Source: Bdellovibrio sp. SKB1291214
GTDB lineage: Bacteria > Bdellovibrionota > Bdellovibrionia > Bdellovibrionales > Bdellovibrionaceae
Assembly (NCBI RefSeq): GCF_002209355.2
Contig: NZ_CP106855.1
Span: forward strand, 496,001-560,000
Length of the DNA stretch: 64,000 bases
Direction of reading: 5' to 3'
The translations under genes and the position numbers were made by a program. The notes under the pieces were generated by a model, which made no database searches, was not told the DNA's origin, and saw nothing but the letters and a program-made list of their open reading frames with translations. Positions 1-64,000 of this stretch are shown piece by piece (the first letter of the stretch is position 1; each line of letters starts with the position of its first letter).

Positions 1-948
1 TTCTTTCATCAAGCGATGAGTTAAAAACTCCATATAGAGCTGAGCGATTTCGGTATCTTTAAAGGACATATTCCATGCTTTAGCACCGAGGTACACATAA
101 GGATTTCCATCCCACAATGTGCGACGAACAAAGGGACGTTCCACTGGATTCGGAGTTTCAGGGGCTGGCATCTTTTTGCCCTCTTTCGCTGGCAATGAAC
201 CCCATGTCTTTTCAATCTCGGCCATCATTTGTGCGCGGTCATACTTACCCGCCACAAATAATTTCATATTCGCTGGGTAGTACCAATCGGCATAGTGCTT
301 TTCCAATTGTGCAGGTTCCAATTTGCGGTTGGAAAGTTGTTCTTCCGTGCGTGTGAAACGATCTTCGTTACCCTTGATGCCGAATTCACTTTTCCAAAAC
401 CCAGGTTCACGCAGATAACTTGGATAAAGATAATCCATCGGGTTGAAACCCAGAGTTTCAGAAATAGGCCCCGGGCGCCCGATCTCAAGTTCGACGGTGC
501 CTTTTTCTTTCTGCACGAACTCTGGCAAGATACTTGGAACAAGAATCATTTTACCAAAGCTTTCCAAAAGCCACGTGCCCTTTTTAGCAGGGATCGAACC
601 AAAGTAACTTGTCACGCGACTGGATGTGGAACCATTGGCCTCGCCACCCGCTTCACGGATCAACTGCAAATATGTCATTTCGTCTTTCAAGGATTTATCG
701 CGGAACAAAACGTGCTCTAGCAAATGCGAAATGCCGTATTCACCCGATTTCTCGATATCCCAACCAACCCCCACTTCAAGACGCAGTGAAGTTGTCGTGG
801 CTTCATCACTTGGAGCCAAGAAAACCTGCATACCGTTTTTTAGTTTGATGTGTTCGATCTTTTTATAAGGATCCTCACCGATTTCAGCAGCGGCGAAAAT
901 TTGAACAGAAAAGATAAGTGCGATTAAAGAAATAAGTAGTTGTTTCAT
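1..948 (-). CDS. M16 family zinc metallopeptidase, partial (C-terminus off left edge)
   Basis: Starts at the ATG at 948 and reads without a stop to the window edge, giving at least 316 codons. Residues 1-20 form a Sec signal peptide, so the enzyme should act in the periplasm or outside the cell. The inverted zinc motif of the M16 (pitrilysin/insulinase) family, HLLEH, lies at residues 75-79. It is followed by the Gly-Gly/Asn-rich segment and an EKGTVELEI stretch that probably supplies the third zinc ligand. Family members cut short peptides and are usually 400-900 residues, so a second, inactive half may lie to the left. Divergent from the gene at 1044. Confidence 0.85.
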   Translation of the reverse strand, partial: MKQLLISLIALIFSVQIFAAAEIGEDPYKKIEHIKLKNGMQVFLAPSDEATTTSLRLEVGVGWDIEKSGEYGISHLLEHVLFRDKSLKDEMTYLQLIREAGGEANGSTSSRVTSYFGSIPAKKGTWLLESFGKMILVPSILPEFVQKEKGTVELEIGRPGPISETLGFNPMDYLYPSYLREPGFWKSEFGIKGNEDRFTRTEEQLSNRKLEPAQLEKHYADWYYPANMKLFVAGKYDRAQMMAEIEKTWGSLPAKEGKKMPAPETPNPVERPFVRRTLWDGNPYVYLGAKAWNMSFKDTEIAQLYMEFLTHRLMKE

Positions 949-1008
949 GCCACACCTATCGGAATAAACTTTTAAAAGTTTACAGCCTAAGGCTAGACAA
1001 TAGACCAG

Positions 1009-1037
1009 TTGCCCCTCGAAAATTCGCCTCCTATAAT
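1009..1037 (+). promoter_or_regulatory. sigma-70-type promoter of the DHFR-like gene, apparently leaderless
   Basis: A perfect -10 TATAAT (1032-1037) lies 17 nt after a -35 TTGCCC (1009-1014). The expected start of transcription, about 7 nt after the -10, falls on the ATG at 1044. No Shine-Dalgarno sequence fits between them, so the mRNA looks leaderless. Confidence 0.55.
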
Positions 1038-1043
1038 CAGAAC

Positions 1044-1604
1044 ATGAAAACAATTTACTATGGCGCCACAAGTTTAAACGGCTTCATCGCGGACGAAAAC
1101 AACTCCTTGGATTGGCTTTTCCAATTCAGCGACGGAGACGTCCCGCAGTCTTATACAAACTTTATTAAGGATGTAGGCGCCATCTGCATGGGCTCACATA
1201 CATATGAGTGGATGTGGGAGAATCAAATTTCCAAGGCCGAGGATCCTGCGAAGGCTTGGCCGTATCAGATGCCTGCGTTTGTCTTTACGACTCGAAAGCT
1301 GGTTGAGATCCCTGGTGCTGATGTTCGCTTTGTTCAGGGCGATGTCCGCCCGGTGTTTGAGGCGATGAAGAACGCTGCTGGTGGCAAGAATCTTTGGGTT
1401 GTTGGTGGTGGGGAACTCGCTGCTAAGTTTTACGATGCGGGATTGTTGGATGAATTGATCTTGCAAGTTGCACCGTTAACGCTAGCAGGAGGTGCTCCCC
1501 TGTTTCCTAGAAAGATCCACCCGCCGATGAAGCTAATCTCGGCGGAAGCGATTAAGAATTTGTTTGTTGAATTGAAATATAAAATTTCTCAGAAAGAATC
1601 ATAA
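1044..1604 (+). CDS. dihydrofolate reductase / RibD C-terminal fold protein
   Basis: A 186-residue protein of the DHFR-like RibD_C family. It opens with the typical YYGATSLNGFIA strand-loop and later shows the GGGELAAKFYDAGLLDELILQVAP segment found near the C-terminal strands of this fold (positions about 135-160). The family contains NADPH-dependent reductases acting on pterin- or flavin-type substrates, but most stand-alone members have no known substrate. It lies alone between the divergent M16 protease and the convergent gene at 1617. Translation probably starts at the very 5' end of the mRNA. Confidence 0.8.
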   Translation: MKTIYYGATSLNGFIADENNSLDWLFQFSDGDVPQSYTNFIKDVGAICMGSHTYEWMWENQISKAEDPAKAWPYQMPAFVFTTRKLVEIPGADVRFVQGDVRPVFEAMKNAAGGKNLWVVGGGELAAKFYDAGLLDELILQVAPLTLAGGAPLFPRKIHPPMKLISAEAIKNLFVELKYKISQKES

Positions 1605-1616
1605 ATCCAAAAATCT

Positions 1617-3728
1617 TCAGTTATCGAAATCAACACCAAAGCTATTCGAAAACTTTTTCATATCCAGCACAAACTTACGTTCACTTAATCTAATATTTTC
1701 AATTTCAATGGAAACTTCCTCCCCATTCAAAGATTTTCGAAGATTCTGATGTAAAATACTTTGATTTGATAAAAAGTTATTTAAATCTTCCGGCTTAAGA
1801 TTATCTCCGACCCAGAGTTTTACTTCTGTTTTTTCATCCTGCGGTTTGCCAAAGTATATTACTCCGTCGATTATAAATCGATTAAATTCTTTTGCAGACC
1901 GAACCGGATGACCGTCAATCTCCATGCCATTAAAAAGCCTCTGACCAAGTACAAGACAAGTGTGAATAGCTTCGTCGCCATTAATTTCAAATCCAACTTT
2001 ACCATTGATATATTCTACAAAACCGGCTGTCTGAAACAAAGTCCTTGCTTTGCTAAGTTGTGATGTTCCTTTCTTTACGGCATCCCAAAGACTTCTAACT
2101 TCAAATGAATCGGTCGGAAGCAATGAGTTTTTAAATTCAAAAATATATAAATTCTTTCCCAGTTTAAAAATGAAATCAAAATCCCCCGATATACCTTTAA
2201 ATCTGAAATCAACTTCTCGCGAATACATCGTCGTTTTATTAGAAATAGATTTAACCAGCAGATCACCTATCGGATCAGTCATTCCTCCAGAATCCAATCT
2301 CAACTTTGTGGTGAAAAGTGCATTTCTAACCACGCTAGACATATCCAATGTCAACAAAAGTAAAAACATTTTATTATTTATACGAACAAGCGGAGAATAG
2401 AAAGGCTCAAAAAAATTGGATTCTTTAGGATTATAAGTTACAATTTGAAGTATCGCGGCAATTTGCACCGAGGAGAACCCAACGGCTTTTAACATGTTTT
2501 CTGTTTCTCCAATAGGTTGAAATGTCAGCAAGGAGTTTCGATACTCTTGAGAAAACAATCCTTTAGCGTATAGCTGATGCAAAGATTCATGTTTGATACG
2601 TGCAAAAAACTTCATAACTCTCTTGAACTTAACCAAATCAAGAACAGTTAAGTCCTCATGCAATTTAAAATCCATCAGCGCTGAGGATGAGGCCATAAGG
2701 TCATAGCAGATCTTTTCTAAAAAATGTGCTTCGTCTGGAAAAACACCATCCTTTAGTAGTTCCTCACCTAAAGCTTTCAAATAAGGTTCAGGGATTTGAA
2801 TTTTAACCCGGACCGAGCCGCCCCGCCCCACGATTGGAGCAACTAGGGTAAGTTTGTTTTTAACCAAATTGGAAACAGCGTCGTCCAATCCCTGATTAGA
2901 TAAAAACTTGGTCCTTGATGCAAAAATCATTTCTTGTAACAAGTTTGCCGTCCAACCAGTCTGGTAGAACTCCTCAAAACCGTCCAGTGGATGAAACAAG
3001 AAGTAGTGGTTTTCGGAAACGATATCCAATTCGTATCCCAAGAAAAGAATCTTAGATTTTAGCTCATGAAACTTCCTAAGTGTAATTCCAAGATCAACAA
3101 TTTTATCTAGACTCGTGAAATCATAATCTCTACCGCCAAGATTGTCTGGAAATGTATTTGCTGATTTGACCTCAAAATAATTACCTATCAAGTAACCAAT
3201 CGCAGACAACTTTTCTTCCGTCGATACCATAGCTCCGGTGAAGTCAGGAGTTGAGGGACGACTCCAAACCAGATGCTCTATGTACATCAGAAGACGCACA
3301 ACCACATAGCGATCCGCATTCATGAGCTGCCAAAGCGTATGCTCGACATTTTCTTTTGAATCCATGATAAGAGCTAATCGCTTCAAAGACTTTAACCTTG
3401 TTTGCCACTCAGGGAGCTTTTCCCATGCAATCGCCAAATCCAAGACCTTAACCGCCCATTGCGTATTATCAGCATTAAAAAACATCACTTGAACTATTTC
3501 TCGAGGCAAATCACAAGGAACAGGAGAACTCCAAAGGATCAGAATAAATGGTTTAAGTGCCTTCCCGACTCTCCCCTTACCGAAATTATTTACAAATTCG
3601 GACACCAGGAATGCACTCTCTGCCTTACTGAGCGCACGGCACTTAATTCTGTCTGACGAAGGATGCTCAGCAGAAATATCAACACCTATTTCATTAAAAT
3701 AGGTTTCGAGCGTTCCTGGTATGTTCAT
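1617..3728 (-). CDS. large uncharacterised protein with PD-(D/E)xK nuclease-like domain
   Basis: I do not recognise the full-length family. The start is set at the ATG at 3728 because GGAGG stands 5-6 nt upstream; an upstream in-frame GTG (3746) has no such site. The product has 703 residues, no signal peptide and no membrane segment. Around residues 505-545 it has the pattern of a PD-(D/E)xK nuclease core: an acidic GDFDFIF strand, a short turn, LYIFEFKNS (the E-x-K pair), and a later Gln in GTSQLSKA. The N-terminal 480 residues are helical and featureless. The gene is visibly AT-rich compared with the genes on either side and ends close to the convergent DHFR-like gene. A restriction or defence role is possible but is inference only. 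Confidence 0.65.
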   Translation of the reverse strand: MNIPGTLETYFNEIGVDISAEHPSSDRIKCRALSKAESAFLVSEFVNNFGKGRVGKALKPFILILWSSPVPCDLPREIVQVMFFNADNTQWAVKVLDLAIAWEKLPEWQTRLKSLKRLALIMDSKENVEHTLWQLMNADRYVVVRLLMYIEHLVWSRPSTPDFTGAMVSTEEKLSAIGYLIGNYFEVKSANTFPDNLGGRDYDFTSLDKIVDLGITLRKFHELKSKILFLGYELDIVSENHYFLFHPLDGFEEFYQTGWTANLLQEMIFASRTKFLSNQGLDDAVSNLVKNKLTLVAPIVGRGGSVRVKIQIPEPYLKALGEELLKDGVFPDEAHFLEKICYDLMASSSALMDFKLHEDLTVLDLVKFKRVMKFFARIKHESLHQLYAKGLFSQEYRNSLLTFQPIGETENMLKAVGFSSVQIAAILQIVTYNPKESNFFEPFYSPLVRINNKMFLLLLTLDMSSVVRNALFTTKLRLDSGGMTDPIGDLLVKSISNKTTMYSREVDFRFKGISGDFDFIFKLGKNLYIFEFKNSLLPTDSFEVRSLWDAVKKGTSQLSKARTLFQTAGFVEYINGKVGFEINGDEAIHTCLVLGQRLFNGMEIDGHPVRSAKEFNRFIIDGVIYFGKPQDEKTEVKLWVGDNLKPEDLNNFLSNQSILHQNLRKSLNGEEVSIEIENIRLSERKFVLDMKKFSNSFGVDFDN

Positions 3729-3897
3729 TAAAACCTCCACCACCACTGATCTTCGACCATGCCCTGGTTCCAGAAATATTCTACGATTTTCAAATTTAAA
3801 TATTTGATTTCATCACAACAAAACGGCAGTACACGACAGCCTCTCTCTCTCGTCTGCGCAACAACTTGCGCCAGAGAGGACCTGCCGATCTCAACTT

Positions 3898-4221
3898 TTA
3901 TTGATCGCCAACAAAGGGATAATCAGGAGAGTCACTATTAATTTCATTCTGCTGATTATATTCCTCTATCAGCTCCTGAGTCGGGACCGAATAAACACAC
4001 GTAGGACTAACTGAACCGTCATTACAAACAAGCGAACTACCTGAGTATAGCGCCTGACCAGAGGCACATTGCGCCCCAAATCCACCATGACTAGAACAAC
4101 AACCCGAATGCGACTTCCTCATCGTCTGACACGAAGAAGACGCAGACGAGGATGATCCATCCTTACCACACGACGAAATAACCATAGCCGATGAGATCAA
4201 AAACAATATTCTCAAAAACAC
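3898..4221 (-). CDS. small Cys-rich lipoprotein
   Basis: A 107-residue product if started at the GTG at 4221, which has GAGG 6 nt upstream; a TTG at 4233 is the only earlier choice. Residues 1-18 are a lipoprotein signal ending in the lipobox ISSC. The mature part begins with a Ser-rich linker, followed by a compact Cys-rich module with the pattern HSGCCSSHGG, a Cys, CNDGS and SPTC. This resembles small exported Cys/His-Gly modules of unknown function. It ends in an acidic tail. It lies upstream of the nuclease-like gene on the same strand, 169 nt away, and might be co-transcribed with it. Confidence 0.6.
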   Translation of the reverse strand: MFLRILFLISSAMVISSCGKDGSSSSASSSCQTMRKSHSGCCSSHGGFGAQCASGQALYSGSSLVCNDGSVSPTCVYSVPTQELIEEYNQQNEINSDSPDYPFVGDQ

Positions 4222-4332
4222 ATACCACCTCAAGATGTCAACAAACTATAGTATATTTACACATACTAACCAAATTGTCTCGAGACCAAGGTCTATTAAC
4301 TCAAATATTTTTTCCAGCTATTTTTGGAGTAA

Positions 4333-4848
4333 CTAATTCCCCGCGCGCTTCAACGCATCCATAATCACAAGCTCGCGTTCGATGCGGTAAAAGAGAATCT
4401 TCTCTTCCAACCCATCGGACTCCTTGTTTTCTGGTGCGGAGAAGAAGTCGCGGAGGATTTCGACTTTCTTATCGATTGTGACTCGCGTGGATTCTCTGCC
4501 GTCGGCAGTTCCTTTTGCGAAGGTGAAGATCAATTTATAGCGGATGCCACTGGAAGGTGGACGTGCAACATCTGGTGCTAACCAACCATCGATACCTTTG
4601 ATGTATTCTGTTTCAATAACACCAGTGTCTTGGTTTTCTTGAGCGATCGGGAATTTGATCACAGCGTGGGCTGCTCTCCATACGTTGTCGTAGGGGGCGA
4701 AGAACACTCTTTGTTTGTTGAATTTAGCCATCTGCTGATTTGAAGAAGGCCTTTTGTCAAAAAGGCTGCAACCCATAACGGTGCAGCCTGTGATGATCAC
4801 AAGAGATAAGAAGATAGTTCTAGAAGTTAACCGAGCTGTGTGTGACAT
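4333..4848 (-). CDS. lipoprotein of unknown function (BamC-like size and layout)
   Basis: The ATG at 4848 is preferred over an in-frame TTG at 4863. The N-terminal signal TIFLSLVIITGC ends in a lipobox, with a second Cys a few residues on, so this is probably a lipid-anchored outer-membrane protein of 171 residues. The mature protein has the feel of the short lipoproteins that fold as an alpha/beta domain (YDNVWRAAHAVIKFP, IRYKLIFTFA, RVTIDKKVEILRDF). I see no catalytic motif. Its start lies inside the end of the gene at 4820-6265, so the two are translationally coupled and probably act together. Confidence 0.7.
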   Translation of the reverse strand: MSHTARLTSRTIFLSLVIITGCTVMGCSLFDKRPSSNQQMAKFNKQRVFFAPYDNVWRAAHAVIKFPIAQENQDTGVIETEYIKGIDGWLAPDVARPPSSGIRYKLIFTFAKGTADGRESTRVTIDKKVEILRDFFSAPENKESDGLEEKILFYRIERELVIMDALKRAGN

Positions 4849-6265
4849 GTGTTGCGGCTTCAATCATAGCAGCACCCATTGGCGCTTGTGAAGCCGTTTG
4901 TGAGCCTAAAAAGTTCACTTCCCAACGTTTAACGCCAGTCATTAGAGTGTCGTTCGGGAATGTTGGGACTTTCATGCTTGCTACCCATTTGTCAGCGTAA
5001 ACTTCCCAAGTTTGGTTCATCAATTTCACTTTATCGGCGCCCATTTGCACTTGGATTTCGTTTGAGAACACAGCATAAGTCGCTAGCGGATTGACTCCAG
5101 CCACCGTTTGGAAAGAAGGCATAGCGATCTCAAGACCACCCGCCCCGATAATTGGGTTATTGATCAAAGGCAAAACTTGCGGAGCCGTCGTCCCGTTCAT
5201 CGGAAGAATCGCCGTCGACACGCGGTCAATGTTTGCGCGTAGATCTTCAGTTTTAGTCAAAACCGCCAAAACGTTCGCTTCCATATTCGGAGCCGTGTTC
5301 AAAGTGATCTTTTGACCCGCATTGAGCTTTTTAACATCTGTTGGCAGCAAGAAACCACCTTGGCCCGACAACCCTGCTGCCATGAACGTCTCATCCGCAC
5401 GGAACTGAGGAGCAACAACTGTGTTTTTAACAGAGAACGCGATCTCGTTCGTCGGAAGATCCAAGTCAGTTCTTCCTTTCGATAGATTTACGTCACGAAC
5501 GGCTCCGCCTGTTAGGTTAAACACGTTTAGCATTTCGTAAAGTTTTGCTCCGCCACGAACGCCGTCCACGATTGTTTTAAACGGGAATGTGCCTTTCGCA
5601 ACAAACACGCGAGTCACACCTGGCTGACCGAAGTAAATACGGTAAGCAGGCTTATCCAAAGTCACAGTGAACAAAGCGTATTTTTCTTTTTGCTGAGGCA
5701 AAGAAAGATTCGCCGGGATATCCATCTCTTGGCCAATGGCAGAGATCTTATCGTTTTGCGCACTTAGAACCGAGTCCATGTTAAATGCGAAAAGCTGCAT
5801 TTTAGAAAAACCCTGCATCACTAAGCCGAAGTCGATGTTGCCGTCGCCATTCTTGATAGGCAAACCGGTTGCTTGGCCTTTGATTTCAAATTGGCTGACA
5901 GTATTTAAAGGACGAAGCTTGAAAGACACTGCTCCAGGCTGAACCGACATATAAGTCTGACGAACGTAACCTTTAGCTTGAATAGTTACCGGTTGCGCCT
6001 CCGTCCAAGAAGCTGGGATCTCAACTTGACCATTTGCGTCAGTAGTTAAAAAGTTACCCTCAAAAGGAAAATTCAGAGCATCCCCGATAAGGACTTGAGC
6101 TCCAGCTAGCGCCACTCCATCAAGTGAAGTCACAGTCAGCGCATTTGCGGAAACTTTGATTGCGCGCTCTGAACCAGGCGCCAAAGGGCTTTGCGAGTTG
6201 TTATTGGAGTTTGTACAACCTGCCACAATTACTGGCAGCAAGGCCGCCATCATCAGTCTTTTCAT
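4820..6265 (-). CDS. lipoprotein with N-terminal Ig-like/carboxypeptidase-regulatory-type domain
   Basis: A 481-residue lipoprotein; the signal MKRLMMAALLPVIVAGC has a clean lipobox (VAGC). Residues about 35-115 look like a beta-sandwich of the carboxypeptidase-regulatory/CNA-B kind (LTVTSLDGVALAGAQVLIGD, TTDANGQVEIP, VTIQAKGY), a fold used for surface display. The remaining 360 residues are beta-rich with no enzyme motif that I recognise. It is first in a two-gene minus-strand operon and overlaps the following lipoprotein gene. Likely exposed in the outer membrane; function unknown. Confidence 0.75.
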   Translation of the reverse strand: MKRLMMAALLPVIVAGCTNSNNNSQSPLAPGSERAIKVSANALTVTSLDGVALAGAQVLIGDALNFPFEGNFLTTDANGQVEIPASWTEAQPVTIQAKGYVRQTYMSVQPGAVSFKLRPLNTVSQFEIKGQATGLPIKNGDGNIDFGLVMQGFSKMQLFAFNMDSVLSAQNDKISAIGQEMDIPANLSLPQQKEKYALFTVTLDKPAYRIYFGQPGVTRVFVAKGTFPFKTIVDGVRGGAKLYEMLNVFNLTGGAVRDVNLSKGRTDLDLPTNEIAFSVKNTVVAPQFRADETFMAAGLSGQGGFLLPTDVKKLNAGQKITLNTAPNMEANVLAVLTKTEDLRANIDRVSTAILPMNGTTAPQVLPLINNPIIGAGGLEIAMPSFQTVAGVNPLATYAVFSNEIQVQMGADKVKLMNQTWEVYADKWVASMKVPTFPNDTLMTGVKRWEVNFLGSQTASQAPMGAAMIEAATHVTHSSVNF

Positions 6266-6396
6266 ATAATTATCCCCTCCGTGAGAATGAATCTTATGTC
6301 CGAGTAATTATTCCATTGCGATATGACAGCTGGGTCAAGACTAAAGACCGGGGACCTAAGAATTTCGAAAATCTTAAGTTAACGCAAACGCAACAA

Positions 6397-6425
6397 TTGA
6401 CATAAGGACGCGAAACCAATAAAAA
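6397..6425 (+). promoter_or_regulatory. promoter of the tRNA(CAU) gene
   Basis: A perfect -35 TTGACA (6397-6402), a 17-nt spacer and a -10 TAAAAA (6420-6425) sit 28 nt before the mature tRNA 5' end. GC-rich sequence follows the -10. Confidence 0.65.
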
Positions 6426-6453
6426 TTGCGTCTCACGCGCAAGCGTTACGGTT

Positions 6454-6530
<77 letters not shown>

Positions 6531-6647
6531 AATTTTATCTGCCTTCGGGCAGTTAAAAACATAGTTCATCGGATGCGTTCTGATGAAAGTTTCTCCGGAA
6601 ATGAGCCTCTGAGAGAAATATCAAACCTGCGGAAACGCGGGTTTTTT
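6531..6647 (+). ncRNA. structured tRNA trailer RNA ending in an intrinsic terminator
   Basis: The 117 nt after the tRNA contain a small hairpin (6539-6552), an 8-bp stem-loop TCATCGGA/TCTGATGA (about 6557-6577), a TTTCTC/GAGAAA stem, and the terminator CCTGCG-GAAA-CGCGGG followed by six T (6626-6647). The block recurs almost unchanged after the second tRNA copy (8911-9025), with a compensatory change in the terminator stem. It is co-transcribed with the tRNA. It may be just a processed trailer or an independent RNA. Confidence 0.5.
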
Positions 6648-6816
6648 ACTTTCGAAGGCTTAACGTTCGCGGCCCTGATCCGCAAAAAACAACCTCTCCT
6701 TTCGTAGTCCGGGTAAAAAAGCATCTATGGCTCAGGGAACAAATCCCTCGGCGGAAATAATAGACTTACAAAAATAAACAGTCCTTGAGCAAGCGGACGG
6801 CAAATATTCTTACTTG

Positions 6817-6842
6817 TCGGGAAAGCATATCCCGAATTTTTT
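6817..6842 (+). terminator. intrinsic terminator-like hairpin upstream of the methyltransferase gene
   Basis: TCGGGA (6817-6822) pairs with TCCCGA (6830-6835), followed by six T (6837-6842). No gene is visible between the tRNA trailer and this hairpin. The rest of 6650-7020 is AT-rich and holds only a loose GCCAGT/ACTGGC inverted repeat (about 6902-6928). Confidence 0.45.
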
Positions 6843-7024
6843 AAGTACTTCACATCCCTACTTTTGGCGAGGAAAAATATTCCCCTAGTCCAAACTTATA
6901 AGGGCCAGTCGAGCCAAAAAAACTGGCTGATGCTTAAGTAAACAAACAAACTTTGCTTAGAAACAAAATACTGATTGCACACAAACTTTAATTTGCTTGC
7001 GTGCACTTTAGAAGGAGAGTTTGA

Positions 7025-8512
7025 ATGGGTGTCAGAAAAACTTTGACCTCTAGGGAAGAAGGGTCCGGAAATTATGTTATCTGCGGAGATAATCTCGAAT
7101 GGCTTAAACTACTTGAAGATGAGAGTATTGATCTCTGCTATATAGATCCGCCATTCTTTTCGAATCGACCTTACGAAATTCTTTGGGGAAATGGATACGA
7201 ACGTAGATCTTTTGAGGATCGCTTTTCTGGGAAAGTATTAAATTATATTGAGTGGATGAGGCCACGAATTGAACTTATTCACAAAAAATTGAAAAAGACA
7301 GGCAGCATTTTTCTTCACTGCGATTGGCACGCCTCACATCGTTTGAGATGTGTTCTTGATGATGTATTCGGTGAGGACAACTTTAGAAATGAAATTATTT
7401 GGAAAAGAACTTTTACTACCGGAAGCTCTAAATCTATCGCGAAAAAATTTAGCGCCAATACAGACACCATATTTTTCTATCAAAAATCAAAGGACTCTTA
7501 TTTTAATGTTCCCTATAAGGACTACGCTCCCGCTACTCTAAAGCGGTATGATAAAGTTGACGAAAATGGACGGCGTTTCAAATGGGAAAATCTGAAGACC
7601 TATTCGAAAGATAGATTAAAAGAAATGTTAAAGTCTGGAGAAGCCAAGTTCAATAAGGGGTCAAAGAACCCTGTTTACAAGGCTTATCTTGACCCCAACA
7701 AGGGAACCCCTATGGATAATCTTTGGGATGACATTGAGTTTATTGGCACCAAGTCTCCTGAACGACTTGGCTATCCAACGCAAAAACCCGAGGCCCTTTT
7801 ACGAAGAATTATTGAATGTGCTTCAAAAAAAGGAGATGTGGTTCTTGATTGCTTCGGGGGTGGTGGAACAACCGCAAAAGTCTGCGCCGATCTTGGTCGA
7901 ACATTTATCACGGGTGATGTGTCCCCCGTATCTGTTAAGATTATATCCGAACGTTTATATTTCGATGTTCCCGATGTGAAGTTCGAGATCAAAAACTTGC
8001 CGCAGACCGAAGAAGAACTAAAGCAAATGAACGGCCACAAGTTCGCGGAAGTTGTCTGTGAAGTAATGGGTTGGGATGTAAATACTAAAAAATCTGGCGA
8101 TGGTGGGATTGATGGATGGGCAGATGGTGGAAAACTTCCGATCCAAATTAAGAACCATGCTACGGCTCCCGCAGGTCGTCCTGATCTTCAAAGGTTTTTC
8201 GGAGCTTTGGGGAAAAATAAAAAAGGTATTTTTGTCGCGTGGAGGTTTGCTTCTGAAGCTCGAGAATATATAGCTAAAGTAAAACAAGACCATAAAGTCG
8301 AGATCGTAGCGATGGAATGTTCGGCGGTTTTCGGAGGTCTTCTTTTAGAGAAGGCTAAAGGTGAAGAGATCGAAAAATTATATTTAGAGCGCAGACCGAA
8401 AAACTGGGCTAAAAATGTAGCAAAAGCCGAAGCACATCAAAAAGTTTTGGAAAAAATCGCAAAGGCAAAGAACAAGCCGATCCGAAAGAAAAAACAAGTG
8501 GAAGCAGGCTAA
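7025..8512 (+). CDS. DNA methyltransferase fused to Mrr-like restriction endonuclease
   Basis: 495 residues, started at an ATG with GGAGAG 6 nt upstream. The N-terminal part is an amino-methyltransferase (N6-adenine or N4-cytosine) of the beta order: catalytic DPPF at residues 41-44 comes first and the AdoMet-binding FGGGGTT at about 277-283 comes later, with the usual PTQKP motif between them. The C-terminal part (about 330-495) is an Mrr-type PD-(D/E)xK nuclease: GDGGID at 358-363 and QIKNH at 374-378 hold the acidic and lysine residues. The tail is Lys-rich and may bind DNA. This is a single-polypeptide restriction-modification design with no separate specificity subunit. The coding DNA is AT-rich in its first half. 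It lies between two copies of a tRNA gene, consistent with a horizontally acquired module. Confidence 0.85.
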   Translation: MGVRKTLTSREEGSGNYVICGDNLEWLKLLEDESIDLCYIDPPFFSNRPYEILWGNGYERRSFEDRFSGKVLNYIEWMRPRIELIHKKLKKTGSIFLHCDWHASHRLRCVLDDVFGEDNFRNEIIWKRTFTTGSSKSIAKKFSANTDTIFFYQKSKDSYFNVPYKDYAPATLKRYDKVDENGRRFKWENLKTYSKDRLKEMLKSGEAKFNKGSKNPVYKAYLDPNKGTPMDNLWDDIEFIGTKSPERLGYPTQKPEALLRRIIECASKKGDVVLDCFGGGGTTAKVCADLGRTFITGDVSPVSVKIISERLYFDVPDVKFEIKNLPQTEEELKQMNGHKFAEVVCEVMGWDVNTKKSGDGGIDGWADGGKLPIQIKNHATAPAGRPDLQRFFGALGKNKKGIFVAWRFASEAREYIAKVKQDHKVEIVAMECSAVFGGLLLEKAKGEEIEKLYLERRPKNWAKNVAKAEAHQKVLEKIAKAKNKPIRKKKQVEAG

Positions 8513-8721
8513 ACGAGCCTTAATCCGCTCTCATTCACACGGGCCTTCTTATAAGAATATTTAAGAAGGTTCTCGTAATGATCCAAAATCTCATCATAAC
8601 GAGCCATTTCATACGCATCTTCAAGAACCTCTGGATCTAAACCATCACGAACGACAAAAATCTTTTCGATTTCCTGTTCAATTTGATGGAGCTGGAGATT
8701 GGTTAAAACGGTCTGTGTCAT
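8509..8721 (-). CDS. small hypothetical protein convergent with the methyltransferase fusion
   Basis: 70 residues, acidic and predicted all-helical (LHQIEQEIEKIF, EDAYEMARYDEILDHYENLLKYSYKKA). It has no signal peptide and only a weak ribosome binding site. Its stop codon overlaps the methyltransferase-nuclease stop by 4 nt on the opposite strand, so the two are tightly packed within the tRNA-bracketed segment. I do not recognise the family. An accessory or controlling role beside the restriction enzyme is conceivable but unproven. Confidence 0.5.
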   Translation of the reverse strand: MTQTVLTNLQLHQIEQEIEKIFVVRDGLDPEVLEDAYEMARYDEILDHYENLLKYSYKKARVNESGLRLV

Positions 8722-8832
8722 ATCGGAACTTTTAAATTCTCGCAGTTAACCGATCAACCAAATAAGGCTTAACGCCGCACAGAGTCGTCGTGGCGCACGG
8801 CAGCGAATAGCAGATTCATCCTGTTTACATGC

Positions 8833-8910
<78 letters not shown>

Positions 8911-9025
8911 AATTTTATCTGCTTACGGGCGATAAACATAGTTCATCGGATGCGTTCTGATGGAAGTTTCTCCGGAAATGAGCCTCTGAGAGAAATATCA
9001 AACCTGCAGAGATGCGGGTTTTTTT
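8911..9025 (+). ncRNA. second copy of the structured tRNA trailer and terminator
   Basis: Nearly identical to 6531-6647 over the central 74 nt (one mismatch). The terminator is CCTGCA-GAGA-TGCGGG plus seven T (9003-9025). Relative to the first copy the loop-closing pair has changed from G-C to A-T and the GNRA loop from GAAA to GAGA, so the structure is kept. Confidence 0.45.
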
Positions 9026-9058
9026 ATGCCCTCCGCAAGTTCTAAATAACCAAAGCCC

Positions 9059-10555
9059 TTAGCAGAAAGCTTCTTGAGGAGCTTCCACAAGTCGCGAAGC
9101 TTCACGTTGGCAGTTATCGCAATGTTCGCAACGTTCCCATTCTACTTTTTGCTCGAAGTATTCCAGGATCATTTTCCATCGGCAAAGAGCAGATTGCCCG
9201 TACACGATCATTTGTTTCAATTTATCGGCATCAGCCACTTTTTTCTGCAAATATCCATCAATCAGATTTTGTAGCTGGGCTTCAGTTAAATTAACGACTT
9301 TTAGGCGCAGAACCTTTTTTGATAAGACTAGAACTTTTGCGCTTTTCAATAGCGCTAATAATACTTTCACTTTGGATTTTGGAACTCCCAAATCTTCAGT
9401 GATGTCGGCTTCGTTCAAAGCGGGATCTTTAAGAGTTAAACTTTGCAAACGTTCATAAGTCTTTTTTAAGTCTTCAAGGTCAGGATATTTACCTGCCAAG
9501 AAAAAACTTTGAGTTCGCTTGTCTTGTTTTAGATAAAGAAGGATACAGCGAGAAAAATTTCCGTCGCGTCCTGCCCGCCCTGACTCTTGATAGTATGCCT
9601 CCAGAGAGCCTGGAAACTGAAAATGTAGGATGAAACGAATATGGGGATTATCGATACCCATACCGAAGGCATTGGTTGCGACCATGATTCGATCTTGGGA
9701 TTGCATAAAGCGCACACGATTTTCCGAGCGGGCCGCAATCGAGAGTTTGCCGTGATAGAGATCAACGGGATACCCTTCGCTTTCTAAAAGCTCGTGCAAT
9801 TGAACTGCGGATTTAACTGTGGCGCAATAGATGATGCCACTGCCTTGGACCTCTTTTAAAATCTCTAAAGTTTTCGCCGTTTTTTCAGCTTCCTTTTCCA
9901 CCATGCTGACTTCATAAAAAAGATTCTTGCGCAAAACGCCCGACGAAAAGACTTCCATCTGCGGCAGCTGCAATTGCTTCTTGATATCGTCCACCACTTC
10001 CGGTGTCGCCGTGGCAGTAAGGGCTAATACAGGAGGCTGACCTAGAGTCCTCCACGCATCGGCAAGTGAAAGATAGGCCGGTCTAAAATCGTGCCCCCAT
10101 TGGCTGATACAGTGGGCTTCATCAATAACAAAAAGATCGATCTTTACTTGCTGCAAAGATTCTAAGAAATCCGGGGCCGTTAATCGTTCCGGAGTGACAT
10201 AAATGAATTCCGTCTTACCGTTGGTAGCGACACTGTAATTTTCTGTTTGTTGTTGGGAACTGAGAGCACTGCTTAACTCTACCGCATCGATATTTAAGCT
10301 ATCAAGTTTACCTGTTTGATCTTTCATCAAAGCGATCAAAGGCGAAACGACAACCGTCGTGCCCGGCAACGCTAATGCCGGCAACTGGAAACATAAGGAC
10401 TTGCCCGCCCCGGTCGGCATGATGGCCAAGGTCGGTTTTCCTGCGAGCACCGAGTTGATGACTTCTTTTTGCCCCTCGCGAAGGGAACTAAAGCCAAAAC
10501 GATCTTTTAGAATTTTTTTGATTTTAGGAGATGAAACGGTCAGCGCTTTTTCCAT
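9059..10555 (-). CDS. recQ: RecQ-family ATP-dependent DNA helicase
   Basis: 498 residues. The helicase core shows Walker A TGAGKS (48-53), the RecQ Walker B DEAH (145-148), the aromatic-rich loop after it (CISQWGHDFRPAY), TATATP, and motif VI ESGRAGRDG. Near the C-terminus the RecQ zinc cysteines are present as CRW then CEHCDNC. It unwinds 3'-5' at gaps and recombination intermediates. It lacks the HRDC domain and is about 110 residues shorter than E. coli RecQ, so it is the compact form. Divergent from the FAD monooxygenase gene. It sits between the second and third tRNA copies. Confidence 0.93.
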   Translation of the reverse strand: MEKALTVSSPKIKKILKDRFGFSSLREGQKEVINSVLAGKPTLAIMPTGAGKSLCFQLPALALPGTTVVVSPLIALMKDQTGKLDSLNIDAVELSSALSSQQQTENYSVATNGKTEFIYVTPERLTAPDFLESLQQVKIDLFVIDEAHCISQWGHDFRPAYLSLADAWRTLGQPPVLALTATATPEVVDDIKKQLQLPQMEVFSSGVLRKNLFYEVSMVEKEAEKTAKTLEILKEVQGSGIIYCATVKSAVQLHELLESEGYPVDLYHGKLSIAARSENRVRFMQSQDRIMVATNAFGMGIDNPHIRFILHFQFPGSLEAYYQESGRAGRDGNFSRCILLYLKQDKRTQSFFLAGKYPDLEDLKKTYERLQSLTLKDPALNEADITEDLGVPKSKVKVLLALLKSAKVLVLSKKVLRLKVVNLTEAQLQNLIDGYLQKKVADADKLKQMIVYGQSALCRWKMILEYFEQKVEWERCEHCDNCQREASRLVEAPQEAFC

Positions 10556-10683
10556 AGAAAATCTTTAAGGCACATTGCTTTAGACGTAAAGCGGAAGTCC
10601 CTAGGTGACAAATTCGTAACACGTTTTGACCCTGCATTTTACTCTGTTTTGTGATGTTCTTAGAGGACCGGGAAGGAGCTTTC

Positions 10684-11928
10684 ATGGAACGGAAAAACAT
10701 TCTAATCACCGGAGCAGGAATTGCGGGACCCACGTTGGCATATTGGCTGACACGTTCGGGTCACAAGGTGACGCTTGTTGAAAAAGCTTCCGCTCCACGC
10801 TTGGGTGGTCAAAATATCGACATCAGTGATGCGGCGATTGATATCGTCAGGCTGATGGGAATTGAGAAAGAAATTCTTCGCCATAACACAACGGAAGTTG
10901 GACTTCACATCGTGAATAAAGATAACCAAGTCGAGGCAGAATTTCCTAAGGATGCTCCGTTGTCTTTCACATCGAAATACGAAATCCTGCGCGGTGACCT
11001 TGCAGATATTTTGATTCAACTGACGCGATCGAAAGTGGATTATCGTTTTGGAGACTCGATTGAATCTCTGACCCAATACGCAGAAGGCGTGGAGGTTGTT
11101 TTTAGCTCCAAGACTCGGCAACGATTTGATCTTTTGATTGTTGCTGAAGGCGTTAGCTCTGCCACTCGTAAAATGATTGTGCCTGATAAAAATCCCTATA
11201 AATATTTGGGAGTCTACACCTCTTACACCACGATCCCACGCCAACCCCATGACGGAAAATGGGCGCGATGGTTAACCGCTCCGAAAGGACGTGTTTTACT
11301 TTTAAGACCCGATAACAAGGGCACAACCCGCGCATCAGTGAACTATTGGCATGACGGCCCGCCAGAGGCGCACTTTTCTGCAAGCGAAGCGGTGGCTGAA
11401 GTTCAACGAAAACTTCAGGGAGTTGTTTGGGAAGAAGATCGCCTGATGAACGATATTAAAAATGACAAAGACATTTATCTGGGGCCGGTTAGTCAGGTGC
11501 GTTTACAATCGTGGTCTAAGGGACGGTGTTGCCTTTTAGGAGACGCCGCTTACTGCCCCACACCTTTTACCGGCATGGGAACGACGTTAGCAATTATCGG
11601 CGCGTATGTATTGGCGGGAGAATTGTCTCGGTCCGATAACTACGAATCAGCCTTTCGTGAATATGAAAGTAAACTAAAACCGTTCGTTCAAAAGATCCAA
11701 AAAGTTTTTCCGGGACAGTTCCGATTGGTTTATCCCCAATCTAAGGCAGGAGTATTTATTTTCAATAAAGTGCTTTCATTTTTTGCCAGCAAACCGGTTC
11801 AGAAAATTGCACAGGCTTTAAAAAAGAAACCAAGCGAAACGCGCGAATTCAAATTGCCCCACTATCAGTTTGCCACCGCAACATATAGTTATGACAGCCG
11901 GTTAGAGCAACGGGATCACAATCCATAG
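10684..11928 (+). CDS. FAD-dependent monooxygenase (TetX/PHBH-like), C-terminus formed from a tRNA remnant
   Basis: 415 residues from the ATG at 10684, which has AAGGAG 6-7 nt upstream; an in-frame ATG at 10651 has no such site. The Rossmann motif GAGIAGPTLAYWL follows directly, RGDLADILIQL fits the group A hydroxylase pattern, and GDAAYCPTPFTGMGTT is the second FAD-binding motif (about residue 285). The family oxidises small aromatics and some antibiotics such as tetracyclines; the substrate here is unknown. The last eleven codons and the stop lie inside a sequence matching the tRNA(CAU) gene (11895 onward), so the natural C-terminus seems to have been replaced. Confidence 0.88.
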   Translation: MERKNILITGAGIAGPTLAYWLTRSGHKVTLVEKASAPRLGGQNIDISDAAIDIVRLMGIEKEILRHNTTEVGLHIVNKDNQVEAEFPKDAPLSFTSKYEILRGDLADILIQLTRSKVDYRFGDSIESLTQYAEGVEVVFSSKTRQRFDLLIVAEGVSSATRKMIVPDKNPYKYLGVYTSYTTIPRQPHDGKWARWLTAPKGRVLLLRPDNKGTTRASVNYWHDGPPEAHFSASEAVAEVQRKLQGVVWEEDRLMNDIKNDKDIYLGPVSQVRLQSWSKGRCCLLGDAAYCPTPFTGMGTTLAIIGAYVLAGELSRSDNYESAFREYESKLKPFVQKIQKVFPGQFRLVYPQSKAGVFIFNKVLSFFASKPVQKIAQALKKKPSETREFKLPHYQFATATYSYDSRLEQRDHNP

Positions 11929-11964
11929 GCGGAGTGTTAAATCCTCCGCCAGAAATGGGTTTTT
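11895..11964 (+). repeat. third tRNA(CAU)-like remnant with terminator-like hairpin
   Basis: The first 35 nt (11895-11929) match positions from the D-loop to the variable loop of the tRNA at 6454 with four differences, all transitions. The anticodon would read CAC. Next comes a 7-bp stem GGCGGAG/CTCCGCC (11928-11950) with loop TGTTAAATC that looks like an altered T-arm, and five T at 11960-11964. It ends the FAD monooxygenase frame and could also terminate its transcript. Confidence 0.6.
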
Positions 11965-11997
11965 ACTTTTATAATCTTAGGCCCATCTATGACGAAC

Positions 11998-12726
11998 TTA
12001 CCAAGGACAGCTTTGATCTTGGTCTACAAAAGTTCCCGTTGGTCCCGCCGAATCCAAGTGCGCAGCTTTCACGATAATGCCCGCACCGTGAGTTGGCGGG
12101 TAAGTACCTTGGTTGTTATTCAGATCGGTCGCGTTATATCCAGGATTCACCGAGTTTACTTTGATGCCATAGGCTTTAAACTCGTTTGCAAATCCAATCA
12201 TCACGCCATTCAGTGCCGTTTTTGAAGAATTGTAAGCAATCGCTTCGACAGTCGCCATCCAGCTGTTGGGATCGGCATGCAACGTCACGGACCCTAGACC
12301 GCTACTGACCATCACGACACTCGCCTGTTTGGAGTTTTTTAAGAGTGGCAAAAAAGCCTTTGTTACTCTGAAGGGGCCAAACACATTCACTTCATAAGTT
12401 TCTTTCATCACTTCAATCGTGGAAACACTGCCTTTGCCATCTCTGTCTAAAAGGGCAATGCCAGCGTTATTGATCAAAACATCAAGATGCTTTTCCTGTT
12501 CCGCCAATTGTTTGGCGGCGTCGGTAACCGAAGAATCACTGGTTACATCAAGCTGTAAGAAGCGCGCATCAAAGCCTTCTTTTTTTAAAGCAGCGGCAGC
12601 TTCTTCGCCCCGCTTTTTGTCACGAGCACCAATGTACACGCGAAAACCTTTTTGTCCTAAGATGCGGGCTGATTCAAATCCTAAGCCTTTATTTGCGCCT
12701 GTAATTAAAGCGATTTTGATATCCAT
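11998..12726 (-). CDS. short-chain dehydrogenase/reductase (SDR)
   Basis: 242 residues from the ATG at 12726, preceded by AAGGAG at 7 nt; an upstream extension lacks such a site. Classical SDR signatures are present: the NAD(P)-binding TGANKGLG near the N-terminus (after ALI), NNAG, the catalytic Ser in VMVSSG, and YNSSK holding the Tyr and Lys. An oxidoreductase of small carbonyl or alcohol substrates; an ARD motif after the second strand suggests NADP(H). It is divergent from the AraC-type regulator at 12832, which is the likely controller. The last residues abut the tRNA-remnant region. Confidence 0.9.
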   Translation of the reverse strand: MDIKIALITGANKGLGFESARILGQKGFRVYIGARDKKRGEEAAAALKKEGFDARFLQLDVTSDSSVTDAAKQLAEQEKHLDVLINNAGIALLDRDGKGSVSTIEVMKETYEVNVFGPFRVTKAFLPLLKNSKQASVVMVSSGLGSVTLHADPNSWMATVEAIAYNSSKTALNGVMIGFANEFKAYGIKVNSVNPGYNATDLNNNQGTYPPTHGAGIIVKAAHLDSAGPTGTFVDQDQSCPW

Positions 12727-12831
12727 AAGAAAACTCCTTGTGTGGTTCTTGCAACATTTTATCGAGTTTGATAGACAATGGAATAAGCGATCATCCATAT
12801 AACCTTTGAGATCGTCTAAACCGGAGGCCTA

Positions 12832-13728
12832 GTGGACGCTTTGAGCCAAATAGTTGAACTGATGAAAATTGAGATGGTCTTAACCTCAAAGCTCGTGGGC
12901 CACGATACTTGGGCATTGTACTTTGAAAGTTTTAAGCAAATCAAATTCGGTTTTGTGGCTGATGGTGAATGCCATATTTCCGGGAACGGTATTAGTGAAA
13001 CTTTGAAACAAGGCGAGGGCTTTATTCTGACAAACCTTAAAGGCTTTCGTGTCGGATCGGACGCAAAGACCAAGGCTATTTCGGGGGATGAACTTTATCA
13101 AAAACGTAAAACCCCATTCGTCAAAGCTGGGAACGAACGCAAAGCTATCAGCACTGTTTTATTTGGCGGCCATTTTACTTTTGATGCAGCCATTGCGCCG
13201 ACACTTGTAGATCGCCTGCCCACGTTTACAAGACTCTCTGATTCTGATCCTACGGTGAAAGTCCTTTTTGAGTTAATCGGACGCGAAACAGAGGACAATA
13301 TCTGTGGATCAGACTTTGTTTTAAACCGCGCCGCTCAGTTACTACTTTTGATGGGATTAAGAAAAGGTTCGAAATCAAATATCTATCTTGGCTCCGGATG
13401 GTTAAGGGCTTTTAATGACCCCTCATTGTCTAAAGCCATGCAGTTAATTCACACAAGAACCTCTGAGGACTGGAGTGTTGAAAGCTTGGCAAAGGCTGCA
13501 GGACTTTCTCGATCCGGTTTTTCGGCGCAGTTCATGAAAGCTGTTGGGCAGTCACCGGCGGAATACTTACGGGGCTGGCGTATGGTTGTCGCTCGTGATC
13601 TGTTAAGATCGTCGCAGATTTCAATTGCGGAAGTCGCGACGAAAGTGGGCTACCAGTCGGAGACAGCTTTTAGCACCGCTTTTCGTCGAACGGTTGGGCA
13701 ACAACCTTCCAAATTCCGCGAGTCTTAA
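12832..13728 (+). CDS. AraC-family transcriptional regulator
   Basis: 298 residues from a GTG with GGAGG 4-5 nt upstream. The N-terminal half resembles the cupin-type ligand-binding domain of AraC regulators (FGFVADGECHISG, LKQGEGFIL). The C-terminal 100 residues hold two helix-turn-helix units: WSVESLAKAAGLSRSGFSAQF and ISIAEVATKVGYQSETAFSTAF, ending with the usual GQQPSKFR. It probably activates or represses the divergent SDR gene from the 105-nt shared intergenic region and itself. No effector can be inferred. Confidence 0.9.
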   Translation: MDALSQIVELMKIEMVLTSKLVGHDTWALYFESFKQIKFGFVADGECHISGNGISETLKQGEGFILTNLKGFRVGSDAKTKAISGDELYQKRKTPFVKAGNERKAISTVLFGGHFTFDAAIAPTLVDRLPTFTRLSDSDPTVKVLFELIGRETEDNICGSDFVLNRAAQLLLLMGLRKGSKSNIYLGSGWLRAFNDPSLSKAMQLIHTRTSEDWSVESLAKAAGLSRSGFSAQFMKAVGQSPAEYLRGWRMVVARDLLRSSQISIAEVATKVGYQSETAFSTAFRRTVGQQPSKFRES

Positions 13729-13736
13729 ACAACATT

Positions 13737-13768
13737 GAATAGGTTCACTTACTGACGAAAACCTATTC
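13737..13768. terminator. bidirectional hairpin between converging regulator and kinase genes
   Basis: GAATAGGTT (13737-13745) pairs perfectly with AACCTATTC (13760-13768). A T-rich run follows on the plus strand. The hairpin overlaps the stop codon of the minus-strand kinase gene. Confidence 0.45.
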
Positions 13769-16336
13769 CATTTTATCAGACAAATATCTTTCCAAGACGT
13801 TAATCAAAAGATCTTTCTTCACGGGCTTAGATAGAAAATCATTCATCCCCGCCTTCGTGCAAGCATCGCGATCTTCTTGCAGGACATTGGCGGTTAAGGC
13901 GACGATGGGAACGGGTTTTTCTATTTTCTTGTTGGCCTCAAGCTCTCTAATTTTTTCAGTGGCTTGGCAGCCGTCCATTTCTGGCATTTGCACGTCCATC
14001 AAAATCAAATCATAATCACCGTTTTGATAAGCATTCACTGCTTCTGCACCGTTATTCACCACCTGAACATTCATTTCAAATTTTTGTAAAATCGCTCGGA
14101 TCACAAATTGATTGGTGGAGTTATCTTCCGCAACCAACACTCGGGACTTTGGAAATCTGATTTCATTTTGCTTTTCAGTTTTAAGTGCCGTACGAGACTG
14201 CGTCAGGTCCGACAAATTATGCGAAATTAAAACAGTATTTAATAAAGCATTATAAAGATCTGACTGACGGATGTTGGGACTTAAATATTTAACGATATTG
14301 GGTGGCGACGAGGACGTCACATGATTCTCTTGATCCGCCCTGCGATTCACGACCAAAATATGCCTTGGACGAGTCAGCCAAGTATTGGTTTTTATAATTT
14401 CATCTAGTTCATCACACTCTTGAACAATCAATAAACCGCGGGCCTTGCTTGGCGAATCCGGTTTCTGAGATTTAAAATCCGCCGCCGTCATTCGTGTGAC
14501 CGGCATATTCCAAGATTTTAAATAACGTTCAAATGTTGGTGCCGCTAAAAAACCGTCCTCGATAATAATTGCATCAGCTTGATGCCAATCCGTTTTTGCA
14601 AATTGAAAGCTGATGGATTCAGGATTTATGACGTCGACGGGAACATCAAACCAAAATGTTGTTCCAGGCTTATCCCCGTTTCCGCGGTAACTGATTTCCC
14701 CGCCCATTAAGGTCACAAGGCTGTGACAAATGGATAATCCTAACCCCGTTCCACCGTACCGACGTGCTGTTGATGAGTCCGCTTGAACAAAGGGTTTAAA
14801 CAGTTGGGCTTTTTTATCTTGGGATAACCCCGTTCCTGAATCTTCCACCTCAAAGCGAATTAAAATTTTTTGCTCTGCCAGTTTTTTGACGAGTGCACAG
14901 CGAACTTTAATCTCTCCATTGTTAGTAAATTTGATCGCATTACTGATTAAGTTTGCTAGAATTTGTCCTAAGCGGCCAAAGTCCCCGCTGACGGCGACAG
15001 GTAACGTTGGATCAACGTAAGTTGTTAATCGTAAATTTTTAAGTTCAGCCCGGCTCACCATCAAATCCGCCTGTGATTCAATCAAGTTCACCAGGCTAAA
15101 ATCAACATATTCCAAATCAATATTGCCGGAATCGATTTTAGAATAATCAAGGATATCGTTAATCAACGCCAATAACGAAGCGCCAGAATCCTTTAACGTA
15201 CGAACATAGCGCATGGCTTTTTCAGATAAGTCCATCTCTGCCAACAAATCAGATATTGAAATCACGGCATGCAAGGGTGTTCTGATTTCATGGCTCATAT
15301 TAGCTAAAAACAAAGACTTTGCCTTGGAGGTTTCGATCATCGATTTTTCACGAATATCCATCAATGCTTTTTCGTGTTGAAGCTGAACCGTTAAAACTTC
15401 TTCTGCTTTTTTACGGCTGGTTAAATCTTGCGAGCACACCAAGCGCATCATCTTTCCACCGTAATCAAAAAAGCGGCCCCGTGTTTCCATCGGAAAGACT
15501 TCTCCAGATTTTCGCACTCCCCGCACTTCTAATGGTGTGTCGTAATCTTTCGACATCGCAATACGCATCGTGGGATGATCTTCAGGCGGAAGCAGCATTG
15601 CTATATGCTTTCCAATAATTTCACTGGCTTTGTAACCAAAGCTTGCTTCAAAGGCACTGTTCACTTCAACGATGATGCCATTGTCATGTACGATGATGCT
15701 TTCCATTGTGGCATGGAAAAGTGATTTATACTGTTCGCGGCGAGCATAGATTTCAAGAATCTGACGGGATTGCAGGTTCACTTGATAAATAAGAAAAGGC
15801 GTAAACGCAAATGCGATCACAGCAGTGATCAGATTATGCGACGAGGAGTTTAGCAAAAAAAATATTCCCAGTGGAATAAGCCCCGTGAACACATAGGCTT
15901 TTGCCAGAAACTTTTCGGGGCTTAGAGCCATCGGCACCGACGTTATCACTCCTGATAAAGCTAACAGCGCAATAAATCCGACTTCGGGTGTCCCGTGAAA
16001 AATCGATAAACTGTAAATGGTCGCCATCGACCAAAATAGTGACGTGAACCAAGTGACCCATCCAAAAACTTTAAGCCAACGGAATGGCTCCTTTTTCGTC
16101 ATCTCTGCATAACGGACACAAAGGATCAGCCGTGAACCATTCATCACAATGGTGCCAGCGATCAACGTCGTATGAATTGCATCTGCAAAAGACAATGCCG
16201 ACAGGTAACAAAGAATACCTAATATAATCTGCCCACGTGATGAACTGATCCCACGCGTGCGCAATGATTCGTTAAGTTCGGCTCGGAAAGCTGGGGTGCC
16301 ATTAAATTTTTTAGACTGAAATATTTTTGACCACAC
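13763..16336 (-). CDS. membrane-bound hybrid histidine kinase (TM - PAS - HisKA - HATPase - REC)
   Basis: 857 residues. About 190 N-terminal residues form several membrane helices and could sense a membrane signal. A PAS domain follows (about 200-310, YKSLFHATMESIIVHDNGIIVEVN), then a HisKA domain with MSHEIRTP (His about 347), a HATPase domain with GTGLSQDKKAQLFKPF and GGTGLGLSI, a middle stretch with no clear motif, and a C-terminal receiver with DN and LILMDVQMPEMDG (Asp about 779) and SKP. The phosphorelay therefore probably ends on a separate Hpt protein not in this window. The GTG start at 16336 has a weak ribosome binding site and is uncertain. Confidence 0.9.
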   Translation of the reverse strand: MWSKIFQSKKFNGTPAFRAELNESLRTRGISSSRGQIILGILCYLSALSFADAIHTTLIAGTIVMNGSRLILCVRYAEMTKKEPFRWLKVFGWVTWFTSLFWSMATIYSLSIFHGTPEVGFIALLALSGVITSVPMALSPEKFLAKAYVFTGLIPLGIFFLLNSSSHNLITAVIAFAFTPFLIYQVNLQSRQILEIYARREQYKSLFHATMESIIVHDNGIIVEVNSAFEASFGYKASEIIGKHIAMLLPPEDHPTMRIAMSKDYDTPLEVRGVRKSGEVFPMETRGRFFDYGGKMMRLVCSQDLTSRKKAEEVLTVQLQHEKALMDIREKSMIETSKAKSLFLANMSHEIRTPLHAVISISDLLAEMDLSEKAMRYVRTLKDSGASLLALINDILDYSKIDSGNIDLEYVDFSLVNLIESQADLMVSRAELKNLRLTTYVDPTLPVAVSGDFGRLGQILANLISNAIKFTNNGEIKVRCALVKKLAEQKILIRFEVEDSGTGLSQDKKAQLFKPFVQADSSTARRYGGTGLGLSICHSLVTLMGGEISYRGNGDKPGTTFWFDVPVDVINPESISFQFAKTDWHQADAIIIEDGFLAAPTFERYLKSWNMPVTRMTAADFKSQKPDSPSKARGLLIVQECDELDEIIKTNTWLTRPRHILVVNRRADQENHVTSSSPPNIVKYLSPNIRQSDLYNALLNTVLISHNLSDLTQSRTALKTEKQNEIRFPKSRVLVAEDNSTNQFVIRAILQKFEMNVQVVNNGAEAVNAYQNGDYDLILMDVQMPEMDGCQATEKIRELEANKKIEKPVPIVALTANVLQEDRDACTKAGMNDFLSKPVKKDLLINVLERYLSDKME

Positions 16337-16512
16337 AATTCACTGTAGCGGTTCGATAATGTGGGAACAAAAGAAAGTTGGAGTTTGTTGTAAATTGACT
16401 TTTGTCTGTTTGAAACGCGCCTGTTAGCCCACAAAAATATTACGCGAATGAATCCTCATAGTGCGCCGTTTCTTGTGTCTCTATTCATGCTTCATCCTTG
16501 ATTTCACGAGGG

Positions 16513-16540
16513 AATTACGCCATGGTGGGTCGTAATTTTT
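16513..16540 (+). terminator. hairpin with T-tract upstream of the 94-residue protein gene
   Basis: AATTACG (16513-16519) pairs with CGTAATT (16531-16537), followed by TTT. It lies 20 nt before the gene at 16560, in its leader if transcription begins further upstream, so it could be an attenuator. The rest of 16337-16512 shows no gene. Confidence 0.35.
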
Positions 16541-16559
16541 AGAAAGCGATCACACCACT

Positions 16560-16844
16560 ATGTCTATCAAAGCTGAAGCCTCAAAACTCATCAAAAACCA
16601 TCTTAAAGAACTAAACGCATCAGCTGAAATCTTAGGCGGAGTCTTCATCACGGGCCAAGATGGTGCGGTCGCAGTCATCGGTGTTGAAGGCAAGAAAAAG
16701 AAAGTGATCTTTCTTACCAGCTTCGTCACCGACAACGTTAATAAACTCCTTGATGCCCAAATCGAAGTACAAGATCTGCTTGAAGAAGACGGCATCGAAG
16801 CCATTTCAGAGCATGACTACAACATCGCTCTGGAAGAACTGTAA
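16560..16844 (+). CDS. small conserved-looking cytoplasmic protein of unknown function
   Basis: 94 residues, acidic, without signal peptide or membrane segment. The middle reads as an alternating strand-turn pattern (AEILGGVFITGQDGAVAVIGVEGKKKKVIFLT), followed by helices and an acidic C-terminus. I do not recognise the family. It has no obvious Shine-Dalgarno sequence. It lies alone between the divergent hybrid kinase and the exported protein gene at 16914. Confidence 0.6.
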   Translation: MSIKAEASKLIKNHLKELNASAEILGGVFITGQDGAVAVIGVEGKKKKVIFLTSFVTDNVNKLLDAQIEVQDLLEEDGIEAISEHDYNIALEEL

Positions 16845-16913
16845 GCTGTAAAGAGCACCTCTTTTCACGGCAGGCGCCCCGGTTCTTGGTATCCTATTTG
16901 CCTCTAAACCCGT

Positions 16914-17801
16914 ATGACCCGGCAGAGGCCTCTAACTCCATTTTATGGCAGCTCAGACAGCATTAATCGCAGTTTAGCGATTATAGTGTCTATATTTTTT
17001 CTGCTGCTTGCTCAAAATGTCACTGCAGCCCCGGCTTGCGAAAAAGTCTTTATTCCCTCTAAACAAGAGCTTCTGATCCAGGAGTTTTCAAAGGGTTCTA
17101 AGGACTTCTTAGTGGCTAGAAAATTAGCCAAAAATATCCAAAATAAATCCTCTGAGGAACAGCTGGCAGAGCTTAAAGACATCGGTGCGATCTATCGCGA
17201 AGTCCCTAAGAAAGATCCAAATCCCTTAGCAGCCTGGCACATCGGTGGGCGACGTCTGCTTGATTATGCCTTGGCTTTGGTACAACGCCATGACATCAAA
17301 TTTGCCCAAGGACACTCCGCTGGAAAGTCCGGTAAAGAACTTTATCAAGATTTCCTATCAGAACAAAAACAACTTTTTGGAACTCGCTATGAAGTTCAAG
17401 AAGTGATCCGCTATGCTGAGTACTTGCAAAGCCAACTGCCCGCCTTGCAGGCCTCGATGAATGGTGGACCTGCTTTACAAATCATATTGGGCGGAAGTTT
17501 CATCAACGGCAAGGCCCGCCTTGAAACATCTGATTTAGATATTTCTGTGAACCAACCGGCACTTAAAAAAATGAAAGCGGCTTGGGAGCTGAATTTCAAC
17601 GAAGTTTTAAAAGAGAAACATTCTGATGCCAATATGACTTTGGAAATGCACGGCGAGCCGGCTGCCTTTTACGGGAAAATCAATCCCGTGGTTATTGTGA
17701 TTACCGCCGATAAAATCCATTTGCAGGTTTTTGAACCCGCTCAAATCAGTACGCGGCCGTCAGAGCTAAAACCTGGAAGTTCTGCCTCCTATCCTCTCTA
17801 A
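16914..17801 (+). CDS. exported protein with nucleotidyltransferase-like motif
   Basis: 295 residues as started at the ATG at 16914. A hydrophobic stretch SLAIIVSIFFLLLAQNVTAAPA (about 20-41) looks like a Sec signal, so the true start may be later (for example the GTG at 16986). After a helical middle, residues 193-210 read GGSFINGKARLETSDLDIS, which matches the G-S plus D-x-D pattern of the DNA polymerase beta-type nucleotidyltransferase (MNT) fold. Such a motif in an exported protein is unusual, since nucleotide substrates are cytoplasmic. It might be a structural resemblance only, or a predator-secreted enzyme acting inside prey. Confidence 0.6.
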   Translation: MTRQRPLTPFYGSSDSINRSLAIIVSIFFLLLAQNVTAAPACEKVFIPSKQELLIQEFSKGSKDFLVARKLAKNIQNKSSEEQLAELKDIGAIYREVPKKDPNPLAAWHIGGRRLLDYALALVQRHDIKFAQGHSAGKSGKELYQDFLSEQKQLFGTRYEVQEVIRYAEYLQSQLPALQASMNGGPALQIILGGSFINGKARLETSDLDISVNQPALKKMKAAWELNFNEVLKEKHSDANMTLEMHGEPAAFYGKINPVVIVITADKIHLQVFEPAQISTRPSELKPGSSASYPL

Positions 17802-17902
17802 CATATAACAATATAAACAACTGTGAATCCAGTTTAACTTTGTTCTCTTGGTTCAACGGCATTTGCATGATTCAATAAAAACATTCAACCATGGAGGTTT
17901 TT

Positions 17903-18268
17903 ATGAGTCGTTACGTTGACGGTTACGTGATTCCAATCGCAAAGAAAAATGTAAAGAACTATAAAAAGATGGCCACGATCGGAATGAAGACGTGGATGAA
18001 ACACGGTGCTCTGGATTATTACGAGTGTGTCGGCGACAAGATGGATGTTCCTTATGGATTGCCGTTCCCAAAACTTTGTAAGCTTAAAAAAGACGAAACT
18101 GTGATCTTTGCTTTCATCGTTTACAAATCCAAAGCTCACAGCATTCAGGTAAACAAAAAAGTTCACAAAGAATTTGAAAGCATGGACCTTAAAAACATGG
18201 AAAAGATCGTATCGATGAAAAGATTCTCGGTCGGTGGTTTCAAGGTCCTTGTAAGTAATAAAAAGTAG
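17903..18268 (+). CDS. DUF1428 family protein
   Basis: 121 residues from the ATG at 17903, which has GGAGG at 5 nt. It matches the DUF1428 pattern: the opening YVDGYVIPIAKKNVKNYKKMA, WMKHGALDYYECVGDK, ETVIFAFIVYKSKAH and the closing KRFSVGGFKVLV. The family adopts a ferredoxin-like dimeric alpha/beta barrel and has no assigned reaction. Single gene with its own terminator. Confidence 0.85.
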   Translation: MSRYVDGYVIPIAKKNVKNYKKMATIGMKTWMKHGALDYYECVGDKMDVPYGLPFPKLCKLKKDETVIFAFIVYKSKAHSIQVNKKVHKEFESMDLKNMEKIVSMKRFSVGGFKVLVSNKK

Positions 18269-18286
18269 TTCGGAGGGAACAACAAT

Positions 18287-18306
18287 GGCAGCATAAAGCT
18301 GCCTTT
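18287..18306 (+). terminator. terminator of the DUF1428 gene
   Basis: GGCAGC (18287-18292), loop ATAAA, GCTGCC (18298-18303) and TTT, 18 nt after the stop codon. Confidence 0.55.
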
Positions 18307-18410
18307 CCCTTTAAAGTCCCAGTGGGTTACCACAAACCGCGGAACACATGCTACCGTGTGTCATAAGCCTGGTCATAATTTAAAAGTTTTAATGAGATGC
18401 CCGTTCATTT

Positions 18411-20741
18411 TTGGGCTATAACCAGGGAGTGAAATCACAACGACGTCCTCAAATTCTCGTCATCGGCGAGATCAGCAAAAAACTTTTCAACTCTGCAAAT
18501 TTGGATGTCGGAAATTTCGATGTTGAATACACAACGTCTGGACCTCATGCTCTGAAGCTTGCTTCCGACTCGTCCTTCGCTGTGATTCTTTTGGATTCAC
18601 AAAAATCATCTGAGCTGCTTTCCGAAGTCAAAGAACTGCGTGCACTACAACCACTTGTGCCACTTTACTTGGTATCAGAAAAAGAATTCCCACCGGATGT
18701 TGAGGTCACTGTTTTAGAAGCCGGAGCTACCGACACTCTTCTTTCTACCATGTCAGTGTTGGTTCTAAAAGCACGCATAAAATTATGCCTGTCTTTGTTC
18801 CAAGCAAGAAATGAGCAAATTGAAAATGAAGAAAAGCTTCAGTTCGCACTTTCAAGTGCAAAAATGGGAACGTGGACTGTTGAGCTTCCATCTGGCTATG
18901 TGATTCTATCCAAGGAAGCCCGTGATCTTTTTGGGTTTGCGAAAACCTATGATACAGCGGACGCTGCGATTGATGATTTTATACACCCGGACTTTCGGGA
19001 GCGAGCTCGAAAAACTTTAAGTGACGCCATTTTAAATAATTCTTTTTATAATGACGAATATCAAATCGTTCGTCCTGACGGAGAAGTTCGTTGGATCAAT
19101 GCTCGCGGCAAAGCTCGGTATGATGAAAATGGGAATCCTGCACAATTAACCGGAGTGATTTGGGATGTAACAGATCGCAAAAGTGCAGAGATCAATCTTC
19201 GTAATTTAGAAAATAGATTTGAGCGATCAACGGCTGCGACGGATCTGGGTGTCTGGTACTGCAACCTGCCTTTTGATATTTTGATTTGGAACAAAGAAGT
19301 AAAGAACCACTTCTTCTTACCTCCTGACGCCACAGTCACTATTCAAATGTTTTACGATATCATCCATCCAGACGACCGAGAGGCTACACGTCAGGCGATC
19401 GAAGATTCAATTAAGATTCAAAAACCTTACGATGTAATCTATCGAACTGTAGATCCCAAAAATTCGGCGAATGTAAAATACATTCGCGCTATCGGATGGA
19501 CGGACTATAATGACCTTGGCGAACCGATCCGTTTTGACGGGATCACCTTGGATGCGACTCGCGAGCACATGTATGAACAAGATCTTCGCCTGGCGAAAGA
19601 AGCCGCGGAAAAAGCGAATGAACTTAAGTCAGCTTTCTTGGCTAACATGTCCCACGAAATTCGCACTCCCCTGGGAGCAATGATTGGCTTTGCAGATTTA
19701 TTAAAAGATGAATCGCTGAGTGAAGAAGAACGCATGTCTTATGCGGAAGTCATCACACGCAACGGACTTCAGCTGTCGCAAATCATTAATGACATTTTAG
19801 ATATCTCCAAAGTTGAATCAGGACAATTCAATGTCGAAAACCTTGAAGTCGATCCACAAGCTATTGCCGAAGACGTTATCTCGTCTTTAAGTTTGGAAGC
19901 GAAAGACAAGGGTATTGATTTAAGTCTTAGTGTCAGCGAGAAAACTCCAGAAGTTATCGTCACGGACCCTGTGCGCTTGCGCCAAATTCTGATGAATATC
20001 GTCGGCAATGCCGTCAAGTTCACAAGCTCTGGTACTGTCAGTGTAACGGTTTTCCCTGGCAACTCTGGCAAAACTATTTCTTTCCGAGTGATAGATACGG
20101 GCGAAGGAATTGACCTCGCTGATCAAGGAAAATTATTTCAAGTGTTTTCGCAAGCTGATGATTCGGTGACCAGAAGATTCGGAGGAACAGGTCTTGGCCT
20201 TGCTCTTTCCAGAAAGCTTGCACAGGCACTGAACGGTGATGTGATCTTAGAAAGATCAGAAAAAGGCAAAGGAAGTACTTTCTTAATTACTATTACTTCT
20301 GGTGACGCTTTAGTCGAAGTAAACCAAAGCTCTAGGGCACAACCTGCAATCACGAACACCGTTAATCTCGAAGGCGTAAGAATTCTTTTAGTGGAAGACA
20401 CTCCCGACAACCAAGAATTGATTTGTCGAGTTTTAAAGGAGCGCAAAGCTTTAGTAGATCTTGCTCAGGATGGTTCTGTGGGAGTGCAAAAAGCATTGTC
20501 TGGTAAATATGATGTGGTGCTAATGGATCTGCAAATGCCCGTTATGGATGGTTATACAGCGACAAGAAACTTGAGAGCTCAAGGCTTTAACAAGCCCATC
20601 ATTGCGCTCAGTGCGCACGCTATGGCAGAAGCCCGTACTGAAAGTTTGAATGCCGGCTGTACCGATTATCTGACAAAACCGATTAATTTCCCCGCTTTGC
20701 TTCAAAGCGTCGCAAGATATTCAGGTCGATCCAACAGTTGA
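18411..20741 (+). CDS. soluble hybrid histidine kinase (REC-like - PAS - PAS - HisKA - HATPase - REC)
   Basis: 776 residues, no membrane segment. The N-terminal 120 residues look like a receiver (VILLDSQKS supplies the Asp). Two PAS domains follow (about 140-260 and 265-390; both show the closing RPDGEVRWI or YIRAIGWTD type segment). Then come HisKA with MSHEIRTPLG (His about 413), HATPase with DTGEGID and GGTGLGLALS, and a C-terminal receiver with VEDTPDNQ and LMDLQMPVMDG (Asp about 705). The frame opens with TTG at 18411; a GTG at 18429 is the alternative and neither has a convincing ribosome binding site. The stop codon overlaps the promoter of the MarR gene. Confidence 0.88.
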   Translation: MGYNQGVKSQRRPQILVIGEISKKLFNSANLDVGNFDVEYTTSGPHALKLASDSSFAVILLDSQKSSELLSEVKELRALQPLVPLYLVSEKEFPPDVEVTVLEAGATDTLLSTMSVLVLKARIKLCLSLFQARNEQIENEEKLQFALSSAKMGTWTVELPSGYVILSKEARDLFGFAKTYDTADAAIDDFIHPDFRERARKTLSDAILNNSFYNDEYQIVRPDGEVRWINARGKARYDENGNPAQLTGVIWDVTDRKSAEINLRNLENRFERSTAATDLGVWYCNLPFDILIWNKEVKNHFFLPPDATVTIQMFYDIIHPDDREATRQAIEDSIKIQKPYDVIYRTVDPKNSANVKYIRAIGWTDYNDLGEPIRFDGITLDATREHMYEQDLRLAKEAAEKANELKSAFLANMSHEIRTPLGAMIGFADLLKDESLSEEERMSYAEVITRNGLQLSQIINDILDISKVESGQFNVENLEVDPQAIAEDVISSLSLEAKDKGIDLSLSVSEKTPEVIVTDPVRLRQILMNIVGNAVKFTSSGTVSVTVFPGNSGKTISFRVIDTGEGIDLADQGKLFQVFSQADDSVTRRFGGTGLGLALSRKLAQALNGDVILERSEKGKGSTFLITITSGDALVEVNQSSRAQPAITNTVNLEGVRILLVEDTPDNQELICRVLKERKALVDLAQDGSVGVQKALSGKYDVVLMDLQMPVMDGYTATRNLRAQGFNKPIIALSAHAMAEARTESLNAGCTDYLTKPINFPALLQSVARYSGRSNS

Positions 20742-20766
20742 CATAATCCGTAACTAGTTACATATT
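20738..20766 (+). promoter_or_regulatory. promoter of the MarR/GNAT pair with embedded palindromic operator
   Basis: A perfect -35 TTGACA (20738-20743), a 17-nt spacer and a -10 CATATT (20761-20766). The 12-bp perfect palindrome GTAACTAGTTAC (20750-20761) fills the spacer and touches the -10. Binding there would block RNA polymerase, the usual arrangement for MarR autorepression. The predicted start of transcription is at the ATG at 20774, so the message is nearly or fully leaderless. Confidence 0.6.
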
Positions 20767-20773
20767 CCCGCCC

Positions 20774-21280
20774 ATGGGCTTTTACGATGATGTTGGAAAA
20801 ATGGCGATGGGCACCCGTCTTCGCGCCTTAAGCGAAACTGTTTCTCGTGATGCAAGTCTAATTTACGAAACCTACGGGACGAACCTTCAGCCAAAATGGT
20901 TCCCCGTTTTTTACGTCTTAACCAATCGCCCAGAAAACACCGTGACCTCCATTGCAGAAAGCATTGGGCACTCTCACGCCTCTGTCAGCAAGATCATTAA
21001 AGAGATGTCCAAGGCAGGTTTGCTATCAGAAAAAACCGACGCCACGGATCGCCGACGCACCAAGATTATACTTTCCAAAAAAGGCCAAACCATCGCACAG
21101 AAAATTGAATCACAATATCGGGATGTGGAGGCGGCCATCCAAGAAATCTCTTCGCAGACGACTCACAATCTATGGGCCGCTATCGAAGAGTGGGAAAAGT
21201 TATTAGCCAAAAAATCCCTGCATGAACGAGTCAGTGAAAAGAAAAAGGAAAGAGAGGGAGCTGATGGAAGTAAAAATTGA
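20774..21280 (+). CDS. MarR-family transcriptional regulator
   Basis: 168 residues. The winged helix-turn-helix is seen in VTSIAESIGHSHASVSKIIKEMSKAGLL, followed by the wing with the DRRRTKIILSKKG signature (DxR motif). The C-terminal helix is long and Lys/Glu-rich. It overlaps the GNAT gene by 17 nt, so the two are co-translated. In several bacteria these two domains are one polypeptide (MarR-GNAT). It probably controls its own promoter through the palindrome at 20750. Confidence 0.9.
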   Translation: MGFYDDVGKMAMGTRLRALSETVSRDASLIYETYGTNLQPKWFPVFYVLTNRPENTVTSIAESIGHSHASVSKIIKEMSKAGLLSEKTDATDRRRTKIILSKKGQTIAQKIESQYRDVEAAIQEISSQTTHNLWAAIEEWEKLLAKKSLHERVSEKKKEREGADGSKN

Positions 21281-21743
21281 GCCCTATCAACCAAAATACA
21301 AAGACGCTTTTTATAAACTGAACGAAGAGTGGATCACGGCTTATTTTAAAATGGAGCAGCCTGACCGGGATGCTTTGGACAATCCTGAATCCTATATACT
21401 CGCTAAAGGTGGCACCATTTTGGTTGCAACTTTAAATGGCGAAGCTGTCGGCGTTTGCGCTTTGATAAAACGCGCTGACTTAAATTGTTTTGAGCTGGCT
21501 AAGATGGCGGTCTCGCCGAAAGCTCAAGGTAAAGGTATCGGCTATTTACTTGGTAAAGCTATTTTGAACCATGCGGCTGCAATGGGTGAAACGCGCGTTT
21601 ACCTTGAAAGCAACACGATCCTTGAACCCGCGATTCGCCTTTATGAGAAGTTGGGATTTAAAAGAATTTATGGTTTAGCGACTCCATACGAACGCTGCAA
21701 TATCCAAATGGATGTGGAACTTCGGCGGTCTGGCGGCAATTAA
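21264..21743 (+). CDS. GNAT-family N-acetyltransferase
   Basis: 159 residues from the ATG at 21264, chosen because GGGAG lies just upstream within the end of the MarR gene. The acetyl-CoA binding motif A is seen in ELAKMAVSPKAQGKGIGYLL (Q-x-x-G-x-G pattern), then the ARVYLESNTI-like strand and AIRLYEKLGFKRI of motif B. Substrate unknown; partners of MarR-type domains often acetylate small molecules or amino-terminal amines. Start choice is moderately certain. Confidence 0.88.
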   Translation: MEVKIEPYQPKYKDAFYKLNEEWITAYFKMEQPDRDALDNPESYILAKGGTILVATLNGEAVGVCALIKRADLNCFELAKMAVSPKAQGKGIGYLLGKAILNHAAAMGETRVYLESNTILEPAIRLYEKLGFKRIYGLATPYERCNIQMDVELRRSGGN

Positions 21744-21786
21744 AAGTTCTTTTCTTATGCGATGATTTCCTGCTAGCATTTTTGAT

Positions 21787-22221
21787 ATGAAATTCAAAAA
21801 CTGGCTCGTTATTGCAAGTGTGTTCATCCTTCAACCTACGCTGACTCCAAGTTTGGCTTTGGCGAAAAAGAAATCTCCGCCGAAGGCTTATAGCTTTATC
21901 GTCGAAGGCGGCAAAGCATCTCAAGGTGAATGCGATGGGGAACGCAAAATTCCTCGTAAGTTGAAACATCAAAAAGATATCGCGAAATACGGTTCTTACA
22001 TGGGCTCAGAACTTCAAGATCCACCGATCAAAGGTAAACCGGGCGAAGAAATGTGGAAGCATTTCTTTAGATCAAAGCCTGCCTGTAATGCGGCTTTAGC
22101 AAAAACCCCATCGTCGTTGGATCAAAGTCTTCAAAATGAAAAGAAAGAGCTTCCTGAAGATGACTCTGCCGACACGGATGACGAACCAGAAAAACCAAGC
22201 GACGGACCAGATACTGAATAA
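21787..22221 (+). CDS. small exported protein of unknown function
   Basis: 144 residues with a Sec signal (MKFKNWLVIASVFILQPTLTPSLALA). The mature part is basic near its start, has two Cys (GECDGE and PACNAAL) that could form a disulfide, and ends in a disordered acidic tail. No family recognised. It has its own strong terminator shared with the convergent protease gene. Confidence 0.6.
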   Translation: MKFKNWLVIASVFILQPTLTPSLALAKKKSPPKAYSFIVEGGKASQGECDGERKIPRKLKHQKDIAKYGSYMGSELQDPPIKGKPGEEMWKHFFRSKPACNAALAKTPSSLDQSLQNEKKELPEDDSADTDDEPEKPSDGPDTE

Positions 22222-22257
22222 AAAAAAGGCAGCCTAAGAGCTGCCTTTTTATTTTTT
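22221..22257. terminator. bidirectional intrinsic terminator
   Basis: GGCAGC (22228-22233), loop CTAAGA, GCTGCC (22240-22245), with an A-run before and a T-run after. It serves both the plus-strand exported-protein gene and the minus-strand C1 protease gene. Confidence 0.75.
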
Positions 22258-22271
22258 TGCGATTCGAGTTA

Positions 22272-23783
22272 TTAGTTTTTCAAATTCACTTTTTGGTGTG
22301 CACTCTCAACCACAACGTCCATACCATTTGATTTTACGCGACCTGTGAACCACATGTCATATTGACCATTTGGCACGAGGTTCGTTCTCCATCCCATCAT
22401 CAATTTATTTGGAACGATTGAAGCTGAGCGAACAGAATCTTTACCATCTGGTCCGACATGGTGAAATTCAATCGAGCTTAATGGGACCGAAGTTGAAGTG
22501 GAAGTCACTTCGACTTCGATACGGCCATTCAATGATTTTGAAAGATCCGTTCCGTTTGCACCTTTGAATGTGATGCTTAACGTAGGCTCTTGGTTCACGA
22601 CGTAAAAGAAATGTCTTTCAGAAGTTCCCATTTTTTCACCATGAGAGTTCATGGCGTAAACTTGAACTTCGTAACGTCCATCAGGCAAGGCACTGATATC
22701 AAGATCTTGAGCGCAATTCGCTGTTGCACAGTTAAGGCTTGCCACGACTTGATTTTGGCTATTGTAAATAGCTACTGCCAACGAATCCGTTGATTGGTAT
22801 GTTGAAGCTGCTTTCACAGGAATTGTTTTAGTAAAGTAGGAATAATCATTCGGTGATTCCACAGAAACTCCACCGGCCAAGGGCTTCATATTATAAAGCC
22901 AAGTGTCATCGCCGACGCCAGATTGGTCCGAATATGCGACGTAACCAAAACCTTTTTCGCCCCACTCCTCGCCCCAGCTGTTGCGAATGATGAAAGCTTG
23001 TTTTGAATCATCGTAACCGACGATTGAAATCGCGTGGCCCCCCAGGTAATTGCCATCGGTGTGTTTGTAAACGCCACCAGCATACGCCATAAAATCAGCA
23101 TACACTGTCAAAGTTGTGACCAAAGGTCCTTTTTGAAGCGCCATTTTTACGGCGTTCAAATCTTGAGAACCCCGTGTGGGAGTGGAATAGCTAGAAATCT
23201 TAACACTTCTTTGCGCTGTATCAGGGCAGCTTGCACGGCAGGCAACATCTTCACCTGTTGAGCCTGAAGAGTACGGCATACAAGCTTCATCGGGAACACC
23301 TGATTGTTGCAGGTATCTTGCAGCCCCTTCCGGACGCCATCCCCAATCACATTTACCGCCACCGCAAGAAAACAAATTCTGCGGCGAGAACTTCACGTTG
23401 AAGCTCGGTAGCAACGAAGAAATTTTGTACTGAGTTTCAAGAACACCTATGGAAGCGAAAGCCACGCAACTCCCACAGTTTGCCTGATCTAAAATCGGGG
23501 AAACCCAGTTTTGACCATCTTTATTTCTCCAGTCTAAAACTGCAGGAAGCTGGGCACGAACCGGAGATTCGGGCATTACAAACTCAACGTCTGTCGCCTG
23601 ATTTAAGTTTAAACCCATTCGGTGCTTCAATTCGGATTTCGAGAGCTTCGTTAAAGAGTTCTCTTCGGCACGCCACTCTCCACCCTGCTTTTGAATTTTC
23701 TGATTTAACTGCTGAACGTTAATAAGCTCTGCATGTCCTGCCTGGACAGTGAATAGCAAAGCCACAAGAATTAATGATCTCAT
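22272..23783 (-). CDS. secreted papain-like (C1) cysteine protease
   Basis: 503 residues from the ATG at 23783, with GGAGGG 7 nt upstream. A signal peptide (residues 1-18) is followed by a propeptide-like region to about 78. The C1 catalytic set is complete: Gln100 and Cys106 in QANCGSCVAFA, His250 in GGHAISIVGY, and Asn268 in RNSWGEEWGEKGFGY. Paired cysteines around 140-145 fit papain disulfides. About 200 further residues form Ig-like beta domains. The protein is likely secreted and degrades proteins, fitting a predatory or scavenging lifestyle. Confidence 0.92.
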   Translation of the reverse strand: MRSLILVALLFTVQAGHAELINVQQLNQKIQKQGGEWRAEENSLTKLSKSELKHRMGLNLNQATDVEFVMPESPVRAQLPAVLDWRNKDGQNWVSPILDQANCGSCVAFASIGVLETQYKISSLLPSFNVKFSPQNLFSCGGGKCDWGWRPEGAARYLQQSGVPDEACMPYSSGSTGEDVACRASCPDTAQRSVKISSYSTPTRGSQDLNAVKMALQKGPLVTTLTVYADFMAYAGGVYKHTDGNYLGGHAISIVGYDDSKQAFIIRNSWGEEWGEKGFGYVAYSDQSGVGDDTWLYNMKPLAGGVSVESPNDYSYFTKTIPVKAASTYQSTDSLAVAIYNSQNQVVASLNCATANCAQDLDISALPDGRYEVQVYAMNSHGEKMGTSERHFFYVVNQEPTLSITFKGANGTDLSKSLNGRIEVEVTSTSTSVPLSSIEFHHVGPDGKDSVRSASIVPNKLMMGWRTNLVPNGQYDMWFTGRVKSNGMDVVVESAHQKVNLKN

Positions 23784-23876
23784 CCGTGGTCCCTCCAAGC
23801 TCTTATTATGAACTTAACATTTGGTAAGGGACAACGGTTTATAATTAAACACTATGTCAATCGCCAACCGGTGACA

Positions 23877-24119
23877 CTAGTCATGGAATTTTTGCGTCTT
23901 GGGATTGTAGCCCAACGTAAGAGAAACCTCTTCGACATATCCGCCCCAGTCATAGTCACTGACAGTTTGTGGAGGATGCTGATCAAAGTATTCCTTCATC
24001 GCATCTTGTGCCATTAATCGGGAATCAAAAACTTTGCCTAAGTCCTTATATGTTCCACTATATAAATCTACAATTACGACACGAAACGCTGACAATACCT
24101 TCGGAAGTTGTTGTTGCAT
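23877..24119 (-). CDS. small hypothetical protein
   Basis: 80 residues from the ATG at 24119, which has GAGG 5-6 nt upstream; longer in-frame starts would overlap the divergent M23 gene. No signal peptide. The sequence is soluble with a C-terminal YDWGGYVEEVSLTLGYNPKT region. No family recognised. Confidence 0.45.
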   Translation of the reverse strand: MQQQLPKVLSAFRVVIVDLYSGTYKDLGKVFDSRLMAQDAMKEYFDQHPPQTVSDYDWGGYVEEVSLTLGYNPKTQKFHD

Positions 24120-24150
24120 GGAGACCTCATTCGCTGATGAAATAGTACTC

Positions 24151-25017
24151 ATGGAAATTAAAAAGCTCATCTGTTTTTTTGCCGGCTGTGGAATGCAAAT
24201 TGCTCTTTCTTCCGCTGCATATGCTGCAGAAACGGTTCTGCAAGAAAAGATTCGCCCCGGCGAAGTAAAGTTTTTAAAATTTCCTGGAGGAGCGACTCAT
24301 CCCAATTTTTCTTGTCGTGACGTGCGCTTGCCGTTGCAAGATGCAAAAGACCATTACACAGTGGTGGTTTCTGAAAGTTATTTTTCTAAGATGGAGCCTT
24401 TTCAGTGCGAGTTAAAAGACGACGAAACGGTCATCACCAAAATCGACTTCACGGTTGAACCCAAAGAGTTCGCTCACGAAAATTTGCATGTGGATTCCAC
24501 ACGCGTCGAGCTTTCGGAGGAAATCAAAAAGCGTGTGGAGGCGGAATCAGCCTTGGTAAAACAAATTTATTCCTCTCCTTTAGATTCCCTTCAATTCACT
24601 GAGCCTTTCAAAGCTCCTCTTAAAAGTAAAATCACCAGCCCCTACGGTATTAAAAGAAACTACAACCACGGCAAGAAATTGGGGGAACATTTGGGAATCG
24701 ACTTTCGAGCAGCTGTGGGTAAAAAAATTCCCGCTGCAAACCGTGGCAAAGTTGTTTTGTCTCAAGAGTTATATATGTCTGGAAACTTAGTGATCATTGA
24801 TCATGGCCTTGGGATCTTTACGCAGTATCATCACATGTCTAAACGCTTGGTGAATGTTGGTGATAGGGTCGAAAAAGGACAGATCGTAGGCCTTGCTGGA
24901 AGCACAGGACGAGTCTCGGGTCCCCACCTACATTGGGGCGCAAATGTCCAAGGAAATTTAGTTGATGGCTTTGATCTGATTAATCAAAGCAAAATCTATT
25001 TCAAAAAATCGAAATAA
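24151..25017 (+). CDS. M23 (LytM/lysostaphin-type) metallopeptidase
   Basis: 288 residues from the ATG at 24151, which gives a proper signal peptide (MEIKKLICFFAGCGMQIALS); a longer upstream frame would bury it. The zinc site is complete: H and D in HLGIDFRA, then YHHMS, and HLHWG. The GDRVEKGQIVGLAGSTGRVSGPHLHW block is typical. M23 enzymes cut peptide cross-links of peptidoglycan; in predatory bacteria such enzymes may also remodel prey walls. The N-terminal 160 residues are a separate beta-rich domain. Confidence 0.92.
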   Translation: MEIKKLICFFAGCGMQIALSSAAYAAETVLQEKIRPGEVKFLKFPGGATHPNFSCRDVRLPLQDAKDHYTVVVSESYFSKMEPFQCELKDDETVITKIDFTVEPKEFAHENLHVDSTRVELSEEIKKRVEAESALVKQIYSSPLDSLQFTEPFKAPLKSKITSPYGIKRNYNHGKKLGEHLGIDFRAAVGKKIPAANRGKVVLSQELYMSGNLVIIDHGLGIFTQYHHMSKRLVNVGDRVEKGQIVGLAGSTGRVSGPHLHWGANVQGNLVDGFDLINQSKIYFKKSK

Positions 25018-25022
25018 AAAAT

Positions 25023-25047
25023 GGACTGAGCATCAGCCCTTTTTTTT
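25023..25047 (+). terminator. terminator of the M23 gene
   Basis: GG-A-CTGA, loop GCA, TCAG-C-CC and eight T (25040-25047). One mismatch in the stem. Confidence 0.6.
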
Positions 25048-25142
25048 CAGTAAGCACCTCTTCTTGTGCACCGATTAAGGATGCTGAGAACGGATACAAG
25101 GTACTGAACCAAATATTTGCCAACTTTCAAACTACGTAGGAC

Positions 25143-25406
25143 TTAAGATTGTTGTGAATCCCATTTTTCCTGTGCAAGTTGATGAGCTTCATTGGTGGCA
25201 CTCTTAATGTATTCATCTCTCATCTCCGAACGCTCAACGTGATATACTTCACACATTTTTTGTAGGACGTCCAATGGAGGCTTGCGCTTTCCGCATTCTA
25301 GGTTGGAGAGGAACTGAGATTTTTTATAACCTAATAATACGGCAGCTTCTTGTTGTGTTAAAAAGTTATCGATTCTTTTACTCTTGATGAAATTTGATAA
25401 TGCCAA
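25143..25406 (-). CDS. small XRE-type helix-turn-helix regulator
   Basis: 87 residues. The Cro/C1-type helix-turn-helix is seen in FLTQQEAAVLLGYKKSQFLSNLECGKRKPPLDVLQKMCEVY, covering about residues 15-55, followed by a short helical tail. Such stand-alone regulators bind palindromic operators. It has no toxin or restriction partner adjacent here. The 272-nt upstream region, shared with the divergent doxX gene, has no further gene. Confidence 0.85.
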   Translation of the reverse strand: MALSNFIKSKRIDNFLTQQEAAVLLGYKKSQFLSNLECGKRKPPLDVLQKMCEVYHVERSEMRDEYIKSATNEAHQLAQEKWDSQQS

Positions 25407-25678
25407 GGTGACCTCGATCCTTATTTGATCTTGATGTTACGGGCACAGGTCACTAATAGCTAACTTTATCTGTATTATGACTCGTTGTAATTGTATTCAC
25501 TCCAACGGCGAAGAATATGATTGTTATTGTTCAATCCTTAACCTTATGCACTCCTCCCCATTCGGAACCTCCTCACATCATCGATAAATGCGCAATAACA
25601 AGAGATTGCAAAGCTGGTTGAATCCAAATCACAATAAGGAAATTCTGAACTTATAAATATTCACGAAAGGTTTAGACT

Positions 25679-26101
25679 ATGAATTTCAAAAGATTTCTTT
25701 TTGCGACGGACTCCGGCAACGCAGGACAAGTGGGAATTTTACTCTTAAGGCTGTTTGCTGGCTTAGTGATGGCGTTCGTACATGGGCTTGGTAAGTTCCC
25801 AATCTCTGAACAACTTGTTCAAGGTGTTGCCTCCATCGGCTTTCCCATGCCTGTGCTGTTCGCGCACGCAGCTGCTTTAAGTGAGCTTGTGGGCGGTGTC
25901 TTGCTTGCGATCGGTCTTTTCACTCGCCCTGCGGCGATTTTTATGGCCTTTACCATGTTCATCGCTGGCGTTTTCGTTCACGGCGCAGATCCATTCAACG
26001 TCAAAGAACTGGCTTTCCTTTATATGTTCGTGTGTATTTTCTTTGCTTGCTATGGCGGAGGGAGGTTCTCCATCGACAATAAAATGGGTTCGAAAGTCTA
26101 A
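25679..26101 (+). CDS. DoxX-family membrane protein
   Basis: 140 residues with four membrane helices, the DoxX layout (GILLLRLFAGLVMAFVHGLGKF, a conserved Ala/Glu-rich helix ALSELVGGVLLAIGLFTRPAA, and a C-terminal helix). The family is associated with quinone- or thiol-linked redox functions in the inner membrane, but the exact reaction is unknown. Good ribosome binding site (AAAGG). Followed by its own terminator. Confidence 0.88.
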   Translation: MNFKRFLFATDSGNAGQVGILLLRLFAGLVMAFVHGLGKFPISEQLVQGVASIGFPMPVLFAHAAALSELVGGVLLAIGLFTRPAAIFMAFTMFIAGVFVHGADPFNVKELAFLYMFVCIFFACYGGGRFSIDNKMGSKV

Positions 26102-26111
26102 TTTTCCACTC

Positions 26112-26135
26112 AAGGCAGCCATGGCTGCCTTTTGT
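26112..26135 (+). terminator. terminator of the doxX gene
   Basis: A perfect 20-bp palindrome of AAGGCAGCC and its complement (26112-26131), followed by T-rich sequence. Confidence 0.6.
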
Positions 26136-26171
26136 TCTTGAGAAAACACATTTCAGTTTATAGCATAACTT

Positions 26172-26747
26172 ATGCGTGAAAGTTTGCTGGCAAGTCTGAA
26201 AATCGTCGCGATCATGCTCGCCGTTGATAATAATCTGGATCAAAAGGAAAGATCTTGGTTTTTGAAAGTCTCGAAAGGATTTGGTGCAAGTCTTAGCGAA
26301 CGACGCATGCTTGAGAGATTCCTAGATGGCGAGCATGACGAAAGCATGGAGTCCATCATCGAACGTATCATTGATGATTACGATCGCCATCGACTGCTAA
26401 ATTTCGTGCAAATGGCAATGCGCCAAGACGGTGTCGTTAAAAAATCCGAAATCCAGCTTTTCCATGAAATTCACCGACTCTTAAATGCGAAGCCCATCGG
26501 CCCTGATTATCGCGAGTTCGGTAGAGAACTTTTAAAACGAGACCGAGAAATAGCTCTTTGGAAAGCACTGAACGCACTGGGCACGATTGGTTCTGCCAAA
26601 CTTCGGGGGTTTCCGTTATCCAGGTCTATATACATCAATCCCTATGAAGCGGATTCCGATATTTTTCAAAACTTGGCTTTATACGCCGTGGCCTTGGCAG
26701 CATTTCTGATATTGTTGCTGGTGATTTTCGTCACCTGGCTTCAATAA
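26172..26747 (+). CDS. TerB-like domain protein with C-terminal membrane anchor
   Basis: 191 residues. The N-terminal 115 residues are helical with paired acidic loops (AVDNNLDQKERSWF and MAMRQDGVVKKSEIQLF) like those of TerB/DjlA-N domains, which bind metals or membranes in stress systems. The last 25 residues are a hydrophobic helix, so the protein is probably tail-anchored in the inner membrane with the domain inside. No other tellurite-resistance genes are nearby. Confidence 0.6.
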   Translation: MRESLLASLKIVAIMLAVDNNLDQKERSWFLKVSKGFGASLSERRMLERFLDGEHDESMESIIERIIDDYDRHRLLNFVQMAMRQDGVVKKSEIQLFHEIHRLLNAKPIGPDYREFGRELLKRDREIALWKALNALGTIGSAKLRGFPLSRSIYINPYEADSDIFQNLALYAVALAAFLILLLVIFVTWLQ

Positions 26748-26766
26748 AAAAGGGAACTGTTACCTT

Positions 26767-27492
26767 TTAGAGTTTTTCTTTTTTGACGTAGTCTTTCCAT
26801 AAACTCACCAATTCGCTTTGCTTGAGTTTGGTTTCGCCAAGTTTTACGCCTGTCAGTTTTTGAAGACCACGAACTGCGGGTAACTGAACTCTGGCGTCAG
26901 CGTCCGTCAGCAGACCTGCGAATGTTTTGATTTCGCTGTCCATCGGTTTTTTAGCCAATTGCTCTACGATTTGGTGACGGATCCAAAGGCTTTGTTTGTT
27001 TTTAAAGTTATAGTCCTTGTTAAGCTCGGTCCACAAAAGGTCACGAGTTTCGTCAGACATATTTTTCCCCAGAATTTCAACAGCTGCGGAACGAACCACC
27101 AGAGCCTTATCTTTGACTAATTTTTGGGCAAGTTTATCAGCTTGAGTTGGATTCACTTCAGCCAAAGCAACCAAAGCAGCATTTCTCATGTACCAGGTAT
27201 CGTGAGAGCCCGCTTTCAAAAGATCAGCCGTTGCTTCCAATCTTTTCGCTTCAGCAGCACCCATTAAAGCTCTCCAACGCACACTCATGGGCTGCTTGTC
27301 GTTGAATGCTAAAGAGATAAAGCTATCGTAAAATTTTGGATTACCATCGATCGCCATGCGACGATTTTCGCCAGGCAAATTCAGGACTTCCATCGCGGAA
27401 CTTAAAGTATCAGGTGAAGGGATTGATTTCGCTGCGAAAGCACTTGAAGAAAAACCAATAAGCAAAACGGGCAACAGGATTTTAGTTTTCAT
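26767..27492 (-). CDS. exported HEAT-repeat protein
   Basis: 241 residues with a Sec signal (MKTKILLPVLLIGFSSSAFA). The mature part is a row of helical pairs of the HEAT kind (for example DTWYMRNAALVALAEVNPTQADKLAQKLVKDKALVVRSAAVEILG), a scaffold for protein contacts. It is the second gene of a two-gene operon, 6 nt after the coiled-coil membrane protein, and may work with it in the periplasm. Confidence 0.75.
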   Translation of the reverse strand: MKTKILLPVLLIGFSSSAFAAKSIPSPDTLSSAMEVLNLPGENRRMAIDGNPKFYDSFISLAFNDKQPMSVRWRALMGAAEAKRLEATADLLKAGSHDTWYMRNAALVALAEVNPTQADKLAQKLVKDKALVVRSAAVEILGKNMSDETRDLLWTELNKDYNFKNKQSLWIRHQIVEQLAKKPMDSEIKTFAGLLTDADARVQLPAVRGLQKLTGVKLGETKLKQSELVSLWKDYVKKEKL

Positions 27493-27498
27493 GATGAC

Positions 27499-28485
27499 CT
27501 AACTTTTCTTGTTTACGAAGTTTTCAAACTCATTCATCAGCTCAGTGTCTTCGGCTGATTTTTCTTCGGCAGGATTGTCTCCCTTACCCGCTTTTGCCGC
27601 TACGGCATCAAGGCTTTCTTTTTTCTGACCTTCGACGGCTGCAGCGAATTCTCTCATCAACTCATCATCAATGACGGAATCGGCTTCAGCAGATGCTTCA
27701 GCTGCGGAAGCAGCCTCTTCCGGAGTCGGAGTCGCTGCTTCGGCTTGGGCTGCAGCAAGAGCTGCATCGACATCTTGTTCAGTCACTTCGGGAGCAGGTT
27801 CAACTTCAGCTGGTGCCGCTGGCGCAACTTCAGGAGCTGGCGTCGGTTCAGGAGCTGGAACTGGTGCTGGTGACGGAGCGGCTGCTGCCTGAGCAGGTTT
27901 CGCACCGCCCTCTTTGAGGGCGCCGATCTCAGTTTTAAGCTGCTCGTTTTCTTCTTTATAACGAGAAAGGTCGGCGATATCTTCGCTGATAATTTCGTAT
28001 TCAGCTAATCGAGCTTCAAGGTCTTTAATTTTATTTTCGAACTCAGACGTATCAACAGCAGGTGCTGCTGCTGGAGCGGCTCCCCCTGCTGCGCCCGCCG
28101 CCTGCAATTCAGCAACTTTCTTTTCCGAAATTTGCAGTTCTGCACGGATCACTTCAAGTTCTTTAATATTCTCGGAAAGACTTACTTTGAGTTGCTGAAC
28201 TTCTTCAGGTGACTCTCCATGACCGCCCGCGCCTTCTTTGAAAGCCGCAGCCAATGCCTCATCACCTGTTTTGTGCGATGAGCCTTGGTTATCAAGGATT
28301 TTTTGAAGAGTTTTTTCGAGTTGAGCTGTGTCTAAACCACCACCAAGGCTTGATTCAGGATCTTTTTTCCCAAAAAAACCACGATATCCAACGAAAAGCC
28401 CTAGCAGGATAATAGCTGCTACAAGCCCCTCAATGATGGCCACATTGTATTTACTGAAAAATAAAAGAATTTGGTCGACTGTCAC
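27499..28485 (-). CDS. membrane-anchored coiled-coil protein with Pro/Ala-rich linker
   Basis: 328 residues. One membrane helix (about 14-36, AIIEGLVAAIILLGLFVGY) is followed by a Gly-rich segment, a coiled coil (about 95-190), a long Pro/Ala/Glu-rich disordered stretch (about 195-260) and two short repeats ending in ELMREFAAAVEG and ELMNEFENFVNKK. The layout suggests an inner-membrane organiser that displays two similar short peptides for a partner. No enzyme motif. First gene of the operon with the HEAT-repeat protein. Confidence 0.65.
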   Translation of the reverse strand: MTVDQILLFFSKYNVAIIEGLVAAIILLGLFVGYRGFFGKKDPESSLGGGLDTAQLEKTLQKILDNQGSSHKTGDEALAAAFKEGAGGHGESPEEVQQLKVSLSENIKELEVIRAELQISEKKVAELQAAGAAGGAAPAAAPAVDTSEFENKIKDLEARLAEYEIISEDIADLSRYKEENEQLKTEIGALKEGGAKPAQAAAAPSPAPVPAPEPTPAPEVAPAAPAEVEPAPEVTEQDVDAALAAAQAEAATPTPEEAASAAEASAEADSVIDDELMREFAAAVEGQKKESLDAVAAKAGKGDNPAEEKSAEDTELMNEFENFVNKKS

Positions 28486-28574
28486 AATCCAAATTCTCGT
28501 CTAGCATCTTACTCTCGTCAAGGCTGGACCTTTTGTCCAGTCTGGTGGTACAGTGCCCTCATCGAGGTATTTCT

Positions 28575-29915
28575 ATGTATGACATTATAATCCGAGGCGG
28601 AACTTGCTTGCTTCCCCACCCCTCTAACATTGGCTTGATAGAACAACAGGCCGACATCGGGATTAGCAATGGCCGCATCGTCAAAATTCGCGAAAAGATC
28701 TTCGACTCTGCCCCGTGCATGATCGATGCAACTGGACTTCACGTGCTTCCCGGCGTGATTGATAGCCAAGTGCACTTTCGCGAACCGGGCCTGACCCACA
28801 AAGAAGACCTAGAAACTGGCACCAAAGCAGCAGTATTGGGTGGCGTGACCAGCATTTTTGAAATGCCTAACACCAACCCACCAACGACAACAGTTGAGCA
28901 CTTTCAAAACAAGTTAGACCTTGCCCGTAACCGCGCCCATGCAAACTATGCGTTCTTTGCCGGCGCAGCCCACGACAATGTCGGCATCCTGCAGAATCTA
29001 GAAATTCTTCCCCACTGCTCAGGGATTAAAATCTTTATGGGAAGCTCAACAGGAAGCTTGTTAGTAGAGGATGATGAAACCTTAGAGCACATCCTGAAAC
29101 AAGGCCATCGTCGAGTCATCGTTCACAGTGAAGATGAAATGCGTTTGCGCGAGCGTCGTCATATCGCCGTCGAACAAGCAGACGTTCATTATCACCCGGT
29201 TTGGAGAGATGTTGAAACAGCCGTTAACTCCACGAATCGCCTGTTGAAATTAGCTCGCAAAACAGGTCGTAGGATCCACGTTCTTCACGTCTCCACAGGA
29301 GAAGAAATGGATATCCTGCAAAATGCGAAGGACATCGCAACTGTGGAAGTGCTTCCGCAACATCTCACTTTGTATGCTCCAGATTGTTATGATCGCTTAG
29401 GTACCTATGCTCAGCAAAACCCTCCGATCCGTGAGAAACGTCACTTGGATCGTATCTGGAAGGCCTTGCAAGATGGTACGGTGGATGTGATTGGCTCAGA
29501 CCATGCTCCCCACACTCGTGAAGAAAAAGATCGTCCGTATCCTGCAAGTCCATCGGGAGTTCCCGGCGTGCAAACATTGGTTCCGATTATGCTTAATCAC
29601 GTGCACGAAGGACGTTTGTCCTTGCAAAGATTTGTCGAACTTGTAACCGAAAACCCATGCCGCGTCTTTAATGTGAAAAACAAAGGACGTCTGCGTGAGG
29701 GTTATGATGCCGACATCACGATCGTGGATTTGAAAAAACAAATGACCATTGATAATTCCCAGATTGCTAGTCGCTGCGGATGGACTCCGTTCCACGGCAT
29801 GCAAGTGACAGGTTGGGCGACTCACACTGTTGTGTCTGGCAAATTGGCTATGGCTCATGGGGAAATCGTCGAAGGCCACTCTGGAACTCCGGTGAATTTC
29901 GAGGGCACGCTGTAA
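28575..29915 (+). CDS. pyrC: dihydroorotase (class I type)
   Basis: 446 residues from the ATG at 28575 (GAGG at 7 nt). It catalyses ring closure of carbamoyl aspartate to dihydroorotate in pyrimidine synthesis. Family features: HFREPGLTHKEDL after the first metal region, the carboxylated-lysine segment GIKIFMGSSTG, HSEDE, HVLHVSTGEE, and GSDHAPHTREEK with the catalytic Asp. The usual first His of the H-x-H pair is Gln65 (DSQVHF), a variant I recall from other annotated dihydroorotases. It is followed 1 nt later by the YciB-like gene. Confidence 0.9.
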   Translation: MYDIIIRGGTCLLPHPSNIGLIEQQADIGISNGRIVKIREKIFDSAPCMIDATGLHVLPGVIDSQVHFREPGLTHKEDLETGTKAAVLGGVTSIFEMPNTNPPTTTVEHFQNKLDLARNRAHANYAFFAGAAHDNVGILQNLEILPHCSGIKIFMGSSTGSLLVEDDETLEHILKQGHRRVIVHSEDEMRLRERRHIAVEQADVHYHPVWRDVETAVNSTNRLLKLARKTGRRIHVLHVSTGEEMDILQNAKDIATVEVLPQHLTLYAPDCYDRLGTYAQQNPPIREKRHLDRIWKALQDGTVDVIGSDHAPHTREEKDRPYPASPSGVPGVQTLVPIMLNHVHEGRLSLQRFVELVTENPCRVFNVKNKGRLREGYDADITIVDLKKQMTIDNSQIASRCGWTPFHGMQVTGWATHTVVSGKLAMAHGEIVEGHSGTPVNFEGTL

Positions 29916-29916
29916 T

Positions 29917-30573
29917 ATGCAGCCCACTTCTGCGAAATCAAAAGCCATGGCGGTATTTTTCGCCGGGCTTTTGCCGGTTATTGCCTTTACAGTTATTGAA
30001 GATCAATACGGCACCATTGCAGGGCTTATCGCCGGGATGGCATTTGGTGTGGGTGAAGTCTGCTTTGAACTTTACAAGCATCGCCGCGTTCAAAAAATCA
30101 CTTGGATCGGTAACGGATTGTTACTGGTTTTGGGTGGTATCTCGTTAATTTCCTCAGAAGGCATTTGGTTTAAAATGCAACCCGCAATCATGGAAGCCGC
30201 ATTCGCTGTGGCCCTGTGGGTCTCGGTGGCAATAAAGAAACCTTTGATTGTGGTTTTAGCTGAACAACAGGGACAAAAACTTCCTGAATTCATGAAATCC
30301 CGCATGAGTGGCATGACTTTCAGAATGGGAGTCTTTTTTGCCCTTCATGCAGTGCTAGCGGTGTGGGCTGCCCTTCACTGGAGCTCGAACGCTTGGGCTT
30401 TACTAAAAGGTGTGGGGTTAACGGTTAGTTTGATCGTTTATATGTTGGCTGAGATTTTCTATATCCGCATCCACGCGATGCGCTCGATGAGTAAAGAAGA
30501 AATTGCCGAGCAAATTAAAAAGATTCAAGACGAGCAAAATCAAAAGGCCCCAGCTCCCGAAAATAAAAGCTAG
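29917..30573 (+). CDS. yciB: YciB/IspZ-family inner-membrane protein
   Basis: 218 residues with five to six membrane helices. The opening FAGLLPVIAFTVIEDQYGTIAGLIAG is characteristic of the YciB (septation protein A) family, which takes part in cell envelope synthesis and division in E. coli. The C-terminal 40 residues are charged and cytoplasmic. Coupled to pyrC by a 1-nt gap. Confidence 0.8.
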   Translation: MQPTSAKSKAMAVFFAGLLPVIAFTVIEDQYGTIAGLIAGMAFGVGEVCFELYKHRRVQKITWIGNGLLLVLGGISLISSEGIWFKMQPAIMEAAFAVALWVSVAIKKPLIVVLAEQQGQKLPEFMKSRMSGMTFRMGVFFALHAVLAVWAALHWSSNAWALLKGVGLTVSLIVYMLAEIFYIRIHAMRSMSKEEIAEQIKKIQDEQNQKAPAPENKS

Positions 30574-30593
30574 TCCCTGGATTCAGGTCACGA

Positions 30594-31766
30594 CTAAAGC
30601 AGACCGCCGACGATGGCTCCAAGAATAACGACTGCCCACGATGGTGCTTTTAAAAACATTAAAAGAATAAAACAACCGAGGGCGAAAACGAAATCTTTGA
30701 CACTGAAAATGGCGCTGGTCCATACCGGGTTATAGAAAGCTGCCATTAACAAACCGACCACGGAAGCGTTGATGCCCGCAACAGCGAAACGCATCTTTTG
30801 AATCTGACGTAGTTTTTCCCAGAATGGTAAAACGCCAAAGACTATTAGGAACGAGGGCAGAAAAACCGCTAACAAACAGACGCCTGCGCCGATCCATCCG
30901 GTCAACTCTGTATTAAGCATCGCACCCAAGTAAGCTGCGAAAGTAAAAAGTGGACCTGGGACCGCTTGAACAGCTCCATATCCGGCCATAAATGCGTCGC
31001 TGCTCACCCACCCATTGTTTACGATTTCAGATTTTAAAAGTGGAAGGACTACGTGGCCGCCGCCAAACACTAAAGAGCCCGTGCGAAAGAAGCTGTCGAT
31101 GATCTTAACATTTTCGTGACCTGATCCCCAAAAGGGCAAGGCCACCAGCAGACTTGCAAAAATCACCAATGAAACTATTCCAGCTCGACGACTTAAGGGA
31201 ATACGGATAGGAGTTTGCGGTGGGATCGCAATCCCTTGAATAAAGATCAGTCCTAGGATCGCACCTAAAACGATCACTCCCATCTGCCCCATTGCTGTCG
31301 GAAATAAAATCGCAAGACCTGCAGAGCCAAGAGCGATCAAAACACGTCTAAAATCAGGCGTCAGACTTTTTGCCATTCCCCAGATCGCCTGAGCGACGAT
31401 GGCTACTGCGACAACTTTCAAACCATGCAGCCATCCAGCAGATAAGCTTTCATTGTAAATTGAAATTCCAAATGCAAAAGCGACGAGGACAACAGCCGAC
31501 GGCAATGTGAAACCCAACCACGCAGCGATGGCACCAGGAATTCCTGCTCTGGAAAGTCCAATGGAAATTCCCACCTGGCTGCTGGCAGGTCCTGGTAAAA
31601 ACTGACAAAGAGCTACAACATCTGCATAAGAAGGATCATCGAACCATTTTCTTTTATTGACGAACTCCTCCCGAAAATAACCAAGATGTGCAATGGGACC
31701 GCCAAATGATGTCAGTCCTAGGCGCAAAAAAATCCAGAACACTTCAAATACTTGTCCCAGATCCAC
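30594..31766 (-). CDS. chrA: chromate-efflux-type transporter (ChrA family)
   Basis: 390 residues with two CHR domains of about six membrane helices each. The motif FLPGPASSQVGISIG of the first half and the AVQAVPGPLFTFAAYLG of the second half are the PGP signatures of the family, which uses the membrane potential or protons to export chromate. The last gene of a four-gene minus operon, where neighbours offer no metal clue. Confidence 0.88.
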   Translation of the reverse strand: MDLGQVFEVFWIFLRLGLTSFGGPIAHLGYFREEFVNKRKWFDDPSYADVVALCQFLPGPASSQVGISIGLSRAGIPGAIAAWLGFTLPSAVVLVAFAFGISIYNESLSAGWLHGLKVVAVAIVAQAIWGMAKSLTPDFRRVLIALGSAGLAILFPTAMGQMGVIVLGAILGLIFIQGIAIPPQTPIRIPLSRRAGIVSLVIFASLLVALPFWGSGHENVKIIDSFFRTGSLVFGGGHVVLPLLKSEIVNNGWVSSDAFMAGYGAVQAVPGPLFTFAAYLGAMLNTELTGWIGAGVCLLAVFLPSFLIVFGVLPFWEKLRQIQKMRFAVAGINASVVGLLMAAFYNPVWTSAIFSVKDFVFALGCFILLMFLKAPSWAVVILGAIVGGLL

Positions 31767-31774
31767 TCCTATTC

Positions 31775-32524
31775 TTAAAAAACTTTGCCGGTAAGGCCCA
31801 GCTGCTTTTTCAAATCGCGGCTATATCTTAAGTGGCGAGGCTTTGCCTCCCCACTTTTTGCGCATTCGATTTGGCGTTCGACCATCTTGTCAAAGACGTA
31901 CAGCAGGTCATCGTGGCGGCGAGAATTCACATCAAAATCCAAGGACTGGCCGATCAATTCAATTGTTTGATGAATGGCTTCGATCGTGGAATAGCAAAAG
32001 TGTTTGGGCTGTTTTCGTACGCGGAAGTTGGATGGCTTATCGGGAGAGAAGCAGATGCGTGGGATGTTTTGCAAATTCGTACTTTGACGAATGGTCTTAA
32101 CCGCAGTTGCCCAGGTTCCATCAATCACGAACAAAGTCAGACGCTTCCCTTTGGGAACTAAAGCCGACTTTTCTTTTAAACTCATCTCGCTTAAATTGGC
32201 AGAGTTTTTTCCTGGATACAGCATCACGCAGTGACGGTGCGGATCGTTTAACAAGTCATTCACTTCGGGGTCGTTGGAATAATCCTGTCCGCGAATCAAA
32301 AAAGAATTCTTTAAAACCAAGTATGACATTCGACCCGTTGCGATTCTGCGCTTCATCTCAATCGGATGAATCAGGATCACAACATCCATTCCGGGATCAA
32401 ATTCCTTCACATGCTCACAGTAACAGCTAAAACTTGGCTGCACGCAAGCATCGCAAAGATTGCGATAAACCGGGCCCTGAGTTTTACGTAGCTCTTTATT
32501 TGCGAGATAAGTCTGAAGATCCAT
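31775..32524 (-). CDS. DTW-domain tRNA-uridine aminocarboxypropyltransferase
   Basis: 249 residues. Zinc-like cysteines near the N-terminus (CDACVQPSFSCYC), the HPIEMKRR segment, and the DTW motif written here as IDGTWATAVK (about 133-142), then the SPDKPSNFRVRKQP stretch. The family adds the aminocarboxypropyl group of AdoMet to uridine in tRNA (acp3U, TapT type). Third gene of the PilZ - hydratase - DTW - chrA operon. Confidence 0.85.
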   Translation of the reverse strand: MDLQTYLANKELRKTQGPVYRNLCDACVQPSFSCYCEHVKEFDPGMDVVILIHPIEMKRRIATGRMSYLVLKNSFLIRGQDYSNDPEVNDLLNDPHRHCVMLYPGKNSANLSEMSLKEKSALVPKGKRLTLFVIDGTWATAVKTIRQSTNLQNIPRICFSPDKPSNFRVRKQPKHFCYSTIEAIHQTIELIGQSLDFDVNSRRHDDLLYVFDKMVERQIECAKSGEAKPRHLRYSRDLKKQLGLTGKVF

Positions 32525-32530
32525 TAAAGA

Positions 32531-33343
32531 TTACTTACCACTGAACTCGGGGGATTTCTTGTCTTTAATCGCTTGAAGCGCGGTGAAATGATCTTGAGTT
32601 CGTTGCGTAATGCCTTGATAGGCTGCTGCTTGATCTAAAACTGTGTTGGAATCTTGCAAATAAGCGGCCTTCATTAGTTTTTTAGTCATTTGAACTGCGA
32701 TCGGGGCATTCATCGCAATTTTCTCGGCCACCTTTTCAGTTTCAGCAACCAAATCACCAACCGCATAGTAATTCAAAAGGCCCCACTTGAAAGCCTCCTC
32801 GCCCGCAATCAGATCCCCAGTTAAGGACATTTGCATTGCACGAGAATAACCGATCACTCGTTGTAAAAAGAAACTGCCGCCATCACCTGGAACCAAACCA
32901 AGTTTCACGAAAGTTTCGCCAAACTTAGATTTATCAGAACCAACGCGCAGATCACACATCATCGCCAGATCACATCCCGCACCGATCGCTGCGCCATTCA
33001 CCATCGCAATCAGTGGAGTGGAAAGCTCTTCGATGCATTTTGGAATTTGTTGAATACCGTGAATGTAACGCATGCGAAGCTCATTGGGTTCCCCTGCGAA
33101 CATGCCCGTTTTATTTTCCATAGCTTTGACGTCACCACCGGCGCAAAAATTTGCACCCTCGCCGTTTAAGACGATGACTCTCACTTCGGTATCAAAATCT
33201 GCGTATTGAAGAACTGTGGTCAAAGAATCGACCATCTCGTAAGTGATCGCATTACTTTGTTCAGGATTATCCAAAGTGACCCACAGTTGATGTTTCTTTA
33301 AAGAGACTTTCAAATGCGGGAAACTTTGAGAATAAAAAGACAT
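32531..33343 (-). CDS. enoyl-CoA hydratase/isomerase family protein
   Basis: 270 residues. Crotonase fold features: the oxyanion-hole segments ANFCAGGDVKAM and MVNGAAIGAGCDLAMMCDLR, then SKFGETFVKLGLVPGDGGSFFLQR with the acidic positions around the active site. It hydrates or isomerises enoyl-CoA esters in fatty acid or amino acid breakdown; the exact substrate cannot be fixed. Second gene of the operon, 12 nt after the PilZ gene. Confidence 0.9.
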   Translation of the reverse strand: MSFYSQSFPHLKVSLKKHQLWVTLDNPEQSNAITYEMVDSLTTVLQYADFDTEVRVIVLNGEGANFCAGGDVKAMENKTGMFAGEPNELRMRYIHGIQQIPKCIEELSTPLIAMVNGAAIGAGCDLAMMCDLRVGSDKSKFGETFVKLGLVPGDGGSFFLQRVIGYSRAMQMSLTGDLIAGEEAFKWGLLNYYAVGDLVAETEKVAEKIAMNAPIAVQMTKKLMKAAYLQDSNTVLDQAAAYQGITQRTQDHFTALQAIKDKKSPEFSGK

Positions 33344-33355
33344 GAAACTTAAATC

Positions 33356-34135
33356 CTATCTTTTAGGGAAAAGACCCTGGCGTGTCGTGAATAGTTTTTT
33401 AAACCAAACACCAAAGCTGTCTTCCGGTCCTGGCAAACGCTCGGGAACCATTTGACCACGAGATTGAAGCTTGTTGCAAAGAGCTTTTACCGCTGATGGA
33501 GAATCCAACTCAGAAAATTGGATACCATAACCGTCGCCGGATGCTTTTTTGAACACCACTGTTCCAAGGCCTTTATAGGTCACCTCTTCAAAGTTGAATT
33601 CAAAATTCACGCTTTGATCTTCGAACAGGTTTAAGGATGTGCGAACGAACATACCGCCTTTAGAGATATTGCTGATTTCGCCCTCAGAACCATTCACGGA
33701 AACTGCGTTTTTAAACACGTATCGTGGAGCTGCCTCCCACCAACGCATTCTTGGGTCGAAGTAAACTTGACGGACCGCTGGCACAACAAAGTATGCGACA
33801 GCCAAAAGATCGACAACCAAGACACCCAACAGGTAAAAGAAATTCAGCCAACTCATACTTGCAAGGAACGCCAACACGTTTGTTACAAAGATAATCAACA
33901 AACATCCAAGATAAGCCCAGTATGACCAGCGCTTACAAAGATAGATAAAGATACCAGCCAGGATTGGTAAGATCACATAGATAACGATGAACATAGGTGG
34001 AAGCACTTTTGTCCAAAAGTACCATTGACCTTCAAAAGTGCGGCCTGCTCGAACGGAATTAAAAATGAAGCTTCCCAGCGGCGCGATGATGTGAAGAAGT
34101 GCAAGAACGATAATGGCCCAAGGTTTTCTTTTCAT
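33356..34135 (-). CDS. membrane protein with C-terminal PilZ domain
   Basis: 259 residues. Four membrane helices (about 8-125) precede a PilZ domain (about 130-215). RWWEAAPRY resembles the arginine-containing N-terminal motif only loosely, while the second motif NISKGGMFV ([D/N]-x-S-x-x-G) is clear. PilZ domains bind cyclic di-GMP, so the protein probably passes that signal to the membrane. c-di-GMP is an important lifestyle switch in Bdellovibrio. First gene of a four-gene minus operon. Confidence 0.8.
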   Translation of the reverse strand: MKRKPWAIIVLALLHIIAPLGSFIFNSVRAGRTFEGQWYFWTKVLPPMFIVIYVILPILAGIFIYLCKRWSYWAYLGCLLIIFVTNVLAFLASMSWLNFFYLLGVLVVDLLAVAYFVVPAVRQVYFDPRMRWWEAAPRYVFKNAVSVNGSEGEISNISKGGMFVRTSLNLFEDQSVNFEFNFEEVTYKGLGTVVFKKASGDGYGIQFSELDSPSAVKALCNKLQSRGQMVPERLPGPEDSFGVWFKKLFTTRQGLFPKR

Positions 34136-34174
34136 ATGACATCAATTATTTAGGAATAATTGAGCCGACACAAC

Positions 34175-34205
34175 AAAAAAGAAAAGGGCCCCTAAATGGA
34201 GCCCT
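34175..34205 (-). terminator. terminator of the subtilase gene
   Basis: On the minus strand AGGGC and GCCCT bracket a hairpin (34185-34205, one mismatch), followed by a T-rich run (complement of 34175-34184). Confidence 0.65.
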
Positions 34206-34240
34206 CAACATATAATCAAACTCTTATGTTTCCCTGCGAA

Positions 34241-35776
34241 CTATTTTTGGCAGAATGGAAGATCTGGTTTGATTTGGCAGATGATATCGCACATTGACTG
34301 ATCGCCAATTGGGCAAGAACCATCACCAGGGTTACCCGGGTTGCCTGGATCAGGATTACCTGGGTTTTGAGAAGCTTTTTTACCCACATTGATATCCAAT
34401 GTAGAAGCTGTTTTACCATCAGCATCAGTCACAGTGATCGCTGTTGTACCGTTAGACGCTGCAGTGATAACACCGCTGTCGTTTACAGATGCAACGCTTG
34501 CGTTTGAGCTTGTGAATTTGAATGGCGCTTTACCATTCAATACAGACAAGTTCACTGTTTCATTAGCAGCCAAAGTCGCCGCCGCTGGAACAACAACCAT
34601 TTTCTTAGCCAATACAGCATCAACGGCGTTGAAAGCATCAACACGGCAGTTACATGCAGTTTGGATTGAAACTTTAGCACCCGTCGTTTGCAAGATCGCG
34701 CGAACCTGAGCACCCGTCAAAGAAGGGTCCTGAGATTTCAGCAACGCTACGATACCTGAAACAAGCGGAGTCGCCATTGAAGTACCAGACAAGTTGCCAT
34801 ACTTATTTTTCGGCAAAGTGGACATGATATCTTCACCTGGAGAAGCTACGTGAACAGTCGCTGTCCCGTAGTTTGACCAAGATGGTTTAGAGTCATTAGG
34901 ACCAGAAGCTGCAACCGTGATTGAGTTCGGGAACCCGTTGTTGGCTGGGTATACTTCTGTGTTATCGTTGTTTTTACCGTCGTTCGCAGCAGCTGCTACG
35001 AAGATAACGCCTTTATCGTCCGCACGTTTAACAGCTTCAACAAGTGGCATCGCTTGATTTCTTGGAATTGTAGCACCCCAAGAAGCAGAGATAACTTGAG
35101 CGCCTTTTTCAACAGCATAGTCGATCGCTTTGATCGCGTCATTCAAATCACCAGAACCGTTTTCGCCCAAAAAGCGAAGTGGCATGATAGAGATGTTTGG
35201 AGCGATACCAACGATACCACCATCAACCAAACCAGTCGCACCGATCACACCCGCACAGTGAGTTCCGTGGCCTGGGTTTTGGTAAGACGTTTTGTCCATT
35301 GGGTCACTGTTTTTATCTTTGAAGTTGTAGCCTTGAACCATATTTGGAGACAAAGCTTCGTGAGTGTAGTCAACACCCGTGTCGATAACAGCAACGATAA
35401 CGCCTTTGTTACCTTTGTTGCCAGCACGTTGCCATGCTTTTTCAGCGTTAACTTTACCCATCGCCCATTGTTCGCGCAATGCCGCAGCGTCAACAGAGTG
35501 AGTGAATGCTTTCATTCTAGCATTCGGAACAACATACTCGACGCCTGGTTGGGACAACAATGTCGCCAAAACCTCAGCTTCTTTTTGTTTCATGATGTCT
35601 ACTTTTACTAAGCTTGCATTTTGATTGTGATCCATCACGTTCAAAGCAGAAGCTTTTACCAGAGACATAGAGTTCATTAGGTTCAGAGCGTTGGAGTTGT
35701 TGTACTTCACCAAGTATTCGCCAGCGAACGCTTGAGAACCAACCAACATGGCACCCATTAATAATACACGTTTCAT
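34241..35776 (-). CDS. secreted subtilisin-like serine protease (S8) with Ig-like tail
   Basis: 511 residues. A signal peptide (1-18) and an I9-type propeptide (to about 90) precede the catalytic domain: Asp132 in VIDTGVDYT, His170 in PGHGTHCAG, the oxyanion Asn265 in AAAANDG and Ser333 in SGTSMATP. After about 400 comes a bacterial Ig-like (BIG2) domain, a Pro-Gly-Asn repeat linker and a short Cys-rich tail (four Cys in the last 25 residues). Extracellular protein degradation, probably of prey or environmental protein. Confidence 0.94.
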   Translation of the reverse strand: MKRVLLMGAMLVGSQAFAGEYLVKYNNSNALNLMNSMSLVKASALNVMDHNQNASLVKVDIMKQKEAEVLATLLSQPGVEYVVPNARMKAFTHSVDAAALREQWAMGKVNAEKAWQRAGNKGNKGVIVAVIDTGVDYTHEALSPNMVQGYNFKDKNSDPMDKTSYQNPGHGTHCAGVIGATGLVDGGIVGIAPNISIMPLRFLGENGSGDLNDAIKAIDYAVEKGAQVISASWGATIPRNQAMPLVEAVKRADDKGVIFVAAAANDGKNNDNTEVYPANNGFPNSITVAASGPNDSKPSWSNYGTATVHVASPGEDIMSTLPKNKYGNLSGTSMATPLVSGIVALLKSQDPSLTGAQVRAILQTTGAKVSIQTACNCRVDAFNAVDAVLAKKMVVVPAAATLAANETVNLSVLNGKAPFKFTSSNASVASVNDSGVITAASNGTTAITVTDADGKTASTLDINVGKKASQNPGNPDPGNPGNPGDGSCPIGDQSMCDIICQIKPDLPFCQK

Positions 35777-35946
35777 TTTTCCCTCCGTGGTTACCGAAAA
35801 TCATATTTCGATTTTGAATACGAAGAACAGACATTTCTTAAACTACAGCTTATTTTGATGACACGCATGATCGAAAGTTGATCGCACCTCTGAAGCTTAC
35901 AAGAATATTGCGGGCTGATGGTCAACAATGAAAAATCGAGGCACTC

Positions 35947-36738
35947 TTGAGCTACTGGCATACAATTATTTTAGGCATCGTCGAAGGAATCACGGAGTTC
36001 CTACCAATCTCTTCAACAGGTCACATGATCATTGCAAGCTCGATGATGGGTATCGAAGAATCTGCTTTTACGAAAGCCTTTGAAGTCATCATTCAGTTCG
36101 GCGCGATTTTGTCAGTATTAGTCTTGTACTGGAAAAGATTCCTGTCGAGTTGGAGCTTCTATAAGAAACTTTTTGTAGCCTTTCTGCCGACTGCCATCAT
36201 TGGTTTTTTGGCCAAGGATGTGGTTGAGCACCTTTTGGGTAGCGTACAAGTTGTCGCATGGTCCCTGATTTTGGGTGGAGTGGTGCTCGTGTGGTCCGAC
36301 AAGATCTTTGCTCATTTGACCTCCGTGGGTCGCAAAACTGATGATCTGACCTACAAAGATTCCGTAAAACTTGGCTTGTTTCAGTCCATCGCGATGATTC
36401 CAGGCGTATCTCGCTCGGGGGCCACGATCATGGGCGGTCTGACCCTAGGGATGAACAAAAAGGAAGCTGCCGAGTTTTCATTTTTCCTGGCTGTTCCCAC
36501 AATGGCAGCGGCAACTCTTTATAAACTTATAAAAATCTATAAAACAATTGAACCTCAACAGATCAATTTCTTGTTGGTGGGTTTGGTTGTTGCATTTGTC
36601 GTCGCAATGATCGCTATTAAATTTTTTATCGGAGTCGTCAGCCGCTACGGATTCCGTGGTTTTGGTTATTATCGTATTATCTTGGGCATCATTATTCTGG
36701 TCTTGATCTATACGGGTCATGACCTTCAGATGAACTAG
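35947..36738 (+). CDS. uppP: undecaprenyl-diphosphatase
   Basis: 263 residues started at a TTG with GAGG 5 nt upstream. BacA/UppP motifs are clear: GIVEGITEFLPISSTGHMIIA at the N-terminus and PGVSRSGATIMGGL around residue 155. The integral membrane enzyme recycles the lipid carrier undecaprenyl phosphate for peptidoglycan synthesis and confers bacitracin tolerance. Operon with the MscS-type channel gene 13 nt downstream. Confidence 0.94.
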   Translation: MSYWHTIILGIVEGITEFLPISSTGHMIIASSMMGIEESAFTKAFEVIIQFGAILSVLVLYWKRFLSSWSFYKKLFVAFLPTAIIGFLAKDVVEHLLGSVQVVAWSLILGGVVLVWSDKIFAHLTSVGRKTDDLTYKDSVKLGLFQSIAMIPGVSRSGATIMGGLTLGMNKKEAAEFSFFLAVPTMAAATLYKLIKIYKTIEPQQINFLLVGLVVAFVVAMIAIKFFIGVVSRYGFRGFGYYRIILGIIILVLIYTGHDLQMN

Positions 36739-36751
36739 TTAAGGAGTATTG

Positions 36752-37930
36752 ATGGAAAAGTTTCTTTTTGAAGGCACACAGTGGTTTTCTGCAGAGTTCA
36801 CTGCTTTCCTTAAGCACACCTACTTGGTGATGCCGAATTGGAAATGGATGGTGTTAATCGCAGGTTTAGTTGCCGGTTTTGCTCTACGTCCCGTCATCCA
36901 GTGGATCTTTAAACAGCTAAAAATTCATAATCCCATCGCTAAAAAGTATGCAAAAAGTTTTTCAGCGTACTTCTTTAGATTCGAAATCGAACGCCCTCTC
37001 GCTTGGATTTTCATCATCCTGATGTGGTTTGCGATTGATGATGCCATTGAAGTTTCGGGTAAGTTTGAAACTTACTATGAATACATTCTCAAAGGTCTGA
37101 TGGGCTTCCATGTGATCCGCCTAGTATACTACTCGGTGGATGCTTTGGGTTTTGTGTTTGCAGATGTGGCCGCAAAAACTGAAAGCAAAATGGACGACAA
37201 TCTGGTTCCGTTTGCCACAAAAACCCTGAAAGCCTTAGTCGTGATCCTGGGTTTCTTGTTGATCCTGCAAAGCTTTGGGTTAAACGTCATGTCTTTAATG
37301 GCGGGTCTGGGACTTGGGGGGTTGGCACTTGCCTTAGCGGCCCAAGACACAGCTGCGAACCTTTTTGGTTCAGTCACGATCTTGATCGACAACCCTTTCC
37401 AATTGGGAGACTGGATTAAAGTTAAAGACATGGAAGGAACGGTTGAAGAAATCGGCTTCAGATCAACTCGCGTTAGAACTTTCTATAATTCTGTAATCAC
37501 AATCCCGAATGCGATGATGGCCAAGGAAACTATCGACAACATGGGAGTGCGTCCCTTCCGCCGTATTCGTCAGATCGTGGGTATAGCTTACGAAACTCCG
37601 CCTGACACAATCAAAGAATTCTGCGACCGAGTTCGCTACGCGATCAGACAAGAGCCTGCTGTTGTCACTGATACGGTGACTGTGAACTTTAACGGTTATG
37701 CCGATTCTCAATTAAACATTCTGGTACAATTCCATTTGCAAGTTCAAACCGGCCCCGAAGAAATGGAAAAACAACAAGCGATCTTTATTGAGATCCTAAA
37801 AATCGCTGCGGAGCTCAAAGTCGAATTCGCCTACCCAACACAAACAGTTTACTACCGTGGCGGCGGCGATCCTGAACCTCAACAACAACAACAACAACAG
37901 CAGCATCAGCAACCTGTCCCTACTTATTAA
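36752..37930 (+). CDS. MscS-family mechanosensitive channel with polyglutamine tail
   Basis: 392 residues from the ATG at 36752 (AAGGAG at 5 nt). Membrane helices in the first half lead to the MscS pore region GLGGLALALAAQDTAANLFGSV and the beta domain with DWIKVKDMEGTVEEIGFRSTRVR. It opens under membrane tension to protect against osmotic shock. The C-terminus ends in PEPQ, then Gln-rich sequence and PVPTY, encoded by a CAA/CAG repeat prone to slippage. Confidence 0.92.
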   Translation: MEKFLFEGTQWFSAEFTAFLKHTYLVMPNWKWMVLIAGLVAGFALRPVIQWIFKQLKIHNPIAKKYAKSFSAYFFRFEIERPLAWIFIILMWFAIDDAIEVSGKFETYYEYILKGLMGFHVIRLVYYSVDALGFVFADVAAKTESKMDDNLVPFATKTLKALVVILGFLLILQSFGLNVMSLMAGLGLGGLALALAAQDTAANLFGSVTILIDNPFQLGDWIKVKDMEGTVEEIGFRSTRVRTFYNSVITIPNAMMAKETIDNMGVRPFRRIRQIVGIAYETPPDTIKEFCDRVRYAIRQEPAVVTDTVTVNFNGYADSQLNILVQFHLQVQTGPEEMEKQQAIFIEILKIAAELKVEFAYPTQTVYYRGGGDPEPQQQQQQQQHQQPVPTY

Positions 37931-37932
37931 GC

Positions 37933-37962
37933 AAAAAGGCGCCTTCGGGCGCCTTTTCTTTT
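37933..37962. terminator. bidirectional TTCG-loop terminator between mscS and clpP
   Basis: GGCGCC-TTCG-GGCGCC (37938-37953), an A-run before and a T-rich run after; it serves both converging genes. Confidence 0.85.
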
Positions 37963-37963
37963 T

Positions 37964-38584
37964 TTATCCAGCATTTTTTAAGATCTTTTTCTTTCTGGAT
38001 TCTATGACTGCGTCGATCAGGCCCAGTTCCTTGGCTTCGACAGCACTCATATAATGATCACGCTCCATCAGCTTCGTTAAATGTTTGGCACTTTGACCCG
38101 TGTGTTCGGCATAGATATCGATCAATTTCTTTTTTGATCTGACAAGTTCACGGGCGTGAATTTCGATGTCGCTCACTTGCCCGCTTAAGCTCCCCTCGCC
38201 TAGGTGAGGTTGATGGATTAAGATTTTACTATTGGGCATCGAGAAGCGTTTACCCCGTGTTCCGGCCGTCAGCAGAAATGATCCCATACTGGCAGCAACA
38301 CCGATACAGTAAGTTGCAACATCGCACTTGATGTAATTCATGACATCGTAAATCGCGAGTCCCGCTGAGACCGAACCACCCGGGGAATTAATATAGAGAT
38401 GAATATCTTTGTCGGGATTGTCTGATTCTAAAAATAACATCTGAGCAATCAGGGCGTTTGCGACCTCGTCGGTGACTGCGGTGCCTAAAATTAGAATACG
38501 ATCCTTTAAAAGGCGCGAATAAACATCGTACGAACGTTCGCCGCTTGCGGTGCTTTCAATAACATATGGGATGGGTGTGGCCAT
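37964..38584 (-). CDS. clpP: ATP-dependent Clp protease proteolytic subunit
   Basis: 206 residues, usual ClpP length. Catalytic triad Ser99 in GVAASMGS, His124 in ILIHQPH and Asp176 in ERDHYMS. It forms a 14-subunit barrel fed by ClpX or ClpA, neither of which is adjacent. The ribosome binding site AAAGGAGAG is strong. The upstream 272 nt (38585-38856) shows no further gene. Confidence 0.96.
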
Positions 38585-38856
38585 GGTCTCTCTCCTTTGA
38601 ATGGACGTGAATGAAAAGGAATACGTCTGCCGAAAGGATTATGTTGCAATCGCCATGCGCAGTATTTTGAGCTTTCCGAGTGGATCAAGATGATTCACTG
38701 AAACTGCGAGATGGAAATGACTGAACATAGAGTTTTTGAACCTGCTAAAACGATATCGACTTCAAGTCCCTTTTCGTCAGCGCGAGCGCCGCATTTGCGC
38801 TCTTTAAACTCTGCCACCAGCTTAGGAAAGAAGCTGGAAAAACCGATAAGCTGACT

Positions 38857-40116
38857 GTGATTAAGATTGCGATTTTTTCCATTCTCATTTTGATACATGG
38901 AATTGCTTCGGCAAAATCCGTCTATAAAGTCAAGTGTGAAAGCTTAGACGCATGCCCCGAGTCTGTAGTCGGTCTGAATTACGATGGTAAGTCTGTTTGT
39001 ACCGGAGTTTTAGTGGCCGAAGATATCGTAGCCACTAACCTCCACTGTATTCCTGAAGATCTAAGACAAGGAAATGATGTTTCATGCAAAGGTCGCATCA
39101 CCGTGACTTTTCCGGCGTCTCGCAGCCGTGAAGAGCAGTTTGAAGACTGTGAACAAGTGAAATGGGTTTCTCCGCAGTTAAAAGACACTCCATTAACACC
39201 TGATTGGGCCTTCTTAAAACTTTCTAAAAAAGCCCCGCGCATGTATGCCCCCATTAATACTAGCGGCATCTCTGATGGGGAAATACTGACTATATTTAAA
39301 ATTGATCCCACAGATAAGGGAACGGGCATCTTACGCAAAGTCAGCTGCCCTGCAATCCAAAACTCGTTAGCAAATCCATTTTTTGTCGGAGTTAAAAGCC
39401 CGATTCTTGCGATGGTTCCTTGTGAAAGCATCAAAGGGAACTCCGGTTCACCGTTGATGTCTTCATCGATGGAAGTTAAAGGCCTTTTAAATTCTTCGGG
39501 AACCGCATCCGATGTGAACTTAAAAAAAGCACCGTTTTATCACGTAAGCTTTGGTTCTAACTTTGCTTGTTTAAATATTCCAGGATTGGCGGTCGCAAAC
39601 GCTCCCCACCCGGATTGCAACAAATCGATTGTTTCTGAAAACATCAGAACCGCCGCTTCGACTTTAATCAGCCGATTCACAGACCCTTTAATGAAATCTT
39701 TTAATAGTGACGTAAATACGGAGCTGAATAAGCTCCATACCCAAAGCAAGTTCGTTATCCTGTGGGATGTGGATCAGAAAAACAAAGCATTTGATGGCAT
39801 CCAGACACGCGTTAGTGACGTTGGATTTAAACCCTCATGCATCAACTTTAAAAAAGAAAAAATGCGACTGAAACAAGGAGCCCTGCAAACAGGGTTGGTT
39901 ACCTACAACCTTGATTTCTTAGAGTGGGGCTTGGAGATTCACCTAGATGGAAGCGGACGCCCCAGAGCCGAACTAGTCCCAAAGAAGACCCAATCGACCT
40001 TGCAATTTAGCCCGGCCCACCTGACGACGGGTCAGCCCGTGAACTTTAAATACGGAAATCAGTCATTCACGTTGCCCTTTTGTGAAGACATAAAAAATCT
40101 AACTGCTGCAAAATGA
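38857..40116 (+). CDS. exported trypsin-like (S1) serine protease
   Basis: 419 residues from a GTG with weak ribosome binding site; the signal peptide MIKIAIFSILILIHGIASA supports the start. The triad is His63 in ATNLHC, Asp116 in PDWAFLKL and Ser196 in KGNSGSPL. Several Cys pairs fit disulfides. After about residue 260 comes a separate C-terminal domain of unknown fold. Periplasmic or secreted; the Gly after Ser is Ser (GNSGS), a tolerated variant. Confidence 0.85.
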   Translation: MIKIAIFSILILIHGIASAKSVYKVKCESLDACPESVVGLNYDGKSVCTGVLVAEDIVATNLHCIPEDLRQGNDVSCKGRITVTFPASRSREEQFEDCEQVKWVSPQLKDTPLTPDWAFLKLSKKAPRMYAPINTSGISDGEILTIFKIDPTDKGTGILRKVSCPAIQNSLANPFFVGVKSPILAMVPCESIKGNSGSPLMSSSMEVKGLLNSSGTASDVNLKKAPFYHVSFGSNFACLNIPGLAVANAPHPDCNKSIVSENIRTAASTLISRFTDPLMKSFNSDVNTELNKLHTQSKFVILWDVDQKNKAFDGIQTRVSDVGFKPSCINFKKEKMRLKQGALQTGLVTYNLDFLEWGLEIHLDGSGRPRAELVPKKTQSTLQFSPAHLTTGQPVNFKYGNQSFTLPFCEDIKNLTAAK

Positions 40117-40154
40117 CCAATCAGACGAACTAGCTCCTGATTGCCGCTTAAAAT

Positions 40155-40190
40155 AAAAAACCCCGGTTCATCACCGGGGTTTTTTATTTT
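40155..40190. terminator. bidirectional terminator
   Basis: CCCCGGT (40161-40167), loop TCATC, ACCGGGG (about 40173-40179), with A-runs before and T-runs after; shared by the S1 protease and the coiled-coil gene. Confidence 0.8.
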
Positions 40191-40205
40191 AAGCTTTAAA
40201 CTTAA

Positions 40206-41447
40206 TTACTTTTTCTTCTTAGAAGATTTTTTTGCCGGAGCCGTTGAAGTCGCTGGAGCGTTCAAATCAATGCCCTCTGTGCTAGCTCTGATTTTTGCCG
40301 CTTCCAACTGAGCCTCTGCAGCTTCAGATTGAGCTTTCGCAGTTTCAGCTCTTATTTTTGCGTCTTCTGCTTTGCTCTTGGCTTCCTCCATACGAGAAGT
40401 CACAGACTCAAGATCCGCTTTTGCTTTTTCAGCAGAAGCTTTGTATTTAGCCAATTCAGCTTCAGCTTGTTTTGCTGCTGCTTCGTTGTCTTCAATTGAT
40501 TTTCTTGCGCGTGCCAACTCTTGAGAAGCTTTAGCTTCTTCTTCGCGGTACTTGATACGATTTTTTTCGAGCTCTTGCTTAGCTTTCGCTGCCGTTTGCT
40601 TGATTTTTTCTTCGTCTTTTTTCACAGACTCAAGCTTTTTACGCTCGTCTTCTGATTGAGAAACGATTTTTTTCGCTTCTTCGTTTGCTTGCTTCAGCTC
40701 AATTTCAGTTTTTTCAACCATGGCTTTAGCTTGCTCTTGTTGAGCTTTCAAACGAACGATTTCCGCTTCAGCTTTAGACTGTTCTGCTTGAGCACGAGCG
40801 ATATCACCTTTAGATTTCGCATCGCGAGCTTTTGATTCTGCCACTGCTTTTTCCACCAACAACTTAGTTTTAGCCAAGTTTTGATTTGCTTTAGCCGATT
40901 CAAGTTTAGCAGCATCAGCTTCTTTCGTGGCTTTCATACCAGCTTCTGTTGCAGCTTCAGCTTGTTTCTCAAGTTCTTTAGCCTGAGAGTTCATTTCAGA
41001 AGCTTTTTTCTCTTCAGCTGCTTTGTGAGCTGCCGCTTCTTCGCGAACTTTCTTTTGTTTTTCAGTTTTTTCTAAAGCAGCTTTACTGCGAGCTGTAGCT
41101 TCCGCTTGCTCTTTTTCTGCTTTCTTTTGATCGCGATCAAGACCTGCAACTTCCGCTTTCAATTTAGCGATATCGCGCTCTGCATTTGCTTGATCTCTTT
41201 TAGCGTCAGCTTCAGCAGCACGTGCTTTGCTGATGGCTGTTTGTGCTTCTGAACGAGCCTTATCACGGGCTTTGCGTTCTTCTTCGGCACGACGTTTCGC
41301 TTCGGCAGCCTCTGCCTTAGCGCCTTCAGAATCCGCTATTGCCTCTTCGGCTTCAATTTGTTTACTGTCGGCTTGTGCCAGTGCTCTTGTCGCTGTTGAC
41401 GTCATCAAAGCTGCAACAAGAAGAATACCCAGTGATTTAGAATGCAT
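40206..41447 (-). CDS. exported very long coiled-coil (TolA-like) protein
   Basis: 413 residues from the ATG at 41447, with AAGGAG at 6 nt. A Sec signal (MHSKSLGILLVAALMTSTATRALA) is followed by nearly 350 residues of Ala/Glu/Lys-rich helix with heptad patterning and no Pro until the C-terminal tail, ending in a Lys run. Such proteins form long rods across the periplasm or pull on other components. No known domain. The leader lies directly below the predicted sigma-54 small RNA (41501-41557). Confidence 0.75.
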   Translation of the reverse strand: MHSKSLGILLVAALMTSTATRALAQADSKQIEAEEAIADSEGAKAEAAEAKRRAEEERKARDKARSEAQTAISKARAAEADAKRDQANAERDIAKLKAEVAGLDRDQKKAEKEQAEATARSKAALEKTEKQKKVREEAAAHKAAEEKKASEMNSQAKELEKQAEAATEAGMKATKEADAAKLESAKANQNLAKTKLLVEKAVAESKARDAKSKGDIARAQAEQSKAEAEIVRLKAQQEQAKAMVEKTEIELKQANEEAKKIVSQSEDERKKLESVKKDEEKIKQTAAKAKQELEKNRIKYREEEAKASQELARARKSIEDNEAAAKQAEAELAKYKASAEKAKADLESVTSRMEEAKSKAEDAKIRAETAKAQSEAAEAQLEAAKIRASTEGIDLNAPATSTAPAKKSSKKKK

Positions 41448-41500
41448 GTATGTCTCCTTAAGCTGTTTTACAACAGGCATTAGGATATATGCATTTTAGG

Positions 41501-41557
41501 AAAAAAAAAAGCGACCAGGATGGGGGGGGAGGGTCCTGGTCGCAAGGGGGGGTTGCT
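41501..41557 (-). ncRNA. predicted sigma-54-driven C-rich small RNA with two poly-C loops
   Basis: Reading the minus strand from the predicted start (about 41557), the RNA has GCAA, seven C, TTGC (a 4-bp hairpin, 41556-41542), then a perfect 10-bp stem GCGACCAGGA/TCCTGGTCGC (41543-41511) closing a loop CCC-T-CCCCCCCC-A, and ends in ten U (41510-41501). The total is about 57 nt with no room for a protein. The two stems share two bases. The C-rich loops are complementary to GGGAGG-type Shine-Dalgarno sequences, as in known C-rich regulatory RNAs. Alternatively it is an attenuator in the leader of the coiled-coil gene. Confidence 0.6.
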
Positions 41558-41568
41558 TTAGTACTAGA

Positions 41569-41583
41569 GCAATCGCAGTGCCA
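41569..41583 (-). promoter_or_regulatory. sigma-54 (-24/-12) promoter
   Basis: On the minus strand TGGCAC, five bases, TTGC (41583-41569) and then T, an exact match to the consensus TGGCAC-N5-TTGCW. The predicted start, 12 nt past the -12 C, is at 41557. An imperfect palindrome CACT-ACC-AGTG (41625-41635) lies about 45 bp upstream, a plausible enhancer-binding site. A perfect inverted repeat GGCCTA/TAGGCC (41667-41684) is further up. Confidence 0.7.
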
Positions 41584-41756
41584 GCCGAATGTTATGTTCA
41601 GATCTAATTAAACAGCTCTTGATTCACTACCAGTGTCGAGGTTTTGGACGAAGAGCGCCCTTTGTCGGCCTATACTCCTAGGCCAAATGATGGATCAAAA
41701 AAATCTCATTCTGACTGGACTCGACAGAATCAGCGGCAGAATTTCTACTTAAAGCA

Positions 41757-42548
41757 ATGGTCTTTCTCAGAATGAAACAAATATTATGTGCCCTAATCGC
41801 AGGGGTTTGGGTAACGCCTGCCTTGGCTTCGTTCCATATCGTACTTGATCCCGGTCACGGGGGTGTCGATAAAGGAGCGGTTTACAATTCTATTAGAGAG
41901 GCTGACCTTGTCCTTACCGTCGCGCAAAGACTGCAAACTCTTTTAAAAGAACATCCTGAATTTACGATCACCATGACTCGCGAAAAAGACCGCGCCATCA
42001 CCCTCCCCGAGCGAGTCAAAATGGCTGAAGAAGCTAACGCCGATCTTTACGTAAGCCTTCACGCCAACGCAGCCCTTGATCAACGCGCAAAAGGTGTCGA
42101 ATTTTTCTTTCAAAACAATATGCCTGTTGATGAAGACAGTTTGTATCTGGCGAATCAAGAAAACCAAGCCATCTTAAATGCCCGCGATATTCACACGATT
42201 TCTGGAGGCGACGAGCTTTCAAAAAAGGGAGACATCGCTGCGATTGTTGAAGATATGCGTCGCCAGAATCGCATGTTTTCCTCATTACGCTTAACAAAGG
42301 CGTTAACGACAATTTGGGAAAACGACGAAAACGCCATGCAGGCAACCATCAAACAAGCTCCGTTTTATGTTATTTCGAAGACGTCGATGCCGGCTGTATT
42401 AATTGAGATTGGCTTCATTTCCAATCCCCGCGAGGCCAAACGCCTGCAACAGAAGGATTATCAAAAAGATTTAGCTCAAAAAATCTATAACGCCCTCGTC
42501 TCATACAAAGAAAAGATGGACAATTCGTCAGCTAAGAACTTAAATTAG
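41757..42548 (+). CDS. N-acetylmuramoyl-L-alanine amidase (Amidase_3)
   Basis: 263 residues. Signal peptide ending near ALASFH, then the zinc amidase motifs LDPGHGG (His), EAD (Glu), SLHANA (His) and EIGFISNP (catalytic Glu). It cuts the amide between muramic acid and the peptide stem of peptidoglycan. An inserted helical region (about 150-200) resembles the regulatory helix of AmiB/AmiC. First gene of an operon with rph and rdgB. Confidence 0.92.
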   Translation: MVFLRMKQILCALIAGVWVTPALASFHIVLDPGHGGVDKGAVYNSIREADLVLTVAQRLQTLLKEHPEFTITMTREKDRAITLPERVKMAEEANADLYVSLHANAALDQRAKGVEFFFQNNMPVDEDSLYLANQENQAILNARDIHTISGGDELSKKGDIAAIVEDMRRQNRMFSSLRLTKALTTIWENDENAMQATIKQAPFYVISKTSMPAVLIEIGFISNPREAKRLQQKDYQKDLAQKIYNALVSYKEKMDNSSAKNLN

Positions 42549-42583
42549 GGGCTCTTTTATCCCCTCAATTTAGGAGCTTTTCC

Positions 42584-43315
42584 ATGCGCAGCGATGGCCG
42601 TCTGTTTGATCAATTAAGAAATATCAAAATTACTCCAAACGTGGCTGAGTACGCTGAAGGTTCTGCTTTGGTGGAATTCGGTAAAACGAAAGTTCTGTGC
42701 ACAGCTTCCTACGAACCGAAAGCTCCCCAATGGTTGTCAGGCACCGGTGCGGGCTGGGTGACTGCAGAATACGGTATGCTTCCGCGTTCTACTCACACAC
42801 GTATTAAACGCGACAAAGCAGCAAACAGCGGTCGGACCCAAGAAATCTCTCGCTTGATTGGTCGCTCTCTTCGTGCTGCTGTTGACTTGAAACTTTTGGG
42901 CGAAAAACAAATCACGATCGACTGCGATGTTTTAAATGCAGATGGTGGGACACGCACTGCTTCTGTAACAGGTGGTTACGTGGCATTGGCCCTTGCTCTT
43001 AAAAAGCTTGCTGCCGTTTCTGAAATCAAAGCTAATCCCTTGATCAATTACGTTTCTGCGATCAGCGTAGGACTTCACAATGACAATATCCTATTGGATT
43101 TGAACTATGACGAAGACAGCGCCATCGGAACTGACATGAACTTTGTTATGACTGACAAAGGCACGTTCATCGAAGTTCAAGGCACAGCAGAACACATGCC
43201 CTTCAACCGTCAGCAATTGAACAAGATGATGGATGTCGCTGAAAAAGGTTGCCGCGAGTTGTTCATTCACCAGGCTGCGATCATCGGCGAAACATACCGT
43301 TTGGCGGGCGTTTAA
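42584..43315 (+). CDS. rph: ribonuclease PH
   Basis: 243 residues with the family opening MRSDGRLFDQLRNIKITPNV, the GYVALALALK helix, and DLNYDEDSAIGTDMNFVMT carrying the active-site acids. The phosphorolytic 3'-exonuclease trims tRNA precursors and ribosomal RNA. Strong AGGAG site. Paired with rdgB as in many bacteria. Confidence 0.96.
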   Translation: MRSDGRLFDQLRNIKITPNVAEYAEGSALVEFGKTKVLCTASYEPKAPQWLSGTGAGWVTAEYGMLPRSTHTRIKRDKAANSGRTQEISRLIGRSLRAAVDLKLLGEKQITIDCDVLNADGGTRTASVTGGYVALALALKKLAAVSEIKANPLINYVSAISVGLHNDNILLDLNYDEDSAIGTDMNFVMTDKGTFIEVQGTAEHMPFNRQQLNKMMDVAEKGCRELFIHQAAIIGETYRLAGV

Positions 43316-43333
43316 TTTTAAGGAGCTTTAAAA

Positions 43334-43936
43334 ATGGAACTTTGGATTGCAACTGGCAATAAAGGTAAATTGACTGAATTCCGTATTCTTTTAAATGAAG
43401 TGGTTGATTTGCAACTTCACCATCAAGGGGAAATCGCATCCTTCACTCCTCGCCCAGAAGATGGCAAAACATTTCTAGACAACGCCCGCATCAAATCTAA
43501 AACTTTGCGGGCCGTAAAAAACAATGTCTGGGTTTTGGGAGAGGACGCTGGTCTTGAAGTGGAAGGCCTCAACAATCTTCCCGGTATTCATTCTGCTCGT
43601 TATGCAGGCCCTAAAGCTTCTGACAGCGAAAATGTGGCAAAACTTCTGAAAATGATGACGCTAAAGCCGATGGCAAACAAGAACGCGAAGTTCGTTTGCA
43701 CAACTGTAGTTTACACTCCAACTGGCGAAGAATGGGTTTTCACAGGTGAACTGAAAGGTACGATCGCTAGCAAACCCGCAGGTCTTCATGGTTTTGGTTA
43801 TGACCCTGTGTTCATCCCAGAAGGACAAACGCAAACATTGGCAGAGCTTGGCAATGGTTTTAAAGCTCAGCACTCTCACCGCTCGCAAGCAGTGAAACAA
43901 TTCCTAGAAAAATTAAAGCAAACGGGCAATATCTAA
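43334..43936 (+). CDS. rdgB: dITP/XTP pyrophosphatase (RdgB/HAM1)
   Basis: 200 residues. Signature blocks: IATGNKGKLTEF, the EDAGLEVEGLNNLPGIHSARYAG segment, GFGYDPVFIPEGQTQTLAEL and HRSQAVKQF. It removes non-canonical purine nucleotides from the pool. It lies 18 nt after rph. Confidence 0.95.
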   Translation: MELWIATGNKGKLTEFRILLNEVVDLQLHHQGEIASFTPRPEDGKTFLDNARIKSKTLRAVKNNVWVLGEDAGLEVEGLNNLPGIHSARYAGPKASDSENVAKLLKMMTLKPMANKNAKFVCTTVVYTPTGEEWVFTGELKGTIASKPAGLHGFGYDPVFIPEGQTQTLAELGNGFKAQHSHRSQAVKQFLEKLKQTGNI

Positions 43937-43952
43937 TACTGTCTTTGAGAAT

Positions 43953-43980
43953 GAAAAAAGCCGATCTGCTCGATCGGCTT
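43953..43980 (-). terminator. terminator of the SUMF1-type lipoprotein gene
   Basis: AAGCCGATC (43958-43966) pairs with GATCGGCTT (43972-43980); the run of T lies on the minus-strand side (complement of 43953-43958). It can also slow plus-strand read-through from rdgB. Confidence 0.6.
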
Positions 43981-44055
43981 AAATGAAACGTTGCGATATT
44001 TTTTTTCGATACGTCCAAGCTAAAACGTGCTTTCCAATACGCGCAAAATTTAAAT

Positions 44056-45342
44056 CTAATATTGACCGGGCGTCGCTACACAGCGAAAGCCTACATTCAT
44101 AATACTAATTCCCCACGATGCCGGAGACTGCAGTTCATTAGCTGTTATATCACCGATATTGGCCGTGAATATTCCGACTGTCCCTTTCGAGTTCACGCAG
44201 TTAGCGCCTCCACGAATAACCTTACCAGAGCTTCCGCCGAATAAGTTCCCCATGTAAACATCGCGCTTAGGGACGTCTGCCATGCCTGTGAAATCAAGCA
44301 TCGCCTTTGATCCGGGCTTCACATCCCAAGTGTTGTTGTGATAATTGCGACCATAAGGCGAAGACAAATCTGGAGAATAGGAATTTCCGTAAATAGTATC
44401 ACTCACCCACTCCCAAGCATTTCCGCCAAAGTCCCAAATCACCGCACCACTTGCGAGCACAAAAGTACGACGCTCTTCGCCCTTACCTTTCATGCCATCA
44501 TAAGGATTCGCAGTGTTTGAAATCGCAATCGGCTCACTCCAGCCCGAGTAGTATCCCGTATACAAGTGGCCCGCAAGTTTTTCACCGCCCGACCAGTTCT
44601 CGCCACGATTGTAAATTTCAAGTGCTGCCGCATTCCATTCAGCGTTTGTTGGCAAACGATACGTAATACCCAAAGCTGTACAAGCCGCCGCCGCCGTTGA
44701 TTTGTTCGCAAGCCAAGGCTTACCGGAAGCCGTCGAAACTGCCGAGCCAGAACTTTGTTTCATCTCAAACTTAGCGATACAGAATGCCGATGTTCCTAGG
44801 GAAGCATTTGCACCCACCAACTCAAAATTTGCCGGGCATCCCACCACCGGTGTCGGAGATGGCGAAGGACTCGGTGTCGGTGACGGCGAAGGCGTCACCG
44901 TTGGAGAAGGTGTAACCGTGGGCTCTGGTAAGGGCGTAACAGTTGGAGAAGGACTAGGACTCACCGTCGGCTCCGGTGAAGGCATAGCTGTAGGCGACGG
45001 AGTTACTGTGGGCGACGGGCTTACAGTCGGAGTTGCCGTTACCGTCGGCTCCGGTGATGGCGTTACTGTCGGAGCTGGTGATGGCTCCGCTGTCGGAGAG
45101 GGAGAGACAGTCGGCGCAGGAGAAACAGTGGGCGCAGGAGATGGCTCCGCAGTCGGAGCCGGGCTTGCCGTGGGAGAGGGGCTTGCGGTAGCTGTTGGAC
45201 TCGGCGTGGGTGCCGGCGACTGAGACGTGTCTTCCGGTAAAGCAGCTACATTCCCCGCATCTCCACTGCCACCCGATGAACACGAAACCAAGAAACTCGT
45301 CATCGTGAAGCAGACAAAACTAGTGATCAAAAAACTTTTCAT
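44056..45342 (-). CDS. lipoprotein with Pro/Thr/Ser repeat stalk and SUMF1 (formylglycine-enzyme-like) domain
   Basis: 428 residues. The lipobox lies at the end of a signal with LVSCSSGG. Residues about 40-165 are an extended low-complexity stalk built from SPSPTV/PAPTV-type repeats. The C-terminal domain has SUMF1 marks: PANFELVGANASLGT, RLPTNAEWNAAAL, GNAWEWVSD, RGGA and VGFRCV. Such domains in surface proteins bind ligands or act as enzymes on cysteines; no enzyme Cys pair is obvious here. A surface-displayed binding protein on a stalk is the likely picture. Confidence 0.8.
   Translation of the reverse strand: MKSFLITSFVCFTMTSFLVSCSSGGSGDAGNVAALPEDTSQSPAPTPSPTATASPSPTASPAPTAEPSPAPTVSPAPTVSPSPTAEPSPAPTVTPSPEPTVTATPTVSPSPTVTPSPTAMPSPEPTVSPSPSPTVTPLPEPTVTPSPTVTPSPSPTPSPSPSPTPVVGCPANFELVGANASLGTSAFCIAKFEMKQSSGSAVSTASGKPWLANKSTAAAACTALGITYRLPTNAEWNAAALEIYNRGENWSGGEKLAGHLYTGYYSGWSEPIAISNTANPYDGMKGKGEERRTFVLASGAVIWDFGGNAWEWVSDTIYGNSYSPDLSSPYGRNYHNNTWDVKPGSKAMLDFTGMADVPKRDVYMGNLFGGSSGKVIRGGANCVNSKGTVGIFTANIGDITANELQSPASWGISIMNVGFRCVATPGQY
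44838..45225 (-). repeat. degenerate Pro/Thr/Ser-encoding tandem repeats
   Basis: Repeats of about 12-30 nt encoding SPSPTV, PAPTV and EPTV variants, with conserved positions but no exact period. Slippage or recombination here would change stalk length of the lipoprotein. Confidence 0.7.
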
Positions 45343-45661
45343 TCAAGTTTCCTTTAAGGCATTCAAGGTTTCTTGTGTTCTCTACGACTTATTTTTACCG
45401 GTCCTTAACAAATCTCCGAGAAACTTTTGTGTTCACGCAAAAATGTAGACCTTCGCCTTCAGAGAAAAGGCTAGAGCTTCCCCGCAAATGTGAGGAGGCC
45501 CCTGATTCGTAAAACCGTTATTCGGTGCGGCCAAAACGTCCTAAAACTGCTTATTTGTTGCGCTTTTCAAGATAAAAAACTTTCCAAACTTTACTCTGCC
45601 AGAGGGGTTTGCTAGCTTCCTTCAAACGCACCAAACAGAAGACTCTGGAGACTTGAGTACT
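45343..45661. other. intergenic region between divergent lipoprotein and prs genes
   Basis: 319 nt. It should hold promoters for both divergent genes; I do not see a confident -35/-10 pair. No small gene or strong hairpin noticed. Confidence 0.4.
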
Positions 45662-46606
45662 ATGAAGGGCCTAAAAGTATTTACCGCTAATTCCAATCCT
45701 GAGCTGGCAAAGAAGGTAGCTGCGGCTGCCGGTATCGAACTCGGTTTTTCCGAGGTCAGCACGTTCGCCGATGGCGAGATCCAAGTTGAAATTCATGAAA
45801 GTGTTCGTGGTCAGAATGTCTTTGTTATCCAAAGCACATGCCCGCCCGTGAACCAAAGCTATATGGAGCTTTTCGTGATGCTAGATGCTCTTCGCCGGGC
45901 TTCGGCAGCTTCCATCACCGCTGTAATCCCGTATTTCGGGTATGCTCGCCAAGACAGAAAGGTCGCCCCGCGCGCCCCTATCTCCGCGAAATTGATGGCA
46001 GATTTGATTGTTTCAGCGGGCGCCACTCGTGTGGTTTGCGTCGATTTGCATGCAGCCCAAATCCAAGGCTTCTTTAACATTCCGGTGGATCACTTGTTTG
46101 CAATTCCAACCCTGGCAAGAGCTTGGCGCGAATCCCATGGAATCGGCCCTGACTTTGTTGCAGTGAGTCCCGACGCCGGAGGGGTGGAAAGAACCCGCGC
46201 CTTCGCCAAACGCATTGAATCCTCCATGGCGATTATCGATAAACGCCGTTCCGGTCCGAACGAGGCCAAAGCGCTTCATCTGATCGGGGATGTCACTGGG
46301 AAAACCGCTGTGATCGTGGACGATATGATCGATACGGCTGGAACCCTTACACAAGCAGTTGACAGTCTCTATAAGAATGGGGCAAAACGTGTGTTCGCTG
46401 TTGCAACGCACCCTGTTTTATCAGGCCCTGCCATCGCCCGCTTGAAGGACAGCCCAATCGAAAAAGTTTGGGTGACCGACACGATTCCATTATCGGAAGC
46501 GGCGAAAACTTGCGGAAAAATCGAAGTGGTGTCTGTCGCTCCAGTTTTGGCTGAAGCAATCAAACGTATCCACGGAAACGATTCCGTCAGCAGCCTTTTT
46601 GATTAA
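45662..46606 (+). CDS. prs: ribose-phosphate pyrophosphokinase
   Basis: 314 residues from the ATG at 45662 (GGAG 11 nt upstream; an in-frame TTG at 45653 is too close to it). PRPP synthetase motifs: ADGEIQVEIHESVRG, FGYARQDRK, DLHAAQIQGFF, and the PRPP-binding VIVDDMIDTAGTL. It makes PRPP for nucleotides, His and Trp. Start of the housekeeping block prs - rplY - pth - ychF. Confidence 0.95.
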   Translation: MKGLKVFTANSNPELAKKVAAAAGIELGFSEVSTFADGEIQVEIHESVRGQNVFVIQSTCPPVNQSYMELFVMLDALRRASAASITAVIPYFGYARQDRKVAPRAPISAKLMADLIVSAGATRVVCVDLHAAQIQGFFNIPVDHLFAIPTLARAWRESHGIGPDFVAVSPDAGGVERTRAFAKRIESSMAIIDKRRSGPNEAKALHLIGDVTGKTAVIVDDMIDTAGTLTQAVDSLYKNGAKRVFAVATHPVLSGPAIARLKDSPIEKVWVTDTIPLSEAAKTCGKIEVVSVAPVLAEAIKRIHGNDSVSSLFD

Positions 46607-46672
46607 TTAATTAGTTCGGCAATAGCCGAATTTGAAACAACCAATCCTCTATCGGACTAGAAGGAAGACAAA

Positions 46673-47335
46673 ATGAAAAACAGAATCGAACTAAACGTTG
46701 AAGCTCGTCAAACTGGTAAAGGTAACAGCCGCGAATTGCGCGTTAACCGCCAAGTTCCTGCAGTTATCTACGGTGCTATCTCTCCAGTAAACGTAACAGT
46801 TTCTGAAAAAGACGTTGTTAAGTACAACACTCGTGCTTACGAAAATGCTCTTTTCAATCTTAAATCTGGCGAAAAATCTGCTAACGGTATCGTTGTACTT
46901 GTTAAAAAAGTTGACGTTCACCCAGTTTCTCGTCGTCCACAACACGTTGATTTCTACGCTCTTGATCTTAAAAAAGCAGTTCGCGTTAACGTTGAAGTAC
47001 GTCTTGAAGGTAAACCAGTTGGTTTGTCTGAAGGCGGTATGTTGAACGTAGTTAACCGTCAAATCGAGATCGAAGTTCTTCCAACTGAGATCCCAGAATT
47101 CTTCACTGCTGACATCTCTAACTTGGCAGTAGGCGACGCTCTTCACGCATCTGACGTGAAAATCACTGGCTCTGCTAAATTGATCTCTTCTGGCGACACA
47201 ACTATCGCAGTTGTTTCTGCTCAAGAAGAAGAAGTTGTTGCAGCTCCAGTTGCTGCTGCTCCAGCTGCCGCTGCTGCTCCTGCTGCAGGCGCGAAAGCTG
47301 CTCCAGCTGCTGCAAAACCAGCTGCGAAAAAATAG
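46673..47335 (+). CDS. rplY: 50S ribosomal protein L25 (general stress protein Ctc form)
   Basis: 220 residues with two domains: an L25 domain (about 1-90, RQTGKGNSRELR, VPAVIYG, HVDFYAL) and the beta TL5/Ctc domain (about 95-185), then an Ala/Pro-rich tail ending in Lys. It binds 5S rRNA. Codon use is strongly biased toward CGT, GTT and TCT type codons, fitting high expression. Confidence 0.93.
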   Translation: MKNRIELNVEARQTGKGNSRELRVNRQVPAVIYGAISPVNVTVSEKDVVKYNTRAYENALFNLKSGEKSANGIVVLVKKVDVHPVSRRPQHVDFYALDLKKAVRVNVEVRLEGKPVGLSEGGMLNVVNRQIEIEVLPTEIPEFFTADISNLAVGDALHASDVKITGSAKLISSGDTTIAVVSAQEEEVVAAPVAAAPAAAAAPAAGAKAAPAAAKPAAKK

Positions 47336-47343
47336 TTTACATT

Positions 47344-47418
47344 ACTCCGACGACGTCGGAGTTCAGACAACTGTTGCAGTTCCAAAAAGGCGGCTCTTAT
47401 CGAGCTGCCTTTTTTTTT
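47344..47418 (+). terminator. tandem hairpins and terminator after rplY
   Basis: First ACTCCGAC-GAC-GTCGGAGT (47344-47362), then AGGCGGCTC-TTATC-GAGCTGCCT (47388-47410; one G-U pair) followed by a run of T (47410-47418). Confidence 0.8.
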
Positions 47419-47438
47419 GAATTTGATCGAGGTTATTT

Positions 47439-48008
47439 ATGTCTTCATGGCTTATCGTCGGCTTAGGAAATCCTGGTGGAGAGTACAAGCTTACTCGTCA
47501 CAATATTGGTTTCATGGCTGTCGACTACTTCATGCAGGGGTTGGGCAATCCATCCATTAAGAACCAATTCAAAGCCGAAGTGGCGCAAGCAACTTGGCAA
47601 GGTCACACGCTTTATTTCTGTAAACCGCAAACATACATGAATCTGTCTGGAGAGTCAGTGCAGCCTTTGATGGGCTACTATAAAATCCCTCAAGAGCACC
47701 TGATCGTGATTCATGACGATATCGACCAACCATTTAATCAAATGAAGATTCATAAAAATCGCGGTCACGGTGGCCACAACGGAATCAAAAGTATCTCGCA
47801 ATTATTGGGCTCTCAGGATTATGCCCGTCTTAAATTGGGCGTTGGCCGGCCAGAAAACCCAAATTATCCCGTAGCTGACTATGTCTTGGGTAAATTTACG
47901 AAAGAGGAGTTCGACAAAATGCCGGATTTCCTAAACAAAGGTATCGACGCTATTGAGAGCATCATTCTAGATGGTATTCAAAAAGCTTCGACAAAATTCA
48001 ACGGGTAA
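47439..48008 (+). CDS. pth: peptidyl-tRNA hydrolase
   Basis: 189 residues. Family marks: VGLGNPGGEYKLTRHNIGFMAVD with the catalytic His, PQTYMNLSGESV, IHDDIDQPF and HGGHNGIKSI. It frees tRNA from prematurely released peptidyl-tRNA. Reads after the rplY terminator and before ychF, as in many genomes. Confidence 0.96.
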   Translation: MSSWLIVGLGNPGGEYKLTRHNIGFMAVDYFMQGLGNPSIKNQFKAEVAQATWQGHTLYFCKPQTYMNLSGESVQPLMGYYKIPQEHLIVIHDDIDQPFNQMKIHKNRGHGGHNGIKSISQLLGSQDYARLKLGVGRPENPNYPVADYVLGKFTKEEFDKMPDFLNKGIDAIESIILDGIQKASTKFNG

Positions 48009-48031
48009 GCTACATTTCCCCGTGTTATATT

Positions 48032-48135
48032 AGAACTCATTGCAAAACCTCAATCTCAAGGCGCGAGGAGGAAGCTGTACGACTCGTACAGCGACGACGA
48101 AGCAACGAAGCGAATGAGATTTTGCAATGAGTTCT
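48032..48135. repeat. palindromic repeat element (REP/MITE-like) between pth and ychF
   Basis: A 104-bp element with perfect 16-bp terminal inverted repeats (AGAACTCATTGCAAAA at 48032-48047 and its complement at 48120-48135). At its centre is a second palindrome GCTGTACGA-C-TCGTACAGC. Between the arms is purine-rich CGACGACGAAGCAACGAAGCG. There is no coding capacity. It looks like a dispersed non-autonomous element; no other copy was noticed in this window. Confidence 0.7.
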
Positions 48136-48151
48136 TTTCTTAGGAGTTACT

Positions 48152-49252
48152 ATGGCATTACAAGTCGGTATCGTCGGTCTTCCGAATGTTGGTAAAAGTA
48201 CGCTTTTCAATGCGTTGACTTCAGCTAAGGCTGAGGCTGCCAACTACCCTTTCTGTACAATCGATCCGAACGTGGGTGTGGTAACAGTTCCAGATCCTCG
48301 CATGGATAAAATCACGTCCTTCATCAAGCCACAAAAAGTCATTCCAACTACTATGGAATTCGTGGACATCGCAGGTATCGTCAAAGGCGCTTCTCAAGGT
48401 GAAGGTCTAGGAAACCAGTTCCTTTCACACATCCGCCAAACAGATGCTATCGTTCATGTGGTTCGTTGTTTTGATGATCCAAATATCGTACACGTTGCGG
48501 GTTCTGTAGACCCCATCCGTGACATCGAAATCATCAACACGGAGTTGTTGTTGGCCGATTTGGATTCAGTTGAAAAACGTCTTCAACGTATCGAAAAACA
48601 AGCCAAGAATTCCACCGACAAGAAATTGAAAATGGAAGTTGAGGTCGCTAAGAAAGTTCAAGAAGCCTTGGGCAAAGGTTTGCCTGCACGCTCTGTAACT
48701 TTAGATGACATGGAAGCACCGTTGTTGCGCGAAATGCATTTGCTAACTGCTAAGCCAGTTCTTTACGCAATGAACGTTTCAGACTCTGATTTCGCAGCGG
48801 GTGGCAATGACTGGACAAAAGCGGTTATTGCTCGCGCAGCTGAAGAGAATAATAAAACGATCATGATCTGTTCTGCGATGGAAGCAGAGATCGCATTGTT
48901 GCCACCTGAAGATCGTGCAGACTTCTTGGCAGCATTGGGTGCTGAAGAGCCGGGTTTGAACCGTTTGATCCGTGAAGCTTACACGCTTTTGGGTCTACAA
49001 ACTTACTTCACTGCCGGTGAAAAAGAAGTTCGTGCTTGGACGATCCGTGCAAACACAAAAGCTCCACAGGCAGCTGGCGTGATCCACACGGACTTTGAAA
49101 AAGGTTTCATTCGTGCTGAAACGTACCACTGCGAAGATTTGTTCACTTACAAATCCGAACAAGCCGTCAAAGACGCTGGTAAATACCGTGTTGAAGGTAA
49201 AGAGTACGTAGTTAAAGATGGCGACGTCTTATTCTTCCGTTTCAACGTTTAG
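48152..49252 (+). CDS. ychF: redox-regulated ATPase/GTPase YchF
   Basis: 366 residues. Obg-family nucleotide motifs: [14 protein letters not shown] (Walker A), [27 protein letters not shown], and YAMNVSDSD. The C-terminal TGS-like region shows the [18 protein letters not shown] block. YchF prefers ATP and associates with the ribosome and stress responses. AGGAG site at 5 nt. Confidence 0.95.
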
Positions 49253-49283
49253 GTTCCAGATCCTATTTAATATCTCACCGCAT

Positions 49284-49313
49284 AAAGGCTCTCTTCGGAG
49301 AGCCTTTTTCTTT
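49284..49313 (+). terminator. TTCG-loop terminator of ychF
   Basis: AAAGGCTCTC-TTCG-GAGAGCCTTT plus a T-rich run. Confidence 0.85.
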
Positions 49314-49427
49314 TTCTCTACGGCGTATATTTCTACTCACAAACATTAATGCGGAAGCACTGCGGAGCTCTTGACCTCGGTGACCTCAAGAACTTTACTG
49401 AGCTCGCAATAAAACAAGTGAGGAATA

Positions 49428-50276
49428 ATGATTCAAAGACTTCTGATCGCGATTGTCGCAATCATTTTGCTATCCCCTATGACGTCCGCATTTGCCGCGA
49501 AAGTCACTGATGGAGACATTCATAAGGGTGATTTCAGATGGTTCCAATTCAACCTTATGCAGTCCATCGACAACAAGATTCCATTTCAGAATCAACAGGA
49601 CACCTATTTTGAAATGGAATTTGGGGGTCGCTCAGGGATTATAGATCTGTATGGTTATTTGGATATCTTTGATATTTTCAATTCACCCAACAGCGATCGC
49701 CACGGAGACACTTCGAATCCGAATGCTCAAGACGATAACTTCTTCTTTAAATTCTCTCCGCGTTTTTCATTGGATTATATGACTCGTTCGGATCTTTCAT
49801 TGGGTCCTGTACAAGAGCTTTATATCGCAACTTTGTTCAATGTTGGTGATCGCGCGTTGTTCGAAGAATACATCGGTCTTGGCTCTGATATTCAAGTTCC
49901 ATGGCTTGGCAAATTGGGTGCAAACCTAATGGCTCGTCATGTGCGCGAAAATTATGGTGCAAACGATGAAGGTTCTTGGAATGGATATATCCTTTCCACA
50001 AACTGGTTTAAGCCTTTTGTTGAATTCCAAAATCAATCCTTCATCACTTGGCAGGGTTATTTGGATTATAAATTCGGAGCTGATAAAATCGCTGACGATG
50101 TAGATCGTACGTCTTGGTCCCTGGAATGGTTCAATGGTTTTTACTGGCATTCAAAGCAGTACGCTGTGGGTTATGGTTTAAAGTACTACCAGAATATGGC
50201 ACTCTTTAAGTCCGGCGGTATTGCAGGTGAGACCTCAGGTTTTGGCCACTATTTAGATCTGACTTATAAATTCTAA
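49428..50276 (+). CDS. Tsx-like nucleoside-specific outer-membrane channel
   Basis: 282 residues. Signal peptide to about AFAA. The mature protein is a small beta-barrel with Tsx-family traits: FRWFQFNLMQSIDN near the start, GFYWHSKQYAVGYGLKYYQNMALF and a C-terminal aromatic residue (HYLDLTYKF) used for outer-membrane insertion. It probably takes up nucleosides, useful for a predator consuming prey nucleic acids. Has its own strong terminator. Confidence 0.82.
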   Translation: MIQRLLIAIVAIILLSPMTSAFAAKVTDGDIHKGDFRWFQFNLMQSIDNKIPFQNQQDTYFEMEFGGRSGIIDLYGYLDIFDIFNSPNSDRHGDTSNPNAQDDNFFFKFSPRFSLDYMTRSDLSLGPVQELYIATLFNVGDRALFEEYIGLGSDIQVPWLGKLGANLMARHVRENYGANDEGSWNGYILSTNWFKPFVEFQNQSFITWQGYLDYKFGADKIADDVDRTSWSLEWFNGFYWHSKQYAVGYGLKYYQNMALFKSGGIAGETSGFGHYLDLTYKF

Positions 50277-50289
50277 GTTTCATCCCTTG

Positions 50290-50320
50290 AAAAGACCTCC
50301 TCCAAAGAGGTCTTTTTTTT
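50290..50320 (+). terminator. terminator of the Tsx-like gene
   Basis: GACCTC-CTCCAAA-GAGGTC with A-run before and eight T after. Confidence 0.8.
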
Positions 50321-50445
50321 ATGAAATACTGACTTTTTTTGTTGGTAGGTGCGAAGTCATTGGGCAGCCTCTTTCACTCGTGTAAGATCTAAACTCACTT
50401 TGTCTCGCTATGAGACAGTGGCATGACTTGCAGTAGTTTCTATCC

Positions 50446-52137
50446 ATGAACTTCAAAATTCGCGTTTCAAGCCTATTGCTTCTTGCCCTGACCGCTTTAG
50501 GCAGTCTTTCGGCAATGGCTTATCCATCAACTCCGGTGGAAAAAATCTGCGATCAGTATCCTAAGCGCTCGAAGCTCCTGGGCGAAGCAGAGTTCGAGAT
50601 GATCCAAAAAGAGTTGATAAACTATCCCGCTGATTGGCTGCAGGAGTTCTGCCTTGGAAATCCGGAACTGGTTTTAAATAACGGAGTGATGACTATTTAC
50701 CGCCATGGTCAGAAGAACGCCATTATTCTGATAAATCGAGACAGGAACGTAGCCGATATTGCTTTCGCTGAAATCAGTTTTGATTACAGTATTGCCCAGG
50801 CCGCAGTTACCATGTCGGACGGAATTCAAATTCCCACGTTAGTGTTTAAGCCTAGTTTAAAAAAGGCAACCACAGTTCCAGCCCTACTTGTCCGCTCCCC
50901 CTACTTTTCAAAAGGCATCAGCTTTACAAACTATCTTGCAGCGGTGAAAAACGGGATAGCAGTCGTTCTGCAACCAGCTCGCGGGACATCAAATGCTCCG
51001 GGTGATTTTGAGTGGTTGAATTGGAAACAAGAAGCGAAAGACGCCAACGCCACAATGAATTGGATCACCCAGCAAAAGTGGTTTAACGGTGATATCTATG
51101 CTGCGGGAGTTTCTTACGACGGCTTTTTAGCTCTTGCGGCTGCAACAACAAATCACCCCGCTCTTCAAGCGGCATTACCGACCAGTGCTCCCTGGAATCC
51201 CAGTGCAGACAGTTTATCGGCTCATGGTAACGGTGTCCTTGCGATGAAATACACAACCGGGCTTAATTGGGATGGCAATACTCGTCCCGCAGCGATCGAT
51301 AAGCTAGCTCGGACATCAAAAAACTATGATGAACTTTTAGAAAATGCTCGGCGAACATTCGGCGTCCATTTGCGCTCTTTGACCCAGAAACAGTTGGCTA
51401 AAAAATCAGAAGATTTCTTAGCCGCGCTGAAGAAGACCAAAGCGACGATGATTTACAGTTATGGTTTTCGTGACGACCAAGACAGTCGCGATGTCATCAA
51501 TTTAGCAAAACATATGCAGGGCTTGAAAAATCATTATTTTGTAACTCATGGATATGGGCACAGTGGCTTCATATCCCTTTCCATGTTGACGAATATGCAT
51601 ACAGAAGGAAAAGCATCCGCTTCTGAGATTTCTAAAAGCGTTTCCACGTTTTTTAAAAGTAAATCTGCCTGCTTAGTCTCCACTGACAACCAAGGACTTT
51701 TCGTTAAGAACTGCAGTGATGATGTGAACACGATTTGGAAGGTTGGCCGTGTGGTGGTCACTTTAGATCAGCCTCTTCATTCTGAAAAAGGCATCATTAA
51801 TCCGATGTGGAGCAACCCTGCGAAGGCGAATGTTCTTGGTCAACGCAAAATAAAACTAAAAATAACCGCTCCAGCCAAGGACCTGACTATCGCAATTGAT
51901 ACGGTCAGTGTGCAGGATGGAAAAATGGAGTTTGATACGCAAGCATCGGGAAGCGAAATTATTCATTTGAAAAAAGGCACAAATAACTACGAAATAACCT
52001 CTCAGCATGAGTTTTTTGAATTCCAACCAACAGCTTATGGGCTTTATATAAGAAATATTAATTATCTGACTGGAGAGATTTTAGAAAATTCCATCCTGAC
52101 CCTTGAGTCAGTTAGTTATGATTTGCCCTTGTATTAA
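50446..52137 (+). CDS. exported CocE/NonD-type (S15-like) alpha/beta hydrolase
   Basis: 563 residues with signal peptide (MNFKIRVSSLLLLALTALGSLSAMA). The alpha/beta hydrolase region has the family block VVLQPARGTSNAPGDFEWLNW, then WFNGDIYAAGVSYDGFLALAA with the nucleophile Ser, and later YGFRDDQDS (Asp) and THGYGHSG (His). The C-terminal jelly-roll-like domain (from about 420) fits the family. Substrates of the family are acyl esters or N-terminal dipeptides; here unknown. Probably secreted. Confidence 0.85.
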   Translation: MNFKIRVSSLLLLALTALGSLSAMAYPSTPVEKICDQYPKRSKLLGEAEFEMIQKELINYPADWLQEFCLGNPELVLNNGVMTIYRHGQKNAIILINRDRNVADIAFAEISFDYSIAQAAVTMSDGIQIPTLVFKPSLKKATTVPALLVRSPYFSKGISFTNYLAAVKNGIAVVLQPARGTSNAPGDFEWLNWKQEAKDANATMNWITQQKWFNGDIYAAGVSYDGFLALAAATTNHPALQAALPTSAPWNPSADSLSAHGNGVLAMKYTTGLNWDGNTRPAAIDKLARTSKNYDELLENARRTFGVHLRSLTQKQLAKKSEDFLAALKKTKATMIYSYGFRDDQDSRDVINLAKHMQGLKNHYFVTHGYGHSGFISLSMLTNMHTEGKASASEISKSVSTFFKSKSACLVSTDNQGLFVKNCSDDVNTIWKVGRVVVTLDQPLHSEKGIINPMWSNPAKANVLGQRKIKLKITAPAKDLTIAIDTVSVQDGKMEFDTQASGSEIIHLKKGTNNYEITSQHEFFEFQPTAYGLYIRNINYLTGEILENSILTLESVSYDLPLY

Positions 52138-52160
52138 AAGAAGCAACCTAAAGACTTTTA

Positions 52161-52970
52161 TCAATCGCGAATTTCGTCGAGCAGGATGTGGAAACTCCAC
52201 ACGGTTAAGAACAAGATCAGGCTAGGAAATAGGATTAGATGAGGAAAACTTGAAAGCGTTTTCCACCCTTCACTGACTAAGATTCCCCAACTTGTATAAG
52301 GTGGATGAACACCGATTCCGATAAAGCTCATGAAACTTTCATAAAGAATGTTTGTCGGTATTTGCACAGCAACTAAGACCAACAAGGTGCTTCCGATATT
52401 GGGCAAGATATGACGAAGAACGATGTGCGCACTGTTTCCACCTAAAGCAATCGCTGCATCCACAAACGGCTTACGCTTAGTTTCAATAACCATCCCTCGG
52501 GTCACACGAGCCATATTAATCCAATGAGTGGCCGAAATCCCCACACACAAGCCCACGATTGCGGCCCACTGCGGATCTTGAATAGGTAAAATCAGCTGAA
52601 CGCTTAAGCAAATCACTGCAACCAAGATAAAACTGGGGATAGCCATCAGTATATCGCAAAAACGCATCATTATGCGATCTACAAAGCCTTCAAACCACCC
52701 GGCCACAGCGCCATAAACGAAACCAATCAGGAAAGTTAAAATCGCGCAGACCACGCCCACAGTCAGGGAAACGCGGGCCCCCAACAAGACACGCGCAAAT
52801 AAATCTCGTCCTAAAGAATCGGTACCAAACCAGTGCAGCGATGAAGGGGCTTGAAGAATTTGATCAATATTTTGCTCAAAGCCTTGTGAAAAAAAGACCG
52901 GAGCCAGGATCACCCCGACCACTAAGAAACTGAGATATAGGGCTGCAAGAATTACGAGAGGGCGCTTCAT
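52161..52970 (-). CDS. peptide ABC transporter permease (OppC/DppC type)
   Basis: 269 residues with five to six membrane helices. An N-terminal region with HWFGTDSLGRDLFARVLLGARVSL is the OppC signature, and GGNSAHIVLRHILPN is the EAA loop that meets the ATPase. It overlaps the OppB-type gene by 4 nt (ATGA). No substrate-binding protein or ATPase lies in this window next to it, so partners must be encoded elsewhere. Confidence 0.92.
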   Translation of the reverse strand: MKRPLVILAALYLSFLVVGVILAPVFFSQGFEQNIDQILQAPSSLHWFGTDSLGRDLFARVLLGARVSLTVGVVCAILTFLIGFVYGAVAGWFEGFVDRIMMRFCDILMAIPSFILVAVICLSVQLILPIQDPQWAAIVGLCVGISATHWINMARVTRGMVIETKRKPFVDAAIALGGNSAHIVLRHILPNIGSTLLVLVAVQIPTNILYESFMSFIGIGVHPPYTSWGILVSEGWKTLSSFPHLILFPSLILFLTVWSFHILLDEIRD

Positions 52971-53908
52971 GCCTCGTCCCTCATTCTTGGATCAGCGGCT
53001 CTCATCAAAACATCGATGAAAGAGTTTACCAAAATTAGCATTGAACCATAAAACAATGTTAAACCGACAATCAAAGTGTAATCGCGATCAGACAAGGCCA
53101 TAATGAATTGCCCGCCTAAGCCAGGAATAGCAAAAAGCATTTCAACCAAAAATGAGCCCGACAGCATCCCGACCAACAAGGGTCCCAGATAACTTAAAAA
53201 TGGAATCAAAGAATTACGAAGAACGTGACGGACGATAATATCCCATTCTTCAACACCTTTAGATTTTGCCGTGCGCACATAGTCCATATCGTAGTTCTGT
53301 TTTAAAGAGGTTTTCAGAATGCGCACTAGAGATGCTAATGGGCGAACTCCTAAAGTCAGAATAGGTAAAATGTAATTGCGTGGCTCGGATAAAAAGGCCG
53401 TCGGCAGAAGGTCCAAATAAAAACCAAAAAGGTAGATCAACAAAGGTCCCCAGAACAGACTTGGCAAGGAAATGAATGTAATCATTAATTGATCCACTCC
53501 CTTTTCAAACCAACTGTCACGGTAACGTTGAGAAAGTAAAGACAATGCAAATGCTGCCAAGATCACTAACACCAAGGTCGCCAGATTCAAACTTAAAGTA
53601 TTGCCAAAGCCTTTGGCGATGATCGAAGACACCTGCTGATCAGGATGCGCCATCGACACACCTAAATCACCATGCAATAAAGAAGTAAGATATTTAAATG
53701 ATTGAGTCAGTGTGGATTGTTGCAGACCCCACTGTTCGGACAGCGTCGCCTTCACTGTTGGGTGAAGAGCAGCTTCATCATCAAAGGGTCCACCAGGTAA
53801 AGCTTTGAGCAATAAAAAACTAAGCGCCACTAGCACCGCCAGTGACGCAAAGATCTCGAAAGACTTTTTAATAAGAAAACGTACCCAGTTGTTACTCAAT
53901 GCTGCCAA
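52967..53908 (-). CDS. peptide ABC transporter permease (OppB/DppB type)
   Basis: 313 residues with the OppB layout: FLLLKALPGGPFD, LSEQWGLQQS, GDLGVSM and RTAKSKGVEEWDIIVRHVLRNSLIP (EAA loop). The TTG at 53908 is used as the start; another TTG three codons later is better spaced from the AGGA. It forms the membrane pore with the OppC-type partner immediately downstream, for import of oligopeptides such as those from digested prey protein. Confidence 0.92.
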   Translation of the reverse strand: MAALSNNWVRFLIKKSFEIFASLAVLVALSFLLLKALPGGPFDDEAALHPTVKATLSEQWGLQQSTLTQSFKYLTSLLHGDLGVSMAHPDQQVSSIIAKGFGNTLSLNLATLVLVILAAFALSLLSQRYRDSWFEKGVDQLMITFISLPSLFWGPLLIYLFGFYLDLLPTAFLSEPRNYILPILTLGVRPLASLVRILKTSLKQNYDMDYVRTAKSKGVEEWDIIVRHVLRNSLIPFLSYLGPLLVGMLSGSFLVEMLFAIPGLGGQFIMALSDRDYTLIVGLTLFYGSMLILVNSFIDVLMRAADPRMRDEA

Positions 53909-53963
53909 TTCCTAAAAATTCATTTACGCGCGAGCAACTCAGCGGTTGGGCGTCGATCGTGCG

Positions 53964-54980
53964 TTAGATGTCGTCCCAATTTTCCTTACCTACCAGCTCC
54001 GCATTGACCTTAACAGGCACTGCTTCTGACAGATAAGGGAAAAGATCCTTTTTGTTGCCGTACAATTTTGAATAAACATATGCATTTGATACTACACGTT
54101 TTACATAGTTGCGTGTTTCAAGGAATGGGATGTGTTCAATGAACTCATCCGTTTCCAAAGTACCGAAAGACACCAACCAGTTTTTCACACGGTGTGGACC
54201 CGCATTGTAACCGGCCGCCACCAAGGGAATGGTGTTATCAAATCTATCCATCAAACGTTTTAAGTAACGAGAACCAATTTTCACGGCCGTATCCGGCTCA
54301 AGCAATTGAGGAGGTTTGAATTCTTTGTCCCCAACCAGAGTTGCCACTTTGTATCCAGTAAATGGCATCACCTGCATGAGCCCCAAGGCACCTACCGGTG
54401 AAATCGCATCGCGACGGTAAGAGCTTTCTGCTCTCATAATGCCCCAAACCAGTTCGGTTGGAACCGTGAACTGCTTTGTGTATTTATCAACAGAATCAGA
54501 ATAAGCACGTGGGTAAGCAAGTTCCCACATTGCACGGCCGCCCTCAGTTCCTTGCGAAGCACGAACGGTACCGAACGTCACTTGCGCAATATAAGAAGAG
54601 CGATTGAAATGACCCGCTGTAGAATACTCCGACATCAAGGTTTTTAAGTAATCGCGGTTCTTAGTTTTTCTTTCGATGTCATAAAGATCCCAACGCGCCC
54701 ACTCATTTTCACCAATGATCATCAAATCACGAGCGCGCTCAAAACGTTTCATCAAGATAGGGCTAGAGAAAGCCACGGCTTTGTCACCGCCCTCTGCCAC
54801 TTCTTCGCCCTCTGCAGGAGCTGCCTCATCACCAGATGCGACTTCCACAGTTTTGTTGTCTGGATTTGCTTCAACCTCAGCTTCTTCATCGCCTTCTTTT
54901 TCATCGTCGGCAGAATATTGAGTGATCATCAAATTTTCTTCAGATTCAGAATCATCACCCTTGCGACAGTACTGCCTCAC
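53964..54980 (-). CDS. SLT-type lytic transglycosylase domain protein without visible signal peptide
   Basis: 338 residues. The SLT domain is clear: Glu185 in WGIMRAESSYRRDAISPVGALGLMQVMP, then AAGYNAGP and a C-terminal family tail (YVKRVVSNAYVYSKLY). It cleaves the glycan strand of peptidoglycan. A highly acidic low-complexity segment (about 10-65) precedes it. The opening GTG follows an in-frame stop directly, so no longer frame exists, and no hydrophobic leader is encoded in the 78 nt after pdxH. This is odd for an enzyme whose substrate is outside the membrane. An ATG at 54929 is the alternative start. Confidence 0.85.
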   Translation of the reverse strand: MRQYCRKGDDSESEENLMITQYSADDEKEGDEEAEVEANPDNKTVEVASGDEAAPAEGEEVAEGGDKAVAFSSPILMKRFERARDLMIIGENEWARWDLYDIERKTKNRDYLKTLMSEYSTAGHFNRSSYIAQVTFGTVRASQGTEGGRAMWELAYPRAYSDSVDKYTKQFTVPTELVWGIMRAESSYRRDAISPVGALGLMQVMPFTGYKVATLVGDKEFKPPQLLEPDTAVKIGSRYLKRLMDRFDNTIPLVAAGYNAGPHRVKNWLVSFGTLETDEFIEHIPFLETRNYVKRVVSNAYVYSKLYGNKKDLFPYLSEAVPVKVNAELVGKENWDDI

Positions 54981-55058
54981 TTAGAGAAAGTTCGTCTGTC
55001 TAGCCGATTGCGGTTTTGTCAAGATGGCGTCTCGAAAAGAGAAACTTAGAGGGAGTAC

Positions 55059-55649
55059 TTAAGGGGAACGCATGAAGGTCTTCCACGTACCTTCTTCAGT
55101 TCTTTGATAGATATAGCGTTCGTGCAAGCGACCGGTCAAACCGAACCAGAATTCGATTTCAGTGGGAATCACAAGCCACCCGCCCCAATGTGGTGGACGA
55201 GGAATTTCTTGGCCTTCGAATTGTTTTTCGTATTCTTGCACACGACGAGCTAGATAATCGTAGTCAGGGATTTGTTCACTTTGGTTCGAAGCCCAGCCAC
55301 CGATTTGGCTTAATCTTGCGCGAGTTTTCCAGTAGGCATCACTTTCTTCCGGGCGAACTTTAACAGCCATTCCTGTCACGCGAACCTGTTGCCAGATTGC
55401 GGGCCAATAAAAATTCAAACAGACGTTTGGATTTTCTTCCAAATCCAGTCCCTTATGGCTGTGATAGTTGCCATAAAAAACAAAACCCTCTGGAGTTCTG
55501 TCTTTCATATAGACAACTCTCACAGAGGGAATGCCCCTATCATCCACAGTCGCCACCGACATCGCGTTGGCTTCTGGGATTTGCTTTTCAATCGCCTCCT
55601 TTAGAAGGCGATCGAAATGAAGATAAGGGTCAATAGTCAGATCAAACAT
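55059..55649 (-). CDS. pdxH: pyridoxamine 5'-phosphate oxidase
   Basis: 196 residues. FMN-binding and substrate motifs: PEANAMSVATVDDRGIPSVRVVYMK, FYGNYHSHKGLDLEENP, FYWPAIWQQVRVTG, RARLSQIGGWASNQSEQI, WGGWLVIPTEIEFWFG and RLHERYIY. It makes the cofactor pyridoxal phosphate. It lies 6 nt after the FKBP gene in an operon. Confidence 0.95.
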   Translation of the reverse strand: MFDLTIDPYLHFDRLLKEAIEKQIPEANAMSVATVDDRGIPSVRVVYMKDRTPEGFVFYGNYHSHKGLDLEENPNVCLNFYWPAIWQQVRVTGMAVKVRPEESDAYWKTRARLSQIGGWASNQSEQIPDYDYLARRVQEYEKQFEGQEIPRPPHWGGWLVIPTEIEFWFGLTGRLHERYIYQRTEEGTWKTFMRSP

Positions 55650-55655
55650 CTTTAA

Positions 55656-56357
55656 CTATTTTTTAGCTTTTGCAGCGGGTTTTTCAGCTTTTACGATATC
55701 CATCAATTCTACTTCGAATACTAGAACTGAATTTGGTGGGATACCTGGGCGACCCGACGGACCGTAAGCAAGTTCTGGTGGGATGAAAAGTTTAGCTTTA
55801 GAGCCAACTTTCATTAGTTGAAGAGCTTCTGTCCAACCTGGGATAACGCCACCAACTGGGAATTCAGCAGGTTGACCACGCTCGTAAGAAGAGTCGAATT
55901 GTTCGCCATTCGTCAAAGTCCCTTTGTAGTGAACTTTAACTACGTCTTCTTTTTTAGGTTGAGCGCCAGTGCCTTCTTTTTCAATGATGTATTGAAGACC
56001 AGAAGCCGTTGTTTTTACATTCGCAGCAGATTTATTTTTCTCAAGGAAGTCTTTACCTGCTTTAGAGTTAGTTTCTGCAGCTTCTTGTTGTTTCTTCATA
56101 GCCATTTCTTGAAGTTTCATCATTGCTGCTTGCATGTCTTCTTTAGTCATTTCGTTTTTGCCAGCAGATGCATCTTTCAAAGCTTGCGCCAAAGCGTCAG
56201 CATCGAAGTCGATGTTTTGTTGTTTCAAGTTACCGCCGATTTGTTGGCCGATAGCGTATGACGCTTTTTTGATGTCGGAATCCAACTTCACTTTCTTAGT
56301 GCAGGCAGTAGTAGCAGCCAGTGCAACAACAACGCCTCCAAGTACTAACTTATTCAT
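55656..56357 (-). CDS. FKBP-type peptidyl-prolyl isomerase lipoprotein (Mip/FkpA type)
   Basis: 233 residues. Lipobox in AATTACTKK. A dimerisation helix region (about 25-125, DIKKASYAIGQQIGGNLKQQ) is followed by the FKBP fold: VKVHYKGTLTNGEQFDSSYERGQPAEFPVG, VIPGWTEALQLM, and FIPPELAYG. It helps protein folding in the envelope. The last residues are Ala/Lys-rich. Confidence 0.93.
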   Translation of the reverse strand: MNKLVLGGVVVALAATTACTKKVKLDSDIKKASYAIGQQIGGNLKQQNIDFDADALAQALKDASAGKNEMTKEDMQAAMMKLQEMAMKKQQEAAETNSKAGKDFLEKNKSAANVKTTASGLQYIIEKEGTGAQPKKEDVVKVHYKGTLTNGEQFDSSYERGQPAEFPVGGVIPGWTEALQLMKVGSKAKLFIPPELAYGPSGRPGIPPNSVLVFEVELMDIVKAEKPAAKAKK

Positions 56358-56492
56358 TCAATCTCCCCATTCAAGGTTGTTTATCAATTCACAGACCCCA
56401 TATCTTGCGACGATTTATTGAATTTTCAAATAGATAATGCGCGCAGACACACGCGTTCTTTCACGAACGTAAAGTTGGACCTAGAGGCGCGC

Positions 56493-56879
56493 CTACAATG
56501 GGGGCAATAAGTCTTCGGAGATGGCGCCGTAGAGAGTTTTGAAATTTAGTGGTTTGGCTATAAAACGAAGTGATCCGTGCTCTTCGTTCCCTTTGCGGGT
56601 ATAAGGAGCACTCATCTCGGTGCAGATATAGATTCTGACTCGAGGGAATTTTCGCTGTACGATCTTTAAAAGGGCCAACTCATCCATGTCGGGACCCGTG
56701 ACCTTGGAGATCACCAAAACCACGGGTAAATTTCCTAAATCTTGAAGCTGGGTGATGCATTCTTGAGCATTCGTCGCACGATGAAAATGGAAGTTCAGCA
56801 CAGAATTATTCTGCGTCATCTCCTGTTTAAATAAATTCAGGAGTGTGGGTTCGTCATCTACGAACAGCACATGAACCAT
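56493..56879 (-). CDS. stand-alone receiver-like protein lacking the phosphorylation aspartate
   Basis: 128 residues from the ATG at 56879 (GGAG about 10 nt upstream; an in-frame TTG at 56903 is the alternative). The fold signature VHVLFVDDEP gives the acidic pocket and IAKP the conserved Lys. At the position of the phospho-acceptor Asp the sequence reads VLVISKVTGPDMDEL, with Lys59 where Asp is expected. No output domain. It is probably a phosphorylation-independent receiver. Confidence 0.8.
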   Translation of the reverse strand: MVHVLFVDDEPTLLNLFKQEMTQNNSVLNFHFHRATNAQECITQLQDLGNLPVVLVISKVTGPDMDELALLKIVQRKFPRVRIYICTEMSAPYTRKGNEEHGSLRFIAKPLNFKTLYGAISEDLLPPL

Positions 56880-57123
56880 CAGATGGAAGCTCCAATTTTT
56901 CAAAGGTGAAGGGGTGTTTTCCTGATGTAAACACCCACTACAAAAGTGTGCTCTGCGTTGCGCAATTCAGCAAGCTTTTCTTATGAATTACACGCATTTG
57001 GGGCCCCTCAGGATTTCTTGAACCGGTGCTGTCAAGCCCCCGTCCCAACCTGAGAAAGACCTCGTGTCTGATTGCCTCCAAAGGACTTGTCGGGGCAGAA
57101 TATAAAAAAAGGAACTCACATCT

Positions 57124-57513
57124 ATGTTTAGCCTGATATTAGTCTTTTTGATGGTCGATCCTGCTCATGCACAAAGCAAGATTCAAAAGAGATCGACCAA
57201 TATCTATGAAGCCGAAACCACCGAAGAAAAGAGCGAATCCTTCACCGCCAAAGTGCGTGTCGTTCGTGATATTTCTGACGAGGTAGAAGTTTTCTTTGAA
57301 TCCGATACCGCTCGCGGAGCTTACACTTTGCCTCGCAAAATTAAATCTTATGCAACAGTCCTCAAGACGTTGCAGGAATCGGAAAAACCTGGTGGCCCAC
57401 AGGTATCGGTGAAAGCGGACTCTGAAAAAAGAATTGAAAGCGTCGATAAAGCAGCCAGATCTGGATATCAAAAGAAAAGCCAATGGGATCCTGGGGAGAT
57501 TCCTGACTTGTAG
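57124..57513 (+). CDS. small exported protein upstream of a two-component pair
   Basis: 129 residues with a short signal (MFSLILVFLMVDPAHA). The mature part is hydrophilic with a beta pattern (ESFTAKVRVVRDISDEVEVFFES). No family recognised. It precedes the response-regulator gene by 59 nt and may be a periplasmic accessory of that pair. The ribosome binding site AAGGA is rather far (about 11 nt). The 220-nt gap before it (56904-57123) shows no further gene. Confidence 0.55.
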   Translation: MFSLILVFLMVDPAHAQSKIQKRSTNIYEAETTEEKSESFTAKVRVVRDISDEVEVFFESDTARGAYTLPRKIKSYATVLKTLQESEKPGGPQVSVKADSEKRIESVDKAARSGYQKKSQWDPGEIPDL

Positions 57514-57572
57514 CATTACCATTGGCACCCGTCCCCTTGCCATCACGAGGGTGAAGTGAGAACTTTTCCCTC

Positions 57573-58262
57573 ATGCGGATACTTGTCGTTGAAGATCAAG
57601 CAAAGATGGCAAACTTCTTAAAGAAGGGCCTAAATGAAGTCGGTTATGCAGTTGATATCGCAGAAAGCGGTACGGCGGCAGAATCTTACATGGCTCAAGG
57701 CGATTACGACCTTGTGATCTTAGACGTGATGCTGCCGGATCAAAACGGCATCGATACAGCAAGACATCTGCGCCGTGACGGTTATGCTGGCCCCATCTTG
57801 ATGGTGACGGCGCTTTCAACGACCAAAGATAAAGTAAATGGTTTGGATGCGGGTGCAGATGATTATCTGACAAAGCCCTACTCCTTTGATGAACTTCACG
57901 CACGCGTTCGTGCCCTGCTACGTCGCAAAGCCAGCAATACCGGCGGGGCTGCGATCACCAATGTTTTAAAATATGCCGATCTTGAGTTGGATCTTTTGCA
58001 ACGGAAAGTGCGCAGATCTGGCCAAGACATTTCACTGACAACTAAGGAATTTGCGCTTCTTGAATACTTCATGCGCAATCCTGAGCGTCCGTTGGGCCGC
58101 GTTTCTATCGCTGAACATGTCTGGGATATTCACTTTGATTCCGAATCGAATGTGATCGATGTGTACATCAATCTTTTGCGTAAAAAGATCGATGCACCCT
58201 TCAACAAAAGACTCATTCACACTGTGGTAGGGACTGGCTATGTTCTTAAAGAGTCTCCGTAG
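57573..58262 (+). CDS. OmpR-type response regulator
   Basis: 229 residues. Receiver with VVEDQ, DLVILDVMLPDQNG (Asp about 51), and KPYSFDEL; winged-helix output with LTTKEFALLEYFMRNPERPLGR, HVWDIHFDSESNVIDVYINLLRKKID and TVVGTGYVL. The ESNVIDVYI segment is typical of the CusR/CopR group, which often answers to metals. Overlaps the kinase gene by 23 nt. Confidence 0.92.
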   Translation: MRILVVEDQAKMANFLKKGLNEVGYAVDIAESGTAAESYMAQGDYDLVILDVMLPDQNGIDTARHLRRDGYAGPILMVTALSTTKDKVNGLDAGADDYLTKPYSFDELHARVRALLRRKASNTGGAAITNVLKYADLELDLLQRKVRRSGQDISLTTKEFALLEYFMRNPERPLGRVSIAEHVWDIHFDSESNVIDVYINLLRKKIDAPFNKRLIHTVVGTGYVLKESP

Positions 58263-59697
58263 TTTTTTCGGAAAACTAAGCATTCGTGTTCGCCTGTCGT
58301 TATTCTTTGTGGTGTTCTTTGGCGCCACGACGATCTTGTTCAATATGTTCATCTTTAAGATGTCCATCGACAACCTTCAGCAAGATTTCGACGATGCCCT
58401 TTTCAATTATTCTGTCGACGTTTCCGAAGGAGTGGAGATCGGTGTTAAGGGTGACTTAAACTTTCCTCCCCTGCGCTTGGATCACGGTAAAATTTTGCCG
58501 TTTCCCTTAGGAACAGCTTTGATTCAAGTTCGCCACAGTTCCGGTGCAGTCCTTGCCCGTGTAGGAAATTTCGGCGAGTTCAACCCACCCTATAAAAAAG
58601 ATTTTGATCGAATCTGGGCTGGTGAAGAAGCGACCTATCGAACGATCGAGCATATTCACAATATCCCCTCTGCCGAGGCCGATTCCTATCGTCTGATTTC
58701 TTTTCCTTTGGATAATGCGGCGAAACCTCAACTCCTGTTGCAGATCGCAGTGCCAATGACGTTGCTTGAGACACAGATTTCAAAACGTTTGACGCTGCTA
58801 GAAATCGGCATTCCGGTGGTATTATTGATCGCTATGCTGGGGGGATTGTTTTTATCAGCACGAGCCCTGGCACCCGTAAATCACATGATCGACATCGCTA
58901 AAAAAATCAAAGTGAGCGAACTTTCCAGTCGCGTTCCGATTCCTCCCGCTGATGATGAAATTAAAAAATTGGCCATGACTTTAAATGAAATGCTGGATCG
59001 TATCGAACAGGCCTTTCAATCTCAGGAACGGTTTGTGGCTGATGCTTCTCACCAACTTTTGACGCCTCTTACGATCATGCGCCAAGAAATGGAGCTTTTG
59101 AAAAAGCAAGATAAGATCGACGTTGATCAATACACGAAGAGTGCTTTGCAAGAGGTCGACAACCTGGTCAACATTGTCCAAGAAATGCTGCTGCTAGCGC
59201 GAGCGGATGCAGGGCTTGGCGCCTTGAATTTGCAAGAAATCTCTTTAGAAGAGTTGGTTTTTGAAGCCCTCACCCGTTGCGAGAAGCTTGCAAGTTCAAA
59301 GGGCATTAAGCTTAAATTCAACATCAACAACGAATCAAAAGCAGATCGCAAATCTGTGCGTGGCGATAAAGATCTATTAGAGAATCTAGTTTTCAACGTC
59401 ATCGAAAATGCCATCAAGTACTCTCCAAACAGTGAAACAGTGACAATCACCTTGGTGTGGAAAGATGAAACCAGTCTGTTGCTCGTGGAAGATAATGGTC
59501 CAGGCATTCCGGAAGAGAAGCTTCCGTATATCTTCGAAAGATTTTCTCGCGGCTCTTCTGTTGAAAACCGCGTGAAGGGCTTCGGCCTTGGTCTAGCTAT
59601 CGCTCAGAAGATTGCGAATCTTCACGAAGCAAAACTCAGCGCAGGCAATCGCTCAGGGAACGGTGCGATATTTTCGTTTGAAATTAAAAACATTTAA
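58240..59697 (+). CDS. sensor histidine kinase
   Basis: 485 residues. Two membrane helices (about 14-37 and 188-210) flank a periplasmic sensor of 150 residues; a HAMP domain follows (about 212-262). HisKA with DASHQLLTPLTI (His about 270) and HATPase with ENAIKYSPNSE, VEDNGPGIPEEKLPYIFERFSRG and GFGLGLAIA. It begins inside the response-regulator gene and pairs with it. Confidence 0.92.
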   Translation: MFLKSLRSFFGKLSIRVRLSLFFVVFFGATTILFNMFIFKMSIDNLQQDFDDALFNYSVDVSEGVEIGVKGDLNFPPLRLDHGKILPFPLGTALIQVRHSSGAVLARVGNFGEFNPPYKKDFDRIWAGEEATYRTIEHIHNIPSAEADSYRLISFPLDNAAKPQLLLQIAVPMTLLETQISKRLTLLEIGIPVVLLIAMLGGLFLSARALAPVNHMIDIAKKIKVSELSSRVPIPPADDEIKKLAMTLNEMLDRIEQAFQSQERFVADASHQLLTPLTIMRQEMELLKKQDKIDVDQYTKSALQEVDNLVNIVQEMLLLARADAGLGALNLQEISLEELVFEALTRCEKLASSKGIKLKFNINNESKADRKSVRGDKDLLENLVFNVIENAIKYSPNSETVTITLVWKDETSLLLVEDNGPGIPEEKLPYIFERFSRGSSVENRVKGFGLGLAIAQKIANLHEAKLSAGNRSGNGAIFSFEIKNI

Positions 59698-59785
59698 TAT
59701 GCTTTTAATCGGAGTTTTAACTTCGTTTGCTACGCTGATCCTGTTTCCGATAAAGGAAAACTTAAATAAACCATTTGGAGGTTTT

Positions 59786-60007
59786 ATGAAATTGGTATCT
59801 CTAGTATTGTCTGTTGTTTTCGCTGGTGTTGTTGCTCAAGCTAACGAAGCTGCTCCTGCTGCTACTACAACTACTGCAGCTCCAGCTGCTGCTACTGAAG
59901 CTGCTCCAGCTGCAAAAACTGAAGCTAAAGCTGAGAAAAAAGCTGCAAAAAAACACGGCAAAAAAGCTGCTAAAGAAGAAGTTAAAAAAGAAGAAGCTGC
60001 TCACTAG
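59786..60007 (+). CDS. small exported Ala/Lys-rich protein
   Basis: 73 residues from the ATG at 59786, with GGAGG at 4 nt, inside a longer frame that overlaps the kinase end and is not used. Signal peptide (MKLVSLVLSVVFAGVVAQA), then an AAPAATTTTAAPAA stretch and a Lys/Ala/Glu-rich basic tail. Likely an abundant periplasmic protein of low complexity. Strong terminator follows. Confidence 0.7.
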   Translation: MKLVSLVLSVVFAGVVAQANEAAPAATTTTAAPAAATEAAPAAKTEAKAEKKAAKKHGKKAAKEEVKKEEAAH

Positions 60008-60040
60008 TTTGAGCGCTTCGAACTTTTTAAGTTCAAAGCT

Positions 60041-60071
60041 AAAAAGGGAACCTTCGGGTTCCCTTTTTTTT
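60041..60071 (+). terminator. TTCG-loop terminator
   Basis: AAGGGAACC-TTCG-GGTTCCCTT followed by a T-run; an A-run lies before it. Confidence 0.88.
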
Positions 60072-60135
60072 TGCCCAAAAGGTGATTGCCGGTTTTTAGA
60101 TACGCGCTGTATATCAAAAAAACGGCCGCCACCTT

Positions 60136-61422
60136 TTAGAGGAGCCACAAGCAGATGATGGCTATGGCTGTTGGTGCGAGGGCTGCAATCAACAAGTTCA
60201 ACGGCTTGATTCCGCCGGGGAATTTGTGACTTAGAACCGAGTATCCCGCTGCGTTCGGAGCGTTAGCGATAATCGTTAAACCGCCCCCGGCCAAGGCTCC
60301 CGCCACCAGGGCATATTTGCTAGAGTCGGATAAATCAACTTGTGAACCCAAGTACGTCAGTGCTGCATTGTCAGTGATCGCGGTCAAAAGAGTGGCGCCC
60401 TTAAATAAAACAGCGTCATTCATTTTACTTAGCAACGGTGCCAACCACCATTTTTGGAAAGCACCGAACTGGATGATCCCACCCAAAAACAATGAAACCA
60501 AAAGGCTTTCCTTCAAACGCAAAGAATCCTGATAACGAATTGTCACTGAAGCAACACCGAGGAATAAAAGGAAAATACCTAGGAAAGCATTGCGGTGATG
60601 GCCGGTAACTACGATTCCCGCTAAGAACAACAAATGAATTAAAATTACCTGCCAAGGAATTGCCGCCTGGGCTCCTGACATTCTGGTTTCGACTTCTCTT
60701 AAAGTGATGCAGCCTTTTTGCAGATCTTTTCGGAAAATCAAAATCAAACCGATGGCATTAATGATGACTGCAATCGCCGCTTTCCAACCCAAATGGGTCG
60801 CAACAAAAGCAAAATCCCATCCCCATTTAGAGGCAACCATCAAGATTGGAGGGGCCGCAAAGGGAGTCAGTGCACCCCCGATAGAAACATTCACGAAAAG
60901 AACTGCGATTAATGCATAAATTAATTTGTTCGTTTCTTTCTGCAACATTGCATTCAACATGAAGGCGGTGACAGTCATCGCAGCTGGCTCGGTGATAAAA
61001 CTTCCAGACAACGGACCTAAAATCAAAACCACAGCAAGATCTGTTGTCACCGCGGGAGTTTTAAAAACTTTTTGGACGCCACTGCTGATCGCTAAGATAG
61101 ACTGACGAGCCACCGTGATAATGGGACGAGTGGAACAAATCACCATAATTGCAAAAATGAAGAACGGTTCCGTAAAATCAAGGGAGTTTTGATAAGTAAT
61201 TGCGGGAGTCCATCCCTCCATGGCGATATAACAAACCATGAATAAGCTGGCCCAAATTGCAAAAACCGCTTCGATTTCCCCTAAGAGATGCAAGAAACCT
61301 GCGATCATGGAGTTTTTAGGAAACTGATGGGACCAGTGCAAGATTTTCCCCACCATAAAAGTGTGGACGACTGCGATCGCAAAAAAGATGGTGCCGAGTA
61401 ATTCTAAAGTTGTATAAGCCAT
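60136..61422 (-). CDS. putative Na+/H+ antiporter
   Basis: 428 residues, about eleven to twelve membrane helices. Segments such as LILGPLSGSFITEPAAMTVTAFML, LFVNVSIGGALTPFAAPPILMVA and ATLLTAITDNAALTYLGSQVD fit the putative Na+/H+ antiporter family related to the ion transporter superfamily. The paired TDNAA and GGALTPFAAPP loops could carry the ion. Last gene of a run with the ADP-ribosylglycohydrolase gene, 23 nt away. Confidence 0.8.
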   Translation of the reverse strand: MAYTTLELLGTIFFAIAVVHTFMVGKILHWSHQFPKNSMIAGFLHLLGEIEAVFAIWASLFMVCYIAMEGWTPAITYQNSLDFTEPFFIFAIMVICSTRPIITVARQSILAISSGVQKVFKTPAVTTDLAVVLILGPLSGSFITEPAAMTVTAFMLNAMLQKETNKLIYALIAVLFVNVSIGGALTPFAAPPILMVASKWGWDFAFVATHLGWKAAIAVIINAIGLILIFRKDLQKGCITLREVETRMSGAQAAIPWQVILIHLLFLAGIVVTGHHRNAFLGIFLLFLGVASVTIRYQDSLRLKESLLVSLFLGGIIQFGAFQKWWLAPLLSKMNDAVLFKGATLLTAITDNAALTYLGSQVDLSDSSKYALVAGALAGGGLTIIANAPNAAGYSVLSHKFPGGIKPLNLLIAALAPTAIAIICLWLL

Positions 61423-61445
61423 GAGTAGATTCTACTCATGACAGT

Positions 61446-62363
61446 TTATGAATGTCTAAAAAAACCGAAAACAAGCTGTTGGATTTCAGCACGGTACTCT
61501 AATTTTTCAACCCAACGTTTTGGAATGGCCTGTGAGCCATAATAAGCTCCGCACAAAACACCCGCGACAGCGCCACAAGAATCAGAATCATCACCTCGAT
61601 TGACGACGGATATCAAAGCTTCTTCGAGAGTGTCATACTTTAAGAACGCCCACATCCCCGCACACAACGTATCAACGCAGAATCCTGAGGTCGCAAGGTT
61701 TTCCCAAGAAATAGAGGGGATTTGAATTAACCTTTGATAAATTGTCGGATTCGTTTTCGCCGCCTCAACCAGTGCAGCTTCATAAATGTCTATCTTTGAT
61801 TTACCCGCCAGTGCAGCTTTCACCGCAGGAATGAAAATCAAATCCGTATCTACACAGAGTTGATGTCCATGGGTCATCTTAGCTTGGGTGATGATGATCT
61901 CACGAAGGCCCAAAGTCTTATCCGTGCTGTAAGTACCGACAGCATCTTCGTTCAATAATGCCAAAGGTGCCACCCGCATGATCGAACCATTGCCTTGAGC
62001 TCTTTCGGCATTATACACAAATCCGCATTCACGCAGAGGCATTCCTGCTTTCAGATTTTGCAGACCCTTAATCGTTGTATTGCCGATGTCTGGGGGATTA
62101 CTTGCTAACCACGCCAACATTTCTGATTTCAAAATATCAAAGGAAATTTCCTGCGAGCTTTTCAATGAGCGCATCACTGCCAACATCAAATCTGTGTCGT
62201 CAGTCGCCTCCCCGGGTGCCCAATTAAATTTTCCACCGCCAACGATTTCGGTTTTTGCATTCCACGCAGGAAGAGGTGGCAAAAACTCCCATGGAGCTCC
62301 CAGAGAATCCCCTGCGTGAAGCCCCCATAACATTCCTAAAACTCTGTCTTGATAAGAAATCAT
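61446..62363 (-). CDS. ADP-ribosylglycohydrolase family protein
   Basis: 305 residues. DraG-type metal sites: GLHAGDSLGAPWEF, ATDDTDLMLA near residue 57, GNGSIMRVAPLALL, and the C-terminal NRGDDSDSCGAVAGVLCGAYYG. Such enzymes remove ADP-ribose from protein or other substrates, reversing ADP-ribosyl transfer. No ADP-ribosyltransferase is visible near it. Located 10 nt after the secreted nuclease gene. Confidence 0.9.
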   Translation of the reverse strand: MISYQDRVLGMLWGLHAGDSLGAPWEFLPPLPAWNAKTEIVGGGKFNWAPGEATDDTDLMLAVMRSLKSSQEISFDILKSEMLAWLASNPPDIGNTTIKGLQNLKAGMPLRECGFVYNAERAQGNGSIMRVAPLALLNEDAVGTYSTDKTLGLREIIITQAKMTHGHQLCVDTDLIFIPAVKAALAGKSKIDIYEAALVEAAKTNPTIYQRLIQIPSISWENLATSGFCVDTLCAGMWAFLKYDTLEEALISVVNRGDDSDSCGAVAGVLCGAYYGSQAIPKRWVEKLEYRAEIQQLVFGFFRHS

Positions 62364-62373
62364 TCCACTTTTC

Positions 62374-63237
62374 TTAGTGGCAAAGGTTGGCGTTGTCAGC
62401 CATAAACTGTCTTTGAGCTTGGAGCTCCGCTACAGAATATTGAAATTGTGAAACGTTGCAATTATTTTGACGGATCAGGTTTTCCACTGCTGCTTTTTCT
62501 GGTGGAGTGACCCCCAGCTCCCAAATCAATTTTACTTTCAACCATTGTTGCAAGTACTGGCAACGGTAAGCTGTATTCGGCGGCATGTAACCTTCGGGTG
62601 TGTTATCACTCTTAGTCATATTTTCATGACCGTCCGTTGAAATAAGATGAAAATTATTTCCTAAGAAATTCGCGTAAAGGCAACGCTTCGAGTAGCTCCA
62701 CTTATGCGCCCCGCTCACGTATGCATTTTTGAGCGGAACAAAATGATCAATTTGAATATCTGCGGCTTCTGTCACCGTGGCACCTGTGTAGGGTTCATCC
62801 CATTCACCGCTGCGAACTGTGCAACCGCCTGAGCTCATTTCGACAGGAATTTTGGAATCTCGAACCAGAACTAAACCACGGGTATTTAAACAAGAGTTAT
62901 CGTTGCTGGGGCGAATCCATGTCCCGAAGTGTTGCTTGCGGTTATAGGCCTGCCCCACATTCCCATAATCTTCGTCATGGTGGTCAAAATGCAAAAGTGA
63001 AATAAGAACGGCTTTGATTTCTGTTGTAGGAGCAGCGGCGTCAAAAATATCTTGGAGAGTCTGAACAGGATCTACGGAATGAGTTGTCGGGGCCGTTTCG
63101 AAGGAAGGCATGCTGTTAACAGTGTAGTATTCACTGAATCTTGGGTTGTTTCCGCTGACATCAGAAAGCAGATTTTCCCGTGCATGTACATTAAACGCAC
63201 AAACTGATACAAGCGCTCCGACCAGAAGCTTCTTCAT
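62374..63237 (-). CDS. secreted HNH-type (DUF1524-like) nuclease
   Basis: 288 residues from the ATG at 63237 (AGGGG at 6 nt), which gives the signal peptide MKKLLVGALVSVCAFNVHA. The nuclease core shows ADIQIDHFVPLKNAYVSG, then YANFLGNNFHLIS and GHENMTKSDNTPEGYMPP, an HNH/beta-beta-alpha metal arrangement with the DH pair and the downstream Asn/Asp. Likely exported to degrade DNA or RNA, which suits a predator that digests prey nucleic acid. First in line of a minus-strand run with ADP-ribosylglycohydrolase and antiporter. Confidence 0.82.
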   Translation of the reverse strand: MKKLLVGALVSVCAFNVHARENLLSDVSGNNPRFSEYYTVNSMPSFETAPTTHSVDPVQTLQDIFDAAAPTTEIKAVLISLLHFDHHDEDYGNVGQAYNRKQHFGTWIRPSNDNSCLNTRGLVLVRDSKIPVEMSSGGCTVRSGEWDEPYTGATVTEAADIQIDHFVPLKNAYVSGAHKWSYSKRCLYANFLGNNFHLISTDGHENMTKSDNTPEGYMPPNTAYRCQYLQQWLKVKLIWELGVTPPEKAAVENLIRQNNCNVSQFQYSVAELQAQRQFMADNANLCH

Positions 63238-63372
63238 CAAATGCCCCTCTAACAACACATCCATGTCTTGTCTTATTTGGTGTATATAGATATTAAAGAA
63301 GGACCAAAGTACTAAAGCAACATTATAATTGTTAGAGTTCTGTTAGACACCTTCGAATCGAGAAATCCGATT

Positions 63373-64000
63373 ATGTTACGCGCAGGGCGGTTTCGCCACC
63401 GTCTTTTAGACGAATCATTTTTGCAGACACATTCCAGCCAAGCGGCTCGCTCCATTGCTCCCTTTTTAAATTTATGGCATCAGGGAACACTTTCTGATGT
63501 TGAAATGGCGTGTGCGTATCTTTTGACATTTATTTTCCTGCGCCGGCCCACAGATTTTTTGGGCGGTAAACACAATCTTCCTCTGCCTCAAACTGCTACC
63601 CAGGGGGTTCGTTCAGGATTCATTGTGTCAATACTTCGGGGAACTTTGCCCGCTGAGTTAGGCGTTTGCAAAAGTTTACGTCCCTTAGATAACGAGAGTG
63701 ATTTCGTATCAACTTTCTGTAGCCATAGCTGGCGTTCAATACCTTTTTCAGTCCAGCGGAGTCTGGCAGCTTGGCATAGCAAACTATATCCTTTGAATTT
63801 GATGACGACTTTACCCTCCGCTAACGATGTTTTGGCAATGCAAGCCCAGGGTCGTCGCTGTGTCAGTATGTTGATTGGTTCGGAAGAGATTCGGTCCTTT
63901 GTTGAAGAAGGCCGCGATGTTTTAGGATTTATCGTTCATGATCTTATTCATGCGGATCACTTTTTCCATGATCCCATCAGAGCTCAAGCCCAGGTTTTGT
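63373..64000 (+). CDS. unrecognised protein, partial (runs off right edge)
   Basis: At least 209 codons from the ATG at 63373 to the window end, with no in-frame stop. No signal peptide; soluble. I do not recognise the family. A stretch near residues 183-197 reads GFIVHDLIHADHFFHDP, with closely spaced His and Asp residues that could bind a metal (HDxxHxxHFF). Its ribosome binding site is weak and the start is uncertain. Divergent from the secreted nuclease gene with 135 nt between. Confidence 0.55.
   Translation, partial: MLRAGRFRHRLLDESFLQTHSSQAARSIAPFLNLWHQGTLSDVEMACAYLLTFIFLRRPTDFLGGKHNLPLPQTATQGVRSGFIVSILRGTLPAELGVCKSLRPLDNESDFVSTFCSHSWRSIPFSVQRSLAAWHSKLYPLNLMTTLPSANDVLAMQAQGRRCVSMLIGSEEIRSFVEEGRDVLGFIVHDLIHADHFFHDPIRAQAQVL

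Follow-up and report, generated by a model that had tools for sequence, protein, structure and literature searches.

Among the small RNAs that depend on sigma-54, Qrr, GlmY/GlmZ and CrcZ are gammaproteobacterial, mostly linked to Hfq, longer than the RNA described here and devoid of a poly-C design. Small RNAs with C-rich motifs are also found in Gram-positive bacteria (those of Staphylococcus, LhrC of Listeria and RoxS of Bacillus), where they are larger, multi-stem molecules that do not involve sigma-54. To our knowledge, Helicobacter lacks Hfq. In Helicobacter pylori, RepG uses a C/U-rich terminator loop to bind a G-repeat located in the leader of an mRNA (PMC8295292). Eight intergenic non-coding RNAs, APsRNA1-7 and merRNA, have been reported from Bdellovibrio bacteriovorus HD100, three of them with FliA promoters and none described as sigma-54-dependent (PMC3627812). 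A literature search covering papers available without subscription found no sigma-54-dependent or C-rich small RNA in Bdellovibrio, and neither the literature searched nor Rfam contained a broadly conserved base-pairing small RNA of the class to which this genus belongs.

The locus that we analysed lies in a window (the whole stretch of DNA under analysis) of 64,000 nucleotides from the genome of Bdellovibrio sp. SKB1291214, which consists of one contig of 3.68 Mb. The letters of the promoter, C7 tract, stem, loop and T10 all occur where the original prediction had placed them, and the unit and its surroundings comprise the following features:

40206..41447, minus strand: coiled-coil gene, the downstream neighbour, without Pfam match
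41501..41557, minus strand: predicted 57-nt small RNA, class-wide (match of model R1 at 41556-41501, 76.4 bits)
41501..41510, minus strand: U10 tail of the intrinsic terminator (T10 in the DNA sequence), a T-run conserved in relatives
41511..41543, minus strand: 10-bp terminator hairpin, supported by folding (z -6.5) and covariation
41543-41534 and 41520-41511, minus strand: arms of the hairpin stem, GCGACCAGGA and TCCTGGTCGC
41533-41521, minus strand: terminator loop, CCCTCCCCCCCCA (given also as CCCUCCCCCCCCA)
41546..41552, minus strand: 5' C7 tract, unpaired in the folds
41568..41583, minus strand: sigma-54 promoter, -24 TGGCAC and -12 TTGCT, an exact match to TGGCAC-N5-TTGCT
41630..41670, minus strand: putative enhancer (activator) site, conserved in 19 aligned Bdellovibrio loci
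41757..42548, plus strand: N-acetylmuramoyl-L-alanine amidase gene (Amidase_3), divergent here and downstream in most other genera

The promoter is the sole exact match to TGGCAC-N5-TTGCT in the window, where 0.05 would be expected by chance. Between it and the stem, the minus strand reads AGCAA-C7-TT, and the position of the -12 GC would place the 5' end of the RNA at ~41557. The predicted fold consists of one hairpin (-18.1 kcal/mol, z = -6.5) and two exposed poly-C stretches, one in the 5' tail and one in the terminator loop. A 5' GCAA/TTGC hairpin, which had also been proposed, can indeed be drawn, but it is absent from the predicted structure, and just 3 of 100 relatives have the letters that would pair in it; with this 5' stem unconserved, the suggested switch between two stems found no support. 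The genome contains a single copy of the RNA, which rules out a multicopy family within it. A small protein product was also rejected, since no Shine-Dalgarno site was seen and the loop indels in the alignments are not multiples of three.

The likeness of this RNA to RepG would be mechanistic, with no claim of sequence homology. Both are intergenic and conserved, both would expose the C-rich loop of an intrinsic terminator to pair with G-runs in mRNA leaders, and here too Hfq (PF17209) was not detected in the genome, the same search being positive in five control genomes. However, the loop is mostly C instead of C/U, the 5' end carries a second C-tract, the RNA folds into a single hairpin where RepG has two, and the promoter belongs to the sigma-54 type. 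With Qrr, GlmY/GlmZ and CrcZ the unit shares a sigma-54 promoter preceding a non-coding RNA, whereas its shorter length and poly-C design set it apart. With the Gram-positive RNAs it shares C-rich single-stranded stretches that are predicted to be aimed at ribosome-binding sites, although the sequences are unrelated. Like APsRNA1-7 and merRNA, it is an intergenic non-coding RNA of the same organism group, but none of these lies near its homologue at 2,620,001-2,620,057 (minus strand) of a genome that we take to be that of HD100. The homologous interval is not listed in the table of HD100 attack-phase small RNAs (PMC3627812). Because that study lists attack-phase RNAs only, its authors stating that they could not define those of the growth phase, this absence is no sign of silence and is consistent with an RNA that is scarce or made in another phase. 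A known Rfam RNA was ruled out: no family matched at its gathering score and none matched, even weakly, over the RNA itself.

A covariance model built from the RNA part alone, with the promoter excluded, matched 114 of the 144 genomes of the class and 55 of its 69 genera, counts in which absences are soft (one genome, G040, has the module and its promoter despite a low model score). In a single phylum-wide run, for which 225 genomes from outside the class served as specificity control, 113 in-class genomes were matched as against one out-of-class genome (Fisher p ~1e-64). This sole outside match (L149, genome G344, 1801-1849) combines C-rich sequence with a C-loop terminator and lacks the sigma-54 promoter; it appears to reflect chance or convergence. 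Within the family, BLAST searches with a 200-base stretch gave matches in 39 of 66 genomes, the similarity in distant genomes being limited to the interval from promoter to terminator.

Some other sites resemble the unit in part. In the Bdellovibrionaceae MAG L033 (~2850-2900), the site upstream of the coiled-coil gene retains a plain terminator-like hairpin (GGCCAGGA...TCCTGGT) and nothing more of the unit, both the C-tracts and the sigma-54 promoter being missing; it looks like a loss and may be a decayed copy of the unit. A second element of similar design is found in three genomes (L153, L154 and L155 in G004, G023 and G034, 1801-1855, minus strand), with a C5-6 tract, a CCCAGGC...CCCCCC...GCCTGGG hairpin and a T-run, and without sigma-54 promoter. 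The L154 copy apparently comes directly after a small reading frame, and the element is perhaps a C-loop RNA derived from a 3' end. Two genomes of one genus (L150 and L156, 1801-1846) carry a C-rich RNA-like element that has several C-runs and a terminator and, likewise, no sigma-54 promoter.

The structure of the RNA is conserved together with its terminator. In the stem, 94.7% of the alignment cells are paired and, in this alignment fitted to the structure, 83 both-side changes were counted against 41 in shuffles (0/500 as high); a MAFFT alignment of 26 sequences agrees, with 8 both-side changes against 1.5. One stem pair is divided between U-A (51) and A-U (46). The C-rich loop of the terminator hairpin is conserved among relatives, both in the alignment and in composition (70% C and 1% G), over lengths of 3-23 nt, and the 5' C-run measures 4-9 nt. 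When five divergent members were folded, each gave one hairpin and a free C tail.

Since the model was built without it, the promoter provides an independent test of the RNA. GG-N10-GC with TTGC occurs upstream of the RNA at 94 of the 98 loci having enough upstream sequence, against a background of 22 in 5177 windows of the same loci (0.4%), and other spacers were found at 0-12 loci. The GG and TTGC letters are fixed by the search pattern, and positions 1, 4 and 16, which are partly or wholly free, conform to the sigma-54 consensus as well, and the middle is variable. The distance from the -12 C to the start of the C-tract is 14-16 nt in most loci. Promoter and hairpin, which were expected to be conserved together in close relatives, are so across the class, and this supports the central claim of the original prediction, namely a C-rich small RNA under a sigma-54 promoter. 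The gene rpoN (bd0843 in HD100; PMC3464611) is present in 60 of 66 genomes of the family and in all 20 of its genera; among the six genomes without a match, five are incomplete (54-88%) and one is 94% complete. In the genus Bdellovibrio, a block of ~40 nt located ~47-87 nt upstream of -24 contains a GACAATTGTC palindrome and a TGTC-N9-GACA dyad (genus consensus ~GACAATTGTCGTTTTCTGTCTAAAACCTCGACA). In this genome the block is less palindromic (GACAAAGGGC...CGTCCAAAACCTCGACA), its symmetry being partly lost. A sigma-54 activator might bind to this block, and transcription of the RNA would depend on sigma-54. On the evidence of sequence, the unit is very probably a real and uncatalogued small RNA gene, present across the class and endowed with a sigma-54 promoter.

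Two conserved unpaired C-tracts of loose length indicate that the RNA has either a G-run partner or a C-binding protein. Our main reading, to which we assign a probability of roughly 0.6, is that of a trans-acting, Hfq-independent antisense small RNA, similar to RepG, with poly-C tracts masking G-run ribosome-binding sites. We infer its expression, pairing, repression and targets as follows. An enhancer-binding protein, perhaps bound ~47-87 nt upstream of -24, would switch on the sigma-54 RNA polymerase, which would make the 57-nt RNA and stop at its own C-loop terminator. The RNA would then act in trans through base pairing, without Hfq, its C-tracts pairing with G-runs at or beside ribosome-binding sites and thereby blocking translation.

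The original prediction had suggested a regulator of many mRNAs; the search for targets brought out one conserved candidate. This leading candidate, proposed as a candidate only, is a gene of the GGACT family (PF06094). Its ribosome-binding site is a G-run that replaces the usual AAGGAG and is kept across the family (L188-L217). In most Bdellovibrio species the gene is preceded by GGGGGGGATAATG, with G7, in this genome by CCGGGGGGATTATG, with G6, and in other genera of the family by G-runs such as AGAGGGGGGATT. The site in this genome lies outside the window:

near 1428592 of G000:C1, minus strand: G-run ribosome-binding site of the GGACT-family gene

Among the 53 genes of the window, none has G5 or more at its ribosome-binding site. 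The loop would pair to the GGACT leader with -16.2 kcal/mol; the window genes have a median of -6.2, and one of them is equally strong. Cofolding of the RNA with this leader gave no clear advantage over shuffled leaders. Beyond the family, the G-run of the GGACT gene does not follow the presence of the RNA. Genomes with the gene tend also to have the RNA (81/11/33/19, Fisher p 0.001), an association confounded by phylogeny and by incomplete genomes. Because 33 genomes have the RNA but yielded no GGACT gene, this gene cannot be the sole target of the RNA. A second G7 site occurs, in this genome and two close relatives, before the gene of a 426-aa secreted protein without Pfam match. At the genome scale, G7-N3-12-ATG has 192 matches in the genus versus 88 for the reversed pattern. 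The forward and reversed counts are 329/145 in genomes with the RNA, 263/154 in those without it and 295/158 outside the class. Since genomes lacking the RNA or lying outside the class nearly match those that have it, we read the excess before start codons as mostly an ordinary Shine-Dalgarno effect and rejected it as proof of targets.

The genomic neighbourhood bears on two other explanations. The unit might be a sigma-54-controlled leader that attenuates the next gene, the coiled-coil gene here and the amidase gene elsewhere, with read-through when a signal disrupts the terminator. Most loci do have a same-strand gene starting soon past the terminator, and across most of the class the unit adjoins the coiled-coil gene and a cluster of amidase (Amidase_3), rph and rdgB, the latter label being taken from gene order in the window. 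However, in each of the 19 Bdellovibrio loci the coiled-coil gene comes next downstream of the RNA, in 73 others the amidase gene does, and in six genomes the RNA reads against a convergent gene. There is also no conserved alternative antiterminator stem, the 5' GCAA/TTGC stem being the one found in 3/100 sequences. Attenuation, which had been put forward for the coiled-coil gene, fails because the downstream gene changes and is convergent in those six genomes; we consider it very unlikely in general, and the coiled-coil gene is probably not regulated as an attenuated leader. In the genus Bdellovibrio, the stretch from the terminator to the start of the coiled-coil gene contains a conserved TATATCCTA-like block, perhaps the -10 element of this gene itself; a generic sigma-70 scan found nothing. 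The RNA is thus conserved with no dependence on one downstream gene, and the order of promoter and RNA stays the same regardless of the neighbour that the unit faces. This constancy speaks against a conserved DNA structure, namely a G-run or quadruplex-forming strand beside the promoter, to which the RNA would be incidental. The opposite strand does carry G8, G3 and G7 runs, but the compensatory stem changes, the one-sided U tail and the fixed promoter spacing are all retained, and we find such a structure hardly credible as the conserved object.

The C-tracts themselves might act by another route, if the poly-C tail and loop served as a decoy titrating a C-binding protein (e.g., Rho, a KH-domain protein or a cold-shock protein) and pairing to mRNAs were secondary. 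C-richness is kept although the loop varies in length and register, which would be expected if C-content were all that counted, and no target set specific to the RNA-bearing genomes was found. However, we found no precedent for a decoy of this shape, both tracts are short, and the family has conserved a candidate target with a G-run; a role mainly in protein binding seems to us unlikely. A broader possibility, which we entertain tentatively, is that the sigma-54-induced poly-C RNA works as a general decoy or a broad anti-Shine-Dalgarno factor, tuning down a whole series of G-run mRNAs (or a C-binding protein) upon a change in the state of the cell, in a class that counts obligate bacterial predators among its members and with Hfq not detected.

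The RNA is single-copy, class-wide and tied to sigma-54 by a near-invariant promoter, and the literature searched says little about what sigma-54 does in the life cycle of Bdellovibrio. With 57 nt and one hairpin, its gene would be easy to delete or mutate. Through it, one could study directly what sigma-54 governs in these bacteria and, where Hfq was not found, how control at the RNA level can operate through G-run ribosome-binding sites.
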